Assembly: GCF_024810105.1 (NCBI RefSeq)
Contig: NZ_JANUDX010000001.1
Span: forward strand, 434,001 to 498,000
DNA length: 64,000 nt
Source: Stenotrophomonas sp. BIGb0135
GTDB lineage: Bacteria > Pseudomonadota > Gammaproteobacteria > Xanthomonadales > Xanthomonadaceae
Direction of reading: 5' to 3'
This document shows positions 1 through 64,000 of the stretch, piece by piece (within the stretch, counting starts at the first letter, position 1; each line of letters opens with the position of its first letter). A model generated the notes under the pieces. It was not told the DNA's origin, did not search any database, and was given only the letters and a program-made list of their open reading frames with translations. Position numbers and translations under genes: made by a program.

Positions 1-2073
1 GGAATCCAGGTTGGTCACTTCCTGGTCGATGCGGATGTCGTAGTAGTCGGCGGTGAAGTCGACATTCGGCGATGGCGACCACACAAACCCTGCGCCATAG
101 GACGTGGCCGACTCCGGCTGCAGCTGCGGATTGGCGCCGCTGGTGTAGTCGATGGACAGGCCGCTGTAGTCGCAGTCGTCGTACGCCTGGCCGGCACTGC
201 GGCAGCGCCAGTAGTCCGTCATGCCCGGGTTGTAGCCGCGGGTTTCGCTGGCAAACACGTAGTTCATGTCCGGCGCGCGGAAGCTGGTGGCCGCGCTCGC
301 GCGCAGCAGCAGCGTGTCGATCGGGCGGAACTCCAGCCCGGCGCTCCAGGTGGCCTTGCCGATGTGGTCGCCCGCCGCGCGGTACTGGTCGTAACGACCG
401 GCCACCGTGGCGGTCAGGCGTTCCAGCAGCGGCAGCTGCAGTTCCACGCCGGCCGCATAGCGGTCACGCTCGCCGCCGGCCGGGATGCCAGCGCTGGTGT
501 TCCAGAATTCGCCGGTGGCCAGGCGCGGGTCCGGCCGGTTGTTGTAGCCCTGGCTGCCCGCTTCCAGCACCGCCGCCAGCGCGGCACGTCCACCGGGCAG
601 ATCGAACAGCTGCCCGTTGACGCTGAAGGTGGCCGCCTGCAGCCACGCCGCGTTGCGGCTTTCCTGGGTGGCCGAGAGGTCGGCGTACTCGTTCGGGGTC
701 AACGGCTGGTACAGCCGCGCCGGGTCCGGGGCATACACATCCACGCCGTTGCGGGTGCCCAGCTTCGGCCCGAGCAGGTAGTCGTTGATGCCGGCCAGCA
801 GCACCGGGCGGCGCGTGCGGTTTTCGTAACGCGAACGGCTGTAGGCCGCTTCATAGTCCCAGTCCGAGCTGCCCAGGCTGCCGCGCGCGCCGACGTTGAA
901 CGACCACGAGGTCTCCAGGAACCGGTTGGCGTTGCGCTGTACGCCACCGATCTCCTCCGGCGCGAAACGGCGATACCAGCTTTCCAGCTGGCCGCTGGCC
1001 TGGTTGTAGAAATAGTTGCGCGACGACGTCCAGCTGGGCGCACGGGTGTTGTTGTAGATGCGCGCAGTGCCGATGGCCACGTCGGCAAACAGCTCCTGGC
1101 GGTCGTTGAGGCGCCAGGTCAACGCGCTGTAGGCATCGATGTTGCGCTTCTCGGTCTGCACGGTCCAGAAGGTGGCCGCGGCCTCGTTGCTGCCGCAGTA
1201 CGCGCCTTGCCGCGGGTTCTGCGCCCGGAACACGCTGCCACCGTACAGGCCGGCGCTGGCATCGCAGCCGGCCAGGCCCGGGTCGATGTAGGTGCTGGTG
1301 CTGGCGTTGCGCCGATAGGCCACGGCGGTCGGCAACGGAGCCACGCCGCGCGGGTCGTCGGTCAGCGAATCCATGAAGTCGCGCTGCGAGCCGTAGATCG
1401 CCTTGCGATTGGCGATCTCCAGGCCGAAGATCGCGTCCCACTGGTCGCTCGAACTGCCGCCGACCACCTGCAGTCGCTGGTTGTCGCCGCCGCCCTGCCC
1501 GGTGGTGCCGGCCTTGAGGTTGATGCCCACCCCTTCGTAGGTCTTCTTCAGGATGATGTTGACCACGCCGGCGATCGCGTCCGAGCCGTACACCGCCGAC
1601 GCGCCACCGGTGAGCACCTCGATGCGGTCGATCAGCGCGCTGGGGATATTGGCCAGGTTGACCACGTTGACCGAGCCTTCGTAGGCCAGCGGGTAGTCCG
1701 ACTGGCGACGCCCGTTGACCAGCACCAGGGTGCGGTTGGGACCGAGCCCGCGCAGGTTGATGGTATTGGCGGCCGGGGTAAAGGTATTGCCGAAGTCCTC
1801 GCCCTGCACGCTGCCCGTGTTCTCGGTCAGTGCGCTGAGCGCTTCGAACGCGCTGCGGTAGCCCTGCGCCTCGATCTGCTGCTGGGTGATCACGGTGACC
1901 GGGGATGGACCTTCCACGCTGGCACGCGGAATGCGCGAGCCGGTGATTTTGACCGCCTCCAGTTCGGTGGGGGCGGCGCCCTCGGCGGCGAGCGCCAGCG
2001 GGCTGATGCCAAGCAGCGGCAGCAGGGACACGACCAGGGGACGCAGGCGCAGCGGACGACGAAGCAAAGACAT
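1..2073 (-). CDS. TonB-dependent outer-membrane receptor (3' end outside window)
   Basis: Gated outer-membrane beta-barrel that takes up a ligand using TonB energy. The reading frame enters at position 1 without a stop, so 691 codons are visible and the C-terminal barrel end is missing. The N-terminus MSLLRRPLRLRPLVVSLLPL is a signal peptide ending near ALAAEG. A plug domain follows (about residues 35-170), with an ITGSRIPRASVEGPSPVTV entry, the NTINLRGLGPNRTLVLVNGR signature and GGASAVYGSDAIAGVVNII. The rest is barrel, with alternating aromatic strands such as SFRAPDMNYVFASE. There is no FecA-type signalling extension. The ligand cannot be told; similar receptors in Xanthomonads often sit in carbohydrate or peptide uptake loci. 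The neighbouring SapC-like gene fits that setting. Confidence 0.9.
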   Translation of the reverse strand, partial: MSLLRRPLRLRPLVVSLLPLLGISPLALAAEGAAPTELEAVKITGSRIPRASVEGPSPVTVITQQQIEAQGYRSAFEALSALTENTGSVQGEDFGNTFTPAANTINLRGLGPNRTLVLVNGRRQSDYPLAYEGSVNVVNLANIPSALIDRIEVLTGGASAVYGSDAIAGVVNIILKKTYEGVGINLKAGTTGQGGGDNQRLQVVGGSSSDQWDAIFGLEIANRKAIYGSQRDFMDSLTDDPRGVAPLPTAVAYRRNASTSTYIDPGLAGCDASAGLYGGSVFRAQNPRQGAYCGSNEAAATFWTVQTEKRNIDAYSALTWRLNDRQELFADVAIGTARIYNNTRAPSWTSSRNYFYNQASGQLESWYRRFAPEEIGGVQRNANRFLETSWSFNVGARGSLGSSDWDYEAAYSRSRYENRTRRPVLLAGINDYLLGPKLGTRNGVDVYAPDPARLYQPLTPNEYADLSATQESRNAAWLQAATFSVNGQLFDLPGGRAALAAVLEAGSQGYNNRPDPRLATGEFWNTSAGIPAGGERDRYAAGVELQLPLLERLTATVAGRYDQYRAAGDHIGKATWSAGLEFRPIDTLLLRASAATSFRAPDMNYVFASETRGYNPGMTDYWRCRSAGQAYDDCDYSGLSIDYTSGANPQLQPESATSYGAGFVWSPSPNVDFTADYYDIRIDQEVTNLDS

Positions 2074-2185
2074 GCAGGTTCCAGGATGGGGAGAGTCGCT
2101 CCGGTGCGGGCAAGCCATTGCCGCGGGGGGGCCGGAGGGCGCGCCAGTCTGCTGAATGGGCACCCGCCCCGGAAATGATCGCCCG

Positions 2186-2199
2186 CGATATGCATATCG
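2186..2199. promoter_or_regulatory. 14-bp perfect palindrome upstream of the TonB receptor
   Basis: CGATATGCATATCG is a perfect palindrome 113 bp upstream of the receptor start, in a 392-bp gap. It could be an operator for the receptor. No recognised regulator motif matches it, and a chance palindrome cannot be excluded. Confidence 0.25.
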
Positions 2200-2415
2200 G
2201 CTTTCCGCCTAAGGCCCATCGCGCGTGGCCCGCGCGTGCGATGCCTTGCCGGCTGCTGCGTCGACGTGGCGCCACGTCGTTGCGGAACCATCCCGTGTCT
2301 CTTCCCGACGACCGCGCCGCCTACGGCGCGCTGCTGCTGCAGATGCTGCAGGGTCCCGACCAGCCGCAGTGCGGGCGCCGCGGCAGCGCTGGGGCCGCGC
2401 CGGGATGCAAAACAG

Positions 2416-2441
2416 AAACGGCGGCCCTGCGGCCGCCGTTT
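2416..2441 (-). terminator. Rho-independent terminator of the sapC-like gene
   Basis: An 11-bp perfect stem (AAACGGCGGCC / GGCCGCCGTTT) with a four-base loop lies 24 bp past the stop of the SapC-like gene. On the minus strand it is followed by a T-rich stretch (TTTCTGTTTT). Confidence 0.75.
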
Positions 2442-2465
2442 CACTGCAACGCCTTGCCAGGCCGG

Positions 2466-3230
2466 TCAGGCCTTGGCAGCGGCCTGCAGGCTCTGCCGCT
2501 GCACCAGCGCGTTGAAGCGCGCCAGCGAGCTCAGGTGGTGGTGCACCAGCGCCAGGTAGCCGTTGCGGTGCCAGGCCAGGACGACGTCGTCGGGCAGCTT
2601 GGCCAGCTTTTCCACGTCCACCACCTGGAAGCCGTTGACCGACATCTGCTCGCCGTTGTTCAACGTCACATCGATGCTGCGATCGATCAGCAGGTCCTGG
2701 GCCTTGATCGCCGCGCTGAACTGACGGGTCAGCTCATGCTCGCGGGTGAAGTCGCCGCAGAACCGCATGGCGTTGTCGAGCAGTTCGGTCGGCTTGCCGT
2801 CCACGAACAGCGGCTCGCCTTCTTCGCTGGTGCCCTGGTTGACGTGTTCGGCACCGGCGTCGATCGCCAGCATGTAATCGCTGTCCGGTTCGCCCTGCAT
2901 GAACACGAACGGGTAACGGCGCACGTACGCGGGTGCGTAGGTGTCCTGGGCCCACTTGTCGCCGTCGATGAACAGGTTGTTGCGGGCCAGGCCCACGGCC
3001 ACGATCGGGGCGGCATCGTTGCCGGTGAACAGGATCGGGAAGTGTTGCGCGGCCAGGCCGAATTCACCCACCACTGCCGGGATGGCGTTGGTTTCGGCGG
3101 CGAAGGACACGGTGCCCTGCACCAGGCGCCAGTTGGCGTGCTTGTCCGATTGCAGCGGCAGCGGCTCGCGGTAGAACAGCGGGCTGGAAGCCTGGGCCGG
3201 AGCCGGCGGAGTAGTCGTTTCAGCAGTCAT
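2466..3230 (-). CDS. SapC family protein
   Basis: This 254-residue protein matches the SapC-like family common next to TonB-dependent receptors in Xanthomonads and Caulobacterales. The name comes from a surface-layer/peptide-transport context, and the biochemical role is not established. Visible family-like features are the opening FYREPLPLQSDKHANWRL, the central ETNAIPAVVGEFGLAAQHFPILF, and QGTSEEGEPLFVDGKPTELL. It has no signal peptide or membrane segment, so it is probably cytoplasmic. The start MTAETTTPPAPAQ was chosen over an in-frame start 22 codons upstream because the extra residues look non-coding; the ribosome-binding site is weak. It is transcribed toward the receptor but has its own terminator. 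Confidence 0.75.
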   Translation of the reverse strand: MTAETTTPPAPAQASSPLFYREPLPLQSDKHANWRLVQGTVSFAAETNAIPAVVGEFGLAAQHFPILFTGNDAAPIVAVGLARNNLFIDGDKWAQDTYAPAYVRRYPFVFMQGEPDSDYMLAIDAGAEHVNQGTSEEGEPLFVDGKPTELLDNAMRFCGDFTREHELTRQFSAAIKAQDLLIDRSIDVTLNNGEQMSVNGFQVVDVEKLAKLPDDVVLAWHRNGYLALVHHHLSSLARFNALVQRQSLQAAAKA

Positions 3231-3381
3231 GGAATAAGTCAGGTACGGCGCGCCAGACAGCCCGGGCGCGAAAGCGGGCACCGCATTGATCGGCAACTAT
3301 AGCGTGGCTCCATGACGAATGTGCGGCCCTGGACAACAGGGCCCCTGCATCCGGCCTGAATTGCCGCCGCGGCGTCGCCCT

Positions 3382-4284
3382 CTAGAGACCGGTGTAATCG
3401 GCACAGTCCGGCAACGGCGAATCCGGTTGGTAACGGGCGCCATCGAAGTGCAGGACGCGCAGGAACGAGCAGGCCGCCACGGTCTCGGTACGCAGGTCCT
3501 TGCGCCGCAGCGGCGGCTTGGCCAGCGAATCCTCGCGCCGCGAGACGCCCGCCGGGTAGCGGGTGGCGGTGGTGCGGTAGCGCAGCACCGGCATGCCCTG
3601 CCCGGCCGGGTCCAGCGTCACGTCCGCCGAGAAGGTGTACTCGTCATGGCAGGCACCCGCCCGCTGCGTGGTGTCGGCTGCGCTGAAACAGGCCCGGATC
3701 GACGCGTTGCCGTCAGCGGGCAGGACCAGCACGTCCGCGTCCACCTGGACGCCGTCGTCCTGGTGGTAGATCCGGGCCAGCCGCACCGTTGAGGCACTGG
3801 CACCGCCGCCGGAGTAGCCGGTGGTGGCTTCGTCGAGCACGCCGACCAGCACGTTCTGCAGCTGTGCCTGGGCCGGATCGGCCGGCACCTGCGGCGCACC
3901 GATGCCCGGCGCCATGCGCACGATGAACGGCCATGGCCGCACGCTTCCGGACTCGGCGAGGCCGGTCAGCGGCACAAAGCGCATGCGCGGCTCGGCGTCG
4001 CCGGCCACATGATGCTCCACCTCCAACTGGGCGGTGCCGTCCCCGGCGTCGGCGCGGGTACGCACGCACCACTGGTGGTCGGCAGTGCAGTAACGCGGCG
4101 AGGCGTCGCGATCATCGGCGTCCGGCGCGGTCGGCGCCGGTTGCTCGATCAGCGCCTCCAGCCGGTTGCCGGCGCGGTCGGCAAACCCATCGGCGGGGCG
4201 GGCGGCGAGGGCCGCGTCAGTGGCCAGCGCAAGCAGCGCGAGCAGGGTCAGACGGGAGAAAAACGGGTCACGCTTCCTTGCCAT
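3382..4284 (-). CDS. Secreted protein of unknown function
   Basis: I do not recognise this 300-residue protein. It begins MARKRDPFFSRLTLLALLAL and has a clear signal peptide ending near AALAARP, so it is probably periplasmic. The mature part contains Cys pairs (YCTADHQWCVR, ACFSAADTTQRAGACHDEY, then two more near the C-terminus in AACSFL and PDCADYTG), suggesting disulfides. No catalytic motif is evident. An alternative ATG lies three codons upstream at 4293. The gene follows cdh by 67 bp on the same strand and may be co-transcribed with it. Confidence 0.6.
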   Translation of the reverse strand: MARKRDPFFSRLTLLALLALATDAALAARPADGFADRAGNRLEALIEQPAPTAPDADDRDASPRYCTADHQWCVRTRADAGDGTAQLEVEHHVAGDAEPRMRFVPLTGLAESGSVRPWPFIVRMAPGIGAPQVPADPAQAQLQNVLVGVLDEATTGYSGGGASASTVRLARIYHQDDGVQVDADVLVLPADGNASIRACFSAADTTQRAGACHDEYTFSADVTLDPAGQGMPVLRYRTTATRYPAGVSRREDSLAKPPLRRKDLRTETVAACSFLRVLHFDGARYQPDSPLPDCADYTGL

Positions 4285-4351
4285 GTATCGCATCCTGCGC
4301 GCCGCAGGGCGCGTGTCGAGAGGCGGCATGATAGCCCAGCGATGCGGTGGC

Positions 4352-5146
4352 TCAGCGCACGCCGTCCAGCGGCCCGTCCGCACCGGTCACCGCGGCGCAT
4401 GCGTGATCCTGCAGTTCTTCGCCGCTGGCATCGTTGCCGGCGGCCTCGTCCATGCGCGTGGCGAGCAGCAGGAAGCCGGGCTGGCCGTCACGGTCGTGTG
4501 CGCCGCTGACCACCAGCGACCAATGGCCCATGTCCTGCGCGCCGGCCAGTTCACCGGCCAGCAGCTGGATCGGGTCCACCTGCAGCGTCGCCCCCTGCAC
4601 GCGGCGCGCCTGGTAAACATGGCCGCGCAGCGGCTCCGGCAGTGGCTTCCAGCGCGTATCGATGCCCTCCCCCATCCGCGCCAGCTGCGCCAGCACGTCC
4701 GCGCGCAGGCAGTCGATGTGGATGTGCAACTGGTGCTGCGAGCGCCCATGTGGCGAGTTCAACGCCAGGCTGGCCACCTCGCGCGGCAACGGCCGTCCCA
4801 ACGCCAGCGCGGTACGCCAGCGTGCGTCCCACGCACTGGCGAAGTAATTGGGCGCGCCGGCGCGCAGCAGCGCGGGGCTCTCGATGCCGCTCACCTTGTC
4901 CAGCGGCATCAGCAGGAACTGGTAGTCCCCGTGCGCGTCCTTGAACACCACGTCGCGGCGCGCCGGCGCTGTCTCCACCGCCAGGCAATCGCCCCGGGGA
5001 GTGCCCGGCCCGATGCAGTCGCGCTGGATCAACCCCCACAGCGCATCCGGGTTCGGTGGCGGCTTGGCCGGCGCCACCGGCGCGGGCGTGGCACAGCCCA
5101 CCAGCCACGCACACGCGATCAACCACACCGAACGTACCCTCACCAT
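4352..5146 (-). CDS. cdh: CDP-diacylglycerol diphosphatase, predicted lipoprotein
   Basis: This 264-residue protein is predicted to hydrolyse CDP-diacylglycerol to phosphatidate and CMP at the membrane. The start MVRVRSVWLIACAWLVGCAT has a strong GAGGGGG ribosome-binding site and a lipobox (LVGC), so it is probably lipid-anchored rather than held by an N-terminal helix. Family features are DALWGLIQRDCIGPG, HGDYQFLLMPLDKVSGIESP, and the HIT-like catalytic histidine cluster in SQHQLHIHIDCLR. The late VSGAHDRDGQPGFLLLATR segment also fits the family. It lies 16 bp downstream of a secreted unknown and upstream of another, so the three form a likely envelope operon. Confidence 0.85.
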   Translation of the reverse strand: MVRVRSVWLIACAWLVGCATPAPVAPAKPPPNPDALWGLIQRDCIGPGTPRGDCLAVETAPARRDVVFKDAHGDYQFLLMPLDKVSGIESPALLRAGAPNYFASAWDARWRTALALGRPLPREVASLALNSPHGRSQHQLHIHIDCLRADVLAQLARMGEGIDTRWKPLPEPLRGHVYQARRVQGATLQVDPIQLLAGELAGAQDMGHWSLVVSGAHDRDGQPGFLLLATRMDEAAGNDASGEELQDHACAAVTGADGPLDGVR

Positions 5147-5162
5147 CGACCCCCTCGCCCGC

Positions 5163-5810
5163 TCAGTAGGTACTGAACGGCACTTCCACCACCAGCGCCG
5201 GGGCGCTGCCGGCGGGCTGCAGGGTGTAGCGGTCGAGCGCACCGTTCTCGTCGGCGAACGGCAGCGACGTGAACTGCAGGCGGTAGCGGTCCGCGCCCAG
5301 GGTGAGCGTGCCGGACGCGTCCATGCCGGCATCGGCCGGCAACAGCAGCCCGCCCAGATCGCTGTAGGCCTCGGGTGCATCGCTGTAGGCATAGTCGACC
5401 AGGTCGTCCACGCGCTTCATCGCGTAGACGTGCGGTTCGCCACGGCGACGGTTGTAGGCCTCGTCACCGGTCAGGTCGGCGATCCAGACGCCAGGCAGGC
5501 GGTAGCGGGTTTCAAGCGCGATCGCGTCCAGCCGCGGGCTGTCCACCACCAGGCAGCACACCACGCGTTTGGACTCGCGGTCCAGGATGGCGAAGCGATC
5601 GCCCTCGGTCGCCGCGCGTGGCAGCACCGCGAACGGCACGTCGCGCAGCATCGGCTCGGCCCCACTGGCCGAATGCAGGTTGCGCCAGCCGCCCACCAGC
5701 GGCTCGGCCGCCGACGCGGCGGAGGTGCCCACCAAGGCAGCAGCCAACAGCAGGGCCAAGCGGCCTGCGAACATCCCCTCGAACATCATCATCATCCATC
5801 GCGTCTTCAC
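5163..5810 (-). CDS. Secreted protein of unknown function
   Basis: This protein of up to 215 residues has an N-terminal signal sequence (FAGRLALLLAAALVGTSAASA) and no recognised domain. The start is uncertain. GTG at 5810 gives the longest form, and a run of four ATG codons follows within ten codons, so translation may begin there. The mature region contains RESKRVVCCLVVDSPRLDAI with a CC pair, and the acidic, Tyr-rich stretch DYAYSDAPEAYSDLGGLLLP. It ends 16 bp before cdh and probably shares its transcript. Confidence 0.55.
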   Translation of the reverse strand: MKTRWMMMMFEGMFAGRLALLLAAALVGTSAASAAEPLVGGWRNLHSASGAEPMLRDVPFAVLPRAATEGDRFAILDRESKRVVCCLVVDSPRLDAIALETRYRLPGVWIADLTGDEAYNRRRGEPHVYAMKRVDDLVDYAYSDAPEAYSDLGGLLLPADAGMDASGTLTLGADRYRLQFTSLPFADENGALDRYTLQPAGSAPALVVEVPFSTY

Positions 5811-5909
5811 ATTGCCGCGACACTATGCGCCAGCGGCTCGGAGGGAGCAATGCTGGCGTGCCGGGCACCGTTCGCGCGATCATCGGCGCTGCCACGCAAC
5901 GGATTGCCC

Positions 5910-6692
5910 ATGCCCCTTCCCCACCCGCTCCGGATGCGACTGCATCCCGCCTGTCTGTCACTCACCGCGGCGATGCTGCTTGCCAGTTGTGGTGCGGCAC
6001 CGTTGCCGCCGCCGGCGCCGGCGACAGTGCCCGCCGGGGCCGCGACCGTGCCCGCGACCGTGCCCGCGACTGCGCCCGCCAGTGCGGCCTTCCAGACCTT
6101 GCCTGGGTTGTCCGCCGCCCAGGCGCAGGCGCTTGGCCTGGGCGGGAAGCGCATACCGGTGCGCTTCCGCGATCGGCATGGCGAGGGCCTGCTGGTAGTG
6201 GAACGCGCCGACCGCGAAGAAGCCGACCCGGACACCCCCGGCGACACCCTCGCCGTCGCCGTGCTGAGCGCCACCCTGCTCGAGCGCACCGACGCGCCGG
6301 GCTACCGCCAGCGCTGGCAGCGCGAGATCCGCGTGCCCTGCCCGGGGCTGGACCTGGACGCCGGCTGGCTGCTGGACCAGGTGGGCGCCACCGATCTGGA
6401 CGGCGATGGGCAGGCGGAAATCACCCTGGCCAGCCACACCTTCTGCGGCGGCGGCGTGGACCCGCAGGCGATCCACATCACCCTGATCGACGGCGCGCGC
6501 AGCTACGGCATCGAAGGCGAGTCGCTGGTCAGCCTCCCCGGGGAGGAACCGTTCGGCGGCGAGCGCCAGGACGACCCCGCGCTGGCCGCTGCGCCGATCG
6601 CGTTCCGCCAGCACCTGGACGCCGTGTGGGACGCGGTGCGGGTGCTGCCGGTGCCAGACGGCGACAACGACGGCAACGGCGACGCCCCGTAA
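5910..6692 (+). CDS. Predicted lipoprotein with Asp-rich FG-GAP/EF-hand-like loop
   Basis: This unrecognised protein of about 260 residues has a lipobox (MLLASCG) after a hydrophobic stretch, so it is probably an outer- or inner-membrane lipoprotein. After the lipidated Cys comes a low-complexity Pro/Ala/Val linker with VPAT repeats. One loop, DLDGDGQAEITLAS, looks like the calcium-binding loops of FG-GAP or EF-hand proteins, and the C-terminus DGDNDGNGDAP is similar. An alternative ATG at 5934 gives a more compact signal peptide; neither start has a clear ribosome-binding site. It is divergent from the cdh cluster. Confidence 0.55.
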   Translation: MPLPHPLRMRLHPACLSLTAAMLLASCGAAPLPPPAPATVPAGAATVPATVPATAPASAAFQTLPGLSAAQAQALGLGGKRIPVRFRDRHGEGLLVVERADREEADPDTPGDTLAVAVLSATLLERTDAPGYRQRWQREIRVPCPGLDLDAGWLLDQVGATDLDGDGQAEITLASHTFCGGGVDPQAIHITLIDGARSYGIEGESLVSLPGEEPFGGERQDDPALAAAPIAFRQHLDAVWDAVRVLPVPDGDNDGNGDAP

Positions 6693-6699
6693 GCGCCCG

Positions 6700-7194
6700 T
6701 CAGCCGATCACGATGTAGTCGCTGGCCAATGCGATGCCCAGGTGCGGGCCGGGCAGCAACTGTACGTAGCGGCCGCCGACCTGGTCGATGGCGATGCAGT
6801 CGTCCACGTCCAGCAAGGCGTCGGTATGCGGCTTGATCCAGCTTGCATCGCGGCGCTGCCGGGCCTTGCGCCGGGCCTCCCCGTCGTCGTCGGCGACCAG
6901 CAGCAGGTAGTCGTGCGCTTCGCCGAGCGAGTGCGGCACATAGCCGCCCAGGTTGACGAAGTACAGCCGCGGCGCGCCTGCCGCCGGCGCGGCATCGCCG
7001 AAGCGCACCTGGTAGCCGTCGATCCCGTCCACCGCCAGCCAGCCATCCACGTGCAGGCCCTTGGCCTGGCCGAACCAGTCGCGGCGCAGCTGCGGGTAGG
7101 CGTCCTCGATCCGCTCGACGTTGGCGAAGGCCACGTCATGGATTTCGATCCGCGCCTGTGGGTGGCGCCCGCCCAGCATGAACACGTGCAGCAC
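6700..7194 (-). CDS. DUF1543 family protein
   Basis: This 164-residue cytoplasmic protein has the DUF1543 layout. It opens LHVFMLGGRHPQARIEIHDV, followed by VERIEDAYPQLRRDWFGQAK, HVDGWLAVDGIDGYQV and LYFVNLGGYVPHSLGEAHDY. The function of the family is unknown. GTG at 7194 was chosen as start because GGGAGA lies seven bases upstream and the family begins just before the VFMLGG motif. It converges on the lipoprotein gene at 6692 with only 7 bp between them. Confidence 0.75.
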   Translation of the reverse strand: MLHVFMLGGRHPQARIEIHDVAFANVERIEDAYPQLRRDWFGQAKGLHVDGWLAVDGIDGYQVRFGDAAPAAGAPRLYFVNLGGYVPHSLGEAHDYLLLVADDDGEARRKARQRRDASWIKPHTDALLDVDDCIAIDQVGGRYVQLLPGPHLGIALASDYIVIG

Positions 7195-7303
7195 TGCGCT
7201 GTCTCCCGGAGTGTTTCCAACGGGCCGTAGTGTAGCCCCGCGCCCACGCGGCGCAGGGGCCGGCGGTGGTATCTTCGGCAGCAGACCCCGCAGGAGCGAC
7301 CGC

Positions 7304-7609
7304 ATGCCAGCCCTTTTCCGCCTCGTGGCCCCCACCCTCGCCGCCATGTCCAGCCTGGCGCTGGGCGCCTGCGTCAGCACCCCCGGACCGGAGGTCAAGG
7401 GCCCCGGGCTGTGCAAGGGCGCCGGCCTGGACTGGGCCGTCGGCCAGCCGGCCGATGAAGCCACCATGCGCAAGCTCTCCGCACAGAGCGGCGCCGGCCT
7501 GGTCAATCCGATCGGCCCCGGCACCATCACCACCCGCGACCTCCGCCAGGATCGCCTGCGCGTGTTCATCGACAAGGACAACGTGATCACCGCCGTACGC
7601 TGCGAGTAG
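7304..7609 (+). CDS. I78 family peptidase-inhibitor-like lipoprotein
   Basis: This 101-residue protein has a lipobox (LALGACVS) and a clear AGGAG ribosome-binding site. The mature part resembles the small I78/potato-inhibitor-like family: GAGLDWAVGQPADEATMRKL, then NPIGPGTITTRDLRQDRLRV and the ending IDKDNVITAVRCE. Members are thought to inhibit serine proteases in the periplasm. Two mature Cys (in LCKGAG and VRCE) could form the usual disulfide. The TAG stop codon is part of a GTAG REP element. Confidence 0.75.
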   Translation: MPALFRLVAPTLAAMSSLALGACVSTPGPEVKGPGLCKGAGLDWAVGQPADEATMRKLSAQSGAGLVNPIGPGTITTRDLRQDRLRVFIDKDNVITAVRCE

Positions 7610-7679
7610 CGCCACGCCACGCGTGGCTGCGCCATCCGGCGTCGGCGTTCCCGCGCGGCCCACAAGGGGGCGGCGCTAC
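7606..7679. repeat. Inverted pair of SMAG-type REP elements between convergent genes
   Basis: On the plus strand GTAG at 7606 is followed by the hairpin GCCACGC-cac-GCGTGGC. On the minus strand GTAG at 7679-7676 is followed by CGCCGCC. Each GTAG supplies the TAG stop of one of the two convergent genes (the I78 lipoprotein and dld). Such pairs often act as transcription terminators or RNA 3'-end stabilisers. Confidence 0.6.
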
Positions 7680-9385
7680 GGCTTGCAGCCGCCCCAGCCG
7701 TGCGTCTTCGGGGTCTGGCCGATGCCGGGATTGAACACGTTGGTGGGGTCCAACCTGCGGTAGAACGCCGCCAGCGCCGGCTTGGCCGGATACAGGTGGC
7801 CGACATTGTGCTCGGCCGGGTATTCCGCGCCGCGCTGGTCCAGCAACGCCCACATCGCGTGTTCGATCGCCAGCGGATCTTCGCCCTTGCGTACGATGTA
7901 GTCCTGGTGGAACACGTGGCAGAAGAAATGCCCGTAGTACAGCTTGCCGGCCAGCCGCGCATCCAGTTCGGCCGGAAGCTGCTCCACCCACTGCCGGTCG
8001 TCGCGGCGCAGCGCCACGTCCAGCGCCACGATGTCCTGCACCGTATCGCGATGCACCGCGCGGTAACGCACCGCCGCGCCGGCGACCGCGAAACGATGCA
8101 GGAAGGCCTTGCGTCCTTCCTCGGGCGTACAGCGGAAGAAGTCACCCTCGCGCTGCTCCAGGCAGCTGCGCAGGAACGCCTCGGTGGCCGCCGCATCCAG
8201 CGCGGAGACCTTCAGCAGCAGGTGGTGCTCGTAACGGTCACGGAACTGCGTCATACGTGGCGGCAGGTGGTCCGGCAGCCGCCGTACCAGCGCCTGGATC
8301 ACCCGGTCGGTGACGCCGCGCAGACCGATCGACTCGAACGCCCCGTCGATCCGGCTCTTCAGCGCGAATGCCGCCGGCACCCGCGCCGTGCCCAGCCGAT
8401 CGATGAGCAGGAAGGTGTCCTTGCCATAGCGCGCACCGATGTCGAAGGCCTCCCGATGCAGGTATTCGCCGGAAATCGGCAGGCGCTCGAAGGCGGTCAG
8501 CAGGTGCCGGCGGATCCCGGTCAGATCCTCCATCGCGTTGCTGCCGATGTAGAACACCTCCGCCGGCTCGCGCGCGAAGGTATCCAGGCGCACCGCGAAC
8601 ACCGACAGCTTGCCAGCCGAACCGGCCGCTTCGTAATGGCGCGAGGGATCGGCGTTGTAACGGGCCGGCGTGGGCGCGTCGACCTGGCGCACCTGCGCGG
8701 CGTACCGCGGATCGGCGGCGGCGCGTCCCGTGGCATTGTCGACATCGGCCTCGCGGTAGTCGCCGCGCTGCAGCCGGTCCAGGATCTGCTCCGGGTCATC
8801 ACCCAGGGCGATGCCCAGGTGGTTGACCAGCTGCAGCCGCCCATGCGCATCCACCTGGGCGAACAACGCCATCTCGGTGTAGGCCGGCCCGCGCCGCACC
8901 AGCGCACCACCGGAGTTGTTGCAGACCCCGCCCAGGACCGAGGCGCCGATGCAGGACGACCCGATCACCGAATGCGGCTCGCGGTCCAGCGGTGCCAGCA
9001 CCTGCTCCAGCCGGTCCAGGGTGGCGCCAGGCAGGCACACTACCTGGTGGCCCGCGTTGAGCAGCTGGATGCCGGTCAGGCGCAGCGTGTTGATGATCAC
9101 CACCGGGCGATCGTAGTCGCTGCCGTCCGGCGTGGAGCCGCCGGTCAGCCCGGTATTGGCGGCCTGCATGATCACGATCGCCTGGGCCGCCACGATCGCC
9201 TGCAATACGCGCCACTGCTCCACCAGCGTGCCGGGGCGCACCACCGCCAGCACCGGGCCGTCGCCGAAACGGTAGCCCGTGCGGAACCGCCGGGTCGGCC
9301 TGTCGTCGCTCAATACGTGCGCGGTGCCGACGATGCCGCGCAATCGCGCCAGCAGTCCCACCGTGCCGTCGCCCGCACCGCTCAT
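7676..9385 (-). CDS. dld: Quinone-dependent D-lactate dehydrogenase
   Basis: This 569-residue flavoprotein, full length for Dld, oxidises D-lactate to pyruvate at the inner membrane and passes electrons to quinone. The N-terminal FAD-binding domain (PCMH type) shows [53 protein letters not shown] and [14 protein letters not shown]. The C-terminal region has [17 protein letters not shown] and the Dld-specific end with [19 protein letters not shown]. The ATG overlaps the lldD stop (ATGA), so the two are translationally coupled. It is the last gene of lldR-lldD-dld and allows use of both lactate isomers. Confidence 0.93.
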
Positions 9386-10542
9386 GGCGCACCTGCGGCG
9401 CGGCGGCTGGCGTCCACCAGGGAATCGCGACTGATCTCGGCGATGGTGCGGGCGCCGGTCAGCGTCATCGCCACGCGCATCTCCCTGGCGAACAGGTCCA
9501 GCAGATGGGCCACGCCCTCCTCGCCCCGTGCCGCCAACGCGTAGACGAACGCGCGGCCCAGCAGCACGCTGTCGGCGCCAAGCGCGAGCATGCGCACTAC
9601 GTCCAGCCCGTTGCGGATGCCTGAATCGGCCAGGATCTTCAGTTCGCCCTTGACCGCATCGGCGATCGCCGGCAGTGCCCGCGCACTGGACAGCACGCCA
9701 TCGAGCTGGCGCCCGCCGTGGTTGGAGACCACGATGCCGTCAGCGCCGAAGCGCACCGCATCGCGCGCATCCTCGGGGTCCAGGATGCCCTTGATCACCA
9801 TCGGCCCGGTCCAGAATGCGCGGATCCATTCCAGGTCCCGCCACGAAATGGAGGGGTCGAAGTTGTCGCCCAGCCAGCCGATGTAGTCGGCCAACCCGGT
9901 CGGGCTGCCGCGGTAGGTGGAGATGTTGCCCAGGTCATGCGGGCGGCCACGCAGGCCCACGTCCCAGGACCAGCGCGGATGGGTGAGCGCCTGCAGCATG
10001 CGCCGCGCCGCGGCGTTGCGACCACTCATGCCCGAGTGTGCGTCGCGGTAGCGCGCGCCCGGCGTGGGCATGTCCACGGTGAACACCAGTGTGGTCACCC
10101 CCGCCGCCCTGGCCCGCTCCAGCGCGTTGCGCATGAAACCGCGGTCCTTGAGCACGTACAGCTGGAACCACATCGGCCGCTCGATCGCCGGGGCCACTTC
10201 CTCGATCGGGCAGACCGACACGGTGGACAGGGTGAACGGGATGCCGCGGCTGGCCGCCGCACGCGCCGCCTGCACCTCACCGCGACGCGCATACATGCCG
10301 GTCAACCCGACCGGCCCCAGTGCCACCGGCATCGCCAGCCGCTCACCGAACAGCTCGGTCTCCAGGCTCAGCGCGCCCATGTCGCGCAGCACCCGCTGGC
10401 GCAGCGCGATATCGGCCAGGTCGGCCACGTTGCGGCGCAGCGTGTGTTCGGCGTACGCGCCACCGTCGATGTAATGGAACAGGAACGGAGGCAGCCGGCG
10501 CCGGGCGGCGGCACGGTAGTCGGTGGAGGCGGAGATGATCAT
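9382..10542 (-). CDS. lldD: FMN-dependent L-lactate dehydrogenase
   Basis: This 386-residue enzyme oxidises L-lactate to pyruvate using FMN and the respiratory chain. It starts [20 protein letters not shown], like the enterobacterial LldD; an in-frame ATG three codons upstream is less likely. Alpha-hydroxy-acid oxidase motifs are present: [39 protein letters not shown], and the active-site segment [14 protein letters not shown] with the catalytic His. [20 protein letters not shown] binds the FMN phosphate. It follows lldR by 5 bp and overlaps dld by 4 bp. No lactate permease gene is next to the operon. Confidence 0.95.
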
Positions 10543-10547
10543 GGCGG

Positions 10548-11312
10548 TCAACGGTGGGCAGCAGGGAGCCGTGAGGCGCGTGCGCGCCGGGCGTCGTTGT
10601 CGTCGAGCGTGCGCAGCGCGGCGTGCACGAATTCCAGGTGCGCGTGCGAGGCGGCACGCGCACGCTCGGGGTCGCCGGCCAGCACCGCCTCCATCATCTC
10701 GCGGTGCTGCGCCGACAGCGGCTCGGACGTGCGCGGGGAGGCAAAGAGCATGGCGCGGCTCTGCGAGATATTGGTCTGCAACAGCTCGAACAGGCCGCGC
10801 ATCACCTGCAGCAGCACCAGGTTGTGCGCCGCCTCGGCGATGGCCAGGTGGAACCCTGCATCGGCGCGCGCCTCACCCGCCGGATCGTCCCGGCCATGCG
10901 CGGCCATGAGCGTGTCGAACGCGGCGCGGATACGCGCATGATCGGCATCGGTGGCGCGCAACGCGGCATGCCAGGCGGTCGCACCTTCAAGCGCGTGGCG
11001 GATCTCGAGCACGTCGAAACGGTAGGCTGGATCGCCCTGGAACACCGGCAGGTACGGCAGCAACGGGGCATCGATGGCCGCGCGCGCCTGCGCCGTCGGC
11101 TCGCTCACGAACGTGCCGCCGCCCACCCGGGCGGTGAGCAGGCCCTGGCTGGACAGCTGCGCGATCGCCTCGCGCAGCGCGGTGCGCGACACGCCCAACT
11201 GCACGGCCAGCGTGCGCTCGGCCGGCAGCCGGTCGCCGGGCTGCAACTGCTGCGCGTGGACCAGCGAGCGCAGCTGCGCGGCCACCCTGTCGGAGACGCG
11301 ATCGGCCTTCAT
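10548..11312 (-). CDS. lldR: Lactate-responsive GntR/FadR-type regulator
   Basis: This 254-residue repressor/activator controls the lactate operon. The N-terminal winged helix is typical of the FadR subfamily: [40 protein letters not shown], then GGGTFVSEP. The C-terminal all-helical FCD domain carries metal/ligand-binding positions in [14 protein letters not shown]-like and [14 protein letters not shown] segments. It is the first gene of lldR-lldD-dld. Two TNGTNNNACNA palindromes lie 140 and 237 bp upstream, consistent with autoregulation. The start [10 protein letters not shown] was chosen because the winged helix begins there. Confidence 0.9.
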
Positions 11313-11451
11313 GCCCGCACCGGCAGGCGCGCGCGTCCATGGCTGGGAGGGGTCACACAGGACGTGGCGGGACTGCATCGGCGGATCTCATCAGAAACGG
11401 AGGGCGGCCGGTGCGCGAAGACACCGGCCGGGATGCCCGCCGGGCCCCGTC

Positions 11452-11466
11452 ATTGGTATTACCAAT
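11452..11466. promoter_or_regulatory. Candidate LldR operator, promoter-proximal
   Basis: ATTGGTATTACCAAT has perfect 7-bp arms around one base and fits the FadR-subfamily consensus TNGTNNNACNA. It lies 140 bp upstream of lldR in a 249-bp gap. Confidence 0.7.
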
Positions 11467-11548
11467 AATCCGCGTTACCCGGGAGGCGCCCGCGAAGCAT
11501 GTCGACTTCGCGGCAGCTGCCCATTAAACCACAGCGCAGTCACCCGTG

Positions 11549-11563
11549 ATTGGTAGGACCATT
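11549..11563. promoter_or_regulatory. Candidate LldR operator, distal
   Basis: ATTGGTAGGACCATT also fits TNGTNNNACNA. It is centred 97 bp from the first site and overlaps the last two bases of the VOC gene's stop codon. Two separated sites would permit looping, as described for the enterobacterial lld promoter. Confidence 0.6.
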
Positions 11564-11999
11564 AACTGCAGCCGCAGTCGCTCGCCGGCCCTTTCAGTTC
11601 CACGCCATTGCCGTCGGGATCGCGCAGGTAGACCGACACCCCATCCCCTTCCGCGCCGAAGTGGCTCTCCGGCTTGCCGCTCAATGCCACCCCGTGCGTC
11701 TGCAGGTGCGCCCGCAACTGCTCCACATCGAAGGGCTCCACGCGCAGGCACACATGCTCCAGGTTGCGCCCCTCGGCACCCGCCGCCGCCCCGCCCGGCT
11801 TGCCCAGCTTTCCATCGATGCCGATCAGGTCGATCATCGATGCCCCGGCATGCAGGTGCACCATGCCCAGTGATGGCCGCTCGCGCGCCACCGTGCAGCC
11901 GAGCACATCGCGGTAGAAGGCCACCGCGCGCGGCAGGTCCTGCACGCGCAGCACCACGTGGTCGATACGTTGGATCTCGAAGGGGCGATCGCTGCTCAT
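11562..11999 (-). CDS. VOC family (glyoxalase/dioxygenase-fold) protein
   Basis: This 145-residue single-domain vicinal-oxygen-chelate protein has two beta-alpha-beta-beta-beta modules. Typical motifs are IDHVVLRVQDLPRAVAFYRD (metal-ligand His), GMVHLHAGASMIDLI, LEHVCLRVEP (second His) and VYLRDPDGNGVELKG (metal-ligand Glu). Relatives include glyoxalase I, fosfomycin-resistance enzymes and extradiol dioxygenases, and the substrate cannot be told. A GGAG box precedes MSSDRPFEI, and the ATG overlaps the stop of the upstream mgtC-like gene (ATGA). The C-terminus SDCGCS is unusual. Confidence 0.8.
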   Translation of the reverse strand: MSSDRPFEIQRIDHVVLRVQDLPRAVAFYRDVLGCTVARERPSLGMVHLHAGASMIDLIGIDGKLGKPGGAAAGAEGRNLEHVCLRVEPFDVEQLRAHLQTHGVALSGKPESHFGAEGDGVSVYLRDPDGNGVELKGPASDCGCS

Positions 12000-12454
12000 G
12001 AGGACTCCAGTTTCTTGGCGACACGGCTGAAGACCGCCAGCACGATCAGGCACAGGATGCTGACGCCGATGGCGATCACGTACTCCCCGATACCCACCGC
12101 GATGCCGATCGCGGCGGACATGATCAACGAACTGGCCGTGGTCAACCCACTCACCTGGTCATCGCGCGTGCCGCGCAGGATGGTGCCGGCGGCGACGAAG
12201 CCGACGCAGGCCACCACCGCTTCGATCAGTCGCACCGGATCAACCTGCAACAGGTCGCGGTAGCGCTCCTGCTGGAAGTGTTCGGCAATGCTGTCGCCCA
12301 GGCCCACGATCAATGCCGCAGCGCCGGCGATGAGCATGTGCGTGCGCAGACCCGCCGCATGCTTGCCCATCTCGCGCTCGATGCCGATCAGCCCGCCGAA
12401 CACCATCGCTGCGCCTATCCGCAGCAATATCGATAGATCCTGTTCCCATCCCAT
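11996..12454 (-). CDS. MgtC/SapB family membrane protein
   Basis: This 152-residue inner-membrane protein has the MgtC N-terminal domain. Motifs are LLRIGAAMVFGGLIGIERE, HAAGLRTHMLIAGAAALIVG, VVACVGFVAAGTILRG and VSGLTTASSLIMSAAIGIAV. Four to five hydrophobic segments are visible. It lacks the C-terminal soluble domain of Salmonella MgtC. Family members modulate F-ATPase or magnesium/acid adaptation, but short forms are poorly defined. ATG at 12454 is preferred over GTG at 12460 because GAGG then has eight-base spacing. Confidence 0.82.
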   Translation of the reverse strand: MGWEQDLSILLRIGAAMVFGGLIGIEREMGKHAAGLRTHMLIAGAAALIVGLGDSIAEHFQQERYRDLLQVDPVRLIEAVVACVGFVAAGTILRGTRDDQVSGLTTASSLIMSAAIGIAVGIGEYVIAIGVSILCLIVLAVFSRVAKKLESS

Positions 12455-12582
12455 CCGCACGTCCTCGCCTGTTCGCTCCAGCCTTGCGCGAGCGCCGTGG
12501 CAAGCCCGTGAAGGGACGCGTGAGGTAGGCGTGCACGGTCATGCGGCGTTGTGGCTGCCGCATGACCGGTGCGGGACCCGGC

Positions 12583-13341
12583 TTACTGCGCCAGGTAGCC
12601 GCCGTCGATGGCGTAATAGGTGCCGGTGGCGAAGCTCGCATCGTCACTGGCCAGCCAGGCCACCAGTGCCGCCACCTCGTCGGGCTGGCCGAGCCGGCCC
12701 AGCGCATGCTTGCCCTCCAGCGCCTTCTTTACCGTCGGGTCCATCTTTTCCAGCAGCGGCGTGGCGATGAAGCCCGGGCCCACCGCGTTGACCCGGATCC
12801 GGTCGCCGGCATGCTCCCAGGCCGCGGTCTGGGTCAGCCCCACCACGCCATGCTTGGCCGCCACGTAGGCGGCCGAATTGTTGAAGCCCACCTGGCCCAG
12901 GATCGAGGCCATGTTGATGATGCTGCCGCCCTTGCCGGCCGCGCGCATCGCCTGGATCTGCGCGCGCTGGCACAGGAAGACGCTGGTGAGGTTCACATCG
13001 ATCACCCGCTTCCAGCCGTCCACCGGATAGTCGCCGCTGCTGGCGGACGGACCGCCGATGCCGGCGTTGTTGACGGCGATGTCCAGGCCGCCCAAGGCCT
13101 GCACGGTCTGCTTGACCGCCGCCTCGACGGCCTGCTCGTCGGTGACATCCAGTGCGATGCCAATCGCCTTGGCACCCTTGGCGCGCAGTGCGTCGGCCGT
13201 CTTCTGCACCGCGTCGTGCTTCAGGTCCCACACCGCCACCGCCGCGCCGGACGCGGCCAGCAGTTCTGCGGCGGCCAGGCCGATGCCCGACACCCCGCCG
13301 GTCACGATCGCCACCTTGCCCGTGAGCTGATAATCAATCAT
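12583..13341 (-). CDS. Short-chain dehydrogenase/reductase (SDR)
   Basis: This 252-residue classical SDR has TGGVSGIG for the cofactor phosphate, NNAGIGG, the catalytic Ser in INMASILGQ, and YVAAK (Tyr and Lys). The C-terminal VGPGFIATPLLEKM and TYYAIDGGYLAQ are typical. An Asp after the second beta strand (VAVWDLKHD) suggests NAD rather than NADP. The substrate is unknown. AGAGG lies nine bases before the start. It is divergent from the Old Yellow Enzyme gene across a 212-bp gap, so the two reductases may be co-regulated. Confidence 0.85.
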   Translation of the reverse strand: MIDYQLTGKVAIVTGGVSGIGLAAAELLAASGAAVAVWDLKHDAVQKTADALRAKGAKAIGIALDVTDEQAVEAAVKQTVQALGGLDIAVNNAGIGGPSASSGDYPVDGWKRVIDVNLTSVFLCQRAQIQAMRAAGKGGSIINMASILGQVGFNNSAAYVAAKHGVVGLTQTAAWEHAGDRIRVNAVGPGFIATPLLEKMDPTVKKALEGKHALGRLGQPDEVAALVAWLASDDASFATGTYYAIDGGYLAQ

Positions 13342-13553
13342 CGCGTTGTACCTCTGGTTGGAAACTGCCGGCAGGCATCGCCTGCACCTGGCACGACGGT
13401 ACGCCCGCGAGGCGTTACAGAACGTGCACGCGGGACGTCGCAACAATGCTTCCCATCGCTGCAACGCAGCTGCCCCTATGCTGGTTCGCGTACATCCACA
13501 TCCTGTCTGTCCACGCTGCACATCCGGCAGCGCCCTCCCCCAAGGTATTGCAC

Positions 13554-14651
13554 ATGACTTCTTCCAGTGACGGCCCGTTGTTCACCCCCACCCGCCTCGG
13601 CGCGATCGCGGTGGCCAACCGCATCGCGATGGCACCGCTGACCCGCAATCGTGCCATCGAAGGCCGAGTACCCAATCCGCTCGCCGTCCAGTACTACGCC
13701 CAGCGCGCCAGCGCCGGCCTGCTGATCGCCGAGGCTACGCAGATCAGCCCGCTCGGCCAGGGCTATCTGGACACGCCCGGGATCTACAACCAGGCCCAGA
13801 TCGACGCGTGGAAGAAGGTCACCGATGCGGTGCACGAGACTGGCGGCAAGATCGTGCTGCAGCTGTGGCACGTGGGCCGCATTTCGCACACCAGCCTGCT
13901 GCCCGAAGGCCAGGTGCCGGTGGCGCCGAGCGCGCTGCAGGCCAAGGCGAAGACCTTCACCGCCAAGGGCTTTGAAGATGTCTCGGTGCCGCGCGCACTG
14001 GACCTGGCGGAGATCCCGGCGTTGATCCAGGACTACCGCCAGGCCGCACGCAACGCCATCACCGCCGGTTTCGATGGCGTGGAAGTGCATGCGGCCAACG
14101 GCTACCTGATCGACCAGTTCCTGCGCGACGGCAGCAACCATCGCACCGACGCCTACGGCGGCAGCATCGAGAACCGCACCCGCCTGCTCGATGACGTCGT
14201 GCGTGCGATCGCCTCGGAAATCGGCGCCGAGCGCACCGGCGTGCGCCTGTCCCCGGTGACCCCGGCCAACGACGCCCACGATTCGGACCCGCAGCCGCTG
14301 TTCGAGCGCGCCGTCGAGCGCCTGGACGCGATCGGCCCGCTGGCCTTCATCCACGTCATCGAAGGGGCCACCGGCGGCCCACGCGACAACATCGCGTTCG
14401 ACTACGCGGCGCTGCGCGCAAAGTTCAAGGGCGCGTGGATCGCCAACAATGGCTACACCAAGGACACCGCCGAAGCCGCCATCGCCTCCGGCTATGCCGA
14501 CGTGATCGCCTTCGGACGCCCCTTCATCGCCAACCCCGACCTGGTCGAACGCCTGCGCCTCGGCGTAGCCCTGTCCGAGCTGGACCCGGACACGCTGTAC
14601 GGCGGTGGGTCGCACGGCTACACCGATTACCCGAGCGTCTCAGGCGCATGA
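13554..14651 (+). CDS. nemA: Old Yellow Enzyme family alkene reductase
   Basis: This 365-residue FMN enzyme reduces activated C=C bonds such as those of N-ethylmaleimide, enones or nitro compounds with NAD(P)H. Motifs are FTPTRLGAIAVANRIAMAPLTRNRA, LQLWHVGRISH, and the substrate-binding pair in DGVEVHAANGYLIDQFLRDG (an H-x-x-N pattern). SNHRTDAYGGSIENR and ADVIAFGRPFIANPDLVERL are also family hallmarks. Length matches NemA-type enzymes. AAGG lies eight bases before the start. An SMAG repeat array follows the stop. The symbol reflects family rather than proven orthology. Confidence 0.88.
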   Translation: MTSSSDGPLFTPTRLGAIAVANRIAMAPLTRNRAIEGRVPNPLAVQYYAQRASAGLLIAEATQISPLGQGYLDTPGIYNQAQIDAWKKVTDAVHETGGKIVLQLWHVGRISHTSLLPEGQVPVAPSALQAKAKTFTAKGFEDVSVPRALDLAEIPALIQDYRQAARNAITAGFDGVEVHAANGYLIDQFLRDGSNHRTDAYGGSIENRTRLLDDVVRAIASEIGAERTGVRLSPVTPANDAHDSDPQPLFERAVERLDAIGPLAFIHVIEGATGGPRDNIAFDYAALRAKFKGAWIANNGYTKDTAEAAIASGYADVIAFGRPFIANPDLVERLRLGVALSELDPDTLYGGGSHGYTDYPSVSGA

Positions 14652-14667
14652 CACGGCCCCAGACCCC

Positions 14668-14902
14668 GTAGAGCCGACCGTTGGTCGGCTGCGCCCCATA
14701 AAGCCAACCGTCGGCCGGCCGTACCCCGTAGAGCCGACCGTCGGTCGGCTGCGCCCGTAAAGCCAACCGTCGGTCAGCTGTACCCGTAGAGCCGACCGTT
14801 GGTCGGCTGCGCCCGTAAAGCCAACCGTCAGTCAGCTGCACCCCGTAGAGCCGACCGTTGGTCGGCTGCGCCTATACCCGTAGAGCCAACCGTCAGTCGG
14901 CT
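14668..14902. repeat. Tandem SMAG (GTAG-REP) array, eight units
   Basis: Eight copies of a 23-bp hairpin element starting GTAG or GTAA (ATAA in unit 2) are separated by 6-12 bases. Odd units read GTAGAGCCGACCG(T/C)..., with stem AGCCGACC/GGTCGGCT. Units 2, 4 and 6 read (G/A)TAAAGCCAACCGTC. Unit 8 restores GTAG but keeps CCAACC. The layout is thus A-B-A-B-A-B-A-B', a higher-order dimer. Copies lie between two convergent genes (14651 and 14911) and resemble Stenotrophomonas SMAG repeats. Confidence 0.9.
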
Positions 14903-14910
14903 CTGCGCAC

Positions 14911-16806
14911 TCAATACACCGGCAGCGAAATGAAACTCGCCTGCTGCGGCGCGTGCCACACCTGCTGCGTCGCCTTCTGGTAATCGCCCGGCTTGGCCAG
15001 GTAGATGTTCGGCACGAAGGTCTGCGGATTGCGGTCGTACAGCGGGAACAGGCTGGACTGCACCTGCACCATCACCCGATGGCCCGGCTGGAACACATGG
15101 TTGGCCGTCGGCAGGCCGAATCGGTAATCCAGCACCTGGTTGCTCGCAATCGCCTTCGGATCGCTGAAGCTCTCCCGATAGCGCCCCCGGAAGATCGCCA
15201 TCGACACCGCCAGTTCGTAGCCGCCCATCTCCGGCGTCGACGGCGTCTGGTCGGGATACACGTCGATCAGCTTCACCACCCAGTCGGCATCGGTACCGGT
15301 CGTGGAGGCCTGCAGGTTCACCTGCGGCGCGCCACCGATGCGCAGCGGCTCGGTCAGTGGTTCGCTCACGAAGGTCAGCACGTCCGTGCGCCCATCCACG
15401 AAACGCTGGTCCTTGACCAGCCAACTGGTCCACATGTCACGATCGGCGAAGCGCACCGGCCGCGGCACGAACGGTACCGGCTTGGCCGGGTCGGCCACGT
15501 ACGCCTCGTAGGTGGCCTCGCCTGGCTGCGGTGCCTCGAACGACAGCTTGCCGCCGGCGCGCAGGTACAGCGGCTTGCTCCGTGCGGCGGTGCGCGGCCA
15601 CTGCTGCAGCGTGTCCCAGTGGTTTTCACCGGTGTTGTAGATCAGCACCGGCGGCGTATCGGCCTTGGCCGCGCCATCCACCAGGTATTGGTCGAAGAAC
15701 GGCTTGAGCACGTCGCGACGGAACTGCAGCGCGGTATCGCCCTCGAACTTCAGCGCGCCCAGGTTGCTGCCGTCGTAGTTCACCTGGCTGTGCCGCCATG
15801 GGCCCATCACCAGGTAATTGAGCGTGTTGCTGCTGTCGCGTGGTTCCATCGCTGCATAGCTGTGCACCGCGCCCCACATGTCTTCCTGGTCCCACAGGCC
15901 CTGCAACCACATGGTCGGTACCTTCAGCGGCGTCTTGGCCATCTGCGCATCCAGCGCCTGTTCCTGCCAGAACGAGTCGTACGCCGGGTGTTCCACCAGT
16001 TTGTGCCACCACGGCAACTGATCCAGCCCGTTGGCCTTGGCGTAGTCCCCGGCCGACCCGGCACGCAGGAAAGTGGTGTAGTCGTCGTAGCCCACGCTGG
16101 GAATCGACGGACCCTTGCCGCGCTTGGCCAGCTGCCCGGTGAAATAGCCGAAGTTGACCTGGCGGAACGCACCGTAGTTGAGCCAGTCGTCGCCCATCCA
16201 GCCGTCGATCATCGGGCTCTGCGGCGCGGCCACCTTCAACGCCGGGTGCGGGTTGGTCAGCGCCATCACCACGGTGAAGCCTTCATACGATGAGCCCAGC
16301 ATGCCCACCTTGCCGTTGCTCTCCGGCACGTGCTTGACCAGCCAGTCGATGGTGTCCCAGGCGTCGGTGGCATGGTCCACCTTGGTGCCGTTGAGCGGGC
16401 CGCGCAGCGGCCGGGTCATCACGTAATCGCCCTCGGAGCCGTATTTGCCGCGGATGTCCTGGAACACCCGGATGTAGCCGCCGTCGACAAACACCTCATC
16501 ACCCTGCGGCAGGATGTCGCGCATGTTGGGTGAGTCGATGCGCTTGGCGCGGTTGGCCGCGTCGTAGGGCGTGCGGGTCAGCAGGATCGGGGCGTTCCTG
16601 GCGCCCTTGGGCACCACGATCACCGTGTAGAGCCTGGTGCCGTCGCGCATCGGCACCATCACCACGCGCTTGTCGTAGTTGTCGTTGGCCGTGGGCGTCA
16701 CGAAGCCCTTGGCCGGGATGTCCGGGGTCATCGGCGAGGTCTGCGCCGACACACTGGCGGCAACCATGAGACTCAACAACACGACAGGCACGACACGGAC
16801 ACGCAT
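14911..16806 (-). CDS. CocE/NonD hydrolase, likely alpha-amino-acid ester hydrolase
   Basis: This 631-residue secreted serine hydrolase closely resembles the Xanthomonas/Acetobacter alpha-amino-acid ester hydrolases, which cleave or transfer the acyl group of beta-lactams and alpha-amino esters. A signal peptide (MRVRVVPVVLLSLMVAASVS) is followed by an alpha/beta-hydrolase domain. VFQDIRGKYGSEGDY and the nucleophile elbow GSSYEG (Ser173, oxyanion Tyr174) are visible. The acid is probably in LWDQEDMWGA and the His in GPWRHSQV. A jelly-roll C-terminal domain (DWVVKLIDVYPDQ, PGHRVMVQVQSSLFPLY) follows. GGGAGAG precedes the start. It could instead act on dipeptides. Confidence 0.85.
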   Translation of the reverse strand: MRVRVVPVVLLSLMVAASVSAQTSPMTPDIPAKGFVTPTANDNYDKRVVMVPMRDGTRLYTVIVVPKGARNAPILLTRTPYDAANRAKRIDSPNMRDILPQGDEVFVDGGYIRVFQDIRGKYGSEGDYVMTRPLRGPLNGTKVDHATDAWDTIDWLVKHVPESNGKVGMLGSSYEGFTVVMALTNPHPALKVAAPQSPMIDGWMGDDWLNYGAFRQVNFGYFTGQLAKRGKGPSIPSVGYDDYTTFLRAGSAGDYAKANGLDQLPWWHKLVEHPAYDSFWQEQALDAQMAKTPLKVPTMWLQGLWDQEDMWGAVHSYAAMEPRDSSNTLNYLVMGPWRHSQVNYDGSNLGALKFEGDTALQFRRDVLKPFFDQYLVDGAAKADTPPVLIYNTGENHWDTLQQWPRTAARSKPLYLRAGGKLSFEAPQPGEATYEAYVADPAKPVPFVPRPVRFADRDMWTSWLVKDQRFVDGRTDVLTFVSEPLTEPLRIGGAPQVNLQASTTGTDADWVVKLIDVYPDQTPSTPEMGGYELAVSMAIFRGRYRESFSDPKAIASNQVLDYRFGLPTANHVFQPGHRVMVQVQSSLFPLYDRNPQTFVPNIYLAKPGDYQKATQQVWHAPQQASFISLPVY

Positions 16807-16900
16807 GGGCTCTCTCCCGGCAGGTGGTGACGACGAACCTTGGCAGCCTAGCGCCGGGCGCGCCGCCCGGGTAGGTGCCAAAGGTCGCCGTTAGGCGCAT

Positions 16901-17314
16901 TCAGCCGCCAACCGACGTTTCCTGCAAAGCCGTCCATTGCAGTTCCCCCCCGGGGCCGATGACCAGCACCGCCAATGCCTCGCGCCGCGTCGATAGCCCC
17001 GCGGCGTCGGTCTGGTCTTCGCGGTAGCGCACCGCACAGGCGTCGCCCGGCAACGCGATCGCCGCCAGCTCGGCCACCTCGATGCGAAGGCCTGGCCGGC
17101 CGCCATGCGCGCTGGCGAAGAAGCGCGCCAATACCGGCTTGTCCAGGCGCATCCCGCCGATGCCGACCATGCTGAAGTCATCGCTGAAGCGCGCCAGCAA
17201 TGGTTCCAGATCACGGGCCGGCACGCGCGCGTTGAACCAGTCTTCGATCATCACGTGCAGCAGGCGCACCTCGTCGAAGGCGGCGTGGGAGAGAGCATGC
17301 ATTGCAGGGGTCAT
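16901..17314 (-). CDS. SnoaL/NTF2-like protein (DUF4440-like)
   Basis: This small 137-residue protein appears to have a cone-shaped NTF2-like fold. The N-terminal helix LLHVMIEDWFNARVPARDLE is followed by LARFSDDFSMVGIGGMRLDK and paired strands ending RREALAVLVIGPGGELQWTA. Such proteins are ligand-binding or small isomerases; no catalytic residue is clear. The start MTPAMHALSH overlaps the stop of the upstream MFS gene (ATGA), so it is the second gene of that transcript. Confidence 0.65.
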   Translation of the reverse strand: MTPAMHALSHAAFDEVRLLHVMIEDWFNARVPARDLEPLLARFSDDFSMVGIGGMRLDKPVLARFFASAHGGRPGLRIEVAELAAIALPGDACAVRYREDQTDAAGLSTRREALAVLVIGPGGELQWTALQETSVGG

Positions 17315-18666
17315 GGTGTGGCTCGCAGGGAAAGGGTCGCTGCCGGTATCCGCCACAGCAGCGGCAGGGGCAGCAGGGTCATGCCGCTGGCCAGCAGCAG
17401 CGTGAGGGCAAATGCGTGTCCGGGCAGCACGGCGGTCAATGCACCCAGCACGCACGCCAGCAATGCGGCGGCCAGGCAGAAACTGAGCTGGCGATTGAGA
17501 TTCCACAGCGCGCTGCCCGGCATCAGTTCTTCATGCGCCAGGCCCTGGAACGCCAGCGTCTGCGCGGTGCTGCTGCACAGGCTGCCGCCCAGCCCCATCA
17601 GCACGAACGCCAGCACCGCCAGCAGCGGTTGCGACGGCTGCACCGCCAGCAGCAGCGCGATGCCGATGGCCTGGCAGGCCATGCCCGCGCTGAGCAGCAC
17701 GCGCGGTCCGATCCGCGGCAGCGCGCTGCGGGTGGTGGCGATGGCACATGCCGAGGCCAGCGCCCATGGCAGCATGAAGCCGCCGATGCTGGCCGGGTTG
17801 TAACCGAGCCGGCTGAGCAGCAGGGTGGCCACCAGCTGGGTGCCGATGAAGGTGCCGGGCACCAACAGGTAGATCAGCATCGCCAGCCGCAACGAGGGAT
17901 GCCGCAGCAGCGTCCACTGCAGCACCGGCTCTGCGGTGTGCCTGGCCGTGCGTGCATAGACGATCAGAATGCCTGCGGCCGCGGCCAGCATCGCAACGCC
18001 CAGCGCACGTTGCGGCGCCTCGGCGATCAGGCTCAGGGCCACCAGCAGCAGGCTCAGGCCCAGCGAGCCCAGCACCAGCCCGCGCCGGTCCAGGCGCGGC
18101 AATGCCAAGGGCGGTTCGGACCGGATCCACAGCGCCGCCAGCACCAGCGCCAACACCGCCAGCGGAACGCTGGCCCACAGCACCCAGCGCCACGATCCCA
18201 GCCCGACCAGCCACCCGCCCAGTGCAGGCGACAACGCCGGCACCAGCAGCGCGACCGCCATGATCCGTGCGGTCAGCCGGCCGCGCTCGGTCGGCGGGCA
18301 ATGCCGATAGGCCAGCGCCTGCCCGACCGGTATCAACAGCCCGCCGCCCAACCCCTGGAGGAAGCGCCAGCCGATCAGCGCCTCGATGCTCGGCGCACTG
18401 CCGGCCAGGACCGCCGCCAGCGCGAACACACCCAGCGACAGGCACAGCAGCGCCCGCTCGCCCAGCCGCGCGGCCAACCAGCCGCCCAGGGGAATCACCA
18501 GCGTCAGCCCGAGCATGTAGGCGTTGCCGATCCATGCCAACTGCGGCACCGAGGCGTGCAGCTCGGCCGCGAGCGCCGGATAGGCGACGTTGCCGATGAA
18601 CATGTTGACCAGGTCCAGCGAGAACCCGAGCAGGTACAGCCCCTCCACTTTGGTCCGGTAAGTCAT
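17311..18666 (-). CDS. MFS drug/metabolite exporter
   Basis: This 451-residue inner-membrane transporter has at least twelve hydrophobic segments, resembling the EmrB/DHA2 branch. Motifs are PLGGWLAARLGERALL (motif A), FLQGLGGGLLIPVGQALAYR (motif B), and LSPALGGWLVGLGSWRWVLW (motif C, exporters). A DHA2-style long linker (IRSEPPLALPRLDRRGLVLG) joins the halves. It is divergent from a LysR regulator (18774), which probably controls it. It is co-transcribed with the NTF2-like gene. Confidence 0.85.
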   Translation of the reverse strand: MTYRTKVEGLYLLGFSLDLVNMFIGNVAYPALAAELHASVPQLAWIGNAYMLGLTLVIPLGGWLAARLGERALLCLSLGVFALAAVLAGSAPSIEALIGWRFLQGLGGGLLIPVGQALAYRHCPPTERGRLTARIMAVALLVPALSPALGGWLVGLGSWRWVLWASVPLAVLALVLAALWIRSEPPLALPRLDRRGLVLGSLGLSLLLVALSLIAEAPQRALGVAMLAAAAGILIVYARTARHTAEPVLQWTLLRHPSLRLAMLIYLLVPGTFIGTQLVATLLLSRLGYNPASIGGFMLPWALASACAIATTRSALPRIGPRVLLSAGMACQAIGIALLLAVQPSQPLLAVLAFVLMGLGGSLCSSTAQTLAFQGLAHEELMPGSALWNLNRQLSFCLAAALLACVLGALTAVLPGHAFALTLLLASGMTLLPLPLLWRIPAATLSLRATP

Positions 18667-18739
18667 GGCGCGCTCCGTTGGTGAGGACGCAGCATGCGCG
18701 CCGGCACGCGCTGGATAAACCGAACATCCAATGCAAGAC

Positions 18740-18758
18740 TGTCAAGTCATTTTTGACA
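18740..18758. promoter_or_regulatory. Inverted repeat in the MFS/LysR divergent promoter
   Basis: TGTCAA-N7-TTGACA is a perfect 6-bp-arm palindrome in the 107-bp gap between the MFS and LysR genes. It is a plausible LysR box, and the right arm could double as a -35 (TTGACA). Confidence 0.4.
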
Positions 18759-18773
18759 TTCAAAGGCGGGGCA

Positions 18774-19670
18774 ATGGTCAGCCTGGACCGCTTCGAGACG
18801 TTCAAGGCGGTGGTCGACGCCGGCAGCCTCACCGCCGCCGCACAGCGGCTGGGCCAGAGCAAGGCAGTGGTGAGCTTCAATCTGAAGCGGCTGGAACAGG
18901 AACTGGGTGTCACCCTGCTGGTGCGCAACACCCGCAGCCTGGCCTTGACCGAGGCCGGCGAGCGTTTCCACCAGCATTGCGTGGCCATGCTGGCCACCGC
19001 CGCGCAGGCCATCGAGGACGCGCGCAGCGAGCAGTTGCAGCTGCGCGGCACGCTGCGCCTGACCACCACGCCCGAATATGCCAGCGCCAGGCTGGTGACC
19101 CTGCTGGAAACATTCCGCGCCCAGCACCCGCAGTTGCGCCTGCACCTGTCGACCTCGCCGACACATGCCGACCTGATTCCCGAGCGCTTCGATCTGGCGA
19201 TCCGGTTGGGGCGCATGGCCGACTCGGAGCTGCGCGCCACCCTGCTCGATGAGCATGCCTTGTGCGCGGTGGCTGCGCCGTCCCTGTTGTCTGCATTGCC
19301 CGACGAGGCCGCCCGCGACGACCCGGACTGGATCCGCACGCTGCCACGGCTGGGTTATCCGCGCCTGGCCGACCTGCCCCTGATCGCGCCCGACGGCAGC
19401 GACCAGCTGTTTGCCAGCAACCCCGCCGATGCGGTGGTCACCGTGGACAATGCGTCCACGCTGCGCGCCTTCGCACTGGCCGGGGCCGGGGCGACGGTAT
19501 TGCCGCAGTGGTTGATCGCCGATGACCTCGCCGCCGGCCGGCTGCTGCCGATCCTGCGTGGGCATCGCTTCCCGCGCCAGGGCGTCTACGCGGTGTTTCC
19601 CAACACCGCCCATCCCTCGCGCCGGGTGCAACTGCTGCTGGCGCACCTGCGCCAGCAGCTTCCGGGCTGA
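18774..19670 (+). CDS. LysR family transcriptional regulator
   Basis: This 298-residue regulator has the LTTR winged helix at residues 1-60: LDRFETFKAVVDAGSLTAAA, RLGQSKAVVSFNLKRLEQEL and LLVRNTRSLALTEAGERF. The two-lobe periplasmic-binding-like effector domain follows, with LRLTTTPEYASARLV and FDLAIRLGRMADSELRATLL. VDNASTLRAFALAGAGATVLPQWL is the usual effector-pocket turn. It is divergent from the MFS exporter, the likely target. The effector is unknown. Confidence 0.87.
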   Translation: MVSLDRFETFKAVVDAGSLTAAAQRLGQSKAVVSFNLKRLEQELGVTLLVRNTRSLALTEAGERFHQHCVAMLATAAQAIEDARSEQLQLRGTLRLTTTPEYASARLVTLLETFRAQHPQLRLHLSTSPTHADLIPERFDLAIRLGRMADSELRATLLDEHALCAVAAPSLLSALPDEAARDDPDWIRTLPRLGYPRLADLPLIAPDGSDQLFASNPADAVVTVDNASTLRAFALAGAGATVLPQWLIADDLAAGRLLPILRGHRFPRQGVYAVFPNTAHPSRRVQLLLAHLRQQLPG

Positions 19671-19721
19671 ATCAACAGCGGGCACGACCCGGAATCGTGC
19701 CCTGCCCGGTACTCCAGGACC

Positions 19722-19774
19722 GGTACCGACCGTGGGTCGTCCGCCCCATGGGTACCGACCATGGGCCGGTACCC
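19722..19774. repeat. REP-like GGTACCGACC repeat pair
   Basis: GGTACCGACC occurs twice (19722, 19751). The second copy forms a perfect 8-bp hairpin, GGGTACCG/CGGTACCC, at 19750-19774. It lies between convergent lysR and GH3 genes and may serve as a terminator. It resembles the SMAG family but lacks the GTAG foot. Confidence 0.45.
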
Positions 19775-19781
19775 ATCCTGC

Positions 19782-22604
19782 TCAGCGCACCACGCCGCCG
19801 CTCAGCACGATCGGCGTGCTCTGCAGCGGCTCGCCGGCCGCGCGCGAGAGCTGCAGTTCGTAACGGCCCTCGGCGATCTTCCACTGCTTGTCGGCAGTGT
19901 CGAAGCTGGCCAGCGTCTTCGGCTCGGCCTCGATGCGGATCCGGCGCGATTCGCCCGGCTGCAGCATCACCTTCTGGAAGCCCACCAGGCGGATCGGCGT
20001 GGCGCTGCCATCGGGCAGCTTCAGGTACAGCTGCGCCACGTCCGCACCGGCCACCTTGCCGGTATTGCGGATGTCCACCGTGGCGACCAGGCGCTGGCCC
20101 TGCGACACCGCGCTGAGGTTGTCGTAGCTGAACTGCGTGTACGACAGGCCGTGGCCGAACGCGAACTGCGGGGCCAGGCCCTTGGCGGCGAACCACTTGT
20201 AGCCGACGTTGGCGCCTTCGATGGTGTAGTCGATGGTGTCGTCCGGCTTGTGCTTGGGATTGAAGCCCAGGCCGTTCACTTCCGGGCGCGGCAGCTGGCT
20301 GGCATCCACCGGCCAGGTCACCGGCAGGCGACCGGACGGATTGACCTTGCCGGTGAGCAGCGCGGCGATGCCTTCGCCACCGCGGATGCCCGGGTACCAC
20401 GCCTGCAGCACCGCCGGTACCTGCTGCAGCCACGGCAGCTCGACCGGGCCGTTGGTTTCCAGCACCACCACCGTCTTCGGATTGGCCTTGGCCACCCCGG
20501 CGATCAGCGCGTCCTGGTTGTCGGGCAGCTTCATGTGCGGCAGGTCGACCGACTCGGCCGACCACTGCGTGGCGAACACGATGGCCACATCGGCCGCGGC
20601 CGCCGCGCGCGCCGCAGCGGCGACATCACGACCATCCACGTAGTCGATGCGCGCGTCGGGACGCTCGGCGCGCAGCGCCTCCAGCGGCGAGGACGGGTGG
20701 AAGATCACCGGGCCCGGCCAGGTGGTCGGCAGCACGCCCGGCACCGCGTTGGTGCCCTTGGCGGTCCAGCCCACCATCGACGAACCACCGCCACCGATCA
20801 CGCCCTTGTCGGCATGCCCGCCGATGACCACGATGCGCTTGACCTCTGCACCCAGCGGCAGCACGTCGTTGGCATTGCGCAGCAGCACGCTGCCCTCTTC
20901 CACGGTGCGCTGGGCGGCGGCGAAGCCGGCAGCATCGTCGATCGGCTGGTGCTGCGGCGGCAGGTCGAAATTGCCGTTGGCGAACATCGCGCGCAGGATC
21001 CGGCGGACCATGTCATCCAGGCGCGCGCGCGGCACCACGCCACCGTTGACGGCCAGGCGCAGCGGTTCATCGAAGAACACCGCCTTGTCGAACACCTCGC
21101 CGGCCGACTGCTGGTCCAGGCCGGCCAGCGCCGCCTTGGAACCGCTGTGCACGCCGCCCCAATCGGACATCACGAAACCGGGGAACTTCCATTCCTGCTT
21201 GAGCACCTGGTTCATCAGGTAATCGTGTTCGCAGCCGTAGGTGCCGTTGATGCGGTTGTAGGAGCACATCACCGAGCCGGGCTTGCCGATGTCCAGCGCG
21301 ATCTCGAAGGCCAGCAGGTCCGATTCACGCATGGCCTGCTCGCCGATCTCGGCACTGTGGAAATTGCGCGAGGTTTCCATGTCGTTGAGCGCGAAGTGCT
21401 TCATCGTCGAAATGACGTGCTGGCTCTGCACGCCACGGATCGACTCGCCCACCAGGCGACCGGCCAGCAGGGGATCTTCGCCGGCGTATTCGAAGTTGCG
21501 GCCATTGCGCGGGTCGCGCTGCAGGTTGACGCTGCCGGCCAGCAGGATGTTGAAGCGCTGCTGCCAGGCCTCGCGGCCCATGGTGGCGCCACCGGCGAAG
21601 GCCACTTCCGGGTTCCAGCTCGAGGCGGTGGACGGGCCCGACGGCATCGCCGTGGCGTGGTCGCCCTTGCGGATGCCGCCCGGGTTGGTCACGCCCACGC
21701 CGGCATCGGCCGACTGCTGCGACGGGATGCCCAGGCGCGCCACGCCCGGCACGAAACCGGCCGAACCGACCGCGCCTTCCGGCAACGGCCCGCCATCCTT
21801 GCCCAGCCCGAAGTAGCTGTGCAGCATCTGGAATTTCTCATCGTCGGTCATCTTCGCCACGATCAGGCGGGCGCGTGCATCGGCGTTGAGCGCGGTATCC
21901 ATCCACGGCGTATCGCCACCGACCGGGGCGGCGTAACCGAGGGTCACCAGGGTGCCCTTGAGCGCGGTCTTGCCGGCATCCAGGCGCAGCTTGACCGCGG
22001 TGCTGGAGGAGGACTGGAACCCCTGGGAATAGGTGGCATCGCCACTGGCCTGGAAGCCGGCGGCCTGGGCGCTGGCCGCATCGGCCCCGAGCAGCACGGC
22101 CGGGGCGCCCACGCGCGAGGCGTCGACCAGTGCCTTCAGGCCGCTGCTGTCCTCGGCGCTGCGGGTGTACAGCGCCACCACGTGGCGGCCGTCGTTCAAA
22201 CGCAGGTAATCCAGGCCCGGTGCTTCGACGCCCGAGGTCGCTTCCACCGGCAGGCGCGCGATCACGATGCTGCCGCGACGTTCGGCCGAGGCCGGATCGG
22301 CGCTGATGAAACGATAGGTGTAGCCCAGCTGGTCGGCCAGCGCCTCGAGCGGATCCGGCACGTGGCTGGTGTCGGCGGTATCGGCGGGGCGGTGCACGTT
22401 GCCGACGGTCAACGCATCCACGTTGAGTGCCTGCAGCTGGTCGGCCACCTGCTGGATATCCAGGTGCGCGGGCGCCTGGTCCAGGCGGAGCACGGTGAAG
22501 GCATCGCCGCTGTCGGCAACCTTGGGCGAGGACGCCCAGGCCGAAGCGGTGAGCGAGAGCGTGATGGCGGCCGTCAGGGCCAGTGGCTTTGAAATCGTTT
22601 TCAT
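19782..22604 (-). CDS. Secreted glycoside hydrolase family 3 beta-glycosidase with extra N-terminal domain
   Basis: This 940-residue protein has a signal peptide (MKTISKPLALTAAITLSLTA). Residues about 30-220 are not GH3 but follow the strand/helix order of an endonuclease/exonuclease/phosphatase domain with its catalytic residues lost. From about residue 235 (DARARLIVAKMTDDEKFQML) the GH3 N-terminal barrel begins, with LAGSVNLQRDPRNGRNFEYA, STMKHFALNDMETSRN, and the nucleophile Asp in GFVMSDWGGVHS (about Asp481). The alpha/beta sandwich (VIGGHADKGVIGGGGSSMVG) and a fibronectin-III-like end (VDIRNTGKVAGADVAQLYLK) follow. It probably trims beta-linked oligosaccharides in the periplasm or outside the cell. 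The ribosome-binding site is weak. Confidence 0.9.
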   Translation of the reverse strand: MKTISKPLALTAAITLSLTASAWASSPKVADSGDAFTVLRLDQAPAHLDIQQVADQLQALNVDALTVGNVHRPADTADTSHVPDPLEALADQLGYTYRFISADPASAERRGSIVIARLPVEATSGVEAPGLDYLRLNDGRHVVALYTRSAEDSSGLKALVDASRVGAPAVLLGADAASAQAAGFQASGDATYSQGFQSSSSTAVKLRLDAGKTALKGTLVTLGYAAPVGGDTPWMDTALNADARARLIVAKMTDDEKFQMLHSYFGLGKDGGPLPEGAVGSAGFVPGVARLGIPSQQSADAGVGVTNPGGIRKGDHATAMPSGPSTASSWNPEVAFAGGATMGREAWQQRFNILLAGSVNLQRDPRNGRNFEYAGEDPLLAGRLVGESIRGVQSQHVISTMKHFALNDMETSRNFHSAEIGEQAMRESDLLAFEIALDIGKPGSVMCSYNRINGTYGCEHDYLMNQVLKQEWKFPGFVMSDWGGVHSGSKAALAGLDQQSAGEVFDKAVFFDEPLRLAVNGGVVPRARLDDMVRRILRAMFANGNFDLPPQHQPIDDAAGFAAAQRTVEEGSVLLRNANDVLPLGAEVKRIVVIGGHADKGVIGGGGSSMVGWTAKGTNAVPGVLPTTWPGPVIFHPSSPLEALRAERPDARIDYVDGRDVAAAARAAAAADVAIVFATQWSAESVDLPHMKLPDNQDALIAGVAKANPKTVVVLETNGPVELPWLQQVPAVLQAWYPGIRGGEGIAALLTGKVNPSGRLPVTWPVDASQLPRPEVNGLGFNPKHKPDDTIDYTIEGANVGYKWFAAKGLAPQFAFGHGLSYTQFSYDNLSAVSQGQRLVATVDIRNTGKVAGADVAQLYLKLPDGSATPIRLVGFQKVMLQPGESRRIRIEAEPKTLASFDTADKQWKIAEGRYELQLSRAAGEPLQSTPIVLSGGVVR

Positions 22605-22873
22605 GAGCGGGCGAAACACCTTTGCTTGCGCAAAAAATCCAGGGAGTCGTGCCGCAGAAGGGTGCAGCGCCAAGATGGCGGATCCCGACCTTTGCAGGCC
22701 GGTATCGGGTACCAGCGGGCCGGCACGGCTACGACCAGGCCCCTCCGCCCGTCGATACAGCCATGCTGTCCGGTGGGCGTCGCAGGCGACACCCATCCGG
22801 TGAAGAGTCGTCCACCCTGTTCATGCCTGTCAACAGCGCGTTCAGATTCGCAGGCGCATGCGGCCGCCGCCGA

Positions 22874-23317
22874 TTACCCTGCGGCGGGCTTCACCACCTG
22901 GGTGGCCGCCGCCTCCAGCACCTGCCCATCGGCGTCGCGCGGCAGCAGCGGGGCCAGTCCCCGGCCATCGGCGATCGTCAGCAGCTGCGAACGCGGTTCA
23001 CCTTCGGCGAACAGGAAGCCCTCGCCCCATTGCCGCAGCGCCACCACCAGCGGGAACAGCGCCCGGCCCTGCGCCGTCAGTACATAGTCGTGATACCGGC
23101 TGCCATCGGCGGCCGCCTGCTGCGCCAGCACGCCGGAATCCTGCAGGGCCTGCAGGCGCTGGCTGAGCATGCTGCGCGACATGCCCAGGCTGCGTTGGAA
23201 ATCGCTGAAACGGCACACGCCGTCAAAGGCGTCGCGCACGATCAGCAACGACCAGCGGTCGCCCACCACGTCCAACGCACGCGCCACCGGGCAGGTCAGG
23301 TTCGGATCGTCATGCAT
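22874..23317 (-). CDS. HxlR family transcriptional regulator
   Basis: This 147-residue winged-helix protein has the HxlR signature: CPVARALDVVGDRWSLLIVR, with a Cys (residue 9) that is often redox- or electrophile-sensing, then CRFSDFQRSLGMSRSMLSQRLQ-type recognition helix and YVLTAQGRALFPLVVALRQW. The C-terminal 35 residues extend past the usual HxlR domain. GGAGG lies seven bases upstream of the start. It is divergent from an MFS transporter, with two matching palindromes between them, and probably represses it. Confidence 0.87.
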   Translation of the reverse strand: MHDDPNLTCPVARALDVVGDRWSLLIVRDAFDGVCRFSDFQRSLGMSRSMLSQRLQALQDSGVLAQQAAADGSRYHDYVLTAQGRALFPLVVALRQWGEGFLFAEGEPRSQLLTIADGRGLAPLLPRDADGQVLEAAATQVVKPAAG

Positions 23318-23334
23318 GGCGGGCCCTCCAGAAG

Positions 23335-23353
23335 TGGTTTCATTTTAGAACCA
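23335..23353. promoter_or_regulatory. Candidate HxlR operator 1
   Basis: TGGTTTCATTTTAGAACCA is an imperfect palindrome with GGTT/AACC arms, 18 bp upstream of the HxlR gene. Confidence 0.6.
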
Positions 23354-23370
23354 TGTGCGCCAGAATCAAC

Positions 23371-23389
23371 TGGTTCTATTTTGAGACCA
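23371..23389. promoter_or_regulatory. Candidate HxlR operator 2
   Basis: TGGTTCTATTTTGAGACCA is a second copy of the same 19-bp palindrome, 36 bp from the first and ending four bases before the MFS start. Binding there would block MFS expression. Confidence 0.6.
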
Positions 23390-23393
23390 CCGT

Positions 23394-24572
23394 ATGTCGC
23401 ACGCCGCCTCCCTGCCCCGCACCGCCACGCCCCTGCTGCTGTTGTTCGCCTGCGCCGCCGGCCTCAGCGTGGCCAACGTCTACTACGCCCAACCGCTGCT
23501 GGATGCGCTGGCCGCCGACCTGCACATCGGCACCGCGCGGGTCGGCGCGGTGATCGCCGCCACCCAGCTCGGCTCGGTGCTGGCCCTGCTGTGGCTGGTG
23601 CCGCTGGGCGACCGCCGCGACCGGCGCCGCCTGATGGCGGTGCAGAACGCGGCGCTGGTGCTGGCCCTGTTCGGCGTCGCCTGCGCCGGCAACGCGCTGG
23701 CGCTGTTGCTGGGCATGCTCGCGCTGGGCCTGCTCGGCACCGCGATGACCCAGGGCCTGATCGCCTATGCGGCCGCCGCCGCCGATGCGCACGAGCGCGG
23801 CCGCGTGGTCGGTGCCGCCCAGGCCGGGGTGGTGATCGGGTTGCTGCTGGCGCGGGTGGTGGCCGGTGGCGTTGCCGACCTGGCCGGCTGGCGCGCGGTC
23901 TACCTGCTGTCGGCCGCGCTGATGGTGATCAGCGGCGTGCTGCTGTGGGTGCGCCTGCCACGCTTGCCGATACCGGCCGCAACGCCGCGGCTGTCCCTGC
24001 CCGCGCTGCTGCGCCAGCACCCGGTGCTGCGCCGGCGCGGCGTGCTCGGCATGTTGATGTTCGTTGCGTTCGGGCTGTTCTGGAGCAGCATGGCGCTGCC
24101 CCTGAGCGCCCCACCCCAGGCGCTCAGCCACACCGCGATCGGCGCGTTCGCGCTGGTCGGTCTGCTTGGCGCGCTGGCCGCCTCACGCAGCGGGCATTGG
24201 AGCGACCAAGGCCATGCCGAACGCGTGACCGGCGCGGCGTTGCTGCTGTTGCTGCTGAGCTGGGCGCCGCTGGCGGGGCTGTCGCTGCACCTGGGCTGGC
24301 TGGTGCTGGGCGTGCTGCTGCTCGATCTGGCCGTGCAGGCCCTGCACGTCACCAACCAGAGCCTGATCCTGGCCGCCGCGCCGCACGCGCAGGCACAGGT
24401 GATCGCCGCCTACATGCTGTTCTATGCCGCCGGCAGCGGGTTGGGGGCGGTGCTGGGCAGCGCGGTGTATGCCGCGCACGGTTGGCCTGGCGTGTGCGGC
24501 GTGGGCGCCGGGGTATCGGCTGCCGCGCTGGGTCTCTGGCTGTCGATGCGCCGCCCGGATCCTGCCCGGTAG
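23394..24572 (+). CDS. MFS transporter (12-TM, drug/sugar efflux type)
   Basis: This 392-residue inner-membrane exporter has twelve hydrophobic segments. It opens LLLLFACAAGLSVANVYYAQ, a pattern shared with arabinose-efflux-like permeases. Motif A is LVPLGDRRDRRRLMAVQNAA, and LPLSAPPQALSHTAIGAFAL begins the second half. It is divergent from the HxlR regulator at 22874, which probably senses its substrate. The ribosome-binding site is poor. The stop TAG is preceded by G, giving GTAG as in other REP-adjacent gene ends here. Confidence 0.85.
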   Translation: MSHAASLPRTATPLLLLFACAAGLSVANVYYAQPLLDALAADLHIGTARVGAVIAATQLGSVLALLWLVPLGDRRDRRRLMAVQNAALVLALFGVACAGNALALLLGMLALGLLGTAMTQGLIAYAAAAADAHERGRVVGAAQAGVVIGLLLARVVAGGVADLAGWRAVYLLSAALMVISGVLLWVRLPRLPIPAATPRLSLPALLRQHPVLRRRGVLGMLMFVAFGLFWSSMALPLSAPPQALSHTAIGAFALVGLLGALAASRSGHWSDQGHAERVTGAALLLLLLSWAPLAGLSLHLGWLVLGVLLLDLAVQALHVTNQSLILAAAPHAQAQVIAAYMLFYAAGSGLGAVLGSAVYAAHGWPGVCGVGAGVSAAALGLWLSMRRPDPAR

Positions 24573-24685
24573 CGTCTGCGTTCCGGGCGATGGCTTCTGT
24601 CAGCCATGCAGGCGTGGCGCCACCGGAGGTGGCAGATGAAGCATTCATCACCCCGACCGGGTTCAAAACACGGCTATCGAATGCG

Positions 24686-24701
24686 TTAGCATTTTTACTA
24701 A
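24686..24701. promoter_or_regulatory. LexA box of the imuA-imuB-dnaE2 cassette
   Basis: TTAGCATTTTTACTAA matches the Xanthomonas LexA motif TTAG-N6-TACTA exactly and lies 114 bp upstream of imuA. It marks the cassette as SOS-induced. Confidence 0.8.
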
Positions 24702-24815
24702 TTGCGGGTAGGATTGTCGGTCTCAGCCCCTGACACGCGCCCTGCCGATACTCGCCGCCATGCCCCGGTTTCCCGCCCGCTTCCGCCTGTGCCAGCCCCC
24801 TCGGGAGGTGCGCTG

Positions 24816-25433
24816 ATGGGCGCGGTGGTGGCCCTGGACCAGCTGCTGGAAACCCGCCAGGTCTGGCGCGGCAGCCCGCGCACGGCGCTGCCGGCCACTG
24901 CCCTGCACCCCACCGGGCATCCGGCACTGGACGCGCGCCTGCCGGGCGGCGGCTGGCCGCCGTCGGCCCTGTCCGAAGTACTGCTGGCCGCCCCCGGGCA
25001 AGGCGAGCTGGCCCTGGTCTGGCCCACCCTGGCGCGGTTGAGCCAGCAGCAACAGACCGTGGTCCTGATCGCCCCGCCCTACCTGCCGCATGCGCCTGGC
25101 TGGGCCGGCGCCGGGGTGACGCTGGGCCAGGTCCAGGTGGTGCAGGCCAGTCCGCGCGATGCGCTGTGGGCGGCCGAGCAATGCCTGCGCTCCGCCGCCT
25201 GTGCGGCCGTGCTGTGCTGGCCGCAGCAGGCCGACGACCGTGCCCTGCGCCGGCTGCAGGTGGCCGCCGAAACCGGCCAGTGCCTGGGCTTTGCCTTCCG
25301 CGACCTGCGCCAGGCCCGCAACAGTTCGCCGGCGCCGCTGCGCCTGCAACTGCAAAACGGCCAGGTGCGCGTGCTCAAGTGCCGCGGCGGCATGGCCCCT
25401 GCGCAGCCCTTGCCGCTGTCGCTGGCGCATTGA
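24816..25433 (+). CDS. imuA: Translesion synthesis accessory protein ImuA
   Basis: This 205-residue SulA/RecA-like protein is the first gene of the SOS mutagenesis cassette. Motifs are LLETRQVWRGSPRTALPATA, HPTGHPALDARLPGGGWPPS, and SALSEVLLAAPGQGELALVW, where the Walker-A-like loop is degenerate. APPYLPHAPGWAGAGVTLGQ and FRDLRQARNSSPAPLRLQL are typical of ImuA. It works with ImuB and DnaE2 in damage-induced mutagenesis. The start MGAVVALDQ has a strong GGGAGGTG site. It precedes imuB by 9 bp. Confidence 0.9.
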   Translation: MGAVVALDQLLETRQVWRGSPRTALPATALHPTGHPALDARLPGGGWPPSALSEVLLAAPGQGELALVWPTLARLSQQQQTVVLIAPPYLPHAPGWAGAGVTLGQVQVVQASPRDALWAAEQCLRSAACAAVLCWPQQADDRALRRLQVAAETGQCLGFAFRDLRQARNSSPAPLRLQLQNGQVRVLKCRGGMAPAQPLPLSLAH

Positions 25434-25442
25434 GCGGCCGCC

Positions 25443-26858
25443 GTGCACTGGGCCTGCCTGTTGTTGCCACAGTTGGCGCTGGATGCGGCGCTGCGCCAGC
25501 AGCCCGATCCATCGGTGCCGCTGGTGCTGCTCAACGGCCCGGCGCAGCGCCGCGTGCTGCATGCGGTGAGTCCGTCGGCCCGTCGGTTGGGGTTGCGTCG
25601 CGGCATGCTGCTCTCGGCGGCGCAGGTGCTCACCCGCGACATGCTCACCGTCGAACATGACCCGCGCGCCGAGCAGGCCACCCGTCAGCTGCTGGCCAGT
25701 TGGCTGTACGGCATCAGTTCGCAGGTCAGCCTGGCCTTTCCGCACGCGCTGGCGCTGGAGATCGGTGCCAGCCGCGCCTTGTTCGGCGACTGGCCGGCGA
25801 TCGAGAAACGCCTGTGCGATGGCTTGAAGGACCTCGGCTTCCGCCATCGCCTGGTCGCCGCACCAAATCCGCATGCGGCCTGGGTATTGACCCGCGTACA
25901 TGCGCGGCTGGGGGTGGAGGCCGGCCAGCTCGAGGCCACCCTGGCGCAGTTGCCGATCGAGCACAGCGGCCTGCCGGCCGAGGCGGTCACGGTATTGGCG
26001 CGCTCGGGCCTGCGCACGCTGGGCGCGGCCTTCCAGTTGCCGCGCGAGAGCCTGGCCCGGCGCTTCCCGCCGCAGGTGCTGGCCCACCTGGATGCGCTGC
26101 GCGGGATCAGCACGCCGCCGTTGCGTTATTTCCAGCCACCGGACCGCTTCGATGCGCGCATCGAGTTCGATTACGAAATCGAGTCCACCCAGGCCCTGCT
26201 GTTCCCGCTGCGCCGCCTGACCGGCGATCTGGCCGCGTTCCTGTGCTCGCGCGATGGCGGCGTGCAGCGTTTCGATCTGTGGTTCGAACACGACCAGCAC
26301 CCGGACACCTGCCTGAGCATCGGCCTGCTCGCCCCCGAGCGCGATGCGGCGATGCTGTTCGAGCTGGCCCGCAACCGCGTGGACCACCTGCAGCTGCCGG
26401 CCGGCAGCCGTGGTCTGCGCCTGCAGGCCGAGCACCTGCCGCCGTTCGTCCCCGCCGCGCGCGACCTGTTCGACCCACGCCCACAGCAGGCGATGCCGTG
26501 GGAGCAGGTGCGCGAACGCCTGCGCGCGCGGCTGGGCGATGAGGCCGTGCAGGGCCTGGGACTGCGTGCCGAGCACCGCCCGGAACGGGCCAGCGGCGAT
26601 GCGCACGGCGCGCCCAAGGGCCCACCGCCGCCGCTGCCGCTCCGCCCGGGCTGGCTGCTGCCGCGCCCGCAGCCGCTGCTCGATCCGCACCTGCGCATCC
26701 TGTCCGGCCCCGAGCGGATCGAATCGGGGTGGTGGGACGAAGGCGATATCCGCCGCGACTATTACGTCGTGCAGACCGCACAGGGCCAACGTGGCTGGGC
26801 CTATACCAGCGCCGATGGGCGCGGGGGGCCGTGGATGCTGCACGGCTGGTTCGCATGA
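25443..26858 (+). CDS. imuB: Y-family polymerase-like protein ImuB
   Basis: This 471-residue Y-family DNA polymerase homologue starts at GTG ([18 protein letters not shown]). Catalytic acidic residues of active Y polymerases are not evident at the usual places, as is known for ImuB, which serves as a beta-clamp adaptor for DnaE2. Visible are [53 protein letters not shown] (helix-hairpin region), [20 protein letters not shown] (little-finger start), and the C-terminal [18 protein letters not shown]. Its stop overlaps the dnaE2 start (ATGA). Confidence 0.92.
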
Positions 26859-29800
26859 GCGCCGCCCTGCCCGGCTACGCCGAACTGCACTGCCTGTCGG
26901 CCTTCAGCTTCCAGCGCGGCGCATCGATCGCCGAGGAACTGTTCGCGCGTGCCAAGGGCCAGGGCTACCGCGCACTGGCGATCACCGACGAATGCTCGCT
27001 GGCCGGCATCGTGCGCGCCTGGCAGGCGGCGAAGAAGCACGACCTGGCCTTGATCACCGGCGCCGAATTCCAGCTGGACGACGGCCCCAGGCTGGTCCTG
27101 CTGTGCACCGACCTGGCCGCCTATGCCGGCCTGTGCCAGTTGATCACCACCTGCCGCCGACGCGCGCCCAAGGGCGAATACCGCTGCCTGCGCGAGGACT
27201 TCGATGCCCTGCCGGCCAGCCTGCTGTGCCTGTGGCTGGACCGCACCCCCGGCGCGGAAGATGCGGCCTGGCTGCAGGCGCGTTTCGCCGGGCGGCTGTG
27301 GCTGGCGGTGGAACTGCACCGCGAGGCCGACGATGCGCAACGCCTGGACGCGTTGCAACGCTTCGGCACGGCACATGCCATCCCGCTGGTGGCCAGTGGC
27401 GATGTCCACATGCATGTGCGCCGCCGCCGCGCCCTGCAGGACACCCTCACCGCGATACGCCACCACTGCACCATCGCCGATGCCGGCTGGCGCCTGTTTC
27501 CCAACGGCGAACGCCACCTGCGCACCCGCCAGGCGCTGGCCGCGCTGTACCCGCCGGCCTTGCTGGCCGAGACCCTGCGCATCGCCGACCGCTGCCACTT
27601 CGATCTCAAGCAACTGCAGTACACCTACCCGCGCGAACTGATCCCGGCCGGGCACGACCCGGCCAGCTGGCTGCGCACGCTGGTCGAGGAAGGCATGCAA
27701 TGGCGCTGGAAAAGCGGTGCCACGCCCAAACAACGCAGGCAGATCGAACACGAACTCGACCTGATCCACACCAAGCAGTACGAGTCCTACTTCCTGACCG
27801 TGCACGATATCGTGCGCTTCGCGCGCAGCCAGCAGATCCTCTGCCAGGGCCGCGGCTCGGCCGCCAATTCGTCGGTGTGCTACGTGCTGGGCGTGACCGA
27901 GATCGACCCCAGCGAGATGGAGCTGCTGTTCGAGCGCTTCATCTCCGAAGAGCGCGACGAGCCACCGGACATCGACATCGATTTCGAACACGAGCGCCGC
28001 GAGGAAGTGCTGCAGTACGTGTTCAACCGCTACGGCCGCGAGCGCGCCGCACTCACCGCCGTGGCCATCAGCTACCGCGGCCGCAGCGCGGTGCGCGACG
28101 TGGCCCGCGTGCTCGGCCTGCCACCGGACCAGGTCAACGAACTGGCCGCCTGCCTGGACCGCTGGAGCAGCCACGAGCCGTTGCCCGAGGCATTGCGCGA
28201 GCGCGGCTTCGACCCGGACACGCCGCTGATGCGGCGGGTGGTGGCATTGACCAGCGAGCTGGTCGATTTCCCGCGCCACCTGTCCCAGCACCCGGGCGGT
28301 TTCGTGATTTCCGAACACCCCCTGTCCACACTGGTGCCGGTGGAGAACGCGGCCATGGCCGACCGCACCGTGATCCAGTGGGACAAGGACGACCTGGACG
28401 CCACCGGGCTGATGAAGGTCGACTGCCTGGCGCTGGGCATGCTCACCGCGGTGCGCAAGTGCCTGGCCATGCTGCACGCGCATGGCGCGCCGAAGATGGG
28501 CATGGCCGATATCCCCTCCGGCGATGAGCCCACCTACGACATGATCTGCCGCGCCGACACCCTGGGCGTGTTCCAGATCGAGTCGCGCGCGCAGATGGCC
28601 ATGCTGCCGCGCATGCAGCCGCGCTGCTTCTACGACCTGGTCATCGAGGTGGCGATCGTGCGCCCCGGCCCGATCCAGGGCGACATGGTCCATCCGTACC
28701 TGAACCGCCGCAAGAAGCTCAAGGAAGAAGGCATCGAGGAAATCGACTACCCGCCCGCGCTGGAGAAGGTCTTCAAGCGCACCCTCGGTGTACCGCTGTT
28801 CCAGGAACAGGTGATGCAGCTGGCGGTGGCCGCCGCCGGCTTCACTGCCGGCGAGGCCGATGCGCTGCGCCGCTCGATGGCGGCGTGGAAACGCCACGGT
28901 GGCTTGGAGCCGCACCGCGCCAAGCTGCTCGCTGGCATGGCCGCCAACAACTACAGCCGCGAATACGGCGAGCGCCTGTTCGAGCAGATCAAGGGCTTCG
29001 GCAGTTACGGTTTCCCGGAAAGCCACGCGGCCAGCTTCGCGCTGATCACCTATGTCAGCTGCTGGCTCAAGTGCCACCACCCGTCCGCATTCGCCGCCAG
29101 CCTGATCAACAGCCAGCCGCTGGGCTTTTACACGCCGGACCAGATCCTGCAGGACGCGCGCCGCCACGGCGTGCCGGTGCTGCCAGTGGATGTGCGCCAC
29201 AGCGACTGGGACTGCACGCTGCTGCCGCCCACCACGCCGGGCCGCCCGTTCGGCATCCGCCTGGGCCTTCGCCTGATCGACGGCTTCAGCGAAGACGTCG
29301 CCATCGCGCTGGTGCAGGCACGCGCACGGCTGCCGTTCGAGAGCGTGGCCGATCTCAGCCAACGCGCGCGGCTGGATCGCCGTCACCAGGGCCTGCTTGC
29401 CGATGCCGGTGCATTGAAGGGGCTGAGCGGGCATCGCCATCGCGCGCGCTGGGAAGTGTCCGGCGTGGAAAAACCGCTGCCGCTGTTCGACACCGCGCGC
29501 GCCACCGTCGAAGCCAGCGTGCCGCTGCCGCTGCCCAGCGCCTTCGAGGACATGCAGGCCGACTACAACAGCACCGGCACCACGCTGGGCCGGCACATGG
29601 TGTCCTTCATCCGCCCGCAGCTGCGCCAGCGGCGCTGCCAGCGCTCGGACGAGCTGGCCGCGCTGCCGCACGGGCGCAGCGTGCGTTTCGCCGGGCTGGT
29701 GCGCATGCGCCAGCGCCCGCAGACCGCCAGCGGGGTCACCTTCCTCACCCTGGAAGACGAATGCGGCATGGTCAACGCCGTGGTCTGGCGCAAGATCGCC

Positions 29801-29956
29801 GACCGCCAGCATCGCGTGCTGGTCGAAGCGCGGATGATGCAGATCGATGGCCGGCTCGAACGCGTGGACGGCGTGCAGCACCTGATCGTGCGCCAGATGC
29901 ACAACATCGATGCCCTGATCGACGGCGTGCGCACGCGCAGCCGCGACTTCCACTGA
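26855..29956 (+). CDS. dnaE2: Error-prone DNA polymerase DnaE2 (ImuC)
   Basis: This 1033-residue C-family polymerase copies damaged DNA as the catalytic member of the ImuABC mutasome. The N-terminal PHP domain ([36 protein letters not shown]) is followed by the palm with [20 protein letters not shown], where the catalytic Asp residues lie. [19 protein letters not shown] and [20 protein letters not shown] are family signatures. The C-terminal OB fold is [20 protein letters not shown]. It is shorter than replicative DnaE because the C-terminal tau-binding region is absent. It overlaps imuB by 4 bp. Confidence 0.95.
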
Positions 29957-30136
29957 CCGCAGCGCGCCTTACCACATCCCCTCGCGCACTGCGCTGTGCA
30001 GCGCGCTGCACGACCCGCGCGACGGCCCTCAACGCGTGATCTACTTCACGATAGATGTAAATACAGAGTTTCCCGACTGGCGTCGCAATTGCCCCTTCCG
30101 CTATTGTCGCTGCCTTCCAAGGATCTGGAGCCGCTC

Positions 30137-30643
30137 GTGTCCCGCGCACTCACCCTCACCACGCTGATCGTCTCCAGCCTCGCCTTGGTCGTCTCCGGCT
30201 GGACCGCCCTGCGCCTGCACCAGAGCCAGGCCGAGGACCGGGTGATCACCGCGCGTGGCCTGGTCATCCAAGACGGCAACGGTCAGGCCCGGGTGATCCT
30301 GGGGGCGCCGGTGCCCGATCCACTCAGCAAAGGCGTGTCGCAGGGGCCGCGCGCCTCGCCGTTGTCCGGCCTGATCCTGCTCGGCGCCGATGGCTCCGAA
30401 CGCGGCGGCTACGGCACCGCCGATGTCGGCGATGAAGCCATGCTCACCCTGGACGATGCCAGCGGCACCACCGAAGTCTTCAAGGTCACCGCCAACCCGG
30501 ATCGCGGCGCCACCCTGGTGATCAAGCACCAGAACAGCACCGGCGCCATGCTCACCTCATGGCAGGGCAAGCCGGAGCTGATCTTCGTCGGCGACAACGG
30601 CCAATCGCACTACGTGCGCCCGAGCACGCCCAGCGCGCCCTGA
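30137..30643 (+). CDS. Membrane-anchored protein of unknown function
   Basis: This 168-residue protein starts at GTG with GGAG seven bases upstream. One N-terminal membrane segment (LTLTTLIVSSLALVVSGWTA) anchors a periplasmic domain built from short repeats. Three sections share an ...DGNGQARVILGAP... / ...GADGSERGGYGTADVG... / ...VGDNGQSHYV... pattern, suggesting a small beta-repeat structure. Similar proteins of unknown role occur in Xanthomonads. Its 3' end overlaps the convergent MocR-type gene by 34 bp. Confidence 0.65.
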   Translation: MSRALTLTTLIVSSLALVVSGWTALRLHQSQAEDRVITARGLVIQDGNGQARVILGAPVPDPLSKGVSQGPRASPLSGLILLGADGSERGGYGTADVGDEAMLTLDDASGTTEVFKVTANPDRGATLVIKHQNSTGAMLTSWQGKPELIFVGDNGQSHYVRPSTPSAP

Positions 30644-31932
30644 CGCTCCAGCGCATGGCGCAGGTCCACGGCAAACCGCCGCGCATCGGCCGCGCCCAGC
30701 ATCGCCGTGGTGATGCGCAGGCCGTGCACGCCCGGTTGCACGGCGAACACCTCGCCGCCGCGCAGCTGCCAGCCCCGTTGTGCCAGCGCCAGCACCAGCG
30801 GCTGGCTGTCGGCCGATAATGGCAGCCACAGGTTCAGGCCATCCATCACCGCAGGCGTGGCAATGCCCTGCTCGGCCAGCGCCTGCTGCAGCGTCCGACA
30901 GCGCTGGGCGTAGTCGCGCCCGGCCTTGGCCACCCGCGCCATCACCCGCGCCGAACCCAGCGCCGCCGCAGCTGCATCCTGCAGCAGATGGCTGACCCAA
31001 CCAGTGCCGGGGGCCATGCGCAGACGCAACCGCGCGGCGGTGTCGGCATCGCAGCCCAGCACCGCCAACCGCAGGTCCGGCCCCAGTGCCTTGGATAGCG
31101 AACGCACCAGCGCCCAGCGCCGCGTGCCCGCGCCGATCACCGCGTGATACGGCTGCTGCGACAACAATGCGAAATGATCGTCGACCACCACCAGCACCTC
31201 CGGATGCCGCGCCAGCACCTGCCGCAGTTCCCGCGCGCGGCGGCTGCCGAGGCTGGCACCGGTCGGGTTGTGTGCACGCGGGGTCAGCAGCACCGCGCGC
31301 GCACCGCCCTCCAATACCTGCGCCAGCGATGCCGGCAGCATGCCCTGTGCATCGATCGCCACCGCCGCGGTGGCATGGCCGGCCGCGCGCAGTGTGTTGA
31401 GGCTGCCGAGGAAGCACGGATTCTCCACCGCCACCCGGTCCCCCGGCAGCAGCCAGCCGCCCAGCACCCGCTCGATCGCATCGACCGCGCCGTGGCTGAG
31501 TTCCACGGCATAGCCGGGCGGGCAGTCCGGGTCAAGCTGCACGCGCGCCAGCCGCTCCAGCAGCGGGTCGATGGTGGGCGCGCCATACAAGCGTGGCGCA
31601 CGTGCCGGCAACAACGCACGCAGATCCGGCAACCATTGCGGATCGGGATTGCCGCTGGACAGATCGTGCAGGGCCGAACCGGCCGCGCTGCCCTCCTGCG
31701 CCCCGGGTGTGGGCGGCGCGATCACCACGGTGCCGCGGCGGCCCTGGGTCTGCGCCAATCCGGCCGCATCCAGGCGCTTGTAGGCGACCGCCACGGTGTT
31801 GCGGTTGATATCCAGTCGCTGCGCCAGTTCGCGTACCGGCGGCAGCAGTTGGCCCGGCGCGAGTGCCCCGCTGAGGATCTGTGCGCGGATGCTGTCGAAC
31901 ACCGCACTGGCGGTCTGGCCGGTGATTTTCAT
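30610..31932 (-). CDS. ptsJ: MocR/GntR-aminotransferase fusion regulator, PtsJ-like
   Basis: This 440-residue regulator combines an N-terminal GntR winged helix (ILSGALAPGQLLPPVRELAQ, RLDINRNTVAVAYKRLDAAG) with a fold-type-I aminotransferase domain that senses PLP. LSHGAVDAIERVLGGWLLPG and TPRAHNPTGASLG are visible, and the PLP Lys is in LVRSLSKALGPDLRL. It opens MKITGQTASAVFDSIRAQI like enterobacterial PtsJ, which controls pyridoxal kinase. It is divergent from the PLP homeostasis gene yggS, which supports a role in vitamin B6 control. The exact target is an inference. Confidence 0.8.
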   Translation of the reverse strand: MKITGQTASAVFDSIRAQILSGALAPGQLLPPVRELAQRLDINRNTVAVAYKRLDAAGLAQTQGRRGTVVIAPPTPGAQEGSAAGSALHDLSSGNPDPQWLPDLRALLPARAPRLYGAPTIDPLLERLARVQLDPDCPPGYAVELSHGAVDAIERVLGGWLLPGDRVAVENPCFLGSLNTLRAAGHATAAVAIDAQGMLPASLAQVLEGGARAVLLTPRAHNPTGASLGSRRARELRQVLARHPEVLVVVDDHFALLSQQPYHAVIGAGTRRWALVRSLSKALGPDLRLAVLGCDADTAARLRLRMAPGTGWVSHLLQDAAAAALGSARVMARVAKAGRDYAQRCRTLQQALAEQGIATPAVMDGLNLWLPLSADSQPLVLALAQRGWQLRGGEVFAVQPGVHGLRITTAMLGAADARRFAVDLRHALERQGALGVLGRT

Positions 31933-31935
31933 TTT

Positions 31936-31967
31936 GTCCTATGCCAATATATGAATCGTCCCGGGAC
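31936..31967. promoter_or_regulatory. Candidate MocR operator in the ptsJ/yggS divergent promoter
   Basis: GTCC occurs at 31936 and 31958, 22 bp (two helical turns) apart, followed by the inverted GGAC at 31964 within CGTCCCGGGACAG. Direct repeats two turns apart are typical of PdxR/MocR sites. The site lies 4-35 bp upstream of the ptsJ start. Confidence 0.4.
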
Positions 31968-32020
31968 AGTGTTGCATGCGCGAGGCCGCCGTGCAGCTGT
32001 CCCCGTTTCCGGAGTTCCGC

Positions 32021-32800
32021 ATGACCATCGCACGCCCCGACTGGCCGCAGGCCACCACTGTCGACGAGATCGCCCACAACCTGCACGCCGTGCGCCAACG
32101 CATCGCCCGCGCCTGCGAACGCGCCGGCCGCGACCCGGCCAGCGTGCGCCTGTTGCCGGTCAGCAAGACCGTCGATGAAGCGCGCCTGCGGCTGGCCTGG
32201 CAGGCCGGCTGCCAGGAACTGGGCGAAAACAAGGTGCAGGAAGCGCAGGCCAAGGCCGAGGCCATGGCCGACCTGCCCATCCGCTGGTCGGTGATCGGCC
32301 ACCTGCAGACCAACAAGGCCCGCGAGGTGGCGCGTTTTGCCAGCGAGTTCCAGGCGCTGGACAGCCTGCGCGTGGCCGAGGCACTGGACCGCCGCCTGGA
32401 GCTGGAGCAGCGCGACCTGGAGGTGTTCGTGCAGGTCAACACCTCCGGTGAAGCCAGCAAGTACGGGCTGGATCCGATCGCAGTGGCCGACTTCCTGCAG
32501 CAACTGCCCGCCTTCACCCGGCTGCGCGTGCGCGGGCTGATGACCCTGGCCCTGTTCTCGCCGGACCCGAGCCTGGTCCGCCCCTGCTTCGCGCGTCTGC
32601 GCGACCTGCGCGACCGGCTGCGCCCGACCTTGCCGGAGGGGGTCACCCTGGACGAACTGTCGATGGGCATGTCCGGCGATTTCGACCTGGCCATCGAGGA
32701 AGGGGCTACCGTGGTCCGCGTCGGCCAGGCCATCTTCGGCGCGCGTGCCACCCCGGACAGCTTCTACTGGCCCACGCCGGCACCGGAGGCAACGCCATGA
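32021..32800 (+). CDS. yggS: YggS family pyridoxal-phosphate homeostasis protein
   Basis: This 259-residue PLP-binding TIM-barrel protein (PLPBP/COG0325) has no known enzymatic activity and buffers PLP. Motifs are SVRLLPVSKTVDEARLRLAW with the PLP Lys (Lys49), CQELGENKVQEAQAKAEAM, RWSVIGHLQTNKAREVARFA, VQVNTSGEASKYGL and ELSMGMSGDFDLAIEEGATV. GGAG lies seven bases upstream of MTIARPDWP. It diverges from a PtsJ-like regulator and overlaps the next gene by ATGA. Confidence 0.92.
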   Translation: MTIARPDWPQATTVDEIAHNLHAVRQRIARACERAGRDPASVRLLPVSKTVDEARLRLAWQAGCQELGENKVQEAQAKAEAMADLPIRWSVIGHLQTNKAREVARFASEFQALDSLRVAEALDRRLELEQRDLEVFVQVNTSGEASKYGLDPIAVADFLQQLPAFTRLRVRGLMTLALFSPDPSLVRPCFARLRDLRDRLRPTLPEGVTLDELSMGMSGDFDLAIEEGATVVRVGQAIFGARATPDSFYWPTPAPEATP

Positions 32801-33531
32801 CCACGCCAACGCTCCGCCACGCCGTGGCCGTCCAGCATGTCGCCTTCGAGGACACCGGCGTGCTCGCCGCGCTGCTGGCCGCACGCGGCTGGCGGCTGAG
32901 CACGCTGCAGGCTGGCATCGACCCGCTCGATGACGCCGAACATGCCGACCTGCTGATCGTCCTGGGCGGGCCGATCAGCGCCAACGACACCCGCACTTAC
33001 CCGCACCTGCCCCCGTTGCAGACGCTGCTGCAGCGTCGTCTGCAGGCACAGCACCCTACCCTGGGCATCTGCCTTGGCGCGCAGTTGATCGCGCGTGCGC
33101 TGGGCGCATCGGTGGTGCCCATGGGAGCCAAGGAAATCGGCTTTGCCCCGCTGTCACTGACCGACGCCGGCCTGGCCTCGCCGCTGCGCGCCCTGGTCGG
33201 CATCCCGGTGCTGCATTGGCATGGCGAAACCTTCGACCTGCCCGCCGGCGCGCAACGCCTGGCCGCCACACCCGCCTGCGCGCAGCAGGGCTTCGCCATC
33301 GGCCACCACCTGCTGGCCCTGCAATGCCACCCCGAAGTGGATGCCAGCCGGATCGAAACCTGGCTCATCGGCCATGCCGACGAACTGCACAACGCCGGCA
33401 TCGACCCCCGCCAACTGCGCGAGCAGGCCGCACGCTACGCCGCACCGCTCGCTGCGGCTGCACGCGACCTGTTCGGCGCGTGGCTGGATGCATTGCCGGC
33501 GCCGGCGGTGACCGAAGTGGTGACCGCATGA
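32797..33531 (+). CDS. Class I glutamine amidotransferase family protein
   Basis: This 244-residue free-standing GATase-1 domain has the oxyanion strand DLLIVLGGPISANDT, nucleophile elbow TLGICLGAQLIARALG (Cys), and the His/Glu pair in LLALQCHPEVDASRIE. It has no synthetase partner domain. Relatives are annotated as GMP-synthase-like glutamine amidotransferases with unknown acceptors. It overlaps both yggS and the following 80-residue gene by ATGA, so the three are a tightly coupled operon. Confidence 0.85.
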   Translation: MTTPTLRHAVAVQHVAFEDTGVLAALLAARGWRLSTLQAGIDPLDDAEHADLLIVLGGPISANDTRTYPHLPPLQTLLQRRLQAQHPTLGICLGAQLIARALGASVVPMGAKEIGFAPLSLTDAGLASPLRALVGIPVLHWHGETFDLPAGAQRLAATPACAQQGFAIGHHLLALQCHPEVDASRIETWLIGHADELHNAGIDPRQLREQAARYAAPLAAAARDLFGAWLDALPAPAVTEVVTA

Positions 33532-33770
33532 GCAGCCATCGCCTGATCGTGCACCAGCACGGTGCGCTGCTCGGCCGCTTCGACAGCGACGGTCCGCAGG
33601 CGCGCCACCACCTGCACACGCTCGCCGCGCAACTGCCCGAAGCACAGGGATTCCAGTTGCAGTGGCAACAGGCCGTGGGCGAACAGCGGCTATTGAGCAG
33701 CGGGCCACAGGGATTGCGCGTGTTGAGCAGCGAGGTCGTTTACCAGGACATGCCCGCACCTCTGGATTGA
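33528..33770 (+). CDS. Small protein of unknown function in the yggS operon
   Basis: I do not recognise this 80-residue protein. It opens MSSHRLIVHQHGALLGRFDS and is rich in His and Gln (ARHHLHTLAAQLPEAQGFQL), with no signal peptide or membrane segment. The coding case is the ATGA overlap with the glutamine amidotransferase stop and a protein-like composition. It is probably translated by coupling. It could act with the amidotransferase. Confidence 0.6.
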   Translation: MSSHRLIVHQHGALLGRFDSDGPQARHHLHTLAAQLPEAQGFQLQWQQAVGEQRLLSSGPQGLRVLSSEVVYQDMPAPLD

Positions 33771-33822
33771 TCCCACGCCTCCGGCGTGCCGCCAATGCAG
33801 CGTCCCCCCTCCAGCCAGCCAG

Positions 33823-33949
33823 GCGCCAGCCGTCGTGGCTGGCGCACCACGGCCTGCCGCCCGTTCGCGATCTTCATCGGACAGGCAACACGGCGCCGCA
33901 AGGCGCTTACGCCATCAGCGGCATCGCGCCAGCCACGCATGGCGTGGCT
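33823..33949. repeat. Two REP-like hairpins
   Basis: GCGCCAGCC-gtcgt-GGCTGGCGC (33823-33845) and AGCCACGC-atg-GCGTGGCT (33931-33949) have perfect 9- and 8-bp arms. They fill the 194-bp gap between convergent genes and may terminate both. Confidence 0.55.
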
Positions 33950-33964
33950 GCAGATTCCAACGAA

Positions 33965-36142
33965 TTACGGGGCCGATCCACTGGCGGGCAACAATCGCGG
34001 CTGCTGCTCGTACCACTCGCGCGCGCCGGCCAGGTGCCACTTGCGCTGCTGGCCCTTCAGCTCGATCCCGGCGCCCAATACGCCCCAGCGCAAGTACAGA
34101 TCCCCCCGCCGCTGCGCATGCGCAAGATCGAGACGGGCGCGCAACGACAGCCGCTCGTTCTCGGCCTGGAGATCCTCCACGCGCAGCTCGCCACTGCGCC
34201 AGCGCAGCTGACCGCTGGCCTGCACCTCGCCCGAGTCCAGCAGGCCCAGCACCCAGCGCGGATAGGCGCTGCGTTCGGCGAACACGCCCAGCAACGGCCC
34301 GGCATCGCGCAGGCGCAGATCGGCCTGCGCATCCACCTGGAACGGCGCGGCCGCATCGATATGGCCCTTGCGCACTGCCACCGTCCCCCACCAGTTGTCT
34401 TCACCGCCGGCATCGCCGACGCGGATGTTGCGCAGATCGACCGTCGTACCGCCCAGGTCGAACTGCTTGGCGTCGAAATCGGCCCGCTGCACGAGCGCCT
34501 TCAGCTGTGCATCCCCGCGCATGGCGATGCCGGCCACCTGCAGCTGCGCACCACGGCCGCGCAGATCGGCCCGGCCCGTGCCGACACGACCGGACGAATC
34601 CATTTCCACATCGCCACTGAGCAGGCCGGTGCCCCCGAGCAGGCGCACGTTGTCGTTGCCCAGGTAGCGGTTGTAGGCGGTCAGGTCCGGCACCCGCGCA
34701 TCGTTGAAGCGCAGGTGCGCGCGCACGCCGTCACGCAACTGCTGCAGGCGGGCGTCGCCGCGCAGGGTCAGCGCCATCGCGCGCCCATCGAACAGCAACG
34801 CCTTGGGCGCGTCCGTGGGCGCGGCGCGGAACTGCGGAATCTTCACGTCCAGCTGTGCCTGGGCCGGTGCGCCGGCCACGATGCGGCCATGCGCGTTGGC
34901 ATCGCCGCGCAGGCGGACGCCCGCTACCTCCGCCACCGCGGCCACCTGCGGGATATCCAGCGTGCTGCCCGGCGCGAGCTGGCCGTCGGCGATCTTCAGG
35001 TCGCCTTCGAGCAACCCGCCACCGTCGAGGTGGAACCAGGGCTTGCGCACGAACAGATCGGCGATCCAGTTCAACGACTCGAACTTCCACGCGCCCTGCA
35101 CCTGCCCGGACAACCGCGGCAGCAGCTCGGCCGGCGCCCGGAACGGAATCTTCGTTCCGGTCACGCGCAGGTCGGCGTGCAGTTCACTGCCGGTTTCCGG
35201 ATCGCGCGGCAGGCGCGCCTGCACCCGCATGTCCTGCGCCACATCCAGCTGCAGGGACAGCAGGCCACGATCATCGGCATCGACGCCGGCATGCACCGGC
35301 ACCCGCCACACCACGCGGCTGCCCGGTTGCAACGCGCCCTGGTCCAGCACCACGTCGGCGTTGAGGCGCGCGTTCGACGGCGTGCTGCCCACCTTGACAT
35401 GCGGGCCGCCGGTATCGATTTCCAACGCCTGGCTGCGCGCGTCGATCTGCAGCTGGGCCCAGCTGATCTCGAACTTGCGCAGCCCCGGCGCCTGGTCACG
35501 ATAGTGACGCGGGAAGTGGAAGCGTGCACCCAGATGGGCCTCGTCCAGCACCTTCACCCCGTCGAAACTGACCGTGGCCTGCTCGAAGCCGGCGGTGGAA
35601 TCGAACAGTTCCGAAGGCCCGCCCTTGAGCTGTTTGAGGAAGCCGACGTTGCCATGCCCCTGCCCCACGATCAGCAGCTTGCCGAACTGGCCGCTGCGGA
35701 TCGAGTCGCTATGGATGGCATCAAAGCGCAGCGTCCAGCCACGATCGCCACGCGGCGGAGGCGGGATCGCCTTGTCCACCCGCTGGATGTCCGCTTCCAC
35801 GCCCGTGGCATCGATGCGCGGGATCCGCACCTCGCGACGGAACAGCGCCACCAGGTCGATCCAGGCGCTGGCGCGGTCGGCACGGAAGACGTACACGGTG
35901 CGGTTGGCCTGGCCGCGCATGCGGATGTTCCACACGACCGCCTGCCCGGGCAGCAGGGTCAGCGCCGGGCCGGTCTGCATGCTGAACTTTTCAGGCTTGC
36001 GGTTGGTGACCGCGTCGAACAGCGGCGTATTGAGAAACACGTTGCCGGCGACCAGGTACAGCGCATACAGCGCCAGCAGCGAGAGCAACGCGACGCGCCA
36101 TGGCCGGGGCCAGCGCTGGACGCGCTCGGGAATCAGGGGCAT
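33965..36142 (-). CDS. AsmA/TamB-like membrane-anchored envelope protein
   Basis: This 725-residue protein has one N-terminal membrane segment (RVALLSLLALYALYLVAGNV) and a long periplasmic part rich in beta strands. The layout resembles the AsmA-like superfamily, which includes bridge-like lipid-transport proteins. Suggestive segments are VRIPRIDATGVEADIQRVDK near the N-terminus, a central run of ...DVKIPQFRAAP... strands, and C-terminal VQASGQLRWRSGELRVEDLQ. The family assignment is by architecture only. It is monocistronic and flanked by REP elements. MPLIPERVQR at 36142 is the best start; longer forms would add non-coding-like residues. Confidence 0.6.
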   Translation of the reverse strand: MPLIPERVQRWPRPWRVALLSLLALYALYLVAGNVFLNTPLFDAVTNRKPEKFSMQTGPALTLLPGQAVVWNIRMRGQANRTVYVFRADRASAWIDLVALFRREVRIPRIDATGVEADIQRVDKAIPPPPRGDRGWTLRFDAIHSDSIRSGQFGKLLIVGQGHGNVGFLKQLKGGPSELFDSTAGFEQATVSFDGVKVLDEAHLGARFHFPRHYRDQAPGLRKFEISWAQLQIDARSQALEIDTGGPHVKVGSTPSNARLNADVVLDQGALQPGSRVVWRVPVHAGVDADDRGLLSLQLDVAQDMRVQARLPRDPETGSELHADLRVTGTKIPFRAPAELLPRLSGQVQGAWKFESLNWIADLFVRKPWFHLDGGGLLEGDLKIADGQLAPGSTLDIPQVAAVAEVAGVRLRGDANAHGRIVAGAPAQAQLDVKIPQFRAAPTDAPKALLFDGRAMALTLRGDARLQQLRDGVRAHLRFNDARVPDLTAYNRYLGNDNVRLLGGTGLLSGDVEMDSSGRVGTGRADLRGRGAQLQVAGIAMRGDAQLKALVQRADFDAKQFDLGGTTVDLRNIRVGDAGGEDNWWGTVAVRKGHIDAAAPFQVDAQADLRLRDAGPLLGVFAERSAYPRWVLGLLDSGEVQASGQLRWRSGELRVEDLQAENERLSLRARLDLAHAQRRGDLYLRWGVLGAGIELKGQQRKWHLAGAREWYEQQPRLLPASGSAP

Positions 36143-36227
36143 GGAAATAGGCGCGCGGCAGCAGAATGACCCCTGCACTATCCCCATCCGGCCGACGCAG
36201 TCGCGTGAAGGCCCGCCGCGTAACGGC

Positions 36228-36299
36228 GTAGGGCCACGCCATGCGTGGCTGGCCTTCCCCGCGGCGTCATGACTGTTGCCAGCCATGCCAGGCATGGCT
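36228..36299. repeat. SMAG REP pair
   Basis: GTAG at 36228 precedes the hairpin GCCACGC-cat-GCGTGGC (36233-36249). A second hairpin, AGCCATGCC-a-GGCATGGCT, lies at 36281-36299. They occupy the 210-bp gap between the AsmA-like gene and ridA. Confidence 0.6.
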
Positions 36300-36352
36300 C
36301 CACCGCCAGTACACCACCTCACGGTTGAAGCCGGCGCACGGCCGTGACGCCC

Positions 36353-36745
36353 TCAGTCCGGCAGCTTGGCGATCACCTTGATCTCCACATCGAACCCGTA
36401 CAGCCAGGTCACCCCGATTCCGGTCAGGGTCGGGTACGGCGCCTGGCCCCAGTATTCGGGAACGATCGCCCACACCCGCTCGAAGATCCGCTCCGGATCG
36501 ACCAGGAACACGGTCACATCGACGACATCCTCAAAGGTGCAGCCGGCCGCACCCAGCACCGCGTTGAGGTTGTCGAAGGCCCGCCGCACCTGCGCTTCCA
36601 GTTCCGGTTCGGGCGAGCCGTCCTCGCGGCTGCCGACCTGGCCGGACACGAACAGGAAGCCATTGGCGCGCACGGCGGGCGAATAGCGGTTGCGCTCATA
36701 CAGGGCCTGCCGGCCCGGCGGAAAGACCACGTCACGGGTTGCCAT
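36353..36745 (-). CDS. RidA family protein
   Basis: This 130-residue YjgF/YER057c/UK114 protein probably hydrolyses reactive enamines/imines or is a related deaminase. It shows RYSPAVRANGFLFVSGQVGS, LEAQVRRAFDNLNAVLGAAG, FEDVVDVTVFLVDP and a C-terminal VEIKVIAKLPD. The canonical RidA arginine of the R-(A/S)-C-V/I-E end motif is absent (FDVEIKVIA), so it may not be a classical RidA. GGGAG precedes the start. It diverges from a LysR regulator. Confidence 0.8.
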   Translation of the reverse strand: MATRDVVFPPGRQALYERNRYSPAVRANGFLFVSGQVGSREDGSPEPELEAQVRRAFDNLNAVLGAAGCTFEDVVDVTVFLVDPERIFERVWAIVPEYWGQAPYPTLTGIGVTWLYGFDVEIKVIAKLPD

Positions 36746-36835
36746 CGTTTTCTCCCGGGCCGGCGGCCCGTTGTTGTGATGTGGTTACGGTAGAGGCCGC
36801 ACCGGCCCGGATAAACGTCCCAGACCGGCCATCAC

Positions 36836-36854
36836 TGTTTGTAGAATCCAAACA
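36836..36854. promoter_or_regulatory. LysR-type operator in the ridA/lysR divergent promoter
   Basis: TGTTTG-tagaatc-CAAACA is a perfect 6-bp-arm palindrome with a T-N11-A core, 20 bp upstream of the LysR start. Confidence 0.55.
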
Positions 36855-36874
36855 ATCCCCTCGAAAGGCGCCCC

Positions 36875-37801
36875 ATGGACAGGTTCGATGCGATGCAGGC
36901 CTTCGCCCGCGTGGTGGAGACCGGCAGCTTCACCAAGGCCGCCCAGACCCTGCAGATGAGCAGGACCACCGTCACCCAGCTGGTGCAGCACCTGGAAGCG
37001 CGACTGCGCGTGCGACTGCTCAACCGCACCACCCGCCAAGTCAACGTCACCGCCGACGGCGCGGCCTACTACGAGCGGGTGGTGCGCCTGCTGGCCGACC
37101 TCGACGATGCCGACACCAGCCTGTCCGGTGCCGCCGCCGAACCGCGCGGGCGCCTGCGCATCGACGTGCCGGCACCGCTGGCGCGGCTGCTGCTGGTCCC
37201 GGCGCTGCCCGGCTTCCTCGCCCGCTATCCGGACATCCAGCTCGACCTGGGCGCGAGCGACCGGAACATCGACCTGATCGGCGAAAACGTGGACGCGGTG
37301 ATCCGCGGCGGCGAGGTCACCGACCCGTCGCTGGTCGCGCGTCGCATCGGCGACCTCCAGGCCGGGCTCTACGCCGCGCCCGGCTACCTGCGCGAGGCCG
37401 GCATCCCCGACCACCCGGCAGTGCTGGCCGACAGCCACCACCGCGTCGTCGGCTACCTGCGCTCGCGCAACGGCCAGGTGCTGCCGTACACCCTGCAGCG
37501 TGGCCAGGACCGCATCACCGTGCAGGGCCGCCACCGGCTGGCGCTGGACGATGGCAATGCGTACCTCGCCGCCGGCCTGGCCGGGCTCGGCGTACTGTGG
37601 CTACCCGACTACATGGCCGCCGCGCACGTGGCCCGCGACGAACTGACCCGCGTCCTCGCCGACTGGCGGGTGGCGCCGATGCCGCTGTATGTTGCGTTTC
37701 CACCGAACCGGCACGTCAGCGTCAAGCTGCGGGTGTTCATCGACTGGGTGGGCGCGCTGCTCGCCGAGCACACGCCGGTCGAATCGATGCGCCCGCGCTG
37801 A
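36875..37801 (+). CDS. LysR family transcriptional regulator
   Basis: This 308-residue LTTR has DNA-binding helices in MQAFARVVETGSFTKAAQTL and MSRTTVTQLVQHLEARLRVR, then LLNRTTRQVNVTADGAAYYE. The effector domain contains GRLRIDVPAPLARLLLVPAL and GENVDAVIRGGEVTDPSLVA. It belongs to the CrgA/DsdC-like group with a short GRL.IDVP start of the regulatory domain. AAGG lies seven bases before the ATG. It is divergent from ridA, its likely target along with itself. Confidence 0.88.
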   Translation: MDRFDAMQAFARVVETGSFTKAAQTLQMSRTTVTQLVQHLEARLRVRLLNRTTRQVNVTADGAAYYERVVRLLADLDDADTSLSGAAAEPRGRLRIDVPAPLARLLLVPALPGFLARYPDIQLDLGASDRNIDLIGENVDAVIRGGEVTDPSLVARRIGDLQAGLYAAPGYLREAGIPDHPAVLADSHHRVVGYLRSRNGQVLPYTLQRGQDRITVQGRHRLALDDGNAYLAAGLAGLGVLWLPDYMAAAHVARDELTRVLADWRVAPMPLYVAFPPNRHVSVKLRVFIDWVGALLAEHTPVESMRPR

Positions 37802-37835
37802 GCGAACCACGTTCCATTCCCCAGAAAGGCCCTGC

Positions 37836-38225
37836 ATGCACGCCCGTTTCCGCCCCGCCCTGGTCACCGCCGTCGCACTGCTGGCCCCCGCCATCGCCCT
37901 CGCCCAGACGACCGCACCCGCAGCCGCCCCGGCGCAGGACCCGCTGCTGACCGCCCTGCTCGATTGTCATTTCGGCTACGCACAGCGGCATTTCCGCAGC
38001 AGTGCCAGCGCCACCGAGATCGCCACGGCGGCGGCCTCGTATTGCGACCCGGCGTTGCAGGCGGCCGGCCTGGATACCCTCCAGCGTGCCCTCGCCGCCG
38101 GCCTTCCCGCCGACGCCGCCGAACAATCGCGGCAGCGCATGCTGGCCGAACTGCGCGCGATGCTGCCGGGCTTCACCCTCGACAAGGTGATCCAGTTCCG
38201 CGCCGACGACAGCGACACGCGGTAA
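37836..38225 (+). CDS. Secreted protein of unknown function
   Basis: This 129-residue protein has a signal peptide (MHARFRPALVTAVALLAPAI, cleavage near ALAQTT). The mature part is mostly helical, with two Cys (LLDCHFGYA and ASYCDPAL) that could form a disulfide. I do not recognise the family. AAGG lies eight bases upstream. It follows the LysR gene by 34 bp and could be read through from it. Confidence 0.6.
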   Translation: MHARFRPALVTAVALLAPAIALAQTTAPAAAPAQDPLLTALLDCHFGYAQRHFRSSASATEIATAAASYCDPALQAAGLDTLQRALAAGLPADAAEQSRQRMLAELRAMLPGFTLDKVIQFRADDSDTR

Positions 38226-38307
38226 CGCACTGGCGTTGCCAGATGGCTGGCGCCGCGGCCCGCGTCCGACATATCCTGCGTGGCAGACGATCACGGATGA
38301 TACGGCG

Positions 38308-39786
38308 ATGACCAACCTGCTCACGTTCCATGTCCCCAATGTCCACTCCAAGGCATCCATCGATTTCATGCTGGATGCGTGGTCCTTCTTGTCCACGCAG
38401 TTCCAGCCGATTGCACCCGCAGAGACGCTGCCTGCACCAAACAGTGTCGAGATGTGGGCTGCAGCGCATGACTGTGGCTACGGAGTGAGCTGGGACAAGC
38501 GCGTCGTGTGCAGCGGCAAGGAATGGCAGGCACTTCATCGGCATCTGTACCAGCGCCTGCGGTTTCATCTCACCCTGCTGGAGAACGCAAGCCCCTTGGG
38601 CACCCCTGCCGCCTGGAAGCGCGCTGCGTACGCCTCGCTGCTGGAAACCACGGAAAGATCGGCACTTTCCTACGCCTTGGGTACGATCTACTGCCGCATC
38701 GCCACCGGACGCTGGCGTACCCGCAGCCATGCCAGCCACCCCGGATACCTGCGGCGATTCTGGCATTACAAGATAACCGCCCATCCAGCGGTCACCCTGG
38801 GAGGGGGCGGACCATCCATGAAAGGCATACAGAACCCGGACTACATGGCGCAGTGCAGTTGCGGTGCATGGTCAGCCGTGGAAGCCAAGGGCACGCTTAA
38901 GCAACTCGATCCTGGCGAATTGAAAAGGGGATTGGGTCAGGCGATGAAATTCCCGACCCTCTCACTATATTCGGCCGAGGAGTGGTCACCCTCGACCGAG
39001 CCGATCGACTCCAGCGTATGCGTGGCCACCTATTTCGACAGCAACGCGTTGCTTCAGGTCCTCCATCTGGACCCACCCATTCCGCAGGCTGCTGCACTGC
39101 CAGAACGTGAATCGGGCCCGATGGTCGTCACCGAGTTCGCCGACCTGGTGCACTTCGAACACGCCCTGCACCAGCACCAGAGTTATGAAGCAGGCACCCT
39201 CACAGACGACGATCACGGGTCCGAGTCCGTGGAATGGCGTGGCACGCCGGACCTTCCCGAGCTACGGTTCGGCATGGCAGTGCAACAGGTGGAACTGCAG
39301 GCGCGCTTGACGTGGGCAATAAATGCGCTGGGCAGGATCATGCCGGTGATCGCAGCCGCGCGTACAAAGGGCTGGTCTGGCTCGCGGCTCCGTAGTGCAC
39401 TGCGACGGCAAGCAAGGAGGATTCAGTACGACACTGCGCGCACGGGTGATCCTGTCGACGCTGCGGACACCGCATGGAAGGAATTCGCGCTCTGGATCAA
39501 GCAAGAAGCGCTGGGCGAACAGAGGGACTGGAGCGAACTTCTCACCCGCCTTTGGGAGGCCCCCATTCTCTCCGTATTCGGAGCGGGCGCGAAATCACTG
39601 CAGGAGATGTGGTGGGTTCTCGACACTCTGCGGCGTGCGGGGCAACTGGATGCCAGGCTTCCGCAACCCGCCGGATCGGCATCTGAAGGTCATTCCCCGT
39701 CGATGGCGATCACGACATACGGGCTCATCGTTGCTTCTTCGGATTTCAGTCCACCTCTCCCAACGCTCTCCGGGGTCAGATTCTAG
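38308..39786 (+). CDS. Orphan protein with possible PD-(D/E)XK nuclease core
   Basis: I do not recognise this 492-residue protein by family. A segment reading QNPDYMAQCSCGAWSAVEAK (Asp178, Glu192, Lys194), followed by a helix with GLGQAMKF, has the spacing of a PD-(D/E)XK nuclease core. The C-terminal half is helical (RTKGWSGSRLRSALRRQARR, LGEQRDWSELLTRLWEAPIL). GC and codon use look less biased than in the neighbours, suggesting transfer. The ribosome-binding site is weak. The frame continues for 47 codons beyond its TAG, with a protein-like VRERGHDVRHIPLSA, so the native end may be altered. A defence or DNA-processing role is possible but unproven. Confidence 0.5.
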   Translation: MTNLLTFHVPNVHSKASIDFMLDAWSFLSTQFQPIAPAETLPAPNSVEMWAAAHDCGYGVSWDKRVVCSGKEWQALHRHLYQRLRFHLTLLENASPLGTPAAWKRAAYASLLETTERSALSYALGTIYCRIATGRWRTRSHASHPGYLRRFWHYKITAHPAVTLGGGGPSMKGIQNPDYMAQCSCGAWSAVEAKGTLKQLDPGELKRGLGQAMKFPTLSLYSAEEWSPSTEPIDSSVCVATYFDSNALLQVLHLDPPIPQAAALPERESGPMVVTEFADLVHFEHALHQHQSYEAGTLTDDDHGSESVEWRGTPDLPELRFGMAVQQVELQARLTWAINALGRIMPVIAAARTKGWSGSRLRSALRRQARRIQYDTARTGDPVDAADTAWKEFALWIKQEALGEQRDWSELLTRLWEAPILSVFGAGAKSLQEMWWVLDTLRRAGQLDARLPQPAGSASEGHSPSMAITTYGLIVASSDFSPPLPTLSGVRF

Positions 39787-39944
39787 GTTGCCGTTCGCGA
39801 GCGTGGCCACGACGTGCGGCACATCCCCTTATCGGCTGCCTTGACCGATTTCCCCGCGGAAGATCGCCGCACATCGCGCAGGTGCCGGGTGCCCGGGTTT
39901 CGGGTGATGAAGCGACGCATCCGGCGCTGACGGCCAGACGGACA

Positions 39945-40277
39945 CTACACCGGAGTGACTGCGCCGCGCGCCTTCACCCACAGCCCGAATGTCTGCATCA
40001 CCTCCACCACGGGCTGCAGCCGCCGCCCATCGTCGGTCAGCGCGTACTCCACCTTGACCGGCACCGTCGGAAACACGGTCCGACTGACCAGCCCGGCCTC
40101 CTCCAGTGCCCGCAGGTCCAGGGTCAGCATGCGCTGGGAAATGGCGGGAATGTCGCGGCGCAGATCGTTGAACCGCCTCGGGCCATCCAGCAGGTAAGAG
40201 GCGATCAGCAACCGCCAGCGCCCGCCGAGCAGGCGCATCGCTTCTTCCACCGAGCAGCCGGAGACGTTGTCTTTCAT
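39945..40277 (-). CDS. HxlR family transcriptional regulator
   Basis: This 110-residue winged-helix regulator has the HxlR signature: CSVEEAMRLLGGRWRLLIAS with a Cys (residue 8), PRRFNDLRRDIPAISQRMLT and ALEEAGLVSRTVFPTVPVKV, ending LTDDGRRLQPVVEVMQTFGL. It diverges from a glutathione S-transferase gene, with an AGGTA-N9-TACCT palindrome between. It probably represses that gene in response to an electrophile. Confidence 0.88.
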   Translation of the reverse strand: MKDNVSGCSVEEAMRLLGGRWRLLIASYLLDGPRRFNDLRRDIPAISQRMLTLDLRALEEAGLVSRTVFPTVPVKVEYALTDDGRRLQPVVEVMQTFGLWVKARGAVTPV

Positions 40278-40297
40278 CGAAGGGTTCAGGAGGTGGC

Positions 40298-40316
40298 AGG
40301 TAACAATTATGTACCT
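40298..40316. promoter_or_regulatory. Candidate HxlR operator in the hxlR/GST divergent promoter
   Basis: AGGTA-acaattatg-TACCT is a palindrome with perfect 5-bp arms, 21 bp upstream of the HxlR start. It is TAC/GTA based, as known HxlR operators often are. Confidence 0.45.
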
Positions 40317-40412
40317 ACACCACAGGATAGTGCCTTCTTCCGTTTTTATACCGCGCTCCTAGAATGCGCCAGGACGCCTCACCTGGAGGCCCCTCCCGTC
40401 CTGGACACCGCA

Positions 40413-41057
40413 ATGAAGCTCTATTATCTGCCCGCCGCCTGCTCGCTCGCGCCGCACATCGTGATCAATGAACTGGGTCTCGCCGCCACGCTGGTCAAGG
40501 TCGATCACCGCACCCACCGCACCGTCGACGGCGATGACTACCTGCAGGTCAATCCGCTGGGCTACGTGCCGGCGCTGGTACTGGACGACGGCAGCGTGCT
40601 CCGCGAAGGGGCGGCGATCCTGCAGTTCCTTGCCGACCAGCATCCGGCCAGCGCCCTGGCACCGCCGAACGGCACGCTCGCGCGCTATCACCTGCAGGAG
40701 TGGCTGAGCTTCCTCGCCACCGAGATCCACAAGGGATTCATCCCGCTGCTGTACGCCACCGCCGCCGGCAAATACGTAGACACCGCACGCCCGAAGCTCG
40801 CGCAACGTTTCGCCTGGATCGACGCGCAGCTGGCCGAACGCGCGTACCTCACCGGCGACACCTTCAGCATCGCCGACGCCTACCTGTTCGCCCTGGTCGG
40901 CTGGGGCCAGGCGGCGTGGCTGACCTCCTACTACAAGGCCGATATCCACTTCGACGCGCTGGCCAATCTGCAGCGCTGGTACCAACGCGTGCAGGCGCGC
41001 CCGTCGGTACGTGCCGCGCTGGAGCGCGAGGGACTGACGCGCCCGGCTGTGGCCTGA
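40413..41057 (+). CDS. gst: Glutathione S-transferase, beta-class-like
   Basis: This 214-residue enzyme conjugates glutathione to electrophiles or acts in redox. The thioredoxin-fold N-terminus is MKLYYLPAACSLAPHIVINE, with the beta-class Cys (residue 10), the cis-Pro in VNPLGYVPALVLDDG, and the Glu-Ser-like GSH site SVLREGAAILQFLADQ (here Glu-Gly-Ala). The all-helical C-domain has LTGDTFSIADAYLFALVGWG. It is divergent from hxlR and likely under its control. No strong ribosome-binding site is visible. Confidence 0.9.
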   Translation: MKLYYLPAACSLAPHIVINELGLAATLVKVDHRTHRTVDGDDYLQVNPLGYVPALVLDDGSVLREGAAILQFLADQHPASALAPPNGTLARYHLQEWLSFLATEIHKGFIPLLYATAAGKYVDTARPKLAQRFAWIDAQLAERAYLTGDTFSIADAYLFALVGWGQAAWLTSYYKADIHFDALANLQRWYQRVQARPSVRAALEREGLTRPAVA

Positions 41058-41193
41058 TCCGCAGCCGCCGGCCAACCGCCACGGCCCCCACTGGTGCGGC
41101 GCGCGGCGCTCGGTTACGCTGCCGCCGGCCCGGACGCATCCGGGCTGGATCCTGGGGGGAGGATCTGCCAGTCGCGGGGGCGGCTGGTCTTGC

Positions 41194-41208
41194 GTAGCCA
41201 TGCATGGC
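41194..41208. repeat. Short SMAG REP element
   Basis: GTAG followed by the palindrome GCCATGCATGGC. It lies 40 bp upstream of a lipoprotein gene. Confidence 0.45.
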
Positions 41209-41248
41209 GGGCTCTCTCCGGGCAATTTCATACAGGAGGGATTCGTCC

Positions 41249-41992
41249 ATGAAGTTTGCCGCTTTCCAGCGTGTGTGCGTGGGCCTGGCCATGATGGCCG
41301 CATTGACCGGCTGCGTCAGCCTGCCACCCCAGCAGGCGTACAACCGTGACGCCACGCCACCAATCAAGACCATCGTGGTGCTGCCCGTAACGCCGATCGA
41401 ACCGAACGTGTTGATGATGAACCACCCCGGCGCCAACTTCGGCCTGATCGGCGGGCTGGTGGCCGCCGCCAACATGGCCGGCAAGCGTGACCGGTTGCAG
41501 GCCGCATGCGACGCGGCCAAGTTCGACCCTGCGGTGTACTTCAGGGAAAGCCTGACCCAGCGCATGGCCGAACGCGGCTACACCCTGGTATGGCCCGGCG
41601 CGATGGTGGAAGCCAAGGGCAGCAAGACCGCCCGCGGCGTGTTCGGTCTGCGCAAGGCCTATACCCACCAGCCCCAGGCCGATGCCCAGCTGGACCTCAG
41701 CGTGAACTTCGTCGGTTACGCCGCCGCCGGTGCAGGTGACGATGCGCCCTACCGCCCGATGCTGAGCGTAGCCGCGCGCCTGGTCAGCCAGGACGGCAAG
41801 CAGAACTACTTCACCGACTTCGTCGTCTACAACAACGTACTCAACCAGGCCAAGGTCATCACCCTGGAACCGGAGGCGCAGCGCTTTGCCTACGCCGATT
41901 TCGATGCCCTCGAAGACGCCGGTGCCGAAACCGTGGAAGGCATCAAGCTGGCCATCGACCGCACCAGCGACGCCCTGGTCAGGCAGCTGTGA
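41249..41992 (+). CDS. Predicted lipoprotein of unknown function
   Basis: This 247-residue lipoprotein has a lipobox (MAALTGCVS) and a strong AGGAGGG ribosome-binding site. The mature part includes IKTIVVLPVTPIEPNVLMMN, ESLTQRMAERGYTLVWPGAM, LDLSVNFVGYAAAG and YRPMLSVAARLVSQDGKQNY. The shape (lipid anchor, ...VLPV..., RGY...) recalls GNA1162/DUF799-like secretion-accessory lipoproteins, but this is only a resemblance. It overlaps the next lipoprotein gene by GTGA, so both are made together. Confidence 0.65.
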   Translation: MKFAAFQRVCVGLAMMAALTGCVSLPPQQAYNRDATPPIKTIVVLPVTPIEPNVLMMNHPGANFGLIGGLVAAANMAGKRDRLQAACDAAKFDPAVYFRESLTQRMAERGYTLVWPGAMVEAKGSKTARGVFGLRKAYTHQPQADAQLDLSVNFVGYAAAGAGDDAPYRPMLSVAARLVSQDGKQNYFTDFVVYNNVLNQAKVITLEPEAQRFAYADFDALEDAGAETVEGIKLAIDRTSDALVRQL

Positions 41993-42654
41993 GCCGGCTG
42001 ACCACCATGGTCCTGCTGGCGATGGTCGCCAGTGGACTGCCGGGGTGCGCCCACCAGGCCTACAAGGCCACGGTGCCCGATACCCGCCTGCACTGCGTGG
42101 GCAGCCTGCCGGAAGTGACCAGCCGTCCACTGAATTACCTGGCGCCCGGGGAAGATGCCGAGGACCGACGCCTGGAGTTCGCCGAGGTGGCAGCCTGCGT
42201 CACCCTGGCCGGCGCTGCGTTGCCGGTGGCGTTGTACCGGCTGGACGCGTTGGAAGGCGCCTCGGAGATCGACATCCGCGTGTCGCTTTCCGAAGGCGGC
42301 ACCTTCGCCGCCAGCGCCGAACTGCTGGATGCGGGCTTCCAGCCAATCAAGCAGTATCGGTTCACCGACTTCGTCCGCCGCACCAACGAGTACTCGCTGA
42401 GCGTGTTCGTTGACCGCAGCCGTCCGACGCCGCCGGTGTACCTGCTGCTGCGCCCCGATGCCAGCCACGTGGGCAAGCAGGACACCACGATCACCTCGCA
42501 GTCCTCGGCCTTCATCACGCCCGGCGGGGGCGCCTATCGGGTCGGCACCGAGGTCAGCCGGATGCGTCCGTTGCTGGGTGCGGGCAAGCTGCAGGTAGTG
42601 GCCTATCGCGCCCGTCGCGCGGCCTTCGAGGAAGGCGCAACGCCGCACAAGTGA
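41989..42654 (+). CDS. Predicted lipoprotein of unknown function
   Basis: This 221-residue lipoprotein starts at GTG inside the stop of the previous gene (GTGA). The lipobox is SGLPGCAHQ. Visible segments are LHCVGSLPEVTSRPLNYLAP, FDVRRTN-like strand regions (FTDFVRRTNEYSLSVFVDRS), and SQSSAFITPGGGAYRVGTEV. No family is recognised. The two coupled lipoproteins probably form one envelope complex, which is an inference from gene order only. Confidence 0.62.
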   Translation: MSRLTTMVLLAMVASGLPGCAHQAYKATVPDTRLHCVGSLPEVTSRPLNYLAPGEDAEDRRLEFAEVAACVTLAGAALPVALYRLDALEGASEIDIRVSLSEGGTFAASAELLDAGFQPIKQYRFTDFVRRTNEYSLSVFVDRSRPTPPVYLLLRPDASHVGKQDTTITSQSSAFITPGGGAYRVGTEVSRMRPLLGAGKLQVVAYRARRAAFEEGATPHK

Positions 42655-42722
42655 GCCTCGCGGGACACCCACCGATACCCGCACGCTCGGCAACCGGTCG
42701 TCAGCACTGACGACCGGCGTGC

Positions 42723-43097
42723 TCAGCGCGACTGCACGGCAACCGCCACATCGTCGCGGCCGCGTGGCAGCGGTGCGATCGCCAGGGTATCGCCGGTGCA
42801 CACATCCACCCCGTGATAGATAGCGCGCCGGCCATTGCGGAACTGCAGCCGTATGTCGAACCGGCAGCCGGCCTCCCCCAGGCGCACGGTGATTGCGCCG
42901 CCGCCCCCGTCGAGCCTGTCGATCGGTCGGGCGACGTAGGCATCGCTGCCGGCCGGGGCCACCTCCAGCGCCACGACGCTGTCATGGGCGCGGTTGAGCA
43001 GGCCGAGGTAACGTGCCTCGCCGGCCTGCGCCGGGGCGGCCGCCAGCAGCGGCATCAAGCACAGCGAAGCGATCAGGACAGGGCGGATCAGGAACAT
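42723..43097 (-). CDS. Secreted protein of unknown function
   Basis: This 124-residue protein has a signal peptide (MFLIRPVLIASLCLMPLLAA, cleavage near AQAGEA). The mature domain is a small beta-rich module: YLGLLNRAHDSVVALEVAPA, CRFDIRLQFRNGRRAIYHGV, DVCTGDTLAIAPL. The two Cys could form a disulfide. GGAG lies eight bases before the chosen start. It is divergent from the LytS-like kinase gene. Confidence 0.65.
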   Translation of the reverse strand: MFLIRPVLIASLCLMPLLAAAPAQAGEARYLGLLNRAHDSVVALEVAPAGSDAYVARPIDRLDGGGGAITVRLGEAGCRFDIRLQFRNGRRAIYHGVDVCTGDTLAIAPLPRGRDDVAVAVQSR

Positions 43098-43282
43098 GGC
43101 GGCGTCTCCGTAGCGGTGAAGGACGTCCGCATCAGGCACCGGGCATCGCCCCGCGCCAACCGATCCGGGACCAATCGTCGCCACGCGCGGGCCAATCGTA
43201 ATGGGCCGTCATGGCGCTTCCCGCCCGCCCGGGGCCTGCCTAAGATGGGGCTCGCCAGCGATGCCTGGCCCTGGACGCCCGC

Positions 43283-44407
43283 ATGAACATCCGCCTCGGC
43301 AGCACGCAGATCCGCCTATCACGCTATATCGCCCTGTGGACGCTGGTGGCGATGGTGTTCGCCATGCAGAACGCGATCAACGTCGGCCTGCCCCGCACCC
43401 ACTGGCCGTTCTGGGACCTGGCCCGCTGGTCGCTGATCCAGTGGTACACCTGGGCCGCCCTGGCCCCCACCGTCTTCCGCCTCGCCGAGCGCTTCCCCGT
43501 GCGCGGCACCCTCCGCTTCCACGGACTCGGCGCGCAGGTGCTGGCGAGCCTGTGCGTGACGTTCGCGGCGATGGTGCTGGGCGCGCTGGTCTCCACGCTG
43601 TTCGAGCCCAGCGGTTTTGCCGAACAGCTGGGCTACTTCCTGGAACAGCACTTCGCCATCGGGCTGCTCACCTACTGGACGCTGTTCGCCATCCAGCAGG
43701 CCATCCACTTCCACGCTGAAAAGGCCCGGCGCGAACTGGAAGCGAGCCAGTTGGCCACCGAGCTGGCACAGTCGCGCCTGCTCGCCTTGAAGTCGCAGTT
43801 GCAGCCGCATTTCCTGTTCAACACGCTGCACGCGATCATCACCCTGCTCGACGAAGACAAGCTGTCGGCCGAGGACATGCTGCTGCGCCTGAGCGAGCTG
43901 CTGCGCGCCTTCCTGGAGGATTACGACGGCCAGGAAATCAGCCTTCGCCAGGAGCTGGACCTGATCGAGCTGTACCTGGGCATCCAGCGCGTGCGCTTCA
44001 AGGACCGACTGACCACCCGCACCTATATCGCCCCCGATACGCTGGACTGCGCCGTGCCCAGCCTGATCCTGCAGCCGCTGGTGGAGAACGCGCTGCGCCA
44101 CGGCATCGGCCAGCGCGTGGGCAGCGACACCATCGAGATCGACGCGCGACGCGACGGCGATGCACTGTGTATCGAAGTGCGCAACCGCAACAGCACGCTG
44201 TCGGCCGAACCGACCGCCTCGGCCGGCCACGGCATCGGCATGGCCAACACGCGGCTGCGCCTGCGCGAACTGTACGGCGATGCCGCCGAGGTCCGCCTGG
44301 ACATGATCTGGCCCGAAGGGGTGGCGTGCCGCATCAGGGTGCCGTTCCGCGCACTGGAGAGCGCCGAGGATGCCCCCGAGTTCCATCCGGGGCTCTCGCC
44401 GGCATGA
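43283..44407 (+). CDS. LytS-family sensor histidine kinase
   Basis: This 374-residue inner-membrane kinase has four or five N-terminal hydrophobic segments (residues 12-150, e.g. GAQVLASLCVTFAAMVLGAL) and a short coiled coil (AEKARRELEASQLATELAQS). The His_kinase domain reads LKSQLQPHFLFNTLHAIITL, where the His is phosphorylated. ATP-binding boxes are PSLILQPLVENALRHGIGQR (N box) and GHGIGMANTRLRLRELYGDA (G box). It overlaps the LytTR regulator by ATGA, so it is its cognate kinase. The signal is unknown. Confidence 0.9.
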   Translation: MNIRLGSTQIRLSRYIALWTLVAMVFAMQNAINVGLPRTHWPFWDLARWSLIQWYTWAALAPTVFRLAERFPVRGTLRFHGLGAQVLASLCVTFAAMVLGALVSTLFEPSGFAEQLGYFLEQHFAIGLLTYWTLFAIQQAIHFHAEKARRELEASQLATELAQSRLLALKSQLQPHFLFNTLHAIITLLDEDKLSAEDMLLRLSELLRAFLEDYDGQEISLRQELDLIELYLGIQRVRFKDRLTTRTYIAPDTLDCAVPSLILQPLVENALRHGIGQRVGSDTIEIDARRDGDALCIEVRNRNSTLSAEPTASAGHGIGMANTRLRLRELYGDAAEVRLDMIWPEGVACRIRVPFRALESAEDAPEFHPGLSPA

Positions 44408-45189
44408 GCCTTACCGCACTGGTGGTCGATGACGAACCGATCGCGCGCCGCGCGATCGTGCGCCTGTTGGCCGATGACCCGGACATCGAGATCCTCGGCG
44501 AATGCGGCGACGGCGTCTCGGCCGTGGCCGCCATCCGCAGCCAGTCGCCGGACCTGGTGTTCCTGGACATCCAGATGCCGGCGATCAACGGCATGGACGT
44601 GGTCGCCACCATCGGCGCCGAACGCATGCCCGCCACCGTGTTCGTCACCGCCTACGAGCAGTATGCGGTCAAGGCCTTCGAGGCCAACGCGGTGGACTAC
44701 CTGGTCAAGCCGTTCAGCCGCGAGCGCTTCGCCGCCACCCTGCACCGCGCCAAGCAGCGGCTGTCGATGGCCGGCGCGGTCGGCAGCCAGGCCTCGGTGC
44801 AGATCCTGCAGGCACTGGACGCACTGCGCCAACGCGAGGACTACCTGCAGCGCATCCCGGTGCGGGTGGACGAACACGTGGTGCTGATCGCGGTGGACGA
44901 CATCGTCTGGATCAAGGCCGCGCGCAACATCGTGGAGATCCACCTGGTCGACCGCGTGCACGAGCTGCGTGAAACCATGGCCACGCTGGCCGCCCGGCTG
45001 GACCCGCGCCATTTCGCCCGCGTGCACCGCTCGGCGATCGTCAACGTGCGCCGGGTCAAGGCGATCCATCCATGGTTCAACGGCCACCACGTGATCACCC
45101 TGGATACCGGCCAGCAGCTGCGCATGAGCCGCTACCAGAACGAGGCGTTCCTCAAGCTGGTGTCCACGCGCAGCGGCGACATCGGGTAG
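44404..45189 (+). CDS. LytTR-family response regulator
   Basis: This 261-residue response regulator has a receiver domain with acidic pocket VVDDEPIARRAI, phosphoacceptor Asp in LVFLDIQMPAINGMDV, and VTAYEQYAVKAFEANAVDYLVKP with the conserved Thr and Lys. The LytTR DNA-binding domain is IPVRVDEHVVLIAVDDIVWI, ...LDPRHFARVHRSAIVNVRRV and LDTGQQLRMSRYQNEAFLKL. It is paired with the upstream LytS-like kinase. Its stop TAG lies in a GTAG REP. Confidence 0.93.
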   Translation: MSLTALVVDDEPIARRAIVRLLADDPDIEILGECGDGVSAVAAIRSQSPDLVFLDIQMPAINGMDVVATIGAERMPATVFVTAYEQYAVKAFEANAVDYLVKPFSRERFAATLHRAKQRLSMAGAVGSQASVQILQALDALRQREDYLQRIPVRVDEHVVLIAVDDIVWIKAARNIVEIHLVDRVHELRETMATLAARLDPRHFARVHRSAIVNVRRVKAIHPWFNGHHVITLDTGQQLRMSRYQNEAFLKLVSTRSGDIG

Positions 45190-45210
45190 CGCCGGCCATG
45201 CCCGGCCGGG
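45186..45210. repeat. SMAG REP overlapping the LytTR stop codon
   Basis: GTAG (45186-45189) contains the TAG stop, followed by GCCGGCC-atgcc-CGGCCGG, an imperfect hairpin. It lies between convergent lytTR and map genes. Confidence 0.55.
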
Positions 45211-45216
45211 TTGCCG

Positions 45217-45984
45217 TCAGCGTCCGGACTGCTCGCCCGCACGCAGCGTCAACACCTCCACCCCGTCGGCAGTGACCAGCACCGTATGCTCGGCCTGCGC
45301 GGACAACTTGCCGTCGCGGGTGGTCACCGTCCAGCCGTCCTCGCTCATGTCGATGGCCGCCCGGCCCTGGTTGATCATCGGCTCGATGGTGAAGGTCATG
45401 CCTTCCTCCAGTGCCAGTCCATCGCCGCGCCGACCGTAATGCAGCACCTGCGGCTCTTCGTGCATTTCCCGGCCGATGCCGTGCCCGCAGAACTCCTTGA
45501 CCACGCTGTAACCGTGCGCCTTGGCATGCTGCTGGATCGCAAAGCCGATATCGCCCAGCGTCGCGCCCGGGCGTACCACGCCGATGCCTTTCCACATCGC
45601 CTCGCGGGTGACCCGCACCAGGCGTTTGGCCGCGTAGTCCACTTCGCCGATCAGGTAGGTCTTGCTGGAATCGGCGATGTAGCCGTTCTTTTCCAGGGTG
45701 ATGTCCAGGTTGACGATACTGCCGCTGCGCAGGATGTCATCAGCCGATGGCACGCCGTGGCAGACCACCCGGTCGATCGAGCTGTTCAACACGTAGGCAA
45801 AGCCATACTGCCCCTTGCTGGCCGGGCGCGCGTGCAGCTCATCGACGATGAAGCGCTCCACCCAGTCGTTGACCTGCAGCGTGCTCATGCCTTCCAGCGG
45901 CAGCGTGTCCAGCGCCTCGAACACCTGGGCCAACAGCCGCCCCGATGCGCGCATCAACGCCTGCTCTTCGAGGGTCTTGATCAT
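45217..45984 (-). CDS. map: Type I methionine aminopeptidase
   Basis: This 255-residue cytosolic metalloprotease removes N-terminal Met. The pita-bread fold shows CHGVPSADDILRSGSIVNLD (His of the pocket, first metal Asp), VRPGATLGDIGFAIQQHAKA, VVKEFCGHGIGREMHEEPQV (metal His), GMTFTIEPMINQGR (metal Glu) and SAQAEHTVLVTADGVEVLTL (final Glu). Length matches E. coli Map. The ATG overlaps the stop of the upstream ParD-like gene (ATGA). A second map copy at the usual rpsB locus would be expected, so this may be a specialised paralogue. Confidence 0.92.
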   Translation of the reverse strand: MIKTLEEQALMRASGRLLAQVFEALDTLPLEGMSTLQVNDWVERFIVDELHARPASKGQYGFAYVLNSSIDRVVCHGVPSADDILRSGSIVNLDITLEKNGYIADSSKTYLIGEVDYAAKRLVRVTREAMWKGIGVVRPGATLGDIGFAIQQHAKAHGYSVVKEFCGHGIGREMHEEPQVLHYGRRGDGLALEEGMTFTIEPMINQGRAAIDMSEDGWTVTTRDGKLSAQAEHTVLVTADGVEVLTLRAGEQSGR

Positions 45985-46193
45985 GCCTCGGCCACCCGCA
46001 ATGCCCCCGGCGCGACCCCGGCGGCACGCAGCTCGCGGCTGACGATTTCCTGGTAGCTCATGCCGGGGTTCATCTCGCACAGCATGCCGATCTTGATCCA
46101 GAACCCGGCCTGGGCATTGATCGAGCGGCCGGAGACGCCACTCGCGCGGCGCAGATTGTCGTGCAGTTCGTCGTCGATGTTGACGATGCCCAT
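45981..46193 (-). CDS. ParD-like antitoxin-family protein
   Basis: This 70-residue protein has the ParD-like form: GIVNIDDELHDNLRRASGVS, a ribbon-helix-helix-like N-terminus, then RSINAQAGFWIKIGMLCEMN and YQEIVSRELRAAGVA. ParD-like proteins normally bind their own promoter and neutralise a toxin, but no ParE/RelE gene is adjacent. Instead the stop overlaps the map start (ATGA). GAGG lies seven bases upstream of MGIVN. A TATAC-rich operator precedes it, consistent with autoregulation. Confidence 0.8.
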   Translation of the reverse strand: MGIVNIDDELHDNLRRASGVSGRSINAQAGFWIKIGMLCEMNPGMSYQEIVSRELRAAGVAPGALRVAEA

Positions 46194-46215
46194 GGCGATG
46201 CCTCGGTCACAAAAG

Positions 46216-46243
46216 GTATACACATCATATACGCTTCGTATAT
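46216..46243. promoter_or_regulatory. Phased TATAC operator/promoter of parD-like-map
   Basis: GTATAC (46216), ATATAC (46227) and GTATAT (46238) repeat at 11-bp intervals. The last two form the perfect palindrome ATATACG-ctt-CGTATAT (46227-46243). A TATGAT -10-like sequence overlaps on the minus strand. This is the layout expected for cooperative ribbon-helix-helix binding. Confidence 0.6.
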
Positions 46244-46262
46244 TCCACACCAGCCGCCCGGC

Positions 46263-46694
46263 TCACTCGCGGTACGCGGTGGCTTCGATCTCGAACAGCA
46301 TGCCGTCCAGCGCCAGCCGCGGCACCGGGATCAGCGTGCAGGTCGGGGCGCGGCCCAGTGGCCAGCGCCGACCGATCTGATCGGACAGGATGCCGAGCCG
46401 GTCCTGGTCATGGTCGACCACCAGCACGGTCAGTTTGGCCACATCGGCCAGGCTGGCACCGGCCGACGCCAGCGCGAGGCTTAGGTTGTCCAGCGCCTGG
46501 GCGACCTGCGCCTCGAAGCGCGGCGACAACGCGCCATCGGCGGTTTCCCCGCCCTGCCCGGCGATGTGGATCACGCGGGCCGGCAGCCGCACCACGGCAA
46601 CGTGGGAATAGCCGTTCGTGGTCGGGTCGTACAGCCCGGACGGATTGATGAAACCAAACAGGCCGGCAGGCGCAACAGGGGCATCGGTCAACAT
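46263..46694 (-). CDS. RidA family protein
   Basis: This 143-residue YjgF/UK114-type protein has FINPSGLYDPTTNGYSHVAV, VIHIAGQGGETADGALSPRF, EAQVAQALDNLSLALASAGA and VAKLTVLVVDHDQDRLGIL. The C-terminal LFEIEATAYRE ends in the E-x-E-A pattern of the family, but the RidA Arg is missing. ATG at 46694 was chosen; an upstream TTG has no supporting site. It is the second RidA paralogue in the window (compare 36353). Confidence 0.8.
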   Translation of the reverse strand: MLTDAPVAPAGLFGFINPSGLYDPTTNGYSHVAVVRLPARVIHIAGQGGETADGALSPRFEAQVAQALDNLSLALASAGASLADVAKLTVLVVDHDQDRLGILSDQIGRRWPLGRAPTCTLIPVPRLALDGMLFEIEATAYRE

Positions 46695-46839
46695 GGGGGA
46701 GGCGTCGTCGGGGAGTGAGTGCGCAGTCTCCGGCCTCAACCGCGGTTGAGGTCAACGGCGCACACTGCAACGTTGAGATTCGCCGTCGCATTGCCCGTGC
46801 AGAGCTGCCAGAATCGCGACCGGGCATCCGGAGAACGGC

Positions 46840-47304
46840 ATGAGCGACAAGGACGTGGCATTGGCCGGGTTTTCGGACCGGGAAAGCGCGTGGGCACAGG
46901 AATCCAGGGATCTGGGCCGACAACTGCTGACGATCTATGCCGGCACGAGCGAGGTCACCCCGAACGCGCTGGACACGGCCTTCCAGCGTTGGAAGGCCGA
47001 CGATGTTGCCCAGCGCCCTGCCGACAACGTCGTGGCGTGCGGGCTGGGCATCCTCTTCGGTGATTACGTGATTGCCCATCGCGGCGGCGATTGGCGCATG
47101 CAGACCGACGCCTATGGCACCGACGCGGTAGTGGTCGGCCCCGCCAAGCTCAAGCTGTTCCCGGTGGCTTCGGTCTCCAAGCGGATGGCCCCGGACAATG
47201 AGGACATCGCCTTCTTCGAGCCCATCTGGGCCAGCCTGCCCGCGGCTCACCTGCCCGACCCGACGCCGCCCGTGCCCTGGTGGCGCCGCCTTTTAGGGCG
47301 ATAA
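46840..47304 (+). CDS. DUF3806-like protein
   Basis: This 154-residue soluble protein has VACGLGILFGDYVIAHRGGD, WRMQTDAYGTDAVVVGPAKL and LFPVASVSKRMAPDNEDIAF, resembling DUF3806. The function is unknown. GGAG lies six bases before the ATG. It stands alone between minus-strand genes. Confidence 0.6.
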   Translation: MSDKDVALAGFSDRESAWAQESRDLGRQLLTIYAGTSEVTPNALDTAFQRWKADDVAQRPADNVVACGLGILFGDYVIAHRGGDWRMQTDAYGTDAVVVGPAKLKLFPVASVSKRMAPDNEDIAFFEPIWASLPAAHLPDPTPPVPWWRRLLGR

Positions 47305-47422
47305 GCCGCACGCGGTACGCGTCATCCACGCACGTTTTCGTGGTGTCCCTGCCGCAGAACGCTGCGATGATCGCCGGGACCACCACTGCCCAGGCCGCCC
47401 CCCCTGAGTCCCGTCCCCGGCC

Positions 47423-48325
47423 TCAGGTCCAGGCCGGATCGGCGGTGAAGTCGATGGTCAACCAGAACTCACTGCCGCGCGCGTCCAGGCGTTCGGCGAT
47501 CTCATCACGCAGCCGGTCCACGTTGCCGATGTTGCCGATGACCGTTTCCGGATGGGTCAGGATGTGGATCTCCACGAAACGCATGCGTCCCATCTTGGCC
47601 ACGTGGCTGGTGAAATCCAGATAGCCGTGTTCGGCCACGAAATCCTGCATGACCGCCTGCACGCGCGCGTCCAGCGTGTCGGGCGCCACCTGCAGCACCT
47701 CGCGCATGGCCTTCCAGGCGCTGCGCAGCGGCACCGGCAGCACCGCCACGCTGATCGCAGCCAGCACCAAGGGGTCCAGGTACGGAATCCAGTGGGCGTG
47801 CGCGCCGCCGCGCAACAGCAGGGCGATCACGAATGCCAGCACCACCGCCAGGCTCATCAGCCCGCTCAGCAGCCAGGCCCGCACATCCAGCCACAGCAAG
47901 GATGATTGCAAGCGCAGCGCGCGGGTACGCACGAACGCCGCCATGCCGAGGTTGCTCACGCACAACACCGCTGCCCACAGCAGTGCAGGGCCCGCCTTGA
48001 CCTCGTGGCCGCCGGTCGTCAACCCGATGACCGAATTGGCCAGCGCGTAGATGCAGGCCAGCGACAGGATCGCCCCGCCGAGGGCCTCCACCATCGGCTC
48101 CAGGTGCCAATACCCGTACTGGAAGCGCGGGCTCCCTTCCCGCGCCACCAGCCGCAGCACCGCCAGCGCCACCAGGGTCAGGGCCACGTCGACCAGGCTG
48201 TACACGCCATCAAACAGGATGGCCTGCGACCCCACCAGCAGGCCGCCGATGAAGCCGATGGCGCTGACCGCCACCGTCACCCCGATCGACAGTTTCAGGA
48301 CCCGCTGCTCGCGTGCTGTATCCAT
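47423..48325 (-). CDS. Cation diffusion facilitator family transporter
   Basis: This 300-residue inner-membrane metal/proton antiporter has six hydrophobic segments, with TM2 and TM5 acidic sites in AILFDGVYSLVDVALTLVAL and LDPLVLAAISVAVLPVPLRS. The C-terminal cytoplasmic ferredoxin-like domain has VQAVMQDFVAEHGYLDFTSH and RMRFVEIHILTHPETVIGNI. The usual TM5 His-x-x-x-Asp is replaced by PYLDPLV, so metal preference cannot be told; Zn, Co or Fe are possible. It follows the decarboxylase by 28 bp on the same strand. Confidence 0.82.
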   Translation of the reverse strand: MDTAREQRVLKLSIGVTVAVSAIGFIGGLLVGSQAILFDGVYSLVDVALTLVALAVLRLVAREGSPRFQYGYWHLEPMVEALGGAILSLACIYALANSVIGLTTGGHEVKAGPALLWAAVLCVSNLGMAAFVRTRALRLQSSLLWLDVRAWLLSGLMSLAVVLAFVIALLLRGGAHAHWIPYLDPLVLAAISVAVLPVPLRSAWKAMREVLQVAPDTLDARVQAVMQDFVAEHGYLDFTSHVAKMGRMRFVEIHILTHPETVIGNIGNVDRLRDEIAERLDARGSEFWLTIDFTADPAWT

Positions 48326-48353
48326 CGCCCGCCGAAGGTCCTGCGCGTGGGCG

Positions 48354-50648
48354 TCAGACCTTCAGCACCTCCACCTTGTAGGTCGGCACATCGCCGTCGC
48401 GGTCGATGATAAGCCCGTGCACGTCCGACTCGAAACCCGGGAAGCGCGCGTTCTGCTCGCGGGCGATGCGCAGCGACTGGATGATCGGCTCGTCGCTGGC
48501 GCCGAACCGCTCGCCGGGCATGATCGTCGGGATGCCCGGCGGATACGGCACCAGCATGGTGCCGGCGATACGGCCGCTGATCTGCTCGATGTCGACCCGC
48601 TCGATCTGCCCGCGCACCAGGTGGTCGTAGGCCTCGGCCGGGGTCATCACCGGCTCGGGCAGGTCCACGTACATCGCGCGCATCACCTGGGCCACCGCGA
48701 ACTCGCGGTTGAATTCGTGCAGCGCGTGGCACAGGTCGCGCAGGCCCCAGCCGGCGTAGGCCACCGGATAGTCCGCGGCCAGCCCCGGCAACGCCCGGGT
48801 CAACGGCGCATTGGCATCGTACAGCTCCTTGAACGCCATCAACTCGGTGACCAGCGTGCTCCACTTGCCCTTGGTGATGCCCATCGAGAACAGGAACAGC
48901 ACCGAATACAGGTTGGTCTTCTCCACGGTGATGCCACGGGTCCACAGGAACTTGCTCAGTACCGCCGCCGGGATCCCGCGCTGGCCGACCGCGCCGTCGA
49001 TCGACAGCCCCGGCGTCAACAGGGTCACCTTGATCGGATCGATCAGCACGTAGTCCTCGACCAGGCCGTCGAAGCCATGCCAGTGCGCGTCCGGCTGCAG
49101 GTACCACTCGCTGCGCTTGGCCACCATCGGCGCCGGCGTATCGCCCTTGGCCAGCGAACGCTCCAGCTTGTCCGGCTGCCATACGCTGAACCACCAGTCG
49201 TCGCGACCCAGGTCCTCGCGCACGTGCAGCATGGCGCGGCGGAAGGCGATCGCCTCGTCGTGCATCTCCTGCACCAGCGACTCACCGGCCGCCCCTTCCA
49301 TCATCTTCGAGGCCACATCGCACGCGGCGATCACCCCGTAATGCGGGCTGGTGGTCGTGTGCATCATGAACGCTTCGTTGAAGCGCTCGGCATCGAGCTC
49401 CCGGCTGGCGGCGTTGCGCACGTGGATCATCGACGCCTGCGAGAACGCGGCCAGCAGCTTGTGCGTGGAATGGGTGGTGAAGATGATCGCATCCTGTTCG
49501 CGCGGCTTGCCCTTGGCCATGCCGTAGTGGTTCTCGTAGAACGGATGGAACGCGGCGTAGGCATACCAGGCCTCGTCGAAATGCAGGAAGTCGACCGCGC
49601 TGCCGATCTCCTCGGCGATCTTTTCGGCGTTGTAGCACAGCCCGTCATAGGTGGAATTGGTCACCACCGCGATGCGCGGCCTGGAGCCGGCCTTGAAGGC
49701 CTTGCTGGCCAGTGGGTTGGCGGCGATGGCCGCCTGCAGCGATTCGGGGGTGAACTGGTCCAGGCTGATCGGCCCGATGATGCCGTGCGCATTGCGGCTG
49801 GGGGTGAAGTACACCGGGATGCCGCCGGTCATGATCAGCGAATGCAGCAGCGACTTGTGGCAGTTGCGGTCCACGAACACCACGTCGCCACGGCCTACCG
49901 TACCGTGCCAGACGATCTTGTTGGCGGTGGAGGTACCGTTGGTGACGAAGAAGGTGTGGTCGGCACCAAAATTGCGCGCCGCCTCGTTTTCCGCTTCCTT
50001 GATCGGGCCGCTGTGGTCCAGCAGCGAGCCCAGCTCGGGCACCGAGATCGACAGGTCGCTGCGCAGGGTGTTCTCGCCGTAGAACTGGTGGAACGCGCGT
50101 CCCACCGGCGACTTGGTGAACGCCACGCCACCGGCGTGCCCCGGCGTGTGCCACGAATAGTTCGACTCGGCGGTGTGGTGGATCAGCGCCTTGAAGAACG
50201 GCGGCAGCAGGTTGGCCATGTAGTCTTCGGCCGCGCGCATGACCTGGCGCGCGATGAAGCTCTTGGTGTCTTCGAACAGGAAAATGTAGCCGTGCACGAA
50301 CTTGAGCAGCTTGCTCGGCACCTTCTCGATGGTGCGCCGCTCGCCGTACAGGAACACCGGCAGGTTGGCCCGGCGCGCGCTCTGCTCGCGCAGGAAGCCG
50401 AGCAGGCGCTGGAACTGCTCCGGGTTCTCTTCGGTGCCATCGATGGAGATCAGCACCGCCGACGCGGCCACGTAGGTGCGCGCACCGGCCTGGGCGTCGG
50501 CCAGGGTCAGGCCGCACAGGACGCGCTGGTCGCTCTTGCGCAGCTCCTCGACCAGCGCGCGGATCAGGATGCCGCCGATGCGCGGGGACTCGTAATCGTC
50601 GTCGATGACGATGATCGGGTAATCAAGGGACTTGAAGTACACAGGCAT
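48354..50648 (-). CDS. adiA: Arginine/lysine/ornithine decarboxylase, AdiA-like
   Basis: This 764-residue fold-type-I PLP decarboxylase consumes a proton by turning a basic amino acid into its polyamine. The wing domain (residues 1-130) is followed by WHTPGHAGGVAFTKSPVGRA, GADHTFFVTNGTSTANKIVW, DRNCHKSLLHSLIMTGGIPV and the PLP Lys in IIFTTHSTHKLLAAFSQAS. The C-terminal domain is HDEAIAFRRAMLHVRED onward. Arg is favoured because the partner antiporter is AdiC-like, but Lys or Orn cannot be excluded. AGGAG is only two bases before the ATG, while GTG at 50642 (codon 3) would have ideal spacing and may be the true start. Confidence 0.85.
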   Translation of the reverse strand: MPVYFKSLDYPIIVIDDDYESPRIGGILIRALVEELRKSDQRVLCGLTLADAQAGARTYVAASAVLISIDGTEENPEQFQRLLGFLREQSARRANLPVFLYGERRTIEKVPSKLLKFVHGYIFLFEDTKSFIARQVMRAAEDYMANLLPPFFKALIHHTAESNYSWHTPGHAGGVAFTKSPVGRAFHQFYGENTLRSDLSISVPELGSLLDHSGPIKEAENEAARNFGADHTFFVTNGTSTANKIVWHGTVGRGDVVFVDRNCHKSLLHSLIMTGGIPVYFTPSRNAHGIIGPISLDQFTPESLQAAIAANPLASKAFKAGSRPRIAVVTNSTYDGLCYNAEKIAEEIGSAVDFLHFDEAWYAYAAFHPFYENHYGMAKGKPREQDAIIFTTHSTHKLLAAFSQASMIHVRNAASRELDAERFNEAFMMHTTTSPHYGVIAACDVASKMMEGAAGESLVQEMHDEAIAFRRAMLHVREDLGRDDWWFSVWQPDKLERSLAKGDTPAPMVAKRSEWYLQPDAHWHGFDGLVEDYVLIDPIKVTLLTPGLSIDGAVGQRGIPAAVLSKFLWTRGITVEKTNLYSVLFLFSMGITKGKWSTLVTELMAFKELYDANAPLTRALPGLAADYPVAYAGWGLRDLCHALHEFNREFAVAQVMRAMYVDLPEPVMTPAEAYDHLVRGQIERVDIEQISGRIAGTMLVPYPPGIPTIMPGERFGASDEPIIQSLRIAREQNARFPGFESDVHGLIIDRDGDVPTYKVEVLKV

Positions 50649-50663
50649 TCTCCTGGGGCAATA

Positions 50664-52010
50664 TCACGAAAGCGTCGTGCGGACGGCGGCATCCAGCGCA
50701 GGCAGGCCGCGCTGGCGGCGGCGCTCTTCGCTGAAGAACGGGTAGAACACCGTGATGAACAGCACGAACAGGAAGGCGTACTGGACGATGCTGCCGGACG
50801 AACCGAAGATCGCCCACAGGCAGTACACGACCGTGACGCTGGTCAGCAGCCAGAACGCACCGGTATGCACCAGGGTGTGCGAGCGCTCGACCACGAAGTA
50901 GCAGGCCACGCAGGAATAGATGTAGGGCAGCAGGGTCAGGACCACCGCGGCCGAGGTGATCACATCGAACTGCGCCGAGGCCGTCTCCGAGGTGGAGGTG
51001 ACCAGCACCGCCAGGGTCATCAGAACCGCCACGATCAGCACGCCCTTGACGGGCACGTCGTCCTTGTTGGTCTTGCTGAAGATGCCGGGGAACAGACCGT
51101 CGTCGGAAGCCGCCTTGGCGCTCTGCGCGGTCAGCAGGATCCAGCCGCCGAGCGAGCCGGCCGCGCCGACGAAGGCGCACAGGCTCACCAGCGCCCCGCC
51201 CCAGCCGCCCACCGCGTTGGCCGCGGCCAGCGCGAACGGCGCATCGGACACCTGCAGCTCGCCGTTGGGCACCATGCCCATGATCACCGAGGAACTGGCG
51301 ATGTAGGCGATGGCCGCCAGGAACACACCGGCCAGGGTGGCGCGGGCCACGTTCTTCTCCGGGTTCTCCACCACCCCTGCGGTCACCGAGGCCGATTCCA
51401 CGCCGATGAACGCCCACAAGGTCAAGGCGGCCGCACTGGAGATCGCCCCGAAGTTGGACTCCCCGGACACGTTGTAGGCGCCCTTGAACAGGGTCGGGTC
51501 GAAGAAGAACCAGCCGAAGATCGCGATGCCCAGGATCGGCACCAGCGCGAAGCTGGTGGTCACCGTCTGCAGCTTGCTGACGAACGACGGCCCGATCACG
51601 TTGGCGAAGCTCAACGCCCATACCAGGGCCAGCACCGCGATGCAGCGCGGCAGCGGCTCGGACAGGATCGGGAAGAAGTAGCTGAAATAGCCCACCGCCG
51701 CGATCGGAATGGCCACGTTGCCGATCCAGTTGGCGAACCAGTAGATGGTGTTGGTCTGGAAGCCCATGTACGGGCCGAACCAGTCGCGTGCGTAGGCGTA
51801 GGGACCACCGGCCTTGGGCGCCAGCTTGCCCAGCTTGGCGAACACGAAGGCCAGCAGCAGCGCGCCGGCCGTGGTGACCAGCCAGCCCCAGATCGACGCG
51901 GTACCGATCTTGGCCAGGCTGGAGGGCAGCAGGAACACGCCCGAGCCCATCATGTTGCCGGCCACCAGGAAGGTGGCACCGACCACCCCGATCTTCTTCG
52001 CTTTCGCCAT
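50664..52010 (-). CDS. adiC: AdiC-like amino acid/polyamine antiporter
   Basis: This 448-residue APC-superfamily antiporter has twelve TM segments and closely parallels E. coli AdiC. AGNMMGSGVFLLPSSLAKIG (TM1 substrate loop), GGPYAYARDWFGPYMGFQTN, ALTLWAFIGVESASVTAGVV (substrate Trp) and GSLGGWILLTAQSAKAASDD (second Trp) are visible. It would import arginine and export agmatine in acid stress. AAAGGAG lies eight bases upstream. The stop is 15 bp before the decarboxylase start, so they are one operon. Confidence 0.85.
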   Translation of the reverse strand: MAKAKKIGVVGATFLVAGNMMGSGVFLLPSSLAKIGTASIWGWLVTTAGALLLAFVFAKLGKLAPKAGGPYAYARDWFGPYMGFQTNTIYWFANWIGNVAIPIAAVGYFSYFFPILSEPLPRCIAVLALVWALSFANVIGPSFVSKLQTVTTSFALVPILGIAIFGWFFFDPTLFKGAYNVSGESNFGAISSAAALTLWAFIGVESASVTAGVVENPEKNVARATLAGVFLAAIAYIASSSVIMGMVPNGELQVSDAPFALAAANAVGGWGGALVSLCAFVGAAGSLGGWILLTAQSAKAASDDGLFPGIFSKTNKDDVPVKGVLIVAVLMTLAVLVTSTSETASAQFDVITSAAVVLTLLPYIYSCVACYFVVERSHTLVHTGAFWLLTSVTVVYCLWAIFGSSGSIVQYAFLFVLFITVFYPFFSEERRRQRGLPALDAAVRTTLS

Positions 52011-52061
52011 GACGCTGTCTCCTTTGCCTGGCAGGAACCCGGTCGCGCCGGGCGTTGGGGT

Positions 52062-53522
52062 CTACTTGATGAAGTTGTATTGCAGGCTGCCCTGCAGCCG
52101 CACCGTGTCGCCACGTTGTCCGCCCTGCTGTTCCAGCTGCCCGTACAGCAGCTCCATGCCCATCGTCCAGGACGGCGCCGGGCTCCAGATCAGGTTGAAC
52201 ACGCCGTAGCGGCTGCGTCGGAAGGCGTCGGCGGCCAGCGCGTCGTTGCGTTCGCTGTCGAGCTGTCCGTAGATCAGGTTGGAGCGCCACAGCGGCGACC
52301 AGTAATGCGTGTAGCCGACGAAGCCGCCGCGCAGCGAGAGCAGTTCCAGGCGTCCGTCGGCCGTCACCACCGCATCCATGCCCGAGCCGGTCAGGTCGGC
52401 GGTATACCGGGCCAGGCCCTTGCCGCCCAGCGCGCCGAACAGCAGCAGGTCCTGGTCGCCCATCGCGGCCGAGCCGCTCAACTGCAGCCCGCCGCCGATG
52501 CGGCGGTCATCGCCGGCAGTGCCGTCATAGCCCAGGCTGCGCGCCACGGCACCCAGCTGCAGGTGGCCCCAGCCGCGCTCCATGCGCGCGGTGACCGTCA
52601 CATCCGGTGCCTGGTTGACCGCGCTGGTGCCGTCGCCCGGCGCGCTCAGCTGCGTGTCCGGGTCTTCGGCGGCGAAGGTCAGCGTGTTGCCCTTGCCCAT
52701 CGGGACGCTGTGATGGATGCCGGCCACCAGCAGGTAGCCGGCGCCACCGGGCCCGGCAAAATCCAGCGTGTCGGGCAGGCTGTCGGCGTCCATGAAGGTC
52801 GCATAGCCGTAGCCCGCGTACGTGTTGCCGAGCTGACCGTAGGCGTGGCGCAGGCGGAACGTGTAGCTGTCGCTGCTGCCGAAGAAGTCGTTCTCCAGGT
52901 AGAAGCGCAGGTTGCCGTGCGTGGTCGGGCGCCGCGCTTCGAAGCTGAAGCGGGTCTGCTTTGCATGCAGGGTGAAGTTGGAGGCATCCCGGTGTGCACC
53001 GCCGACCGGAATCGAAGAAGTGACGAACTGTTCCTGGTCACCGGCCGCGCGCGCATCGGCAATCGCATCGAGCTTGGCGTAGCCGCCGATGCGGATCAGG
53101 GTGTCGGTGCCTGGGATGGCGAAGAAGCCTTTCAGCTCGGGATCGGTCGGGCCGGCAGCGCTGTCCGGGCGCGATGCAGCCGAAGACGGATCGGCCACCG
53201 AATCACGGGGCGGCAGGATGGCCTGGCCGACGCCGGGCACCTGTGAGGCACCGGCCTCGGTGAGCGCGCGGGGGGACGTGGCCGGTAGCGGTGCGGTCGT
53301 TGCGGCGATCGCGGGAATGGCGGGACTCGTGGTGCTCGCAGCGCTCGACGCGGTTGGCGGAGGTTTGTTGGACTCCAGCGCATCCAGGCGCTTCTCCATC
53401 GCCTCAAGCGTGTGCCGCAGCGACCGGATCTCCTGCCGCAGCGCGTCCGCCGACGCCTGTGCATGGACTGGCGCAGACGACAGCGCCGCCACGCAAGCAA
53501 ACGTTACGACAGCCAGGCGCAT
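52062..53522 (-). CDS. DcaP-like trimeric outer-membrane porin
   Basis: This 486-residue outer-membrane protein has a signal peptide (MRLAVVTFACVAALSSAPVH) and a coiled coil at residues 25-60 (ALRQEIRSLRHTLEAMEKRL). A Pro/Ser/Ala linker and a beta-barrel follow. The barrel starts ELKGFFAIPGTDTLIRIGGY, typical of DcaP porins, then ASNFTLHAKQTRFSFEARRP and ends GSLQYNFIK with the outer-membrane terminal aromatic motif. GGAG lies six bases upstream. It precedes adiC by 51 bp and probably admits amino acids for the acid-resistance operon. Confidence 0.85.
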   Translation of the reverse strand: MRLAVVTFACVAALSSAPVHAQASADALRQEIRSLRHTLEAMEKRLDALESNKPPPTASSAASTTSPAIPAIAATTAPLPATSPRALTEAGASQVPGVGQAILPPRDSVADPSSAASRPDSAAGPTDPELKGFFAIPGTDTLIRIGGYAKLDAIADARAAGDQEQFVTSSIPVGGAHRDASNFTLHAKQTRFSFEARRPTTHGNLRFYLENDFFGSSDSYTFRLRHAYGQLGNTYAGYGYATFMDADSLPDTLDFAGPGGAGYLLVAGIHHSVPMGKGNTLTFAAEDPDTQLSAPGDGTSAVNQAPDVTVTARMERGWGHLQLGAVARSLGYDGTAGDDRRIGGGLQLSGSAAMGDQDLLLFGALGGKGLARYTADLTGSGMDAVVTADGRLELLSLRGGFVGYTHYWSPLWRSNLIYGQLDSERNDALAADAFRRSRYGVFNLIWSPAPSWTMGMELLYGQLEQQGGQRGDTVRLQGSLQYNFIK

Positions 53523-53776
53523 CACGTTCTCCATGAACCGCGAACAGCCTTGCCGGCCGTTTCCGCCGCGCATGCGCGAGGGAATCCGGTCGACAACCCG
53601 GTACTGCACTGCATGTGCGGGATGCCCTCCTCATCCCGAGCGGCATGGCGGGGTTGACCCGCGCGCCAGCGCCTTGAGTAACAATCGCCGGGTGAGACAT
53701 TCGTGAAGCGTCGCGAACGCAGCAGCCGCGCGGTCGTCGTGCGGCAGAGGATCGGGAGCGTGGGACGTGTGGGCTG

Positions 53777-53800
53777 CATGCGTACAGGCTAGTACGCATG
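53777..53800. promoter_or_regulatory. Perfect 9-bp-arm inverted repeat upstream of the porin operon
   Basis: CATGCGTAC-aggcta-GTACGCATG lies 255 bp upstream of the porin ATG and 13 bp from the FNR-type box. It is a likely operator for a dimeric regulator not identified here. Confidence 0.5.
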
Positions 53801-53812
53801 TCGTTTTTGGCC

Positions 53813-53826
53813 TTGATCTAGATCAA
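53813..53826. promoter_or_regulatory. FNR/Anr-type box upstream of the porin-adiC-adiA operon
   Basis: TTGATCTAGATCAA matches the TTGAT-N4-ATCAA consensus perfectly. It implies low-oxygen control of the acid-resistance operon, as reported for arginine decarboxylase in enteric bacteria. It lies 290 bp from the porin start in a 380-bp gap that has no gene. Confidence 0.7.
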
Positions 53827-53854
53827 CCGCCAATGATGCAAAGTGTGACGTACA

Positions 53855-53879
53855 GCGCGCCGGCAGTGCACCGGCGCGC
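53855..53879 (-). terminator. Hairpin after dsbG
   Basis: GCGCGCCGG-cagtgca-CCGGCGCGC is a perfect 9-bp stem 24 bp past the dsbG stop. No T run follows on the minus strand, so termination would be weak or Rho-assisted. Confidence 0.4.
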
Positions 53880-53902
53880 GAATCCTGCGGCCGCGCGTGG
53901 GC

Positions 53903-54721
53903 TCAGCGCGGCCCCATCACCCGCTCCATGTCCTTGCCCTGCGGCAAGCCGGAGAGGCGGTCGACCATCCCCTTGTCGTCCTTGAACAGGATGCCCGGGG
54001 TGCCCTGGAAGCCCATCTCCAGCATCAGCTCCTGGTTGGCATTGAGCTTGTTGGCGATCTCCGGGCTCAGCTTGGACGCCGGCTTGATACCGCCCTTGTC
54101 GAAGCCATGCTCGTTCTCCAGCAGGGCCGCACTCGGGTTGGGCGCGGTCAGGATCGCCGCCGCCTTGGCCGGGCTGTCCTCGCGGATCACCCCGACCATG
54201 ATGTGGCGCAGCTGTACCTTGCCGCTGTCCACCCACGGCCGCGCCGCTTCCCAGAACTTGTGGCAATAAGGGCAGTTCGCGTCGCTGAAGGTGTAGACCA
54301 CGCGCGGCGCATCCGCCCGACCGTCACGCACCCAGGCGCTGGCGTCGAGCTTGTTCCACATCCGGTCGGACATCGGCTTGGCCGCCAGCTTCTCCAGCGC
54401 GGCCGCGCCGACTTCCTCGCCGTTCTCGTTGAACAGGCTGCCCACCAGCACGTGCTTGCCGTCCGGGGTCACATAGGCGGCCGCAGGCTGCTGCCCGCCG
54501 ACCACCCCGGCAAAGCCACGCAAGCCACCGGGCGCGTCGAACTCGCCGAGCACCTCGAAGCCATGCTTCTGGATGCCCTTGAGCACGGCCGGCTGTTCCC
54601 CGGTCCTGGTCGCGGCGGTGGCCGGGGCCTTGGGCGACTGCGCCTGACTGCACGCGGCCAGGCTCAACAGCAGGCCCGTGGCAAGCAGGGAACCCAACGG
54701 GCGTGGGGATATGAACAACAT
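53903..54721 (-). CDS. dsbG: Thiol:disulfide interchange protein DsbG, predicted lipoprotein
   Basis: This 272-residue periplasmic thioredoxin-fold protein guards or reduces Cys sulfenic acids or isomerises disulfides. The active site is in YTFSDANCPYCHKFWEAARP (CPYC). The N-terminal dimerisation region includes LKGIQKHGFEVLGEFDAPGG and AAAYVTPDGKHVLVGSLFNE. The C-terminal cis-Pro loop is MGFQGTPGILFKDDKGMVDR. The leader ends LLLSLAACSQ, a good lipobox, so this DsbG may be membrane-anchored, unlike soluble E. coli DsbG. AGGAG lies six bases upstream. It is co-directional with the TlpA-like gene 40 bp upstream. Confidence 0.88.
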   Translation of the reverse strand: MLFISPRPLGSLLATGLLLSLAACSQAQSPKAPATAATRTGEQPAVLKGIQKHGFEVLGEFDAPGGLRGFAGVVGGQQPAAAYVTPDGKHVLVGSLFNENGEEVGAAALEKLAAKPMSDRMWNKLDASAWVRDGRADAPRVVYTFSDANCPYCHKFWEAARPWVDSGKVQLRHIMVGVIREDSPAKAAAILTAPNPSAALLENEHGFDKGGIKPASKLSPEIANKLNANQELMLEMGFQGTPGILFKDDKGMVDRLSGLPQGKDMERVMGPR

Positions 54722-54761
54722 GGCAACTCCTGGTGTCGGCAAAACGGAAAGCAACGCGTAC

Positions 54762-55565
54762 TCAGCGCAGCGTATCAAGCCTGGCCTGCAGGCCGGCGGC
54801 ACTGAGTTCCCCCATGTGCAGGCCCTGCAGGCGGCCGTGCGAATCGAAGAACAGGGTAGTCGGATAGGCATGCACCTGCAGTCGTGTCGAGGTCAGGCTG
54901 TCGGCATCCAGCAACACGTTCTGCAGCGACAGGCGCTCGGCGCCCAGGAACCGGCGTACCTCGTCGGCGTCCTCGCCCTGGTTGACGAACACGAAACGCA
55001 CCGCCGGCGTACGTTGCTGTGCCTCGGCGAAGACCGGCATCTCGCGCCGGCAGGGGCCGCACCAGCTCGCCCACAGGTTGACCACCAACGGCGTGCCGCC
55101 CTGCCCGGCCAGCGCCACTGGGGCGCCCTCCATCGATTGCAGGGTGAGCTCGGGCACGACGATGCGCGCCTGCTGCAACTGCGCCATGCCCAGCGACAGC
55201 GCGAGCCAGCACAGCAGCCCGGCCACCGCGCCGGACCAGACCGCGCGCCGGGCGCCGGGCCAGCGGCGCAGCCGCCATATCGCCCAGGCAGCGGCCACCA
55301 GCACCCCCGCCCACCACAGGAAGCCGCCGTCGCCCACGCGCAGCAACGCCCACGGATCCGCCAGGTAGGTGCGCGCATGCGCCATCACGAAGCCGATGCG
55401 GCCACCCAACAGGGCCAGCAACAGCATGTCCAGCAACACCGCGCTCGGCGCCGGCTGGCCTTCCCGCGGCGTGGGCCGCAGCCAACGCGCCACGCCCACT
55501 GCCAGTACTCCTCCCACCACCACCCACACGACACCCAGCGGAACCGGGCCGATACTGCTCATCAT
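54762..55565 (-). CDS. Membrane-anchored TlpA-like thioredoxin with Lgt-like N-terminal helices
   Basis: This 267-residue protein has about four hydrophobic segments in its first 130 residues (PLGVVWVVVGGVLAVGVARW, DMLLLALLGGRIGFVMAHAR). They resemble the start of prolipoprotein diacylglyceryl transferase, including the GGRIGFV motif, but the rest of that enzyme is absent. A periplasmic thioredoxin domain follows, with VVNLWASWCGPCRREMPVFA (CGPC) and cis-Pro in VHAYPTTLFFDSHGRLQGLH. It is adjacent to dsbG. In Pseudomonas similar genes sit with dsbG and dsbD2, and it may pass electrons to DsbG. GGAG lies eight bases before the start. Confidence 0.8.
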   Translation of the reverse strand: MMSSIGPVPLGVVWVVVGGVLAVGVARWLRPTPREGQPAPSAVLLDMLLLALLGGRIGFVMAHARTYLADPWALLRVGDGGFLWWAGVLVAAAWAIWRLRRWPGARRAVWSGAVAGLLCWLALSLGMAQLQQARIVVPELTLQSMEGAPVALAGQGGTPLVVNLWASWCGPCRREMPVFAEAQQRTPAVRFVFVNQGEDADEVRRFLGAERLSLQNVLLDADSLTSTRLQVHAYPTTLFFDSHGRLQGLHMGELSAAGLQARLDTLR

Positions 55566-55740
55566 CCATCCATCTCCGGCCCAGCCGCACCCCGCGCGGC
55601 CGCACCCAACTGTGTATCACCCCGTCGGCATGGTCACCGCCCCAGGCCCATCGGGCAAGCCGCACCTGCACAGGCGACGACGGCAGGCCGCGTCTGCCGG
55701 CCTGCCGTTCTCGTGGGAGTGGATGCGCAGCGCGCAGCGG

Positions 55741-56808
55741 TCAGGCAGCCGAGCGCAACGGCTCCTCGACCTCGCACGCCGCGGCGGTACGGGCGCGCCC
55801 TGCGCGCCGCTGCGAGATGATCTGCCGGCGGTAGCGCGCCGGGGTCACGCCGACGATGCGCAGGAACAACCTGCGGAACGCGCTCTGGTCCGAATAGCCC
55901 ACCGCCCAGGACACTTCGTCCACGATGCCGCCGGCCTGCAGCAGCAGTTGGGCCTTGGCGATGCGCAGGCGCTGGCAGTACTCGATCGGGCGCAGGCCGG
56001 TGGCCTTCAGGAAACGGCGCTGCAGGGTGCGCGGCTCCAGTCCGGACGACTCGCAGATGTCCTGCAGGCTCACCCCGCGTGCGGCGATGGTGTGCAGCCA
56101 GCGCTGCGCCTTGAGGATGCCACGGTCACCGTGGGCGAAATTGGGGCTGAAGCGCTCCAGATCGTCCTGCACCGCGCGCGGGATCACCAGCTGCAACTGC
56201 TGGATCGCCTCGACCATCACGGCATGTCCGTACACGCGGGCCAACAGGCGCAGGCTGAGGTACTTCCAGGCATCGGCACCGGAGGTGGTGAGCACATCGC
56301 CGTCATCCACCAGCGCGCGGTCGCCCTGCGACCAGCTGGCCACGGTGGAGGCCAGCGACGGGCAGCGGGCGATATCGGGCAGGCTCACCGTGCGCCCCGC
56401 CAGCACCCCACTGCTGGCCAGCAGCAATGCGCCCTCGTCGCAGCCCGCCAGCACCGTGCCGGCGTCATGGCAGTCGCGCACCCACGCCAGCATCCGCTCG
56501 TCCGGCGGCGGCAGCGGCCAGCTCGGTTCATTGCCCGGCACCACCACGATCGCCGGCGGCGCATCGCCGAACAGCTCGGCACCGGCGACCCGCTGCATGC
56601 CCCGCGCGGACAGCGTCCAGCGCGTGACCAGCATGCGCGCGCCCGGGCGCCGGCCAGCGGCTGCGGTGCGGTTGCAGCGCTGGGCCAGCTCGGACAGCAC
56701 CGGAGCGGCCGCACGCAGGCTGCCGGGGTATTCGAGCACGGCCACTTCCATCAGCGCCGGGGTCGCCGCCTTGGGAAGGGTCGGCGGGGGGGAGACACGT
56801 GCATGCAT
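55741..56808 (-). CDS. GlxA family AraC-type transcriptional regulator
   Basis: This 355-residue regulator has an N-terminal DJ-1/PfpI-like domain (PPAIVVVPGNEPSWPLPPPD, VLAGCDEGALLLASSGVLAG, where a Cys/Ser site is visible) and a C-terminal AraC domain. The two helix-turn-helix motifs are in SLQDICESSGLEPRTLQRRF and GGIVDEVSWAVGYSDQSAFR. MHARVSPPPTL at 56808 is the best start; upstream residues look non-coding. The target is unknown. It is divergent from the copper operon, but the MerR promoter is the better candidate for controlling that. Confidence 0.85.
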   Translation of the reverse strand: MHARVSPPPTLPKAATPALMEVAVLEYPGSLRAAAPVLSELAQRCNRTAAAGRRPGARMLVTRWTLSARGMQRVAGAELFGDAPPAIVVVPGNEPSWPLPPPDERMLAWVRDCHDAGTVLAGCDEGALLLASSGVLAGRTVSLPDIARCPSLASTVASWSQGDRALVDDGDVLTTSGADAWKYLSLRLLARVYGHAVMVEAIQQLQLVIPRAVQDDLERFSPNFAHGDRGILKAQRWLHTIAARGVSLQDICESSGLEPRTLQRRFLKATGLRPIEYCQRLRIAKAQLLLQAGGIVDEVSWAVGYSDQSAFRRLFLRIVGVTPARYRRQIISQRRAGRARTAAACEVEEPLRSAA

Positions 56809-56966
56809 AGACAAACTCCTCGAACAACGTCCGTAACCAGCGAAACCCACGCAGGGAAAGGGGTTCGCGAACGTGTCCGAGCGTACGGAGGGCGTGCGGC
56901 GCGAGCTATGAAACAAGTTGTATTTTCCGGCCCGTCTGCGACATCGGATGGCTGGGCTTCAGCAAC

Positions 56967-56999
56967 CCTTGACTCTTGACCAGAGTCCAGGGTTTACGC
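56967..56999 (+). promoter_or_regulatory. MerR-type promoter of the merR-copA operon
   Basis: The -35 TTGACT (56969) and -10 TTACGC (56994) are 19 bp apart, the long spacer of MerR-family promoters. The dyad CCT-GACTCT...AGAGTC-AGG (56967-56991) spans the spacer. It lies 29 bp upstream of the regulator start. Confidence 0.7.
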
Positions 57000-57027
57000 T
57001 TCCGTCCAGCTCTTCAACGAGGTGGCA

Positions 57028-57422
57028 ATGAACATCGGACAGCTCGCACGCCAGGCCGGCGTGCCCATCGACACCGTGCGCTATTACGAGCGCCAGCACC
57101 TGCTGCCCACCGCGCGGCGCAGTGCCGGTGGCTATCGCGTCTTCGACCAGGGCGACCTGACCCGGCTGCAGTTCATCCGGCGCGCCAAGGCGCTGGGCTT
57201 CACGCTGGAGGAGATCGGCGAGCTGCTCAGCCTGAGCGACCAGCGCGGCCAGGACATGGCCCAGGTCCGCGAAACCGCCGTGCACAAGCTGGCCGACATC
57301 CAGCAGCGCATCACCGAGCTGCAGCGCATGCATGCCGCGCTCGAACAACTGGTCGATGCCTGCCCCGGGCATGGCGACCTGCAGCAGTGCCCGATCCTGG
57401 CGGCGCTGACGGAGCCCCGCCC

Positions 57423-57426
<4 letters not shown>
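57028..57426 (+). CDS. MerR family copper/heavy-metal regulator (CueR-like)
   Basis: This 132-residue MerR protein has the winged helix [40 protein letters not shown] and [20 protein letters not shown], then a dimerisation helix. The metal loop has [13 protein letters not shown] near the C-terminus, so Cys are spaced 9 apart (C..8..C), like CueR/PbrR types. ATG at 57028 has GAGG six bases upstream. It is the first gene of an operon with a P-type ATPase, overlapping it by ATGA, and likely autoregulates the MerR-type promoter. Confidence 0.88.
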
Positions 57427-59849
<2,423 letters not shown>

Positions 59850-59906
59850 GCGGATCGGCGTGAGTGAAGTTCATGCAACGGATGAAGAAATTCCTGCAGT
59901 TTTCTC

Positions 59907-59935
59907 TTGCCAATCGAAAACACCGTCGCTATGAT
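59907..59935 (+). promoter_or_regulatory. Promoter of tRNA cassette 1
   Basis: TTGCCA (59907), 17-bp spacer, TATGAT (59930). It lies 17 bp upstream of tRNA-Ala. Confidence 0.75.
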
Positions 59936-59952
59936 TTCGCTCCTCACGACGT

Positions 59953-60028
59953 GGGGCCATAGCTCAGCTGGGAGAGCGCCTGCATGGCATGCAGGAGGTC
60001 GGCGGTTCGATCCCGCCTGGCTCCACCA
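59953..60028 (+). tRNA. tRNA-Ala (GGC), cassette 1
   Basis: 76-nt cloverleaf with acceptor GGGGCCA/TGGCTCC, anticodon loop ATGGCAT between CCTGC and GCAGG, TTCGATCC T-loop and encoded CCA. Anticodon GGC. Confidence 0.96.
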
Positions 60029-60080
60029 CTCCAATCATTAGGCCGATTGAAGTGCAGTGACAAAATATGAAGTTTCGTGC

Positions 60081-60156
60081 GTCCCCATCGTCTAGAGGCC
60101 TAGGACATCACCCTTTCACGGTGGCGACCGGGGTTCGAATCCCCGTGGGGACGCCA
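60081..60156 (+). tRNA. tRNA-Glu (TTC), cassette 1
   Basis: 76-nt tRNA starting GTCCCCATCGTCTAGAGGCC, anticodon loop with TTC (CCCTTTCACGG), TTCGAATC T-loop and encoded CCA. It shares the transcript with the preceding tRNA-Ala. Confidence 0.96.
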
Positions 60157-60171
60157 ATTGAAAAGCAGGAA

Positions 60172-60198
60172 AGCCTCGACCGCGGTCGGGGCTTTTTT
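60172..60198 (+). terminator. Terminator of tRNA cassette 1
   Basis: AGCCTCGAC-cgcg-GTCGGGGCT stem with a six-T tail. Confidence 0.85.
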
Positions 60199-60256
60199 GT
60201 TCTGTATCACCGGCGTTCTGCACGCACTTTTTTCTGCGTTACGACAGAAAAAAGAC

Positions 60257-60285
60257 TTGGCGGGAGCTTCACATCCGCGTAGAAT
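60257..60285 (+). promoter_or_regulatory. Promoter of tRNA cassette 2
   Basis: TTGGCG (60257), 17-bp spacer, TAGAAT (60280). Confidence 0.7.
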
Positions 60286-60302
60286 TCCGCCTCCAGCATC
60301 GT

Positions 60303-60378
60303 GGGGCCATAGCTCAGCTGGGAGAGCGCCTGCATGGCATGCAGGAGGTCGGCGGTTCGATCCCGCCTGGCTCCACCA
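60303..60378 (+). tRNA. tRNA-Ala (GGC), cassette 2
   Basis: Identical in sequence to the cassette 1 tRNA-Ala. Confidence 0.96.
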
Positions 60379-60428
60379 CTCCTGACCTTAGGCCGTCAGG
60401 ATGGCTGAAAACATTGATGAGTTCATGC

Positions 60429-60504
60429 GTCCCCATCGTCTAGAGGCCTAGGACATCACCCTTTCACGGTGGCGACCGGGGTTCGAATCCCCGTGGGGAC
60501 GCCA
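60429..60504 (+). tRNA. tRNA-Glu (TTC), cassette 2
   Basis: Identical in sequence to the cassette 1 tRNA-Glu. Confidence 0.96.
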
Positions 60505-60520
60505 CTCATCAACGACATCA

Positions 60521-60543
60521 GGCCCGGTTTGCCGGGTCTTTTT
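60521..60543 (+). terminator. Terminator of tRNA cassette 2
   Basis: GGCCCGG-ttt-GCCGGGTC stem followed by TTTTT. The stem differs from that of cassette 1. Confidence 0.8.
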
Positions 60544-60573
60544 GTCACCGCCTCCCGCGGGTTTCGTTTGGTC

Positions 60574-60602
60574 TTCCACAAACGTGAACAGGCAGGTATA
60601 CT
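60574..60602 (+). promoter_or_regulatory. Promoter of tRNA cassette 3
   Basis: TTCCAC (60574), 17-bp spacer, TATACT (60597). Confidence 0.65.
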
Positions 60603-60623
60603 AGGCGGCTCGCGGTACAACGT

Positions 60624-60699
60624 GGGGCCATAGCTCAGCTGGGAGAGCGCCTGCATGGCATGCAGGAGGTCGGCGGTTCGATCCCGCCTGGCTCCACCA
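60624..60699 (+). tRNA. tRNA-Ala (GGC), cassette 3
   Basis: Same sequence as the other three tRNA-Ala genes. Confidence 0.96.
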
Positions 60700-60747
60700 C
60701 TTCTCCGGACACAGGCCGTCCGATAGAAGACAAATTCGGTTTAACGC

Positions 60748-60823
60748 GTCCCCATCGTCTAGAGGCCTAGGACATCACCCTTTCACGGTGGCGACCGGGG
60801 TTCGAATCCCCGTGGGGACGCCA
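60748..60823 (+). tRNA. tRNA-Glu (TTC), cassette 3
   Basis: Same sequence as the other three tRNA-Glu genes. The 48-bp spacer before it matches that of cassette 4 but for one base. Confidence 0.96.
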
Positions 60824-60836
60824 GCTTCAAACAAAC

Positions 60837-60863
60837 AGCCCTGACTTCGGTCGGGGCTTTTTG
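60837..60863 (+). terminator. Terminator of tRNA cassette 3
   Basis: AGCCCTGAC-ttcg-GTCGGGGCT, a C(TTCG)G tetraloop hairpin with a T-rich tail. Confidence 0.85.
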
Positions 60864-60900
60864 TTTGTACGCACCCGCCAGGGTCGGTCGCAGAAAAAGC

Positions 60901-60929
60901 TTCCCATCCTGCAAAAGCGCCGCTATGAT
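60901..60929 (+). promoter_or_regulatory. Promoter of tRNA cassette 4
   Basis: TTCCCA (60901), 17-bp spacer, TATGAT (60924). Confidence 0.7.
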
Positions 60930-60951
60930 AGGCGGCTCGCAGCATCAACGT

Positions 60952-61027
60952 GGGGCCATAGCTCAGCTGGGAGAGCGCCTGCATGGCATGCAGGAGGTCG
61001 GCGGTTCGATCCCGCCTGGCTCCACCA
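60952..61027 (+). tRNA. tRNA-Ala (GGC), cassette 4
   Basis: Same sequence as the other three tRNA-Ala genes. Confidence 0.96.
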
Positions 61028-61075
61028 CTTCTCCGGACACAGGCCGTCCGATGGAAGACAAATTCGGTTTAACGC

Positions 61076-61151
61076 GTCCCCATCGTCTAGAGGCCTAGGA
61101 CATCACCCTTTCACGGTGGCGACCGGGGTTCGAATCCCCGTGGGGACGCCA
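61076..61151 (+). tRNA. tRNA-Glu (TTC), cassette 4
   Basis: Same sequence as the other three tRNA-Glu genes. Confidence 0.96.
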
Positions 61152-61164
61152 GCTTCAAACAAAC

Positions 61165-61194
61165 AGCCCTGACTTCGGTCGGGGCTTTTTGTTT
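61165..61194 (+). terminator. Terminator of tRNA cassette 4
   Basis: Same AGCCCTGAC-ttcg-GTCGGGGCT hairpin and T tail as cassette 3. Confidence 0.85.
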
Positions 61195-61230
61195 GCGTGC
61201 TCGGCAGCGGCCCAGCGCCGACCCTCGCGC

Positions 61231-61647
61231 CTACGTGACCACCTTGGCCATCCCGACCGACCGGGGCGCGGTTTCCGCGAAACCAAACTGCGCATACAGG
61301 CGGTTGGCCTGGCCATCGGCAATCAGGCTGACATAGGCTCCCACCGCATGCGCGGCCAGCCACTGGTCCAACTGCTGCATCACCACCTTGCCCAGCCCCC
61401 GGCCCTGCCATGCGGGCAACACCGCGACATCCACCACCTGCAGGAAGCAGCCGCGGTCCCCGATCAGCCGTCCCATCGCCACCAGCCTCCGGCCATCACG
61501 GATGCTCACCCCGAACACCGTATGCGGCAGCCCAAGCGTGGCCGCTTCGTGCGATTTGGGACTGAGCCCGGCGGCCACGCGCAGCGCGCGGTACTCGTCC
61601 ACATCGGGCGTCTGGGGAAAACACTGGAGGCCGTCAGGCAGGGACAT
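61231..61647 (-). CDS. GNAT family N-acetyltransferase
   Basis: This 138-residue acetyl-CoA-dependent transferase has the acetyl-CoA loop VLPAWQGRGLGKVVMQQLDQ (Q/R-x-x-G-x-G/A), preceded by LQVVDVAV, and the C-terminal NRLYAQFGFAETAPRSVGMA. VFGVSIRDGRRLVAMGRLIG forms the central sheet. The substrate is unknown. MSLPDGLQCF at 61647 is the best start. The TAG stop lies in a GTAG on the minus strand. Confidence 0.87.
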   Translation of the reverse strand: MSLPDGLQCFPQTPDVDEYRALRVAAGLSPKSHEAATLGLPHTVFGVSIRDGRRLVAMGRLIGDRGCFLQVVDVAVLPAWQGRGLGKVVMQQLDQWLAAHAVGAYVSLIADGQANRLYAQFGFAETAPRSVGMAKVVT

Positions 61648-61751
61648 GGCAGGACACGCAACAGGAAGGAACCCCCAGCATACCCATGGGTTTCTCACCG
61701 GGTGCGACGAAGACGCCTATGCTGTACCCCTGTCTGCCGCTGCCCTGCCCC

Positions 61752-62708
61752 ATGTGCTATTCCGCCCAGATCCGCGCCGATTACACCAAACTGGTCCGCG
61801 AATTCGGCGCCATGCTGTCGCTGGACGAGTTCGCCCAGCTCTACGCGCACGACCCTGGCAAGCACCGCCCGAAGACCCCCAAGGCCATGGACGATGGCTT
61901 TGCCGGCGCGCGTACCGCCCAGGGCCAGGACATCGTGGCGAAGATCCAGCACTGGCATGCCGAGGAAATGCAGGCGCTGGACGAGGAGATCCGCGTGCAG
62001 TCCGCGCGCCTCAAGGAGGCCGAAGAGGCCCTGGCCCACCGCCCCACGCAGAAGGCACGCAACGCGCTGCGCGTTGCCGGCAACCGGATCGAGCGCGCGC
62101 AGGCGCGGTTGGACGACCTGCGCCGCACCGGCCTGCTGCCGCGTGACAGCCGCATCTTTCCTGGCGTGTACGCGCCGGTGATCGTGTCCGAGCACGGCCA
62201 GCGGGTGATCAAGCCCATGCGCTACCAGTGCCGCCTGCCTGACAAACCCGCTCGCAACGACACGCTGTATCCGGGTACCTACAACGCCCGGCGCGACAGC
62301 CTCGCCTCGTACTGGAAGTCCGCGTTCGGGCATCGCCACGGTGTGGTGGTGGTGCAGTCGTTCTACGAACACGTCCCGCGCCATGCACTGGAACAGCGCA
62401 GGCTGGCGCCCGGCGAGACACCGGGCAACGTGGTGCTGGAGTTTCGACCGCAGCCGCCGCGCGACCTGCTGATCGCCTGCCTGTGGTCCGAGTGGGAGGG
62501 CCCCGAAGGCCGCCTGCTGTCCTTTGCCGCCATCACCGATGAACCGCCGCGTGACGTGGCGGCGGCGGGCCATGATCGCTGCATCGTGCCGATCCGGGCC
62601 GAATACCTGGATGCGTGGCTCAACCCGGACCCGCAGGACCTGGCCGCGCTCTACCGCATCCTGGATGACCGCGAGCCCGTATCACTGGCCTACGCCGAGG
62701 CGGCGTGA
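61752..62708 (+). CDS. SRAP-domain (HMCES/YedK-like) protein with coiled-coil insert
   Basis: This 318-residue SOS-response-associated peptidase-family protein starts MCYSAQIRADYT, where Cys2 is the residue that crosslinks abasic sites after Met removal. The rest of the SRAP site is visible: Asn in PARNDTLYPGTYNARRDSLA, Glu in VVQSFYEHVPRH, and His in AAAGHDRCIVPIRAEYLDAW. Between residues about 60 and 130 lies a charged helical stretch (LDEEIRVQSARLKEAEEALA) not present in the 222-residue E. coli YedK. It should protect abasic sites in single-stranded DNA during replication stress. Confidence 0.85.
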   Translation: MCYSAQIRADYTKLVREFGAMLSLDEFAQLYAHDPGKHRPKTPKAMDDGFAGARTAQGQDIVAKIQHWHAEEMQALDEEIRVQSARLKEAEEALAHRPTQKARNALRVAGNRIERAQARLDDLRRTGLLPRDSRIFPGVYAPVIVSEHGQRVIKPMRYQCRLPDKPARNDTLYPGTYNARRDSLASYWKSAFGHRHGVVVVQSFYEHVPRHALEQRRLAPGETPGNVVLEFRPQPPRDLLIACLWSEWEGPEGRLLSFAAITDEPPRDVAAAGHDRCIVPIRAEYLDAWLNPDPQDLAALYRILDDREPVSLAYAEAA

Positions 62709-62717
62709 GCCACCCGC

Positions 62718-63098
62718 TCAGCTGGCGACCGACGCGCCCCGCAGCGCGCGCGCCAGCGCGGCATTCAGTTCCGCGGTGAGATAGGGCTTGCCCAGCAACA
62801 CGCCACTGCGGAATACGTCGGGCAGGTGGTCCGGCGCCATGCCGGTGGCAAGCACGAACGGAATGCCGCGCGCGCCCAGGCCAGCCGCAACGGCCTCACT
62901 GGTTTCGTTGTTGGCCAGCCGATAATCCAGCAAGGCAACCTGGGGATCGCTGGCCCCCAGCAAGCGCAGCGCCTCGGACACCGATGCCGCCACCCCCACC
63001 ACGACCGCACCGGACTGCACCAGCTGCATCTGCAGCAGCGTGGCGCTCATCTCATCGTTTTCCACCACCAGTACCCGCAGATCCTGCAACGCGCTCAT
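62718..63098 (-). CDS. Stand-alone receiver-domain response regulator
   Basis: This 126-residue single receiver domain has acidic pocket VVENDEMSATLL, phosphoacceptor Asp in VALLDYRLANNETSEAVAAG, the Thr of FVLATGMAPDHL and Lys of LLGKPYLTAELNAALARALR. There is no output domain. It could act in phosphorelay or by protein contact. GGGAG lies six bases before the start. No kinase is adjacent, and it converges on the SRAP gene with a 9-bp gap. Confidence 0.87.
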   Translation of the reverse strand: MSALQDLRVLVVENDEMSATLLQMQLVQSGAVVVGVAASVSEALRLLGASDPQVALLDYRLANNETSEAVAAGLGARGIPFVLATGMAPDHLPDVFRSGVLLGKPYLTAELNAALARALRGASVAS

Positions 63099-63222
63099 AC
63101 CGGCTCCCTGTATGGTTCAGCACGGTGAGTATAGCGTCCCGCCCAGATGACGGCCGCATGGCGACTGAAGCATTCAGATCTCCCCAGACCGTCGTGTTTT
63201 GTATACACTACGCGGCCAGCCA

Positions 63223-63309
63223 GCCGAAGTGGCGGAATCGGTAGACGCAGCGGACTCAAAATCCGCCGCCCTTAAAAGCGTGTGGGTTCGAGTCCCACCT
63301 TCGGCACCA
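63223..63309 (+). tRNA. tRNA-Leu (CAA)
   Basis: 87-nt class II tRNA with acceptor GCCGAAG/CTTCGGC, long variable arm, anticodon loop CTCAAAA between GCGGA and TCCGC, TTCGAGTC T-loop and encoded ACCA. A -10-like TACACT lies at 63204. Confidence 0.95.
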
Positions 63310-63321
63310 TGGAACACGCAG

Positions 63322-63346
63322 AGGCCAGATCCCACGGATCTGGCCT
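63322..63346 (+). terminator. Terminator of tRNA-Leu
   Basis: GGCCAGATCC-cac-GGATCTGGCC perfect 10-bp stem followed by TTTT. Confidence 0.85.
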
Positions 63347-63579
63347 TTTGCGTTTCAGCCGCCAGCCGTTTTGCGGCCTGATGGCGATACTGCGGTATCC
63401 GTCGCACGACCGGCCGACGGCATGCGTCGCTGCCGCGGCCGGGCCCCGGCCGACAGCGTCGATCGCATCACGGCGTCCCGCGCGCCGGGCATCGCGTAGC
63501 GGCTTGCTGCGCACGCACGAGGTGCCTACGCTGTTGCCAGGGACCGCCTCAGCGGCGCCCGTTTCCAAGGGAGTCAGGC

Positions 63580-64000
63580 GTGGATCGGCAAGGACGCAAA
63601 CTGCTGGTGTTGGACATCGATGAAACCCTGGTGTTCGCCAGCGAACACGCGCTGGATCGCCCCGCCGACCTGTGCGTTGCCGGCTACCACGTGTACAAGC
63701 GCCCCCATCTGGACGCCTTCCTCGACTATGCGTTCGCCACTTTCGAGGTCGGGGTCTGGACGTCGTCCGGCCAAGGGTATGCGGAACCGCTGGTGGCGCA
63801 GTTGATGGGCGCGCACCCGGTTGCGTTCGTCTGGTCGTCGGCCCGCTGCAGCACCGCGCGGGATTGGGAGACCGGCCACTACGCCAGCGAGAAACGCCTG
63901 GCCAAGCTCAAGAAGCTCGGTTTCGCGCTCGACCAGATCATCGGGATCGACGACACCCCGCGCAAATACGCGAAGAACTACGGCAACCTGGTCTGCGTAC
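63580..64000 (+). CDS. HAD/FCP1-NIF-like phosphatase (3' end outside window)
   Basis: The visible 140 codons start at GTG with AAGGGAG upstream. The HAD catalytic motif is KLLVLDIDETLVFASEHALD (DxDxT), followed by VYKRPHLDAFLDYAFATFEV and GVWTSSGQGYAEPLVAQLMG (motif II Ser/Thr). KRLAKLKKLGFALDQIIGID leads to DDTPRKYAKNYGN (motif III/IV). It resembles NLI-interacting-factor-like, FCP1-homology phosphatases in bacteria, whose substrate is unknown. The frame runs off the window. The 233 bp before it hold no gene. Confidence 0.85.
   Translation, partial: MDRQGRKLLVLDIDETLVFASEHALDRPADLCVAGYHVYKRPHLDAFLDYAFATFEVGVWTSSGQGYAEPLVAQLMGAHPVAFVWSSARCSTARDWETGHYASEKRLAKLKKLGFALDQIIGIDDTPRKYAKNYGNLVCV

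Follow-up and report, generated by a model that had tools for sequence, protein, structure and literature searches.

A predicted EEP-fold domain, shrunken and probably non-catalytic, ahead of a family 3 glycoside hydrolase in Stenotrophomonas, with intact counterparts in related genera

Proteins of the endonuclease/exonuclease/phosphatase (EEP) superfamily (PF03372), among them TDP2, the neutral and bacterial sphingomyelinases, nocturnin and exonuclease III, are characterized by metal-binding and catalytic Asn, Glu, His and Asp positions, which we take to be canonical and have mapped onto intact relatives. Both the EEP proteins and the glycoside hydrolases of family 3 (GH3) are known families, while their combination in one polypeptide and the decay series described below appear undescribed as far as literature searches reach. 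In particular, open-access literature, seen as titles and the first part of abstracts and with most subscription journals lying outside the source, describes no EEP-GH3 protein among the matches listed. The DNA analysed here, a stretch of 64,000 nucleotides from Stenotrophomonas sp. BIGb0135 referred to as the window, encodes a GH3 protein whose N-terminal domain has in common with the EEP superfamily the predicted sandwich and the order of segments, but is devoid of the checked catalytic residues and falls below Pfam detection. In our reading, to which we assign a probability of roughly 80%, this protein goes back to a bifunctional phosphodiesterase-glucosidase, and in Stenotrophomonas its EEP half has turned into a conserved module without catalysis.

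The features of the gene are collected in Table 1. We place the start codon at the ATG at 22604 (MKTISKPLALT..., by eye a signal peptide), a position at which the MKT start is common to the orthologues of the genus. Both GH3 domains score above their Pfam cut-offs (102.7 bits against a cut-off of 27 for PF00933, 185.1 against 31 for PF01915), and seven GH3 models of NCBIfam also match the protein; none of the seven does so at its own cut-off, so that no substrate can be given to the window GH3. Asp481, in the motif SDW, and Glu684, in SAES before VD, line up with the solved GH3 enzymes 4i3g, 8j9f and 7ms2 and are invariant across 38 aligned rows; from general knowledge of GH3 enzymes, they are presumably the catalytic nucleophile and the acid/base, respectively. 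On the basis of its sequence, the GH3 half is probably an active secreted exo-glucosidase.

Table 1. Positions of the GH3 gene, its domains and the residues discussed in the text, in window coordinates
Feature	Position	Strand	Remarks
GH3 protein with N-terminal EEP-like domain	19785..22604	minus	940 aa; stop codon 19782-19784
Signal peptide, residues 1-25	22530..22604	minus	cleavage site judged by eye
Degenerate, shortened EEP-fold domain, residues 33 to ~225	21930..22508	minus	profiles and predicted fold
Asp42, at EEP metal-site Asn	22479..22481	minus	E 33, D 4, A 1 of 38 rows
Asn69, at EEP metal-binding Glu	22398..22400	minus	Q 20, N 14, D 3, H 1 of 38 rows
Ser149, at His of THL	22158..22160	minus	A 32, T 3, S 2, G 1 of 38 rows; alignment gap just behind
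Ala174, at Asp of GDFN	22083..22085	minus	A 32, T 3, S 3 of 38 rows
GH3 N-terminal catalytic domain (PF00933)	20991..21734	minus	Pfam
GH3 nucleophile candidate Asp481 (SDW)	21162-21164	minus	aligned to solved GH3 enzymes
GH3 C-terminal domain (PF01915)	20139..20888	minus	Pfam
GH3 acid/base candidate Glu684	20553-20555	minus	aligned to solved GH3 enzymes
Fibronectin type III-like domain (PF14310)	19845..20042	minus	Pfam

The first 290 residues of the window protein match no Pfam family, and no EEP model is found there at E <= 10; NCBIfam likewise gives no EEP match to the domain at E <= 10. When PF03372 was run on 38 members of the family, just two of them reached E <= 1, with a best value of 0.018. 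By the Pfam cut-off the domain is therefore outside PF03372 and, being invisible to Pfam, it is missed by routine annotation. More sensitive comparisons connect it to EEP proteins. A single-sequence search with residues 1-235 against 101 genomes, the own one and relatives, gave matches in 49; the strong ones are the same domain preceding a GH3 in the same genus, and a weak one (E 3.0e-4) falls on a standalone EEP gene of the same genome (G000:C1:830438), which is independently recognized by PF03372 at 7.3e-24. Comparable weak matches occur in many members of the genus, with a best E of 5.9e-7 on a putative EEP frame. A profile of 14 rows (A1) reaches EEP genes of the family, with E values down to 3.2e-13 for one genome (L092, a confirmed EEP), and phmmer with one intact fused EEP domain, of the kind described below, scores 18.7-31.0 bits on many Stenotrophomonas domains. 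Finally, profile-profile alignment with hhalign of 38 domains (alignment A2) and 13 intact EEP proteins reached a probability of 98.4% (E 8.3e-15, 138 columns), while 20 column-shuffled controls and one reversed control remained at or below 1.6%. The order of the conserved EEP stretches is kept in the window domain, and each motif quoted by the original prediction lies in the minus-strand frame where it was placed. Taken together, these sequence comparisons show that the domain shares descent with EEP proteins. The original prediction had located it at 22000-22520, where it is indeed found, with a lower end that reaches about 70 bases further (21930-22508). It had also proposed a search with EEP profiles, which divides by the model used: the Pfam model does not recognize the window domain, and the profile of its own family does match intact EEP proteins.

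Another family was considered for the N-terminus and rejected, since neither Pfam nor NCBIfam offers a significant one; a profile match to a different family, which would speak for that option, did not occur. Against the sequences of solved structures the domain profile retrieved no EEP protein and four weak matches to unrelated proteins (E 0.0065-0.66), namely two DppD entries, a glucanase and a release factor, which were set aside as short, partial and devoid of support from the fold search.

Structure prediction leads to the same family. Specifically, the AlphaFold2 model computed on alignment A2 reaches a pLDDT of 80.5 and a pTM of 0.79 for the domain, and all 50 rows listed by Foldseek are EEP proteins. 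This similarity is moderate, the best match (3teb, an EEP family protein; E 1.0e-8) having a TM-score by query of 0.60 and an rmsd of 6.0, with most rmsd values at 5-8 A. VIA-align places human neutral sphingomyelinase first (Z 14.9 over 181 residues, 3.1 A), and TDP2 (Z 14.8), bacterial sphingomyelinase, nocturnin and other EEP proteins follow at Z 12.6-14.8; judged by their titles, its 50 rows are all EEP proteins except 3l1w, titled 'functionally unknown', and one chain of a complex whose title names a DNase. The window domain is thus predicted to adopt the EEP alpha/beta sandwich. The degenerate EEP fold anticipated by the original prediction is accordingly borne out by both the profile alignment and the model with its structural neighbours, and the contrary outcome, a model without the sandwich, was not obtained.

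As to catalysis, all 38 rows have another residue at the Asn, Glu, His and GDFN Asp positions, with no canonical letter at any of the four, which agrees with the loss announced by the original prediction. In all nine rows tabulated, the IDH and SDH positions are either gapped or occupied by another residue, and the Arg of LLTR is kept in eight of these nine. The domain is also shorter: from the start to the linker Trp it counts about 200 residues, as compared with about 255 in one intact fused protein (L088), a difference of about 50 residues, and the missing stretches include the helix behind THL and a portion of the final third. As the checked catalytic residues are absent, we file the domain as an EEP-derived pseudoenzyme and not as a functional member of the superfamily, and its sequence implies that EEP activity would have been lost. 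A different view is that it is still an enzyme, with an active site remodelled from new residues. Several polar positions are invariant in the 38 rows (for example D59, D66, R73, D113, H116 and R139 in A2 numbering), and at the first Asn position 37 of the 38 carry an acid (E or D), so that the loss of all metal binding is deduced and not directly visible. We nevertheless consider a remodelled enzyme highly improbable, because all four checked positions have changed, orthologues differ from one another in the residue found at the Glu and at the His position, and the IDH and SDH positions have not been spared either.

Orthologues outside Stenotrophomonas put the domain in a different light. With the full-length fusion (P0002) as query, 97 of 395 genomes of the family match at 1e-100, and in three other genera of this family (g33, presumably Xanthomonas, g70 and g45) orthologous GH3 proteins bear a full EEP domain at the same place. 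Among the 19 g33 genomes matched, 10 have an intact fused EEP domain, two have a full-length but inactivated one, and seven have the GH3 protein only, with no EEP domain between signal peptide and GH3 core; the domain is consequently dispensable in g33. Intact fusions are also present in three genomes of g70 and one of g45, and all 14 intact fusion loci keep the eight checked EEP positions (N, E, H, D, N, D, D, H). In the two inactivated g33 domains the THL His and the GDFN Asn are missing, as are two other positions, and the first Asn and the GDF Asp are retained. These stages are mirrored by the PF03372 score, which is 90.3 and 83.9 bits (2e-25 and 1.7e-23) in the two intact fusions scanned, 43.2 bits in the one inactivated fusion scanned, and yields no match in the window protein. 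The GH3 of a g33 query is 73% identical to that of the window. In the loci inspected of g44, g55, g69, g28 and g56, the GH3 protein has no EEP domain.

Beyond these genera, the class-wide search gave an EEP match at E <= 1e-8 in 16 of 369 genomes, of which four belong to the window's family; six of the other 12 were inspected, and no GH3 was seen there. Order-wide, in 398 genomes and with five frames longer than 1000 aa left out, matches in other families start at about residue 244 of the fusion query or later among those listed, meaning that no intact EEP domain was aligned; this search is blind to a fused domain as diverged as that of Stenotrophomonas.

EEP genes also recur in the neighbourhood of these loci. 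Four genera (g43, g37, g55 and g42) have a standalone intact EEP gene downstream of a gene for an M14 carboxypeptidase (about 1.1 kb apart in g42), and in g44 the GH3 gene follows M14. The order is M14, GH3, EEP in g69 and in three scanned fusion-less g33 loci, and M14, EEP-GH3, second EEP in the six g33 and g70 loci with an intact fusion that were scanned. This second EEP gene is partly degenerate: all four g33 copies tabulated read GGF instead of GDF and have Arg in place of the His of THL. In many loci, where the stretch extended far enough, the cluster has a POT peptide transporter next to it. The arrangement is not universal, as no M14 is seen in the stretches around the inactivated g33 fusions (L090, L138), the g45 fusion (L132) and a g58 EEP gene (L091), and in the g45 stretch no second EEP gene is seen either. 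The window's genome contains a decayed standalone EEP gene that groups with the second copies and adjoins the POT gene (L096, 749-1591); the GH3 gene is placed apart from this locus.

Phylogenetic analysis bears on whether the Stenotrophomonas domain derives from the fusion seen in the other genera. In a quick GH3 tree, in which seven rows extend past the GH3 core into the N-terminal domain and sparse columns were dropped, proteins with the shrunken domain form one group (support 100) and those with the inactivated domain another (100). In the EEP tree the fused domains of g33 and g70 group together (93/92), and that of g45 is unplaced; one of its rows labelled 'standalone intact' (g37s2_L149S) comes from a genome of the window's genus (G004) and groups with decayed standalone copies, which makes this label unreliable. 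The simplest account, although not a proven one, is that fusion happened once and that decay and losses came afterwards, so that the dead domain would descend from an intact fusion. Alternatively, Stenotrophomonas could have gained its domain separately, from an EEP gene in which degeneration had set in, for instance one of the standalone type that lies downstream of GH3 in relatives. Degenerate standalone EEP genes do exist in the same genome, and relatives have them next to GH3; the identity of the window domain to the intact fused one (27-30%) is about the same as to the nearest standalone types. Moreover, the EEP tree assigns no firm place to the Stenotrophomonas domain, whose branch measures 2.58 changes per column, and the presence or absence of EEP on the GH3 tree requires four changes over a backbone of modest support. 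We regard a separate gain as unlikely, since the domain occupies the identical position in orthologous GH3 proteins, between signal peptide and GH3 core, and one clade uniting every fused domain is neither rejected nor demonstrated (p-AU 0.105; 0.084 when the Stenotrophomonas domains are left out).

Within Stenotrophomonas the domain has been kept. The GH3 protein is matched at 1e-100 in 70 of 91 genomes of the genus, and all 70 matches span the N-terminal domain; one of these main copies (G844) has an in-frame stop, and two of the 70 genomes contain a second, shorter GH3 match. The survey of GH3 homologues suggested by the original prediction therefore returns the same extension throughout the gene-bearing genomes of the genus, and the intact EEP domain in g33, g70 and g45. 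Selection was estimated by simple pairwise counting (NG86) on 37 sequences of the genus, with 661 of 666 pairs within the dS limits. In all 661 pairs the dN/dS of the domain is below 1, with a median of 0.47 as opposed to 0.26 for GH3, and in 624 of them it exceeds that of GH3, indicating a weaker constraint on the domain. In 18 independent close pairs the values are 0.02-0.49 for the domain and 0.01-0.12 for GH3. For comparison, the intact fused EEP of g33 has a median of 0.29 (0.17-0.57) and its GH3 of 0.17 over 45 pairs, and the inactivated g33 pair gives 0.43 and 0.16, respectively. The dead Stenotrophomonas domain is thus constrained, and in close pairs its constraint is comparable in magnitude to that on the intact fused EEP.

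These values have to be weighed against the view that the domain is a passively decaying relic which has lost catalysis and awaits deletion, serving as a mere spacer behind the signal peptide. Such a relic would fit the weaker constraint relative to GH3, the seven g33 genomes that have a GH3 protein without EEP, and the two genomes caught at a full-length, partly inactivated stage. It is at odds with a domain dN/dS below 0.5 in 18 of 18 independent pairs, with retention of the domain in every one of the 70 gene-bearing genomes, with a compact predicted fold, and with 46 columns, five of them in the linker, that are invariant over 38 rows. A relic therefore appears distinctly unlikely; purifying selection, as estimated from these sequences, fits a working non-catalytic module better, whatever its role. 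The presence of an intact EEP domain at the same place in orthologous GH3 proteins and the selection acting on the dead domain are two observations that go beyond the original prediction.

According to the reading preferred here, the ancestor would have been a secreted fusion of an EEP metal-dependent phosphodiesterase or phosphatase followed by a GH3 exo-glucosidase, whose two halves probably attacked two bonds of one phosphate-containing glycoconjugate, the EEP half cutting the phosphoester. This two-enzyme form would persist in g33, g70 and g45. In the window's lineage, this EEP half would have shed its metal-binding and catalytic residues together with about 50 residues and retained its fold, so that at present a non-catalytic module would precede a GH3 enzyme with its own catalytic residues retained and offer it support or a binding surface. 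An active GH3, an active intact EEP and a substrate shared by both would be implied by this scheme, and the dead module may aid GH3 or bind a ligand; the original prediction had likewise envisaged a possible binding or targeting module. A model of the full-length protein has a pLDDT of 49.4, with long GH3 stretches below 50 and no readable EEP-GH3 interface, and a supporting and a binding role are consequently not separable.

A more far-reaching proposal, which we consider possible but rather doubtful, is that EEP-GH3 represents an unrecognized bifunctional secreted enzyme for phosphorylated glycoconjugates, encoded in a small cluster with peptide transporter, M14 carboxypeptidase, EEP and GH3 genes, and that in Stenotrophomonas its phosphodiesterase half would be a substrate-recognizing pseudoenzyme module still positioning the glucosidase. 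As to specific substrates, plant inositol phosphorylceramides, brought to mind by the sphingomyelinase-like fold, were not adopted, as no title among the matches listed supports them; phosphorylated mannan, brought to mind by the Bt3783 match discussed below, and DNA were not adopted either. The intact version suggests an enzyme with two activities, and the gene neighbourhood provides a handle on its substrate. Moreover, intact, inactivated, shrunken and absent EEP versions of one orthologous gene are found in a single bacterial family, which makes the steps from enzyme to dead module directly testable.

Three further known systems are close to the window protein. The GH3 beta-glucosidase 4i3g has the GH3 layout, the Asp of SDW and the Glu before VD in common with the window protein (E 1.1e-106), which differs in carrying an additional N-terminal EEP-like domain. 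The mannosyl-6-phosphatase Bt3783 of Bacteroides thetaiotaomicron (PDB 4c1r), whose function is taken here from the title of its entry, has the EEP fold (Z 13.9), whereas the window domain is without the catalytic residues; by analogy, that title suggests that an EEP fold can act on sugar phosphates, and Bt3783 is in this respect a lead on the possible role of the intact fused EEP. The third system is the intact EEP-GH3 fusion of g33, g70 and g45. It has the same order of EEP domain, linker, GH3 and fibronectin type III-like domain as the window protein, a linker that ends in PW (AW in g45) and, in g33 and g70, a signal peptide; it differs in keeping the eight checked EEP positions, whereas the checked catalytic residues are lost in the window domain.

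In genus g33, the GDF motif of the EEP (endonuclease/exonuclease/phosphatase) gene lying directly downstream of GH3 reads GGF, and its THL histidine is replaced by arginine, in all four copies tabulated; judged by these residues, this gene is a separate instance of EEP inactivation next to GH3. The window's own genome also encodes a second EEP-like protein, secreted and standalone, in which most of the catalytic residues checked are gone and which scores above the cut-off against PF03372 (35.1 bits); its gene adjoins that of a POT peptide transporter.

Coordinates of related EEP and GH3 features (L, fetched locus; G, genome; G000, genome of the window)
Feature	Position	Strand	Remarks
EEP gene downstream of GH3, g33	L088 2026-2943	-	counterparts in L139, L131, L138
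Standalone EEP-like protein	L096 749-1591; G000:C1 ~817.75-818.59 kb	+	also in L009
Additional GH3 match, window's genus	G039:C1:207556-209700
Additional GH3 match, window's genus	G026:C1:2400350-2401921		partial

Two genomes of the genus contain additional GH3 matches, with about 60% identity to the window's GH3, and both matches leave out the N-terminal domain of the window protein. In the tree, the GH3 gene of a record titled Bacillus subtilis SK7B5 (L041, JAHREJ010000008.1) branches among Stenotrophomonas; this assembly is probably mislabelled or contaminated. In other families of the class, three loci (L152, L153 and L154) encode the EEP domain at the C-terminus of open frames of 731-744 residues, and a search for GH3 at these loci gave no match there.

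Across the bacterial family, a neighbourhood is wholly or partly retained in which a POT peptide transporter and an M14 carboxypeptidase are followed by EEP, GH3, GH3 plus EEP, or an EEP-GH3 fusion (loci L088, L089, L129, L131, L134, L136, L137, L139, L140 and L142-L144). This conservation suggests that the products of these genes share a common extracellular substrate.
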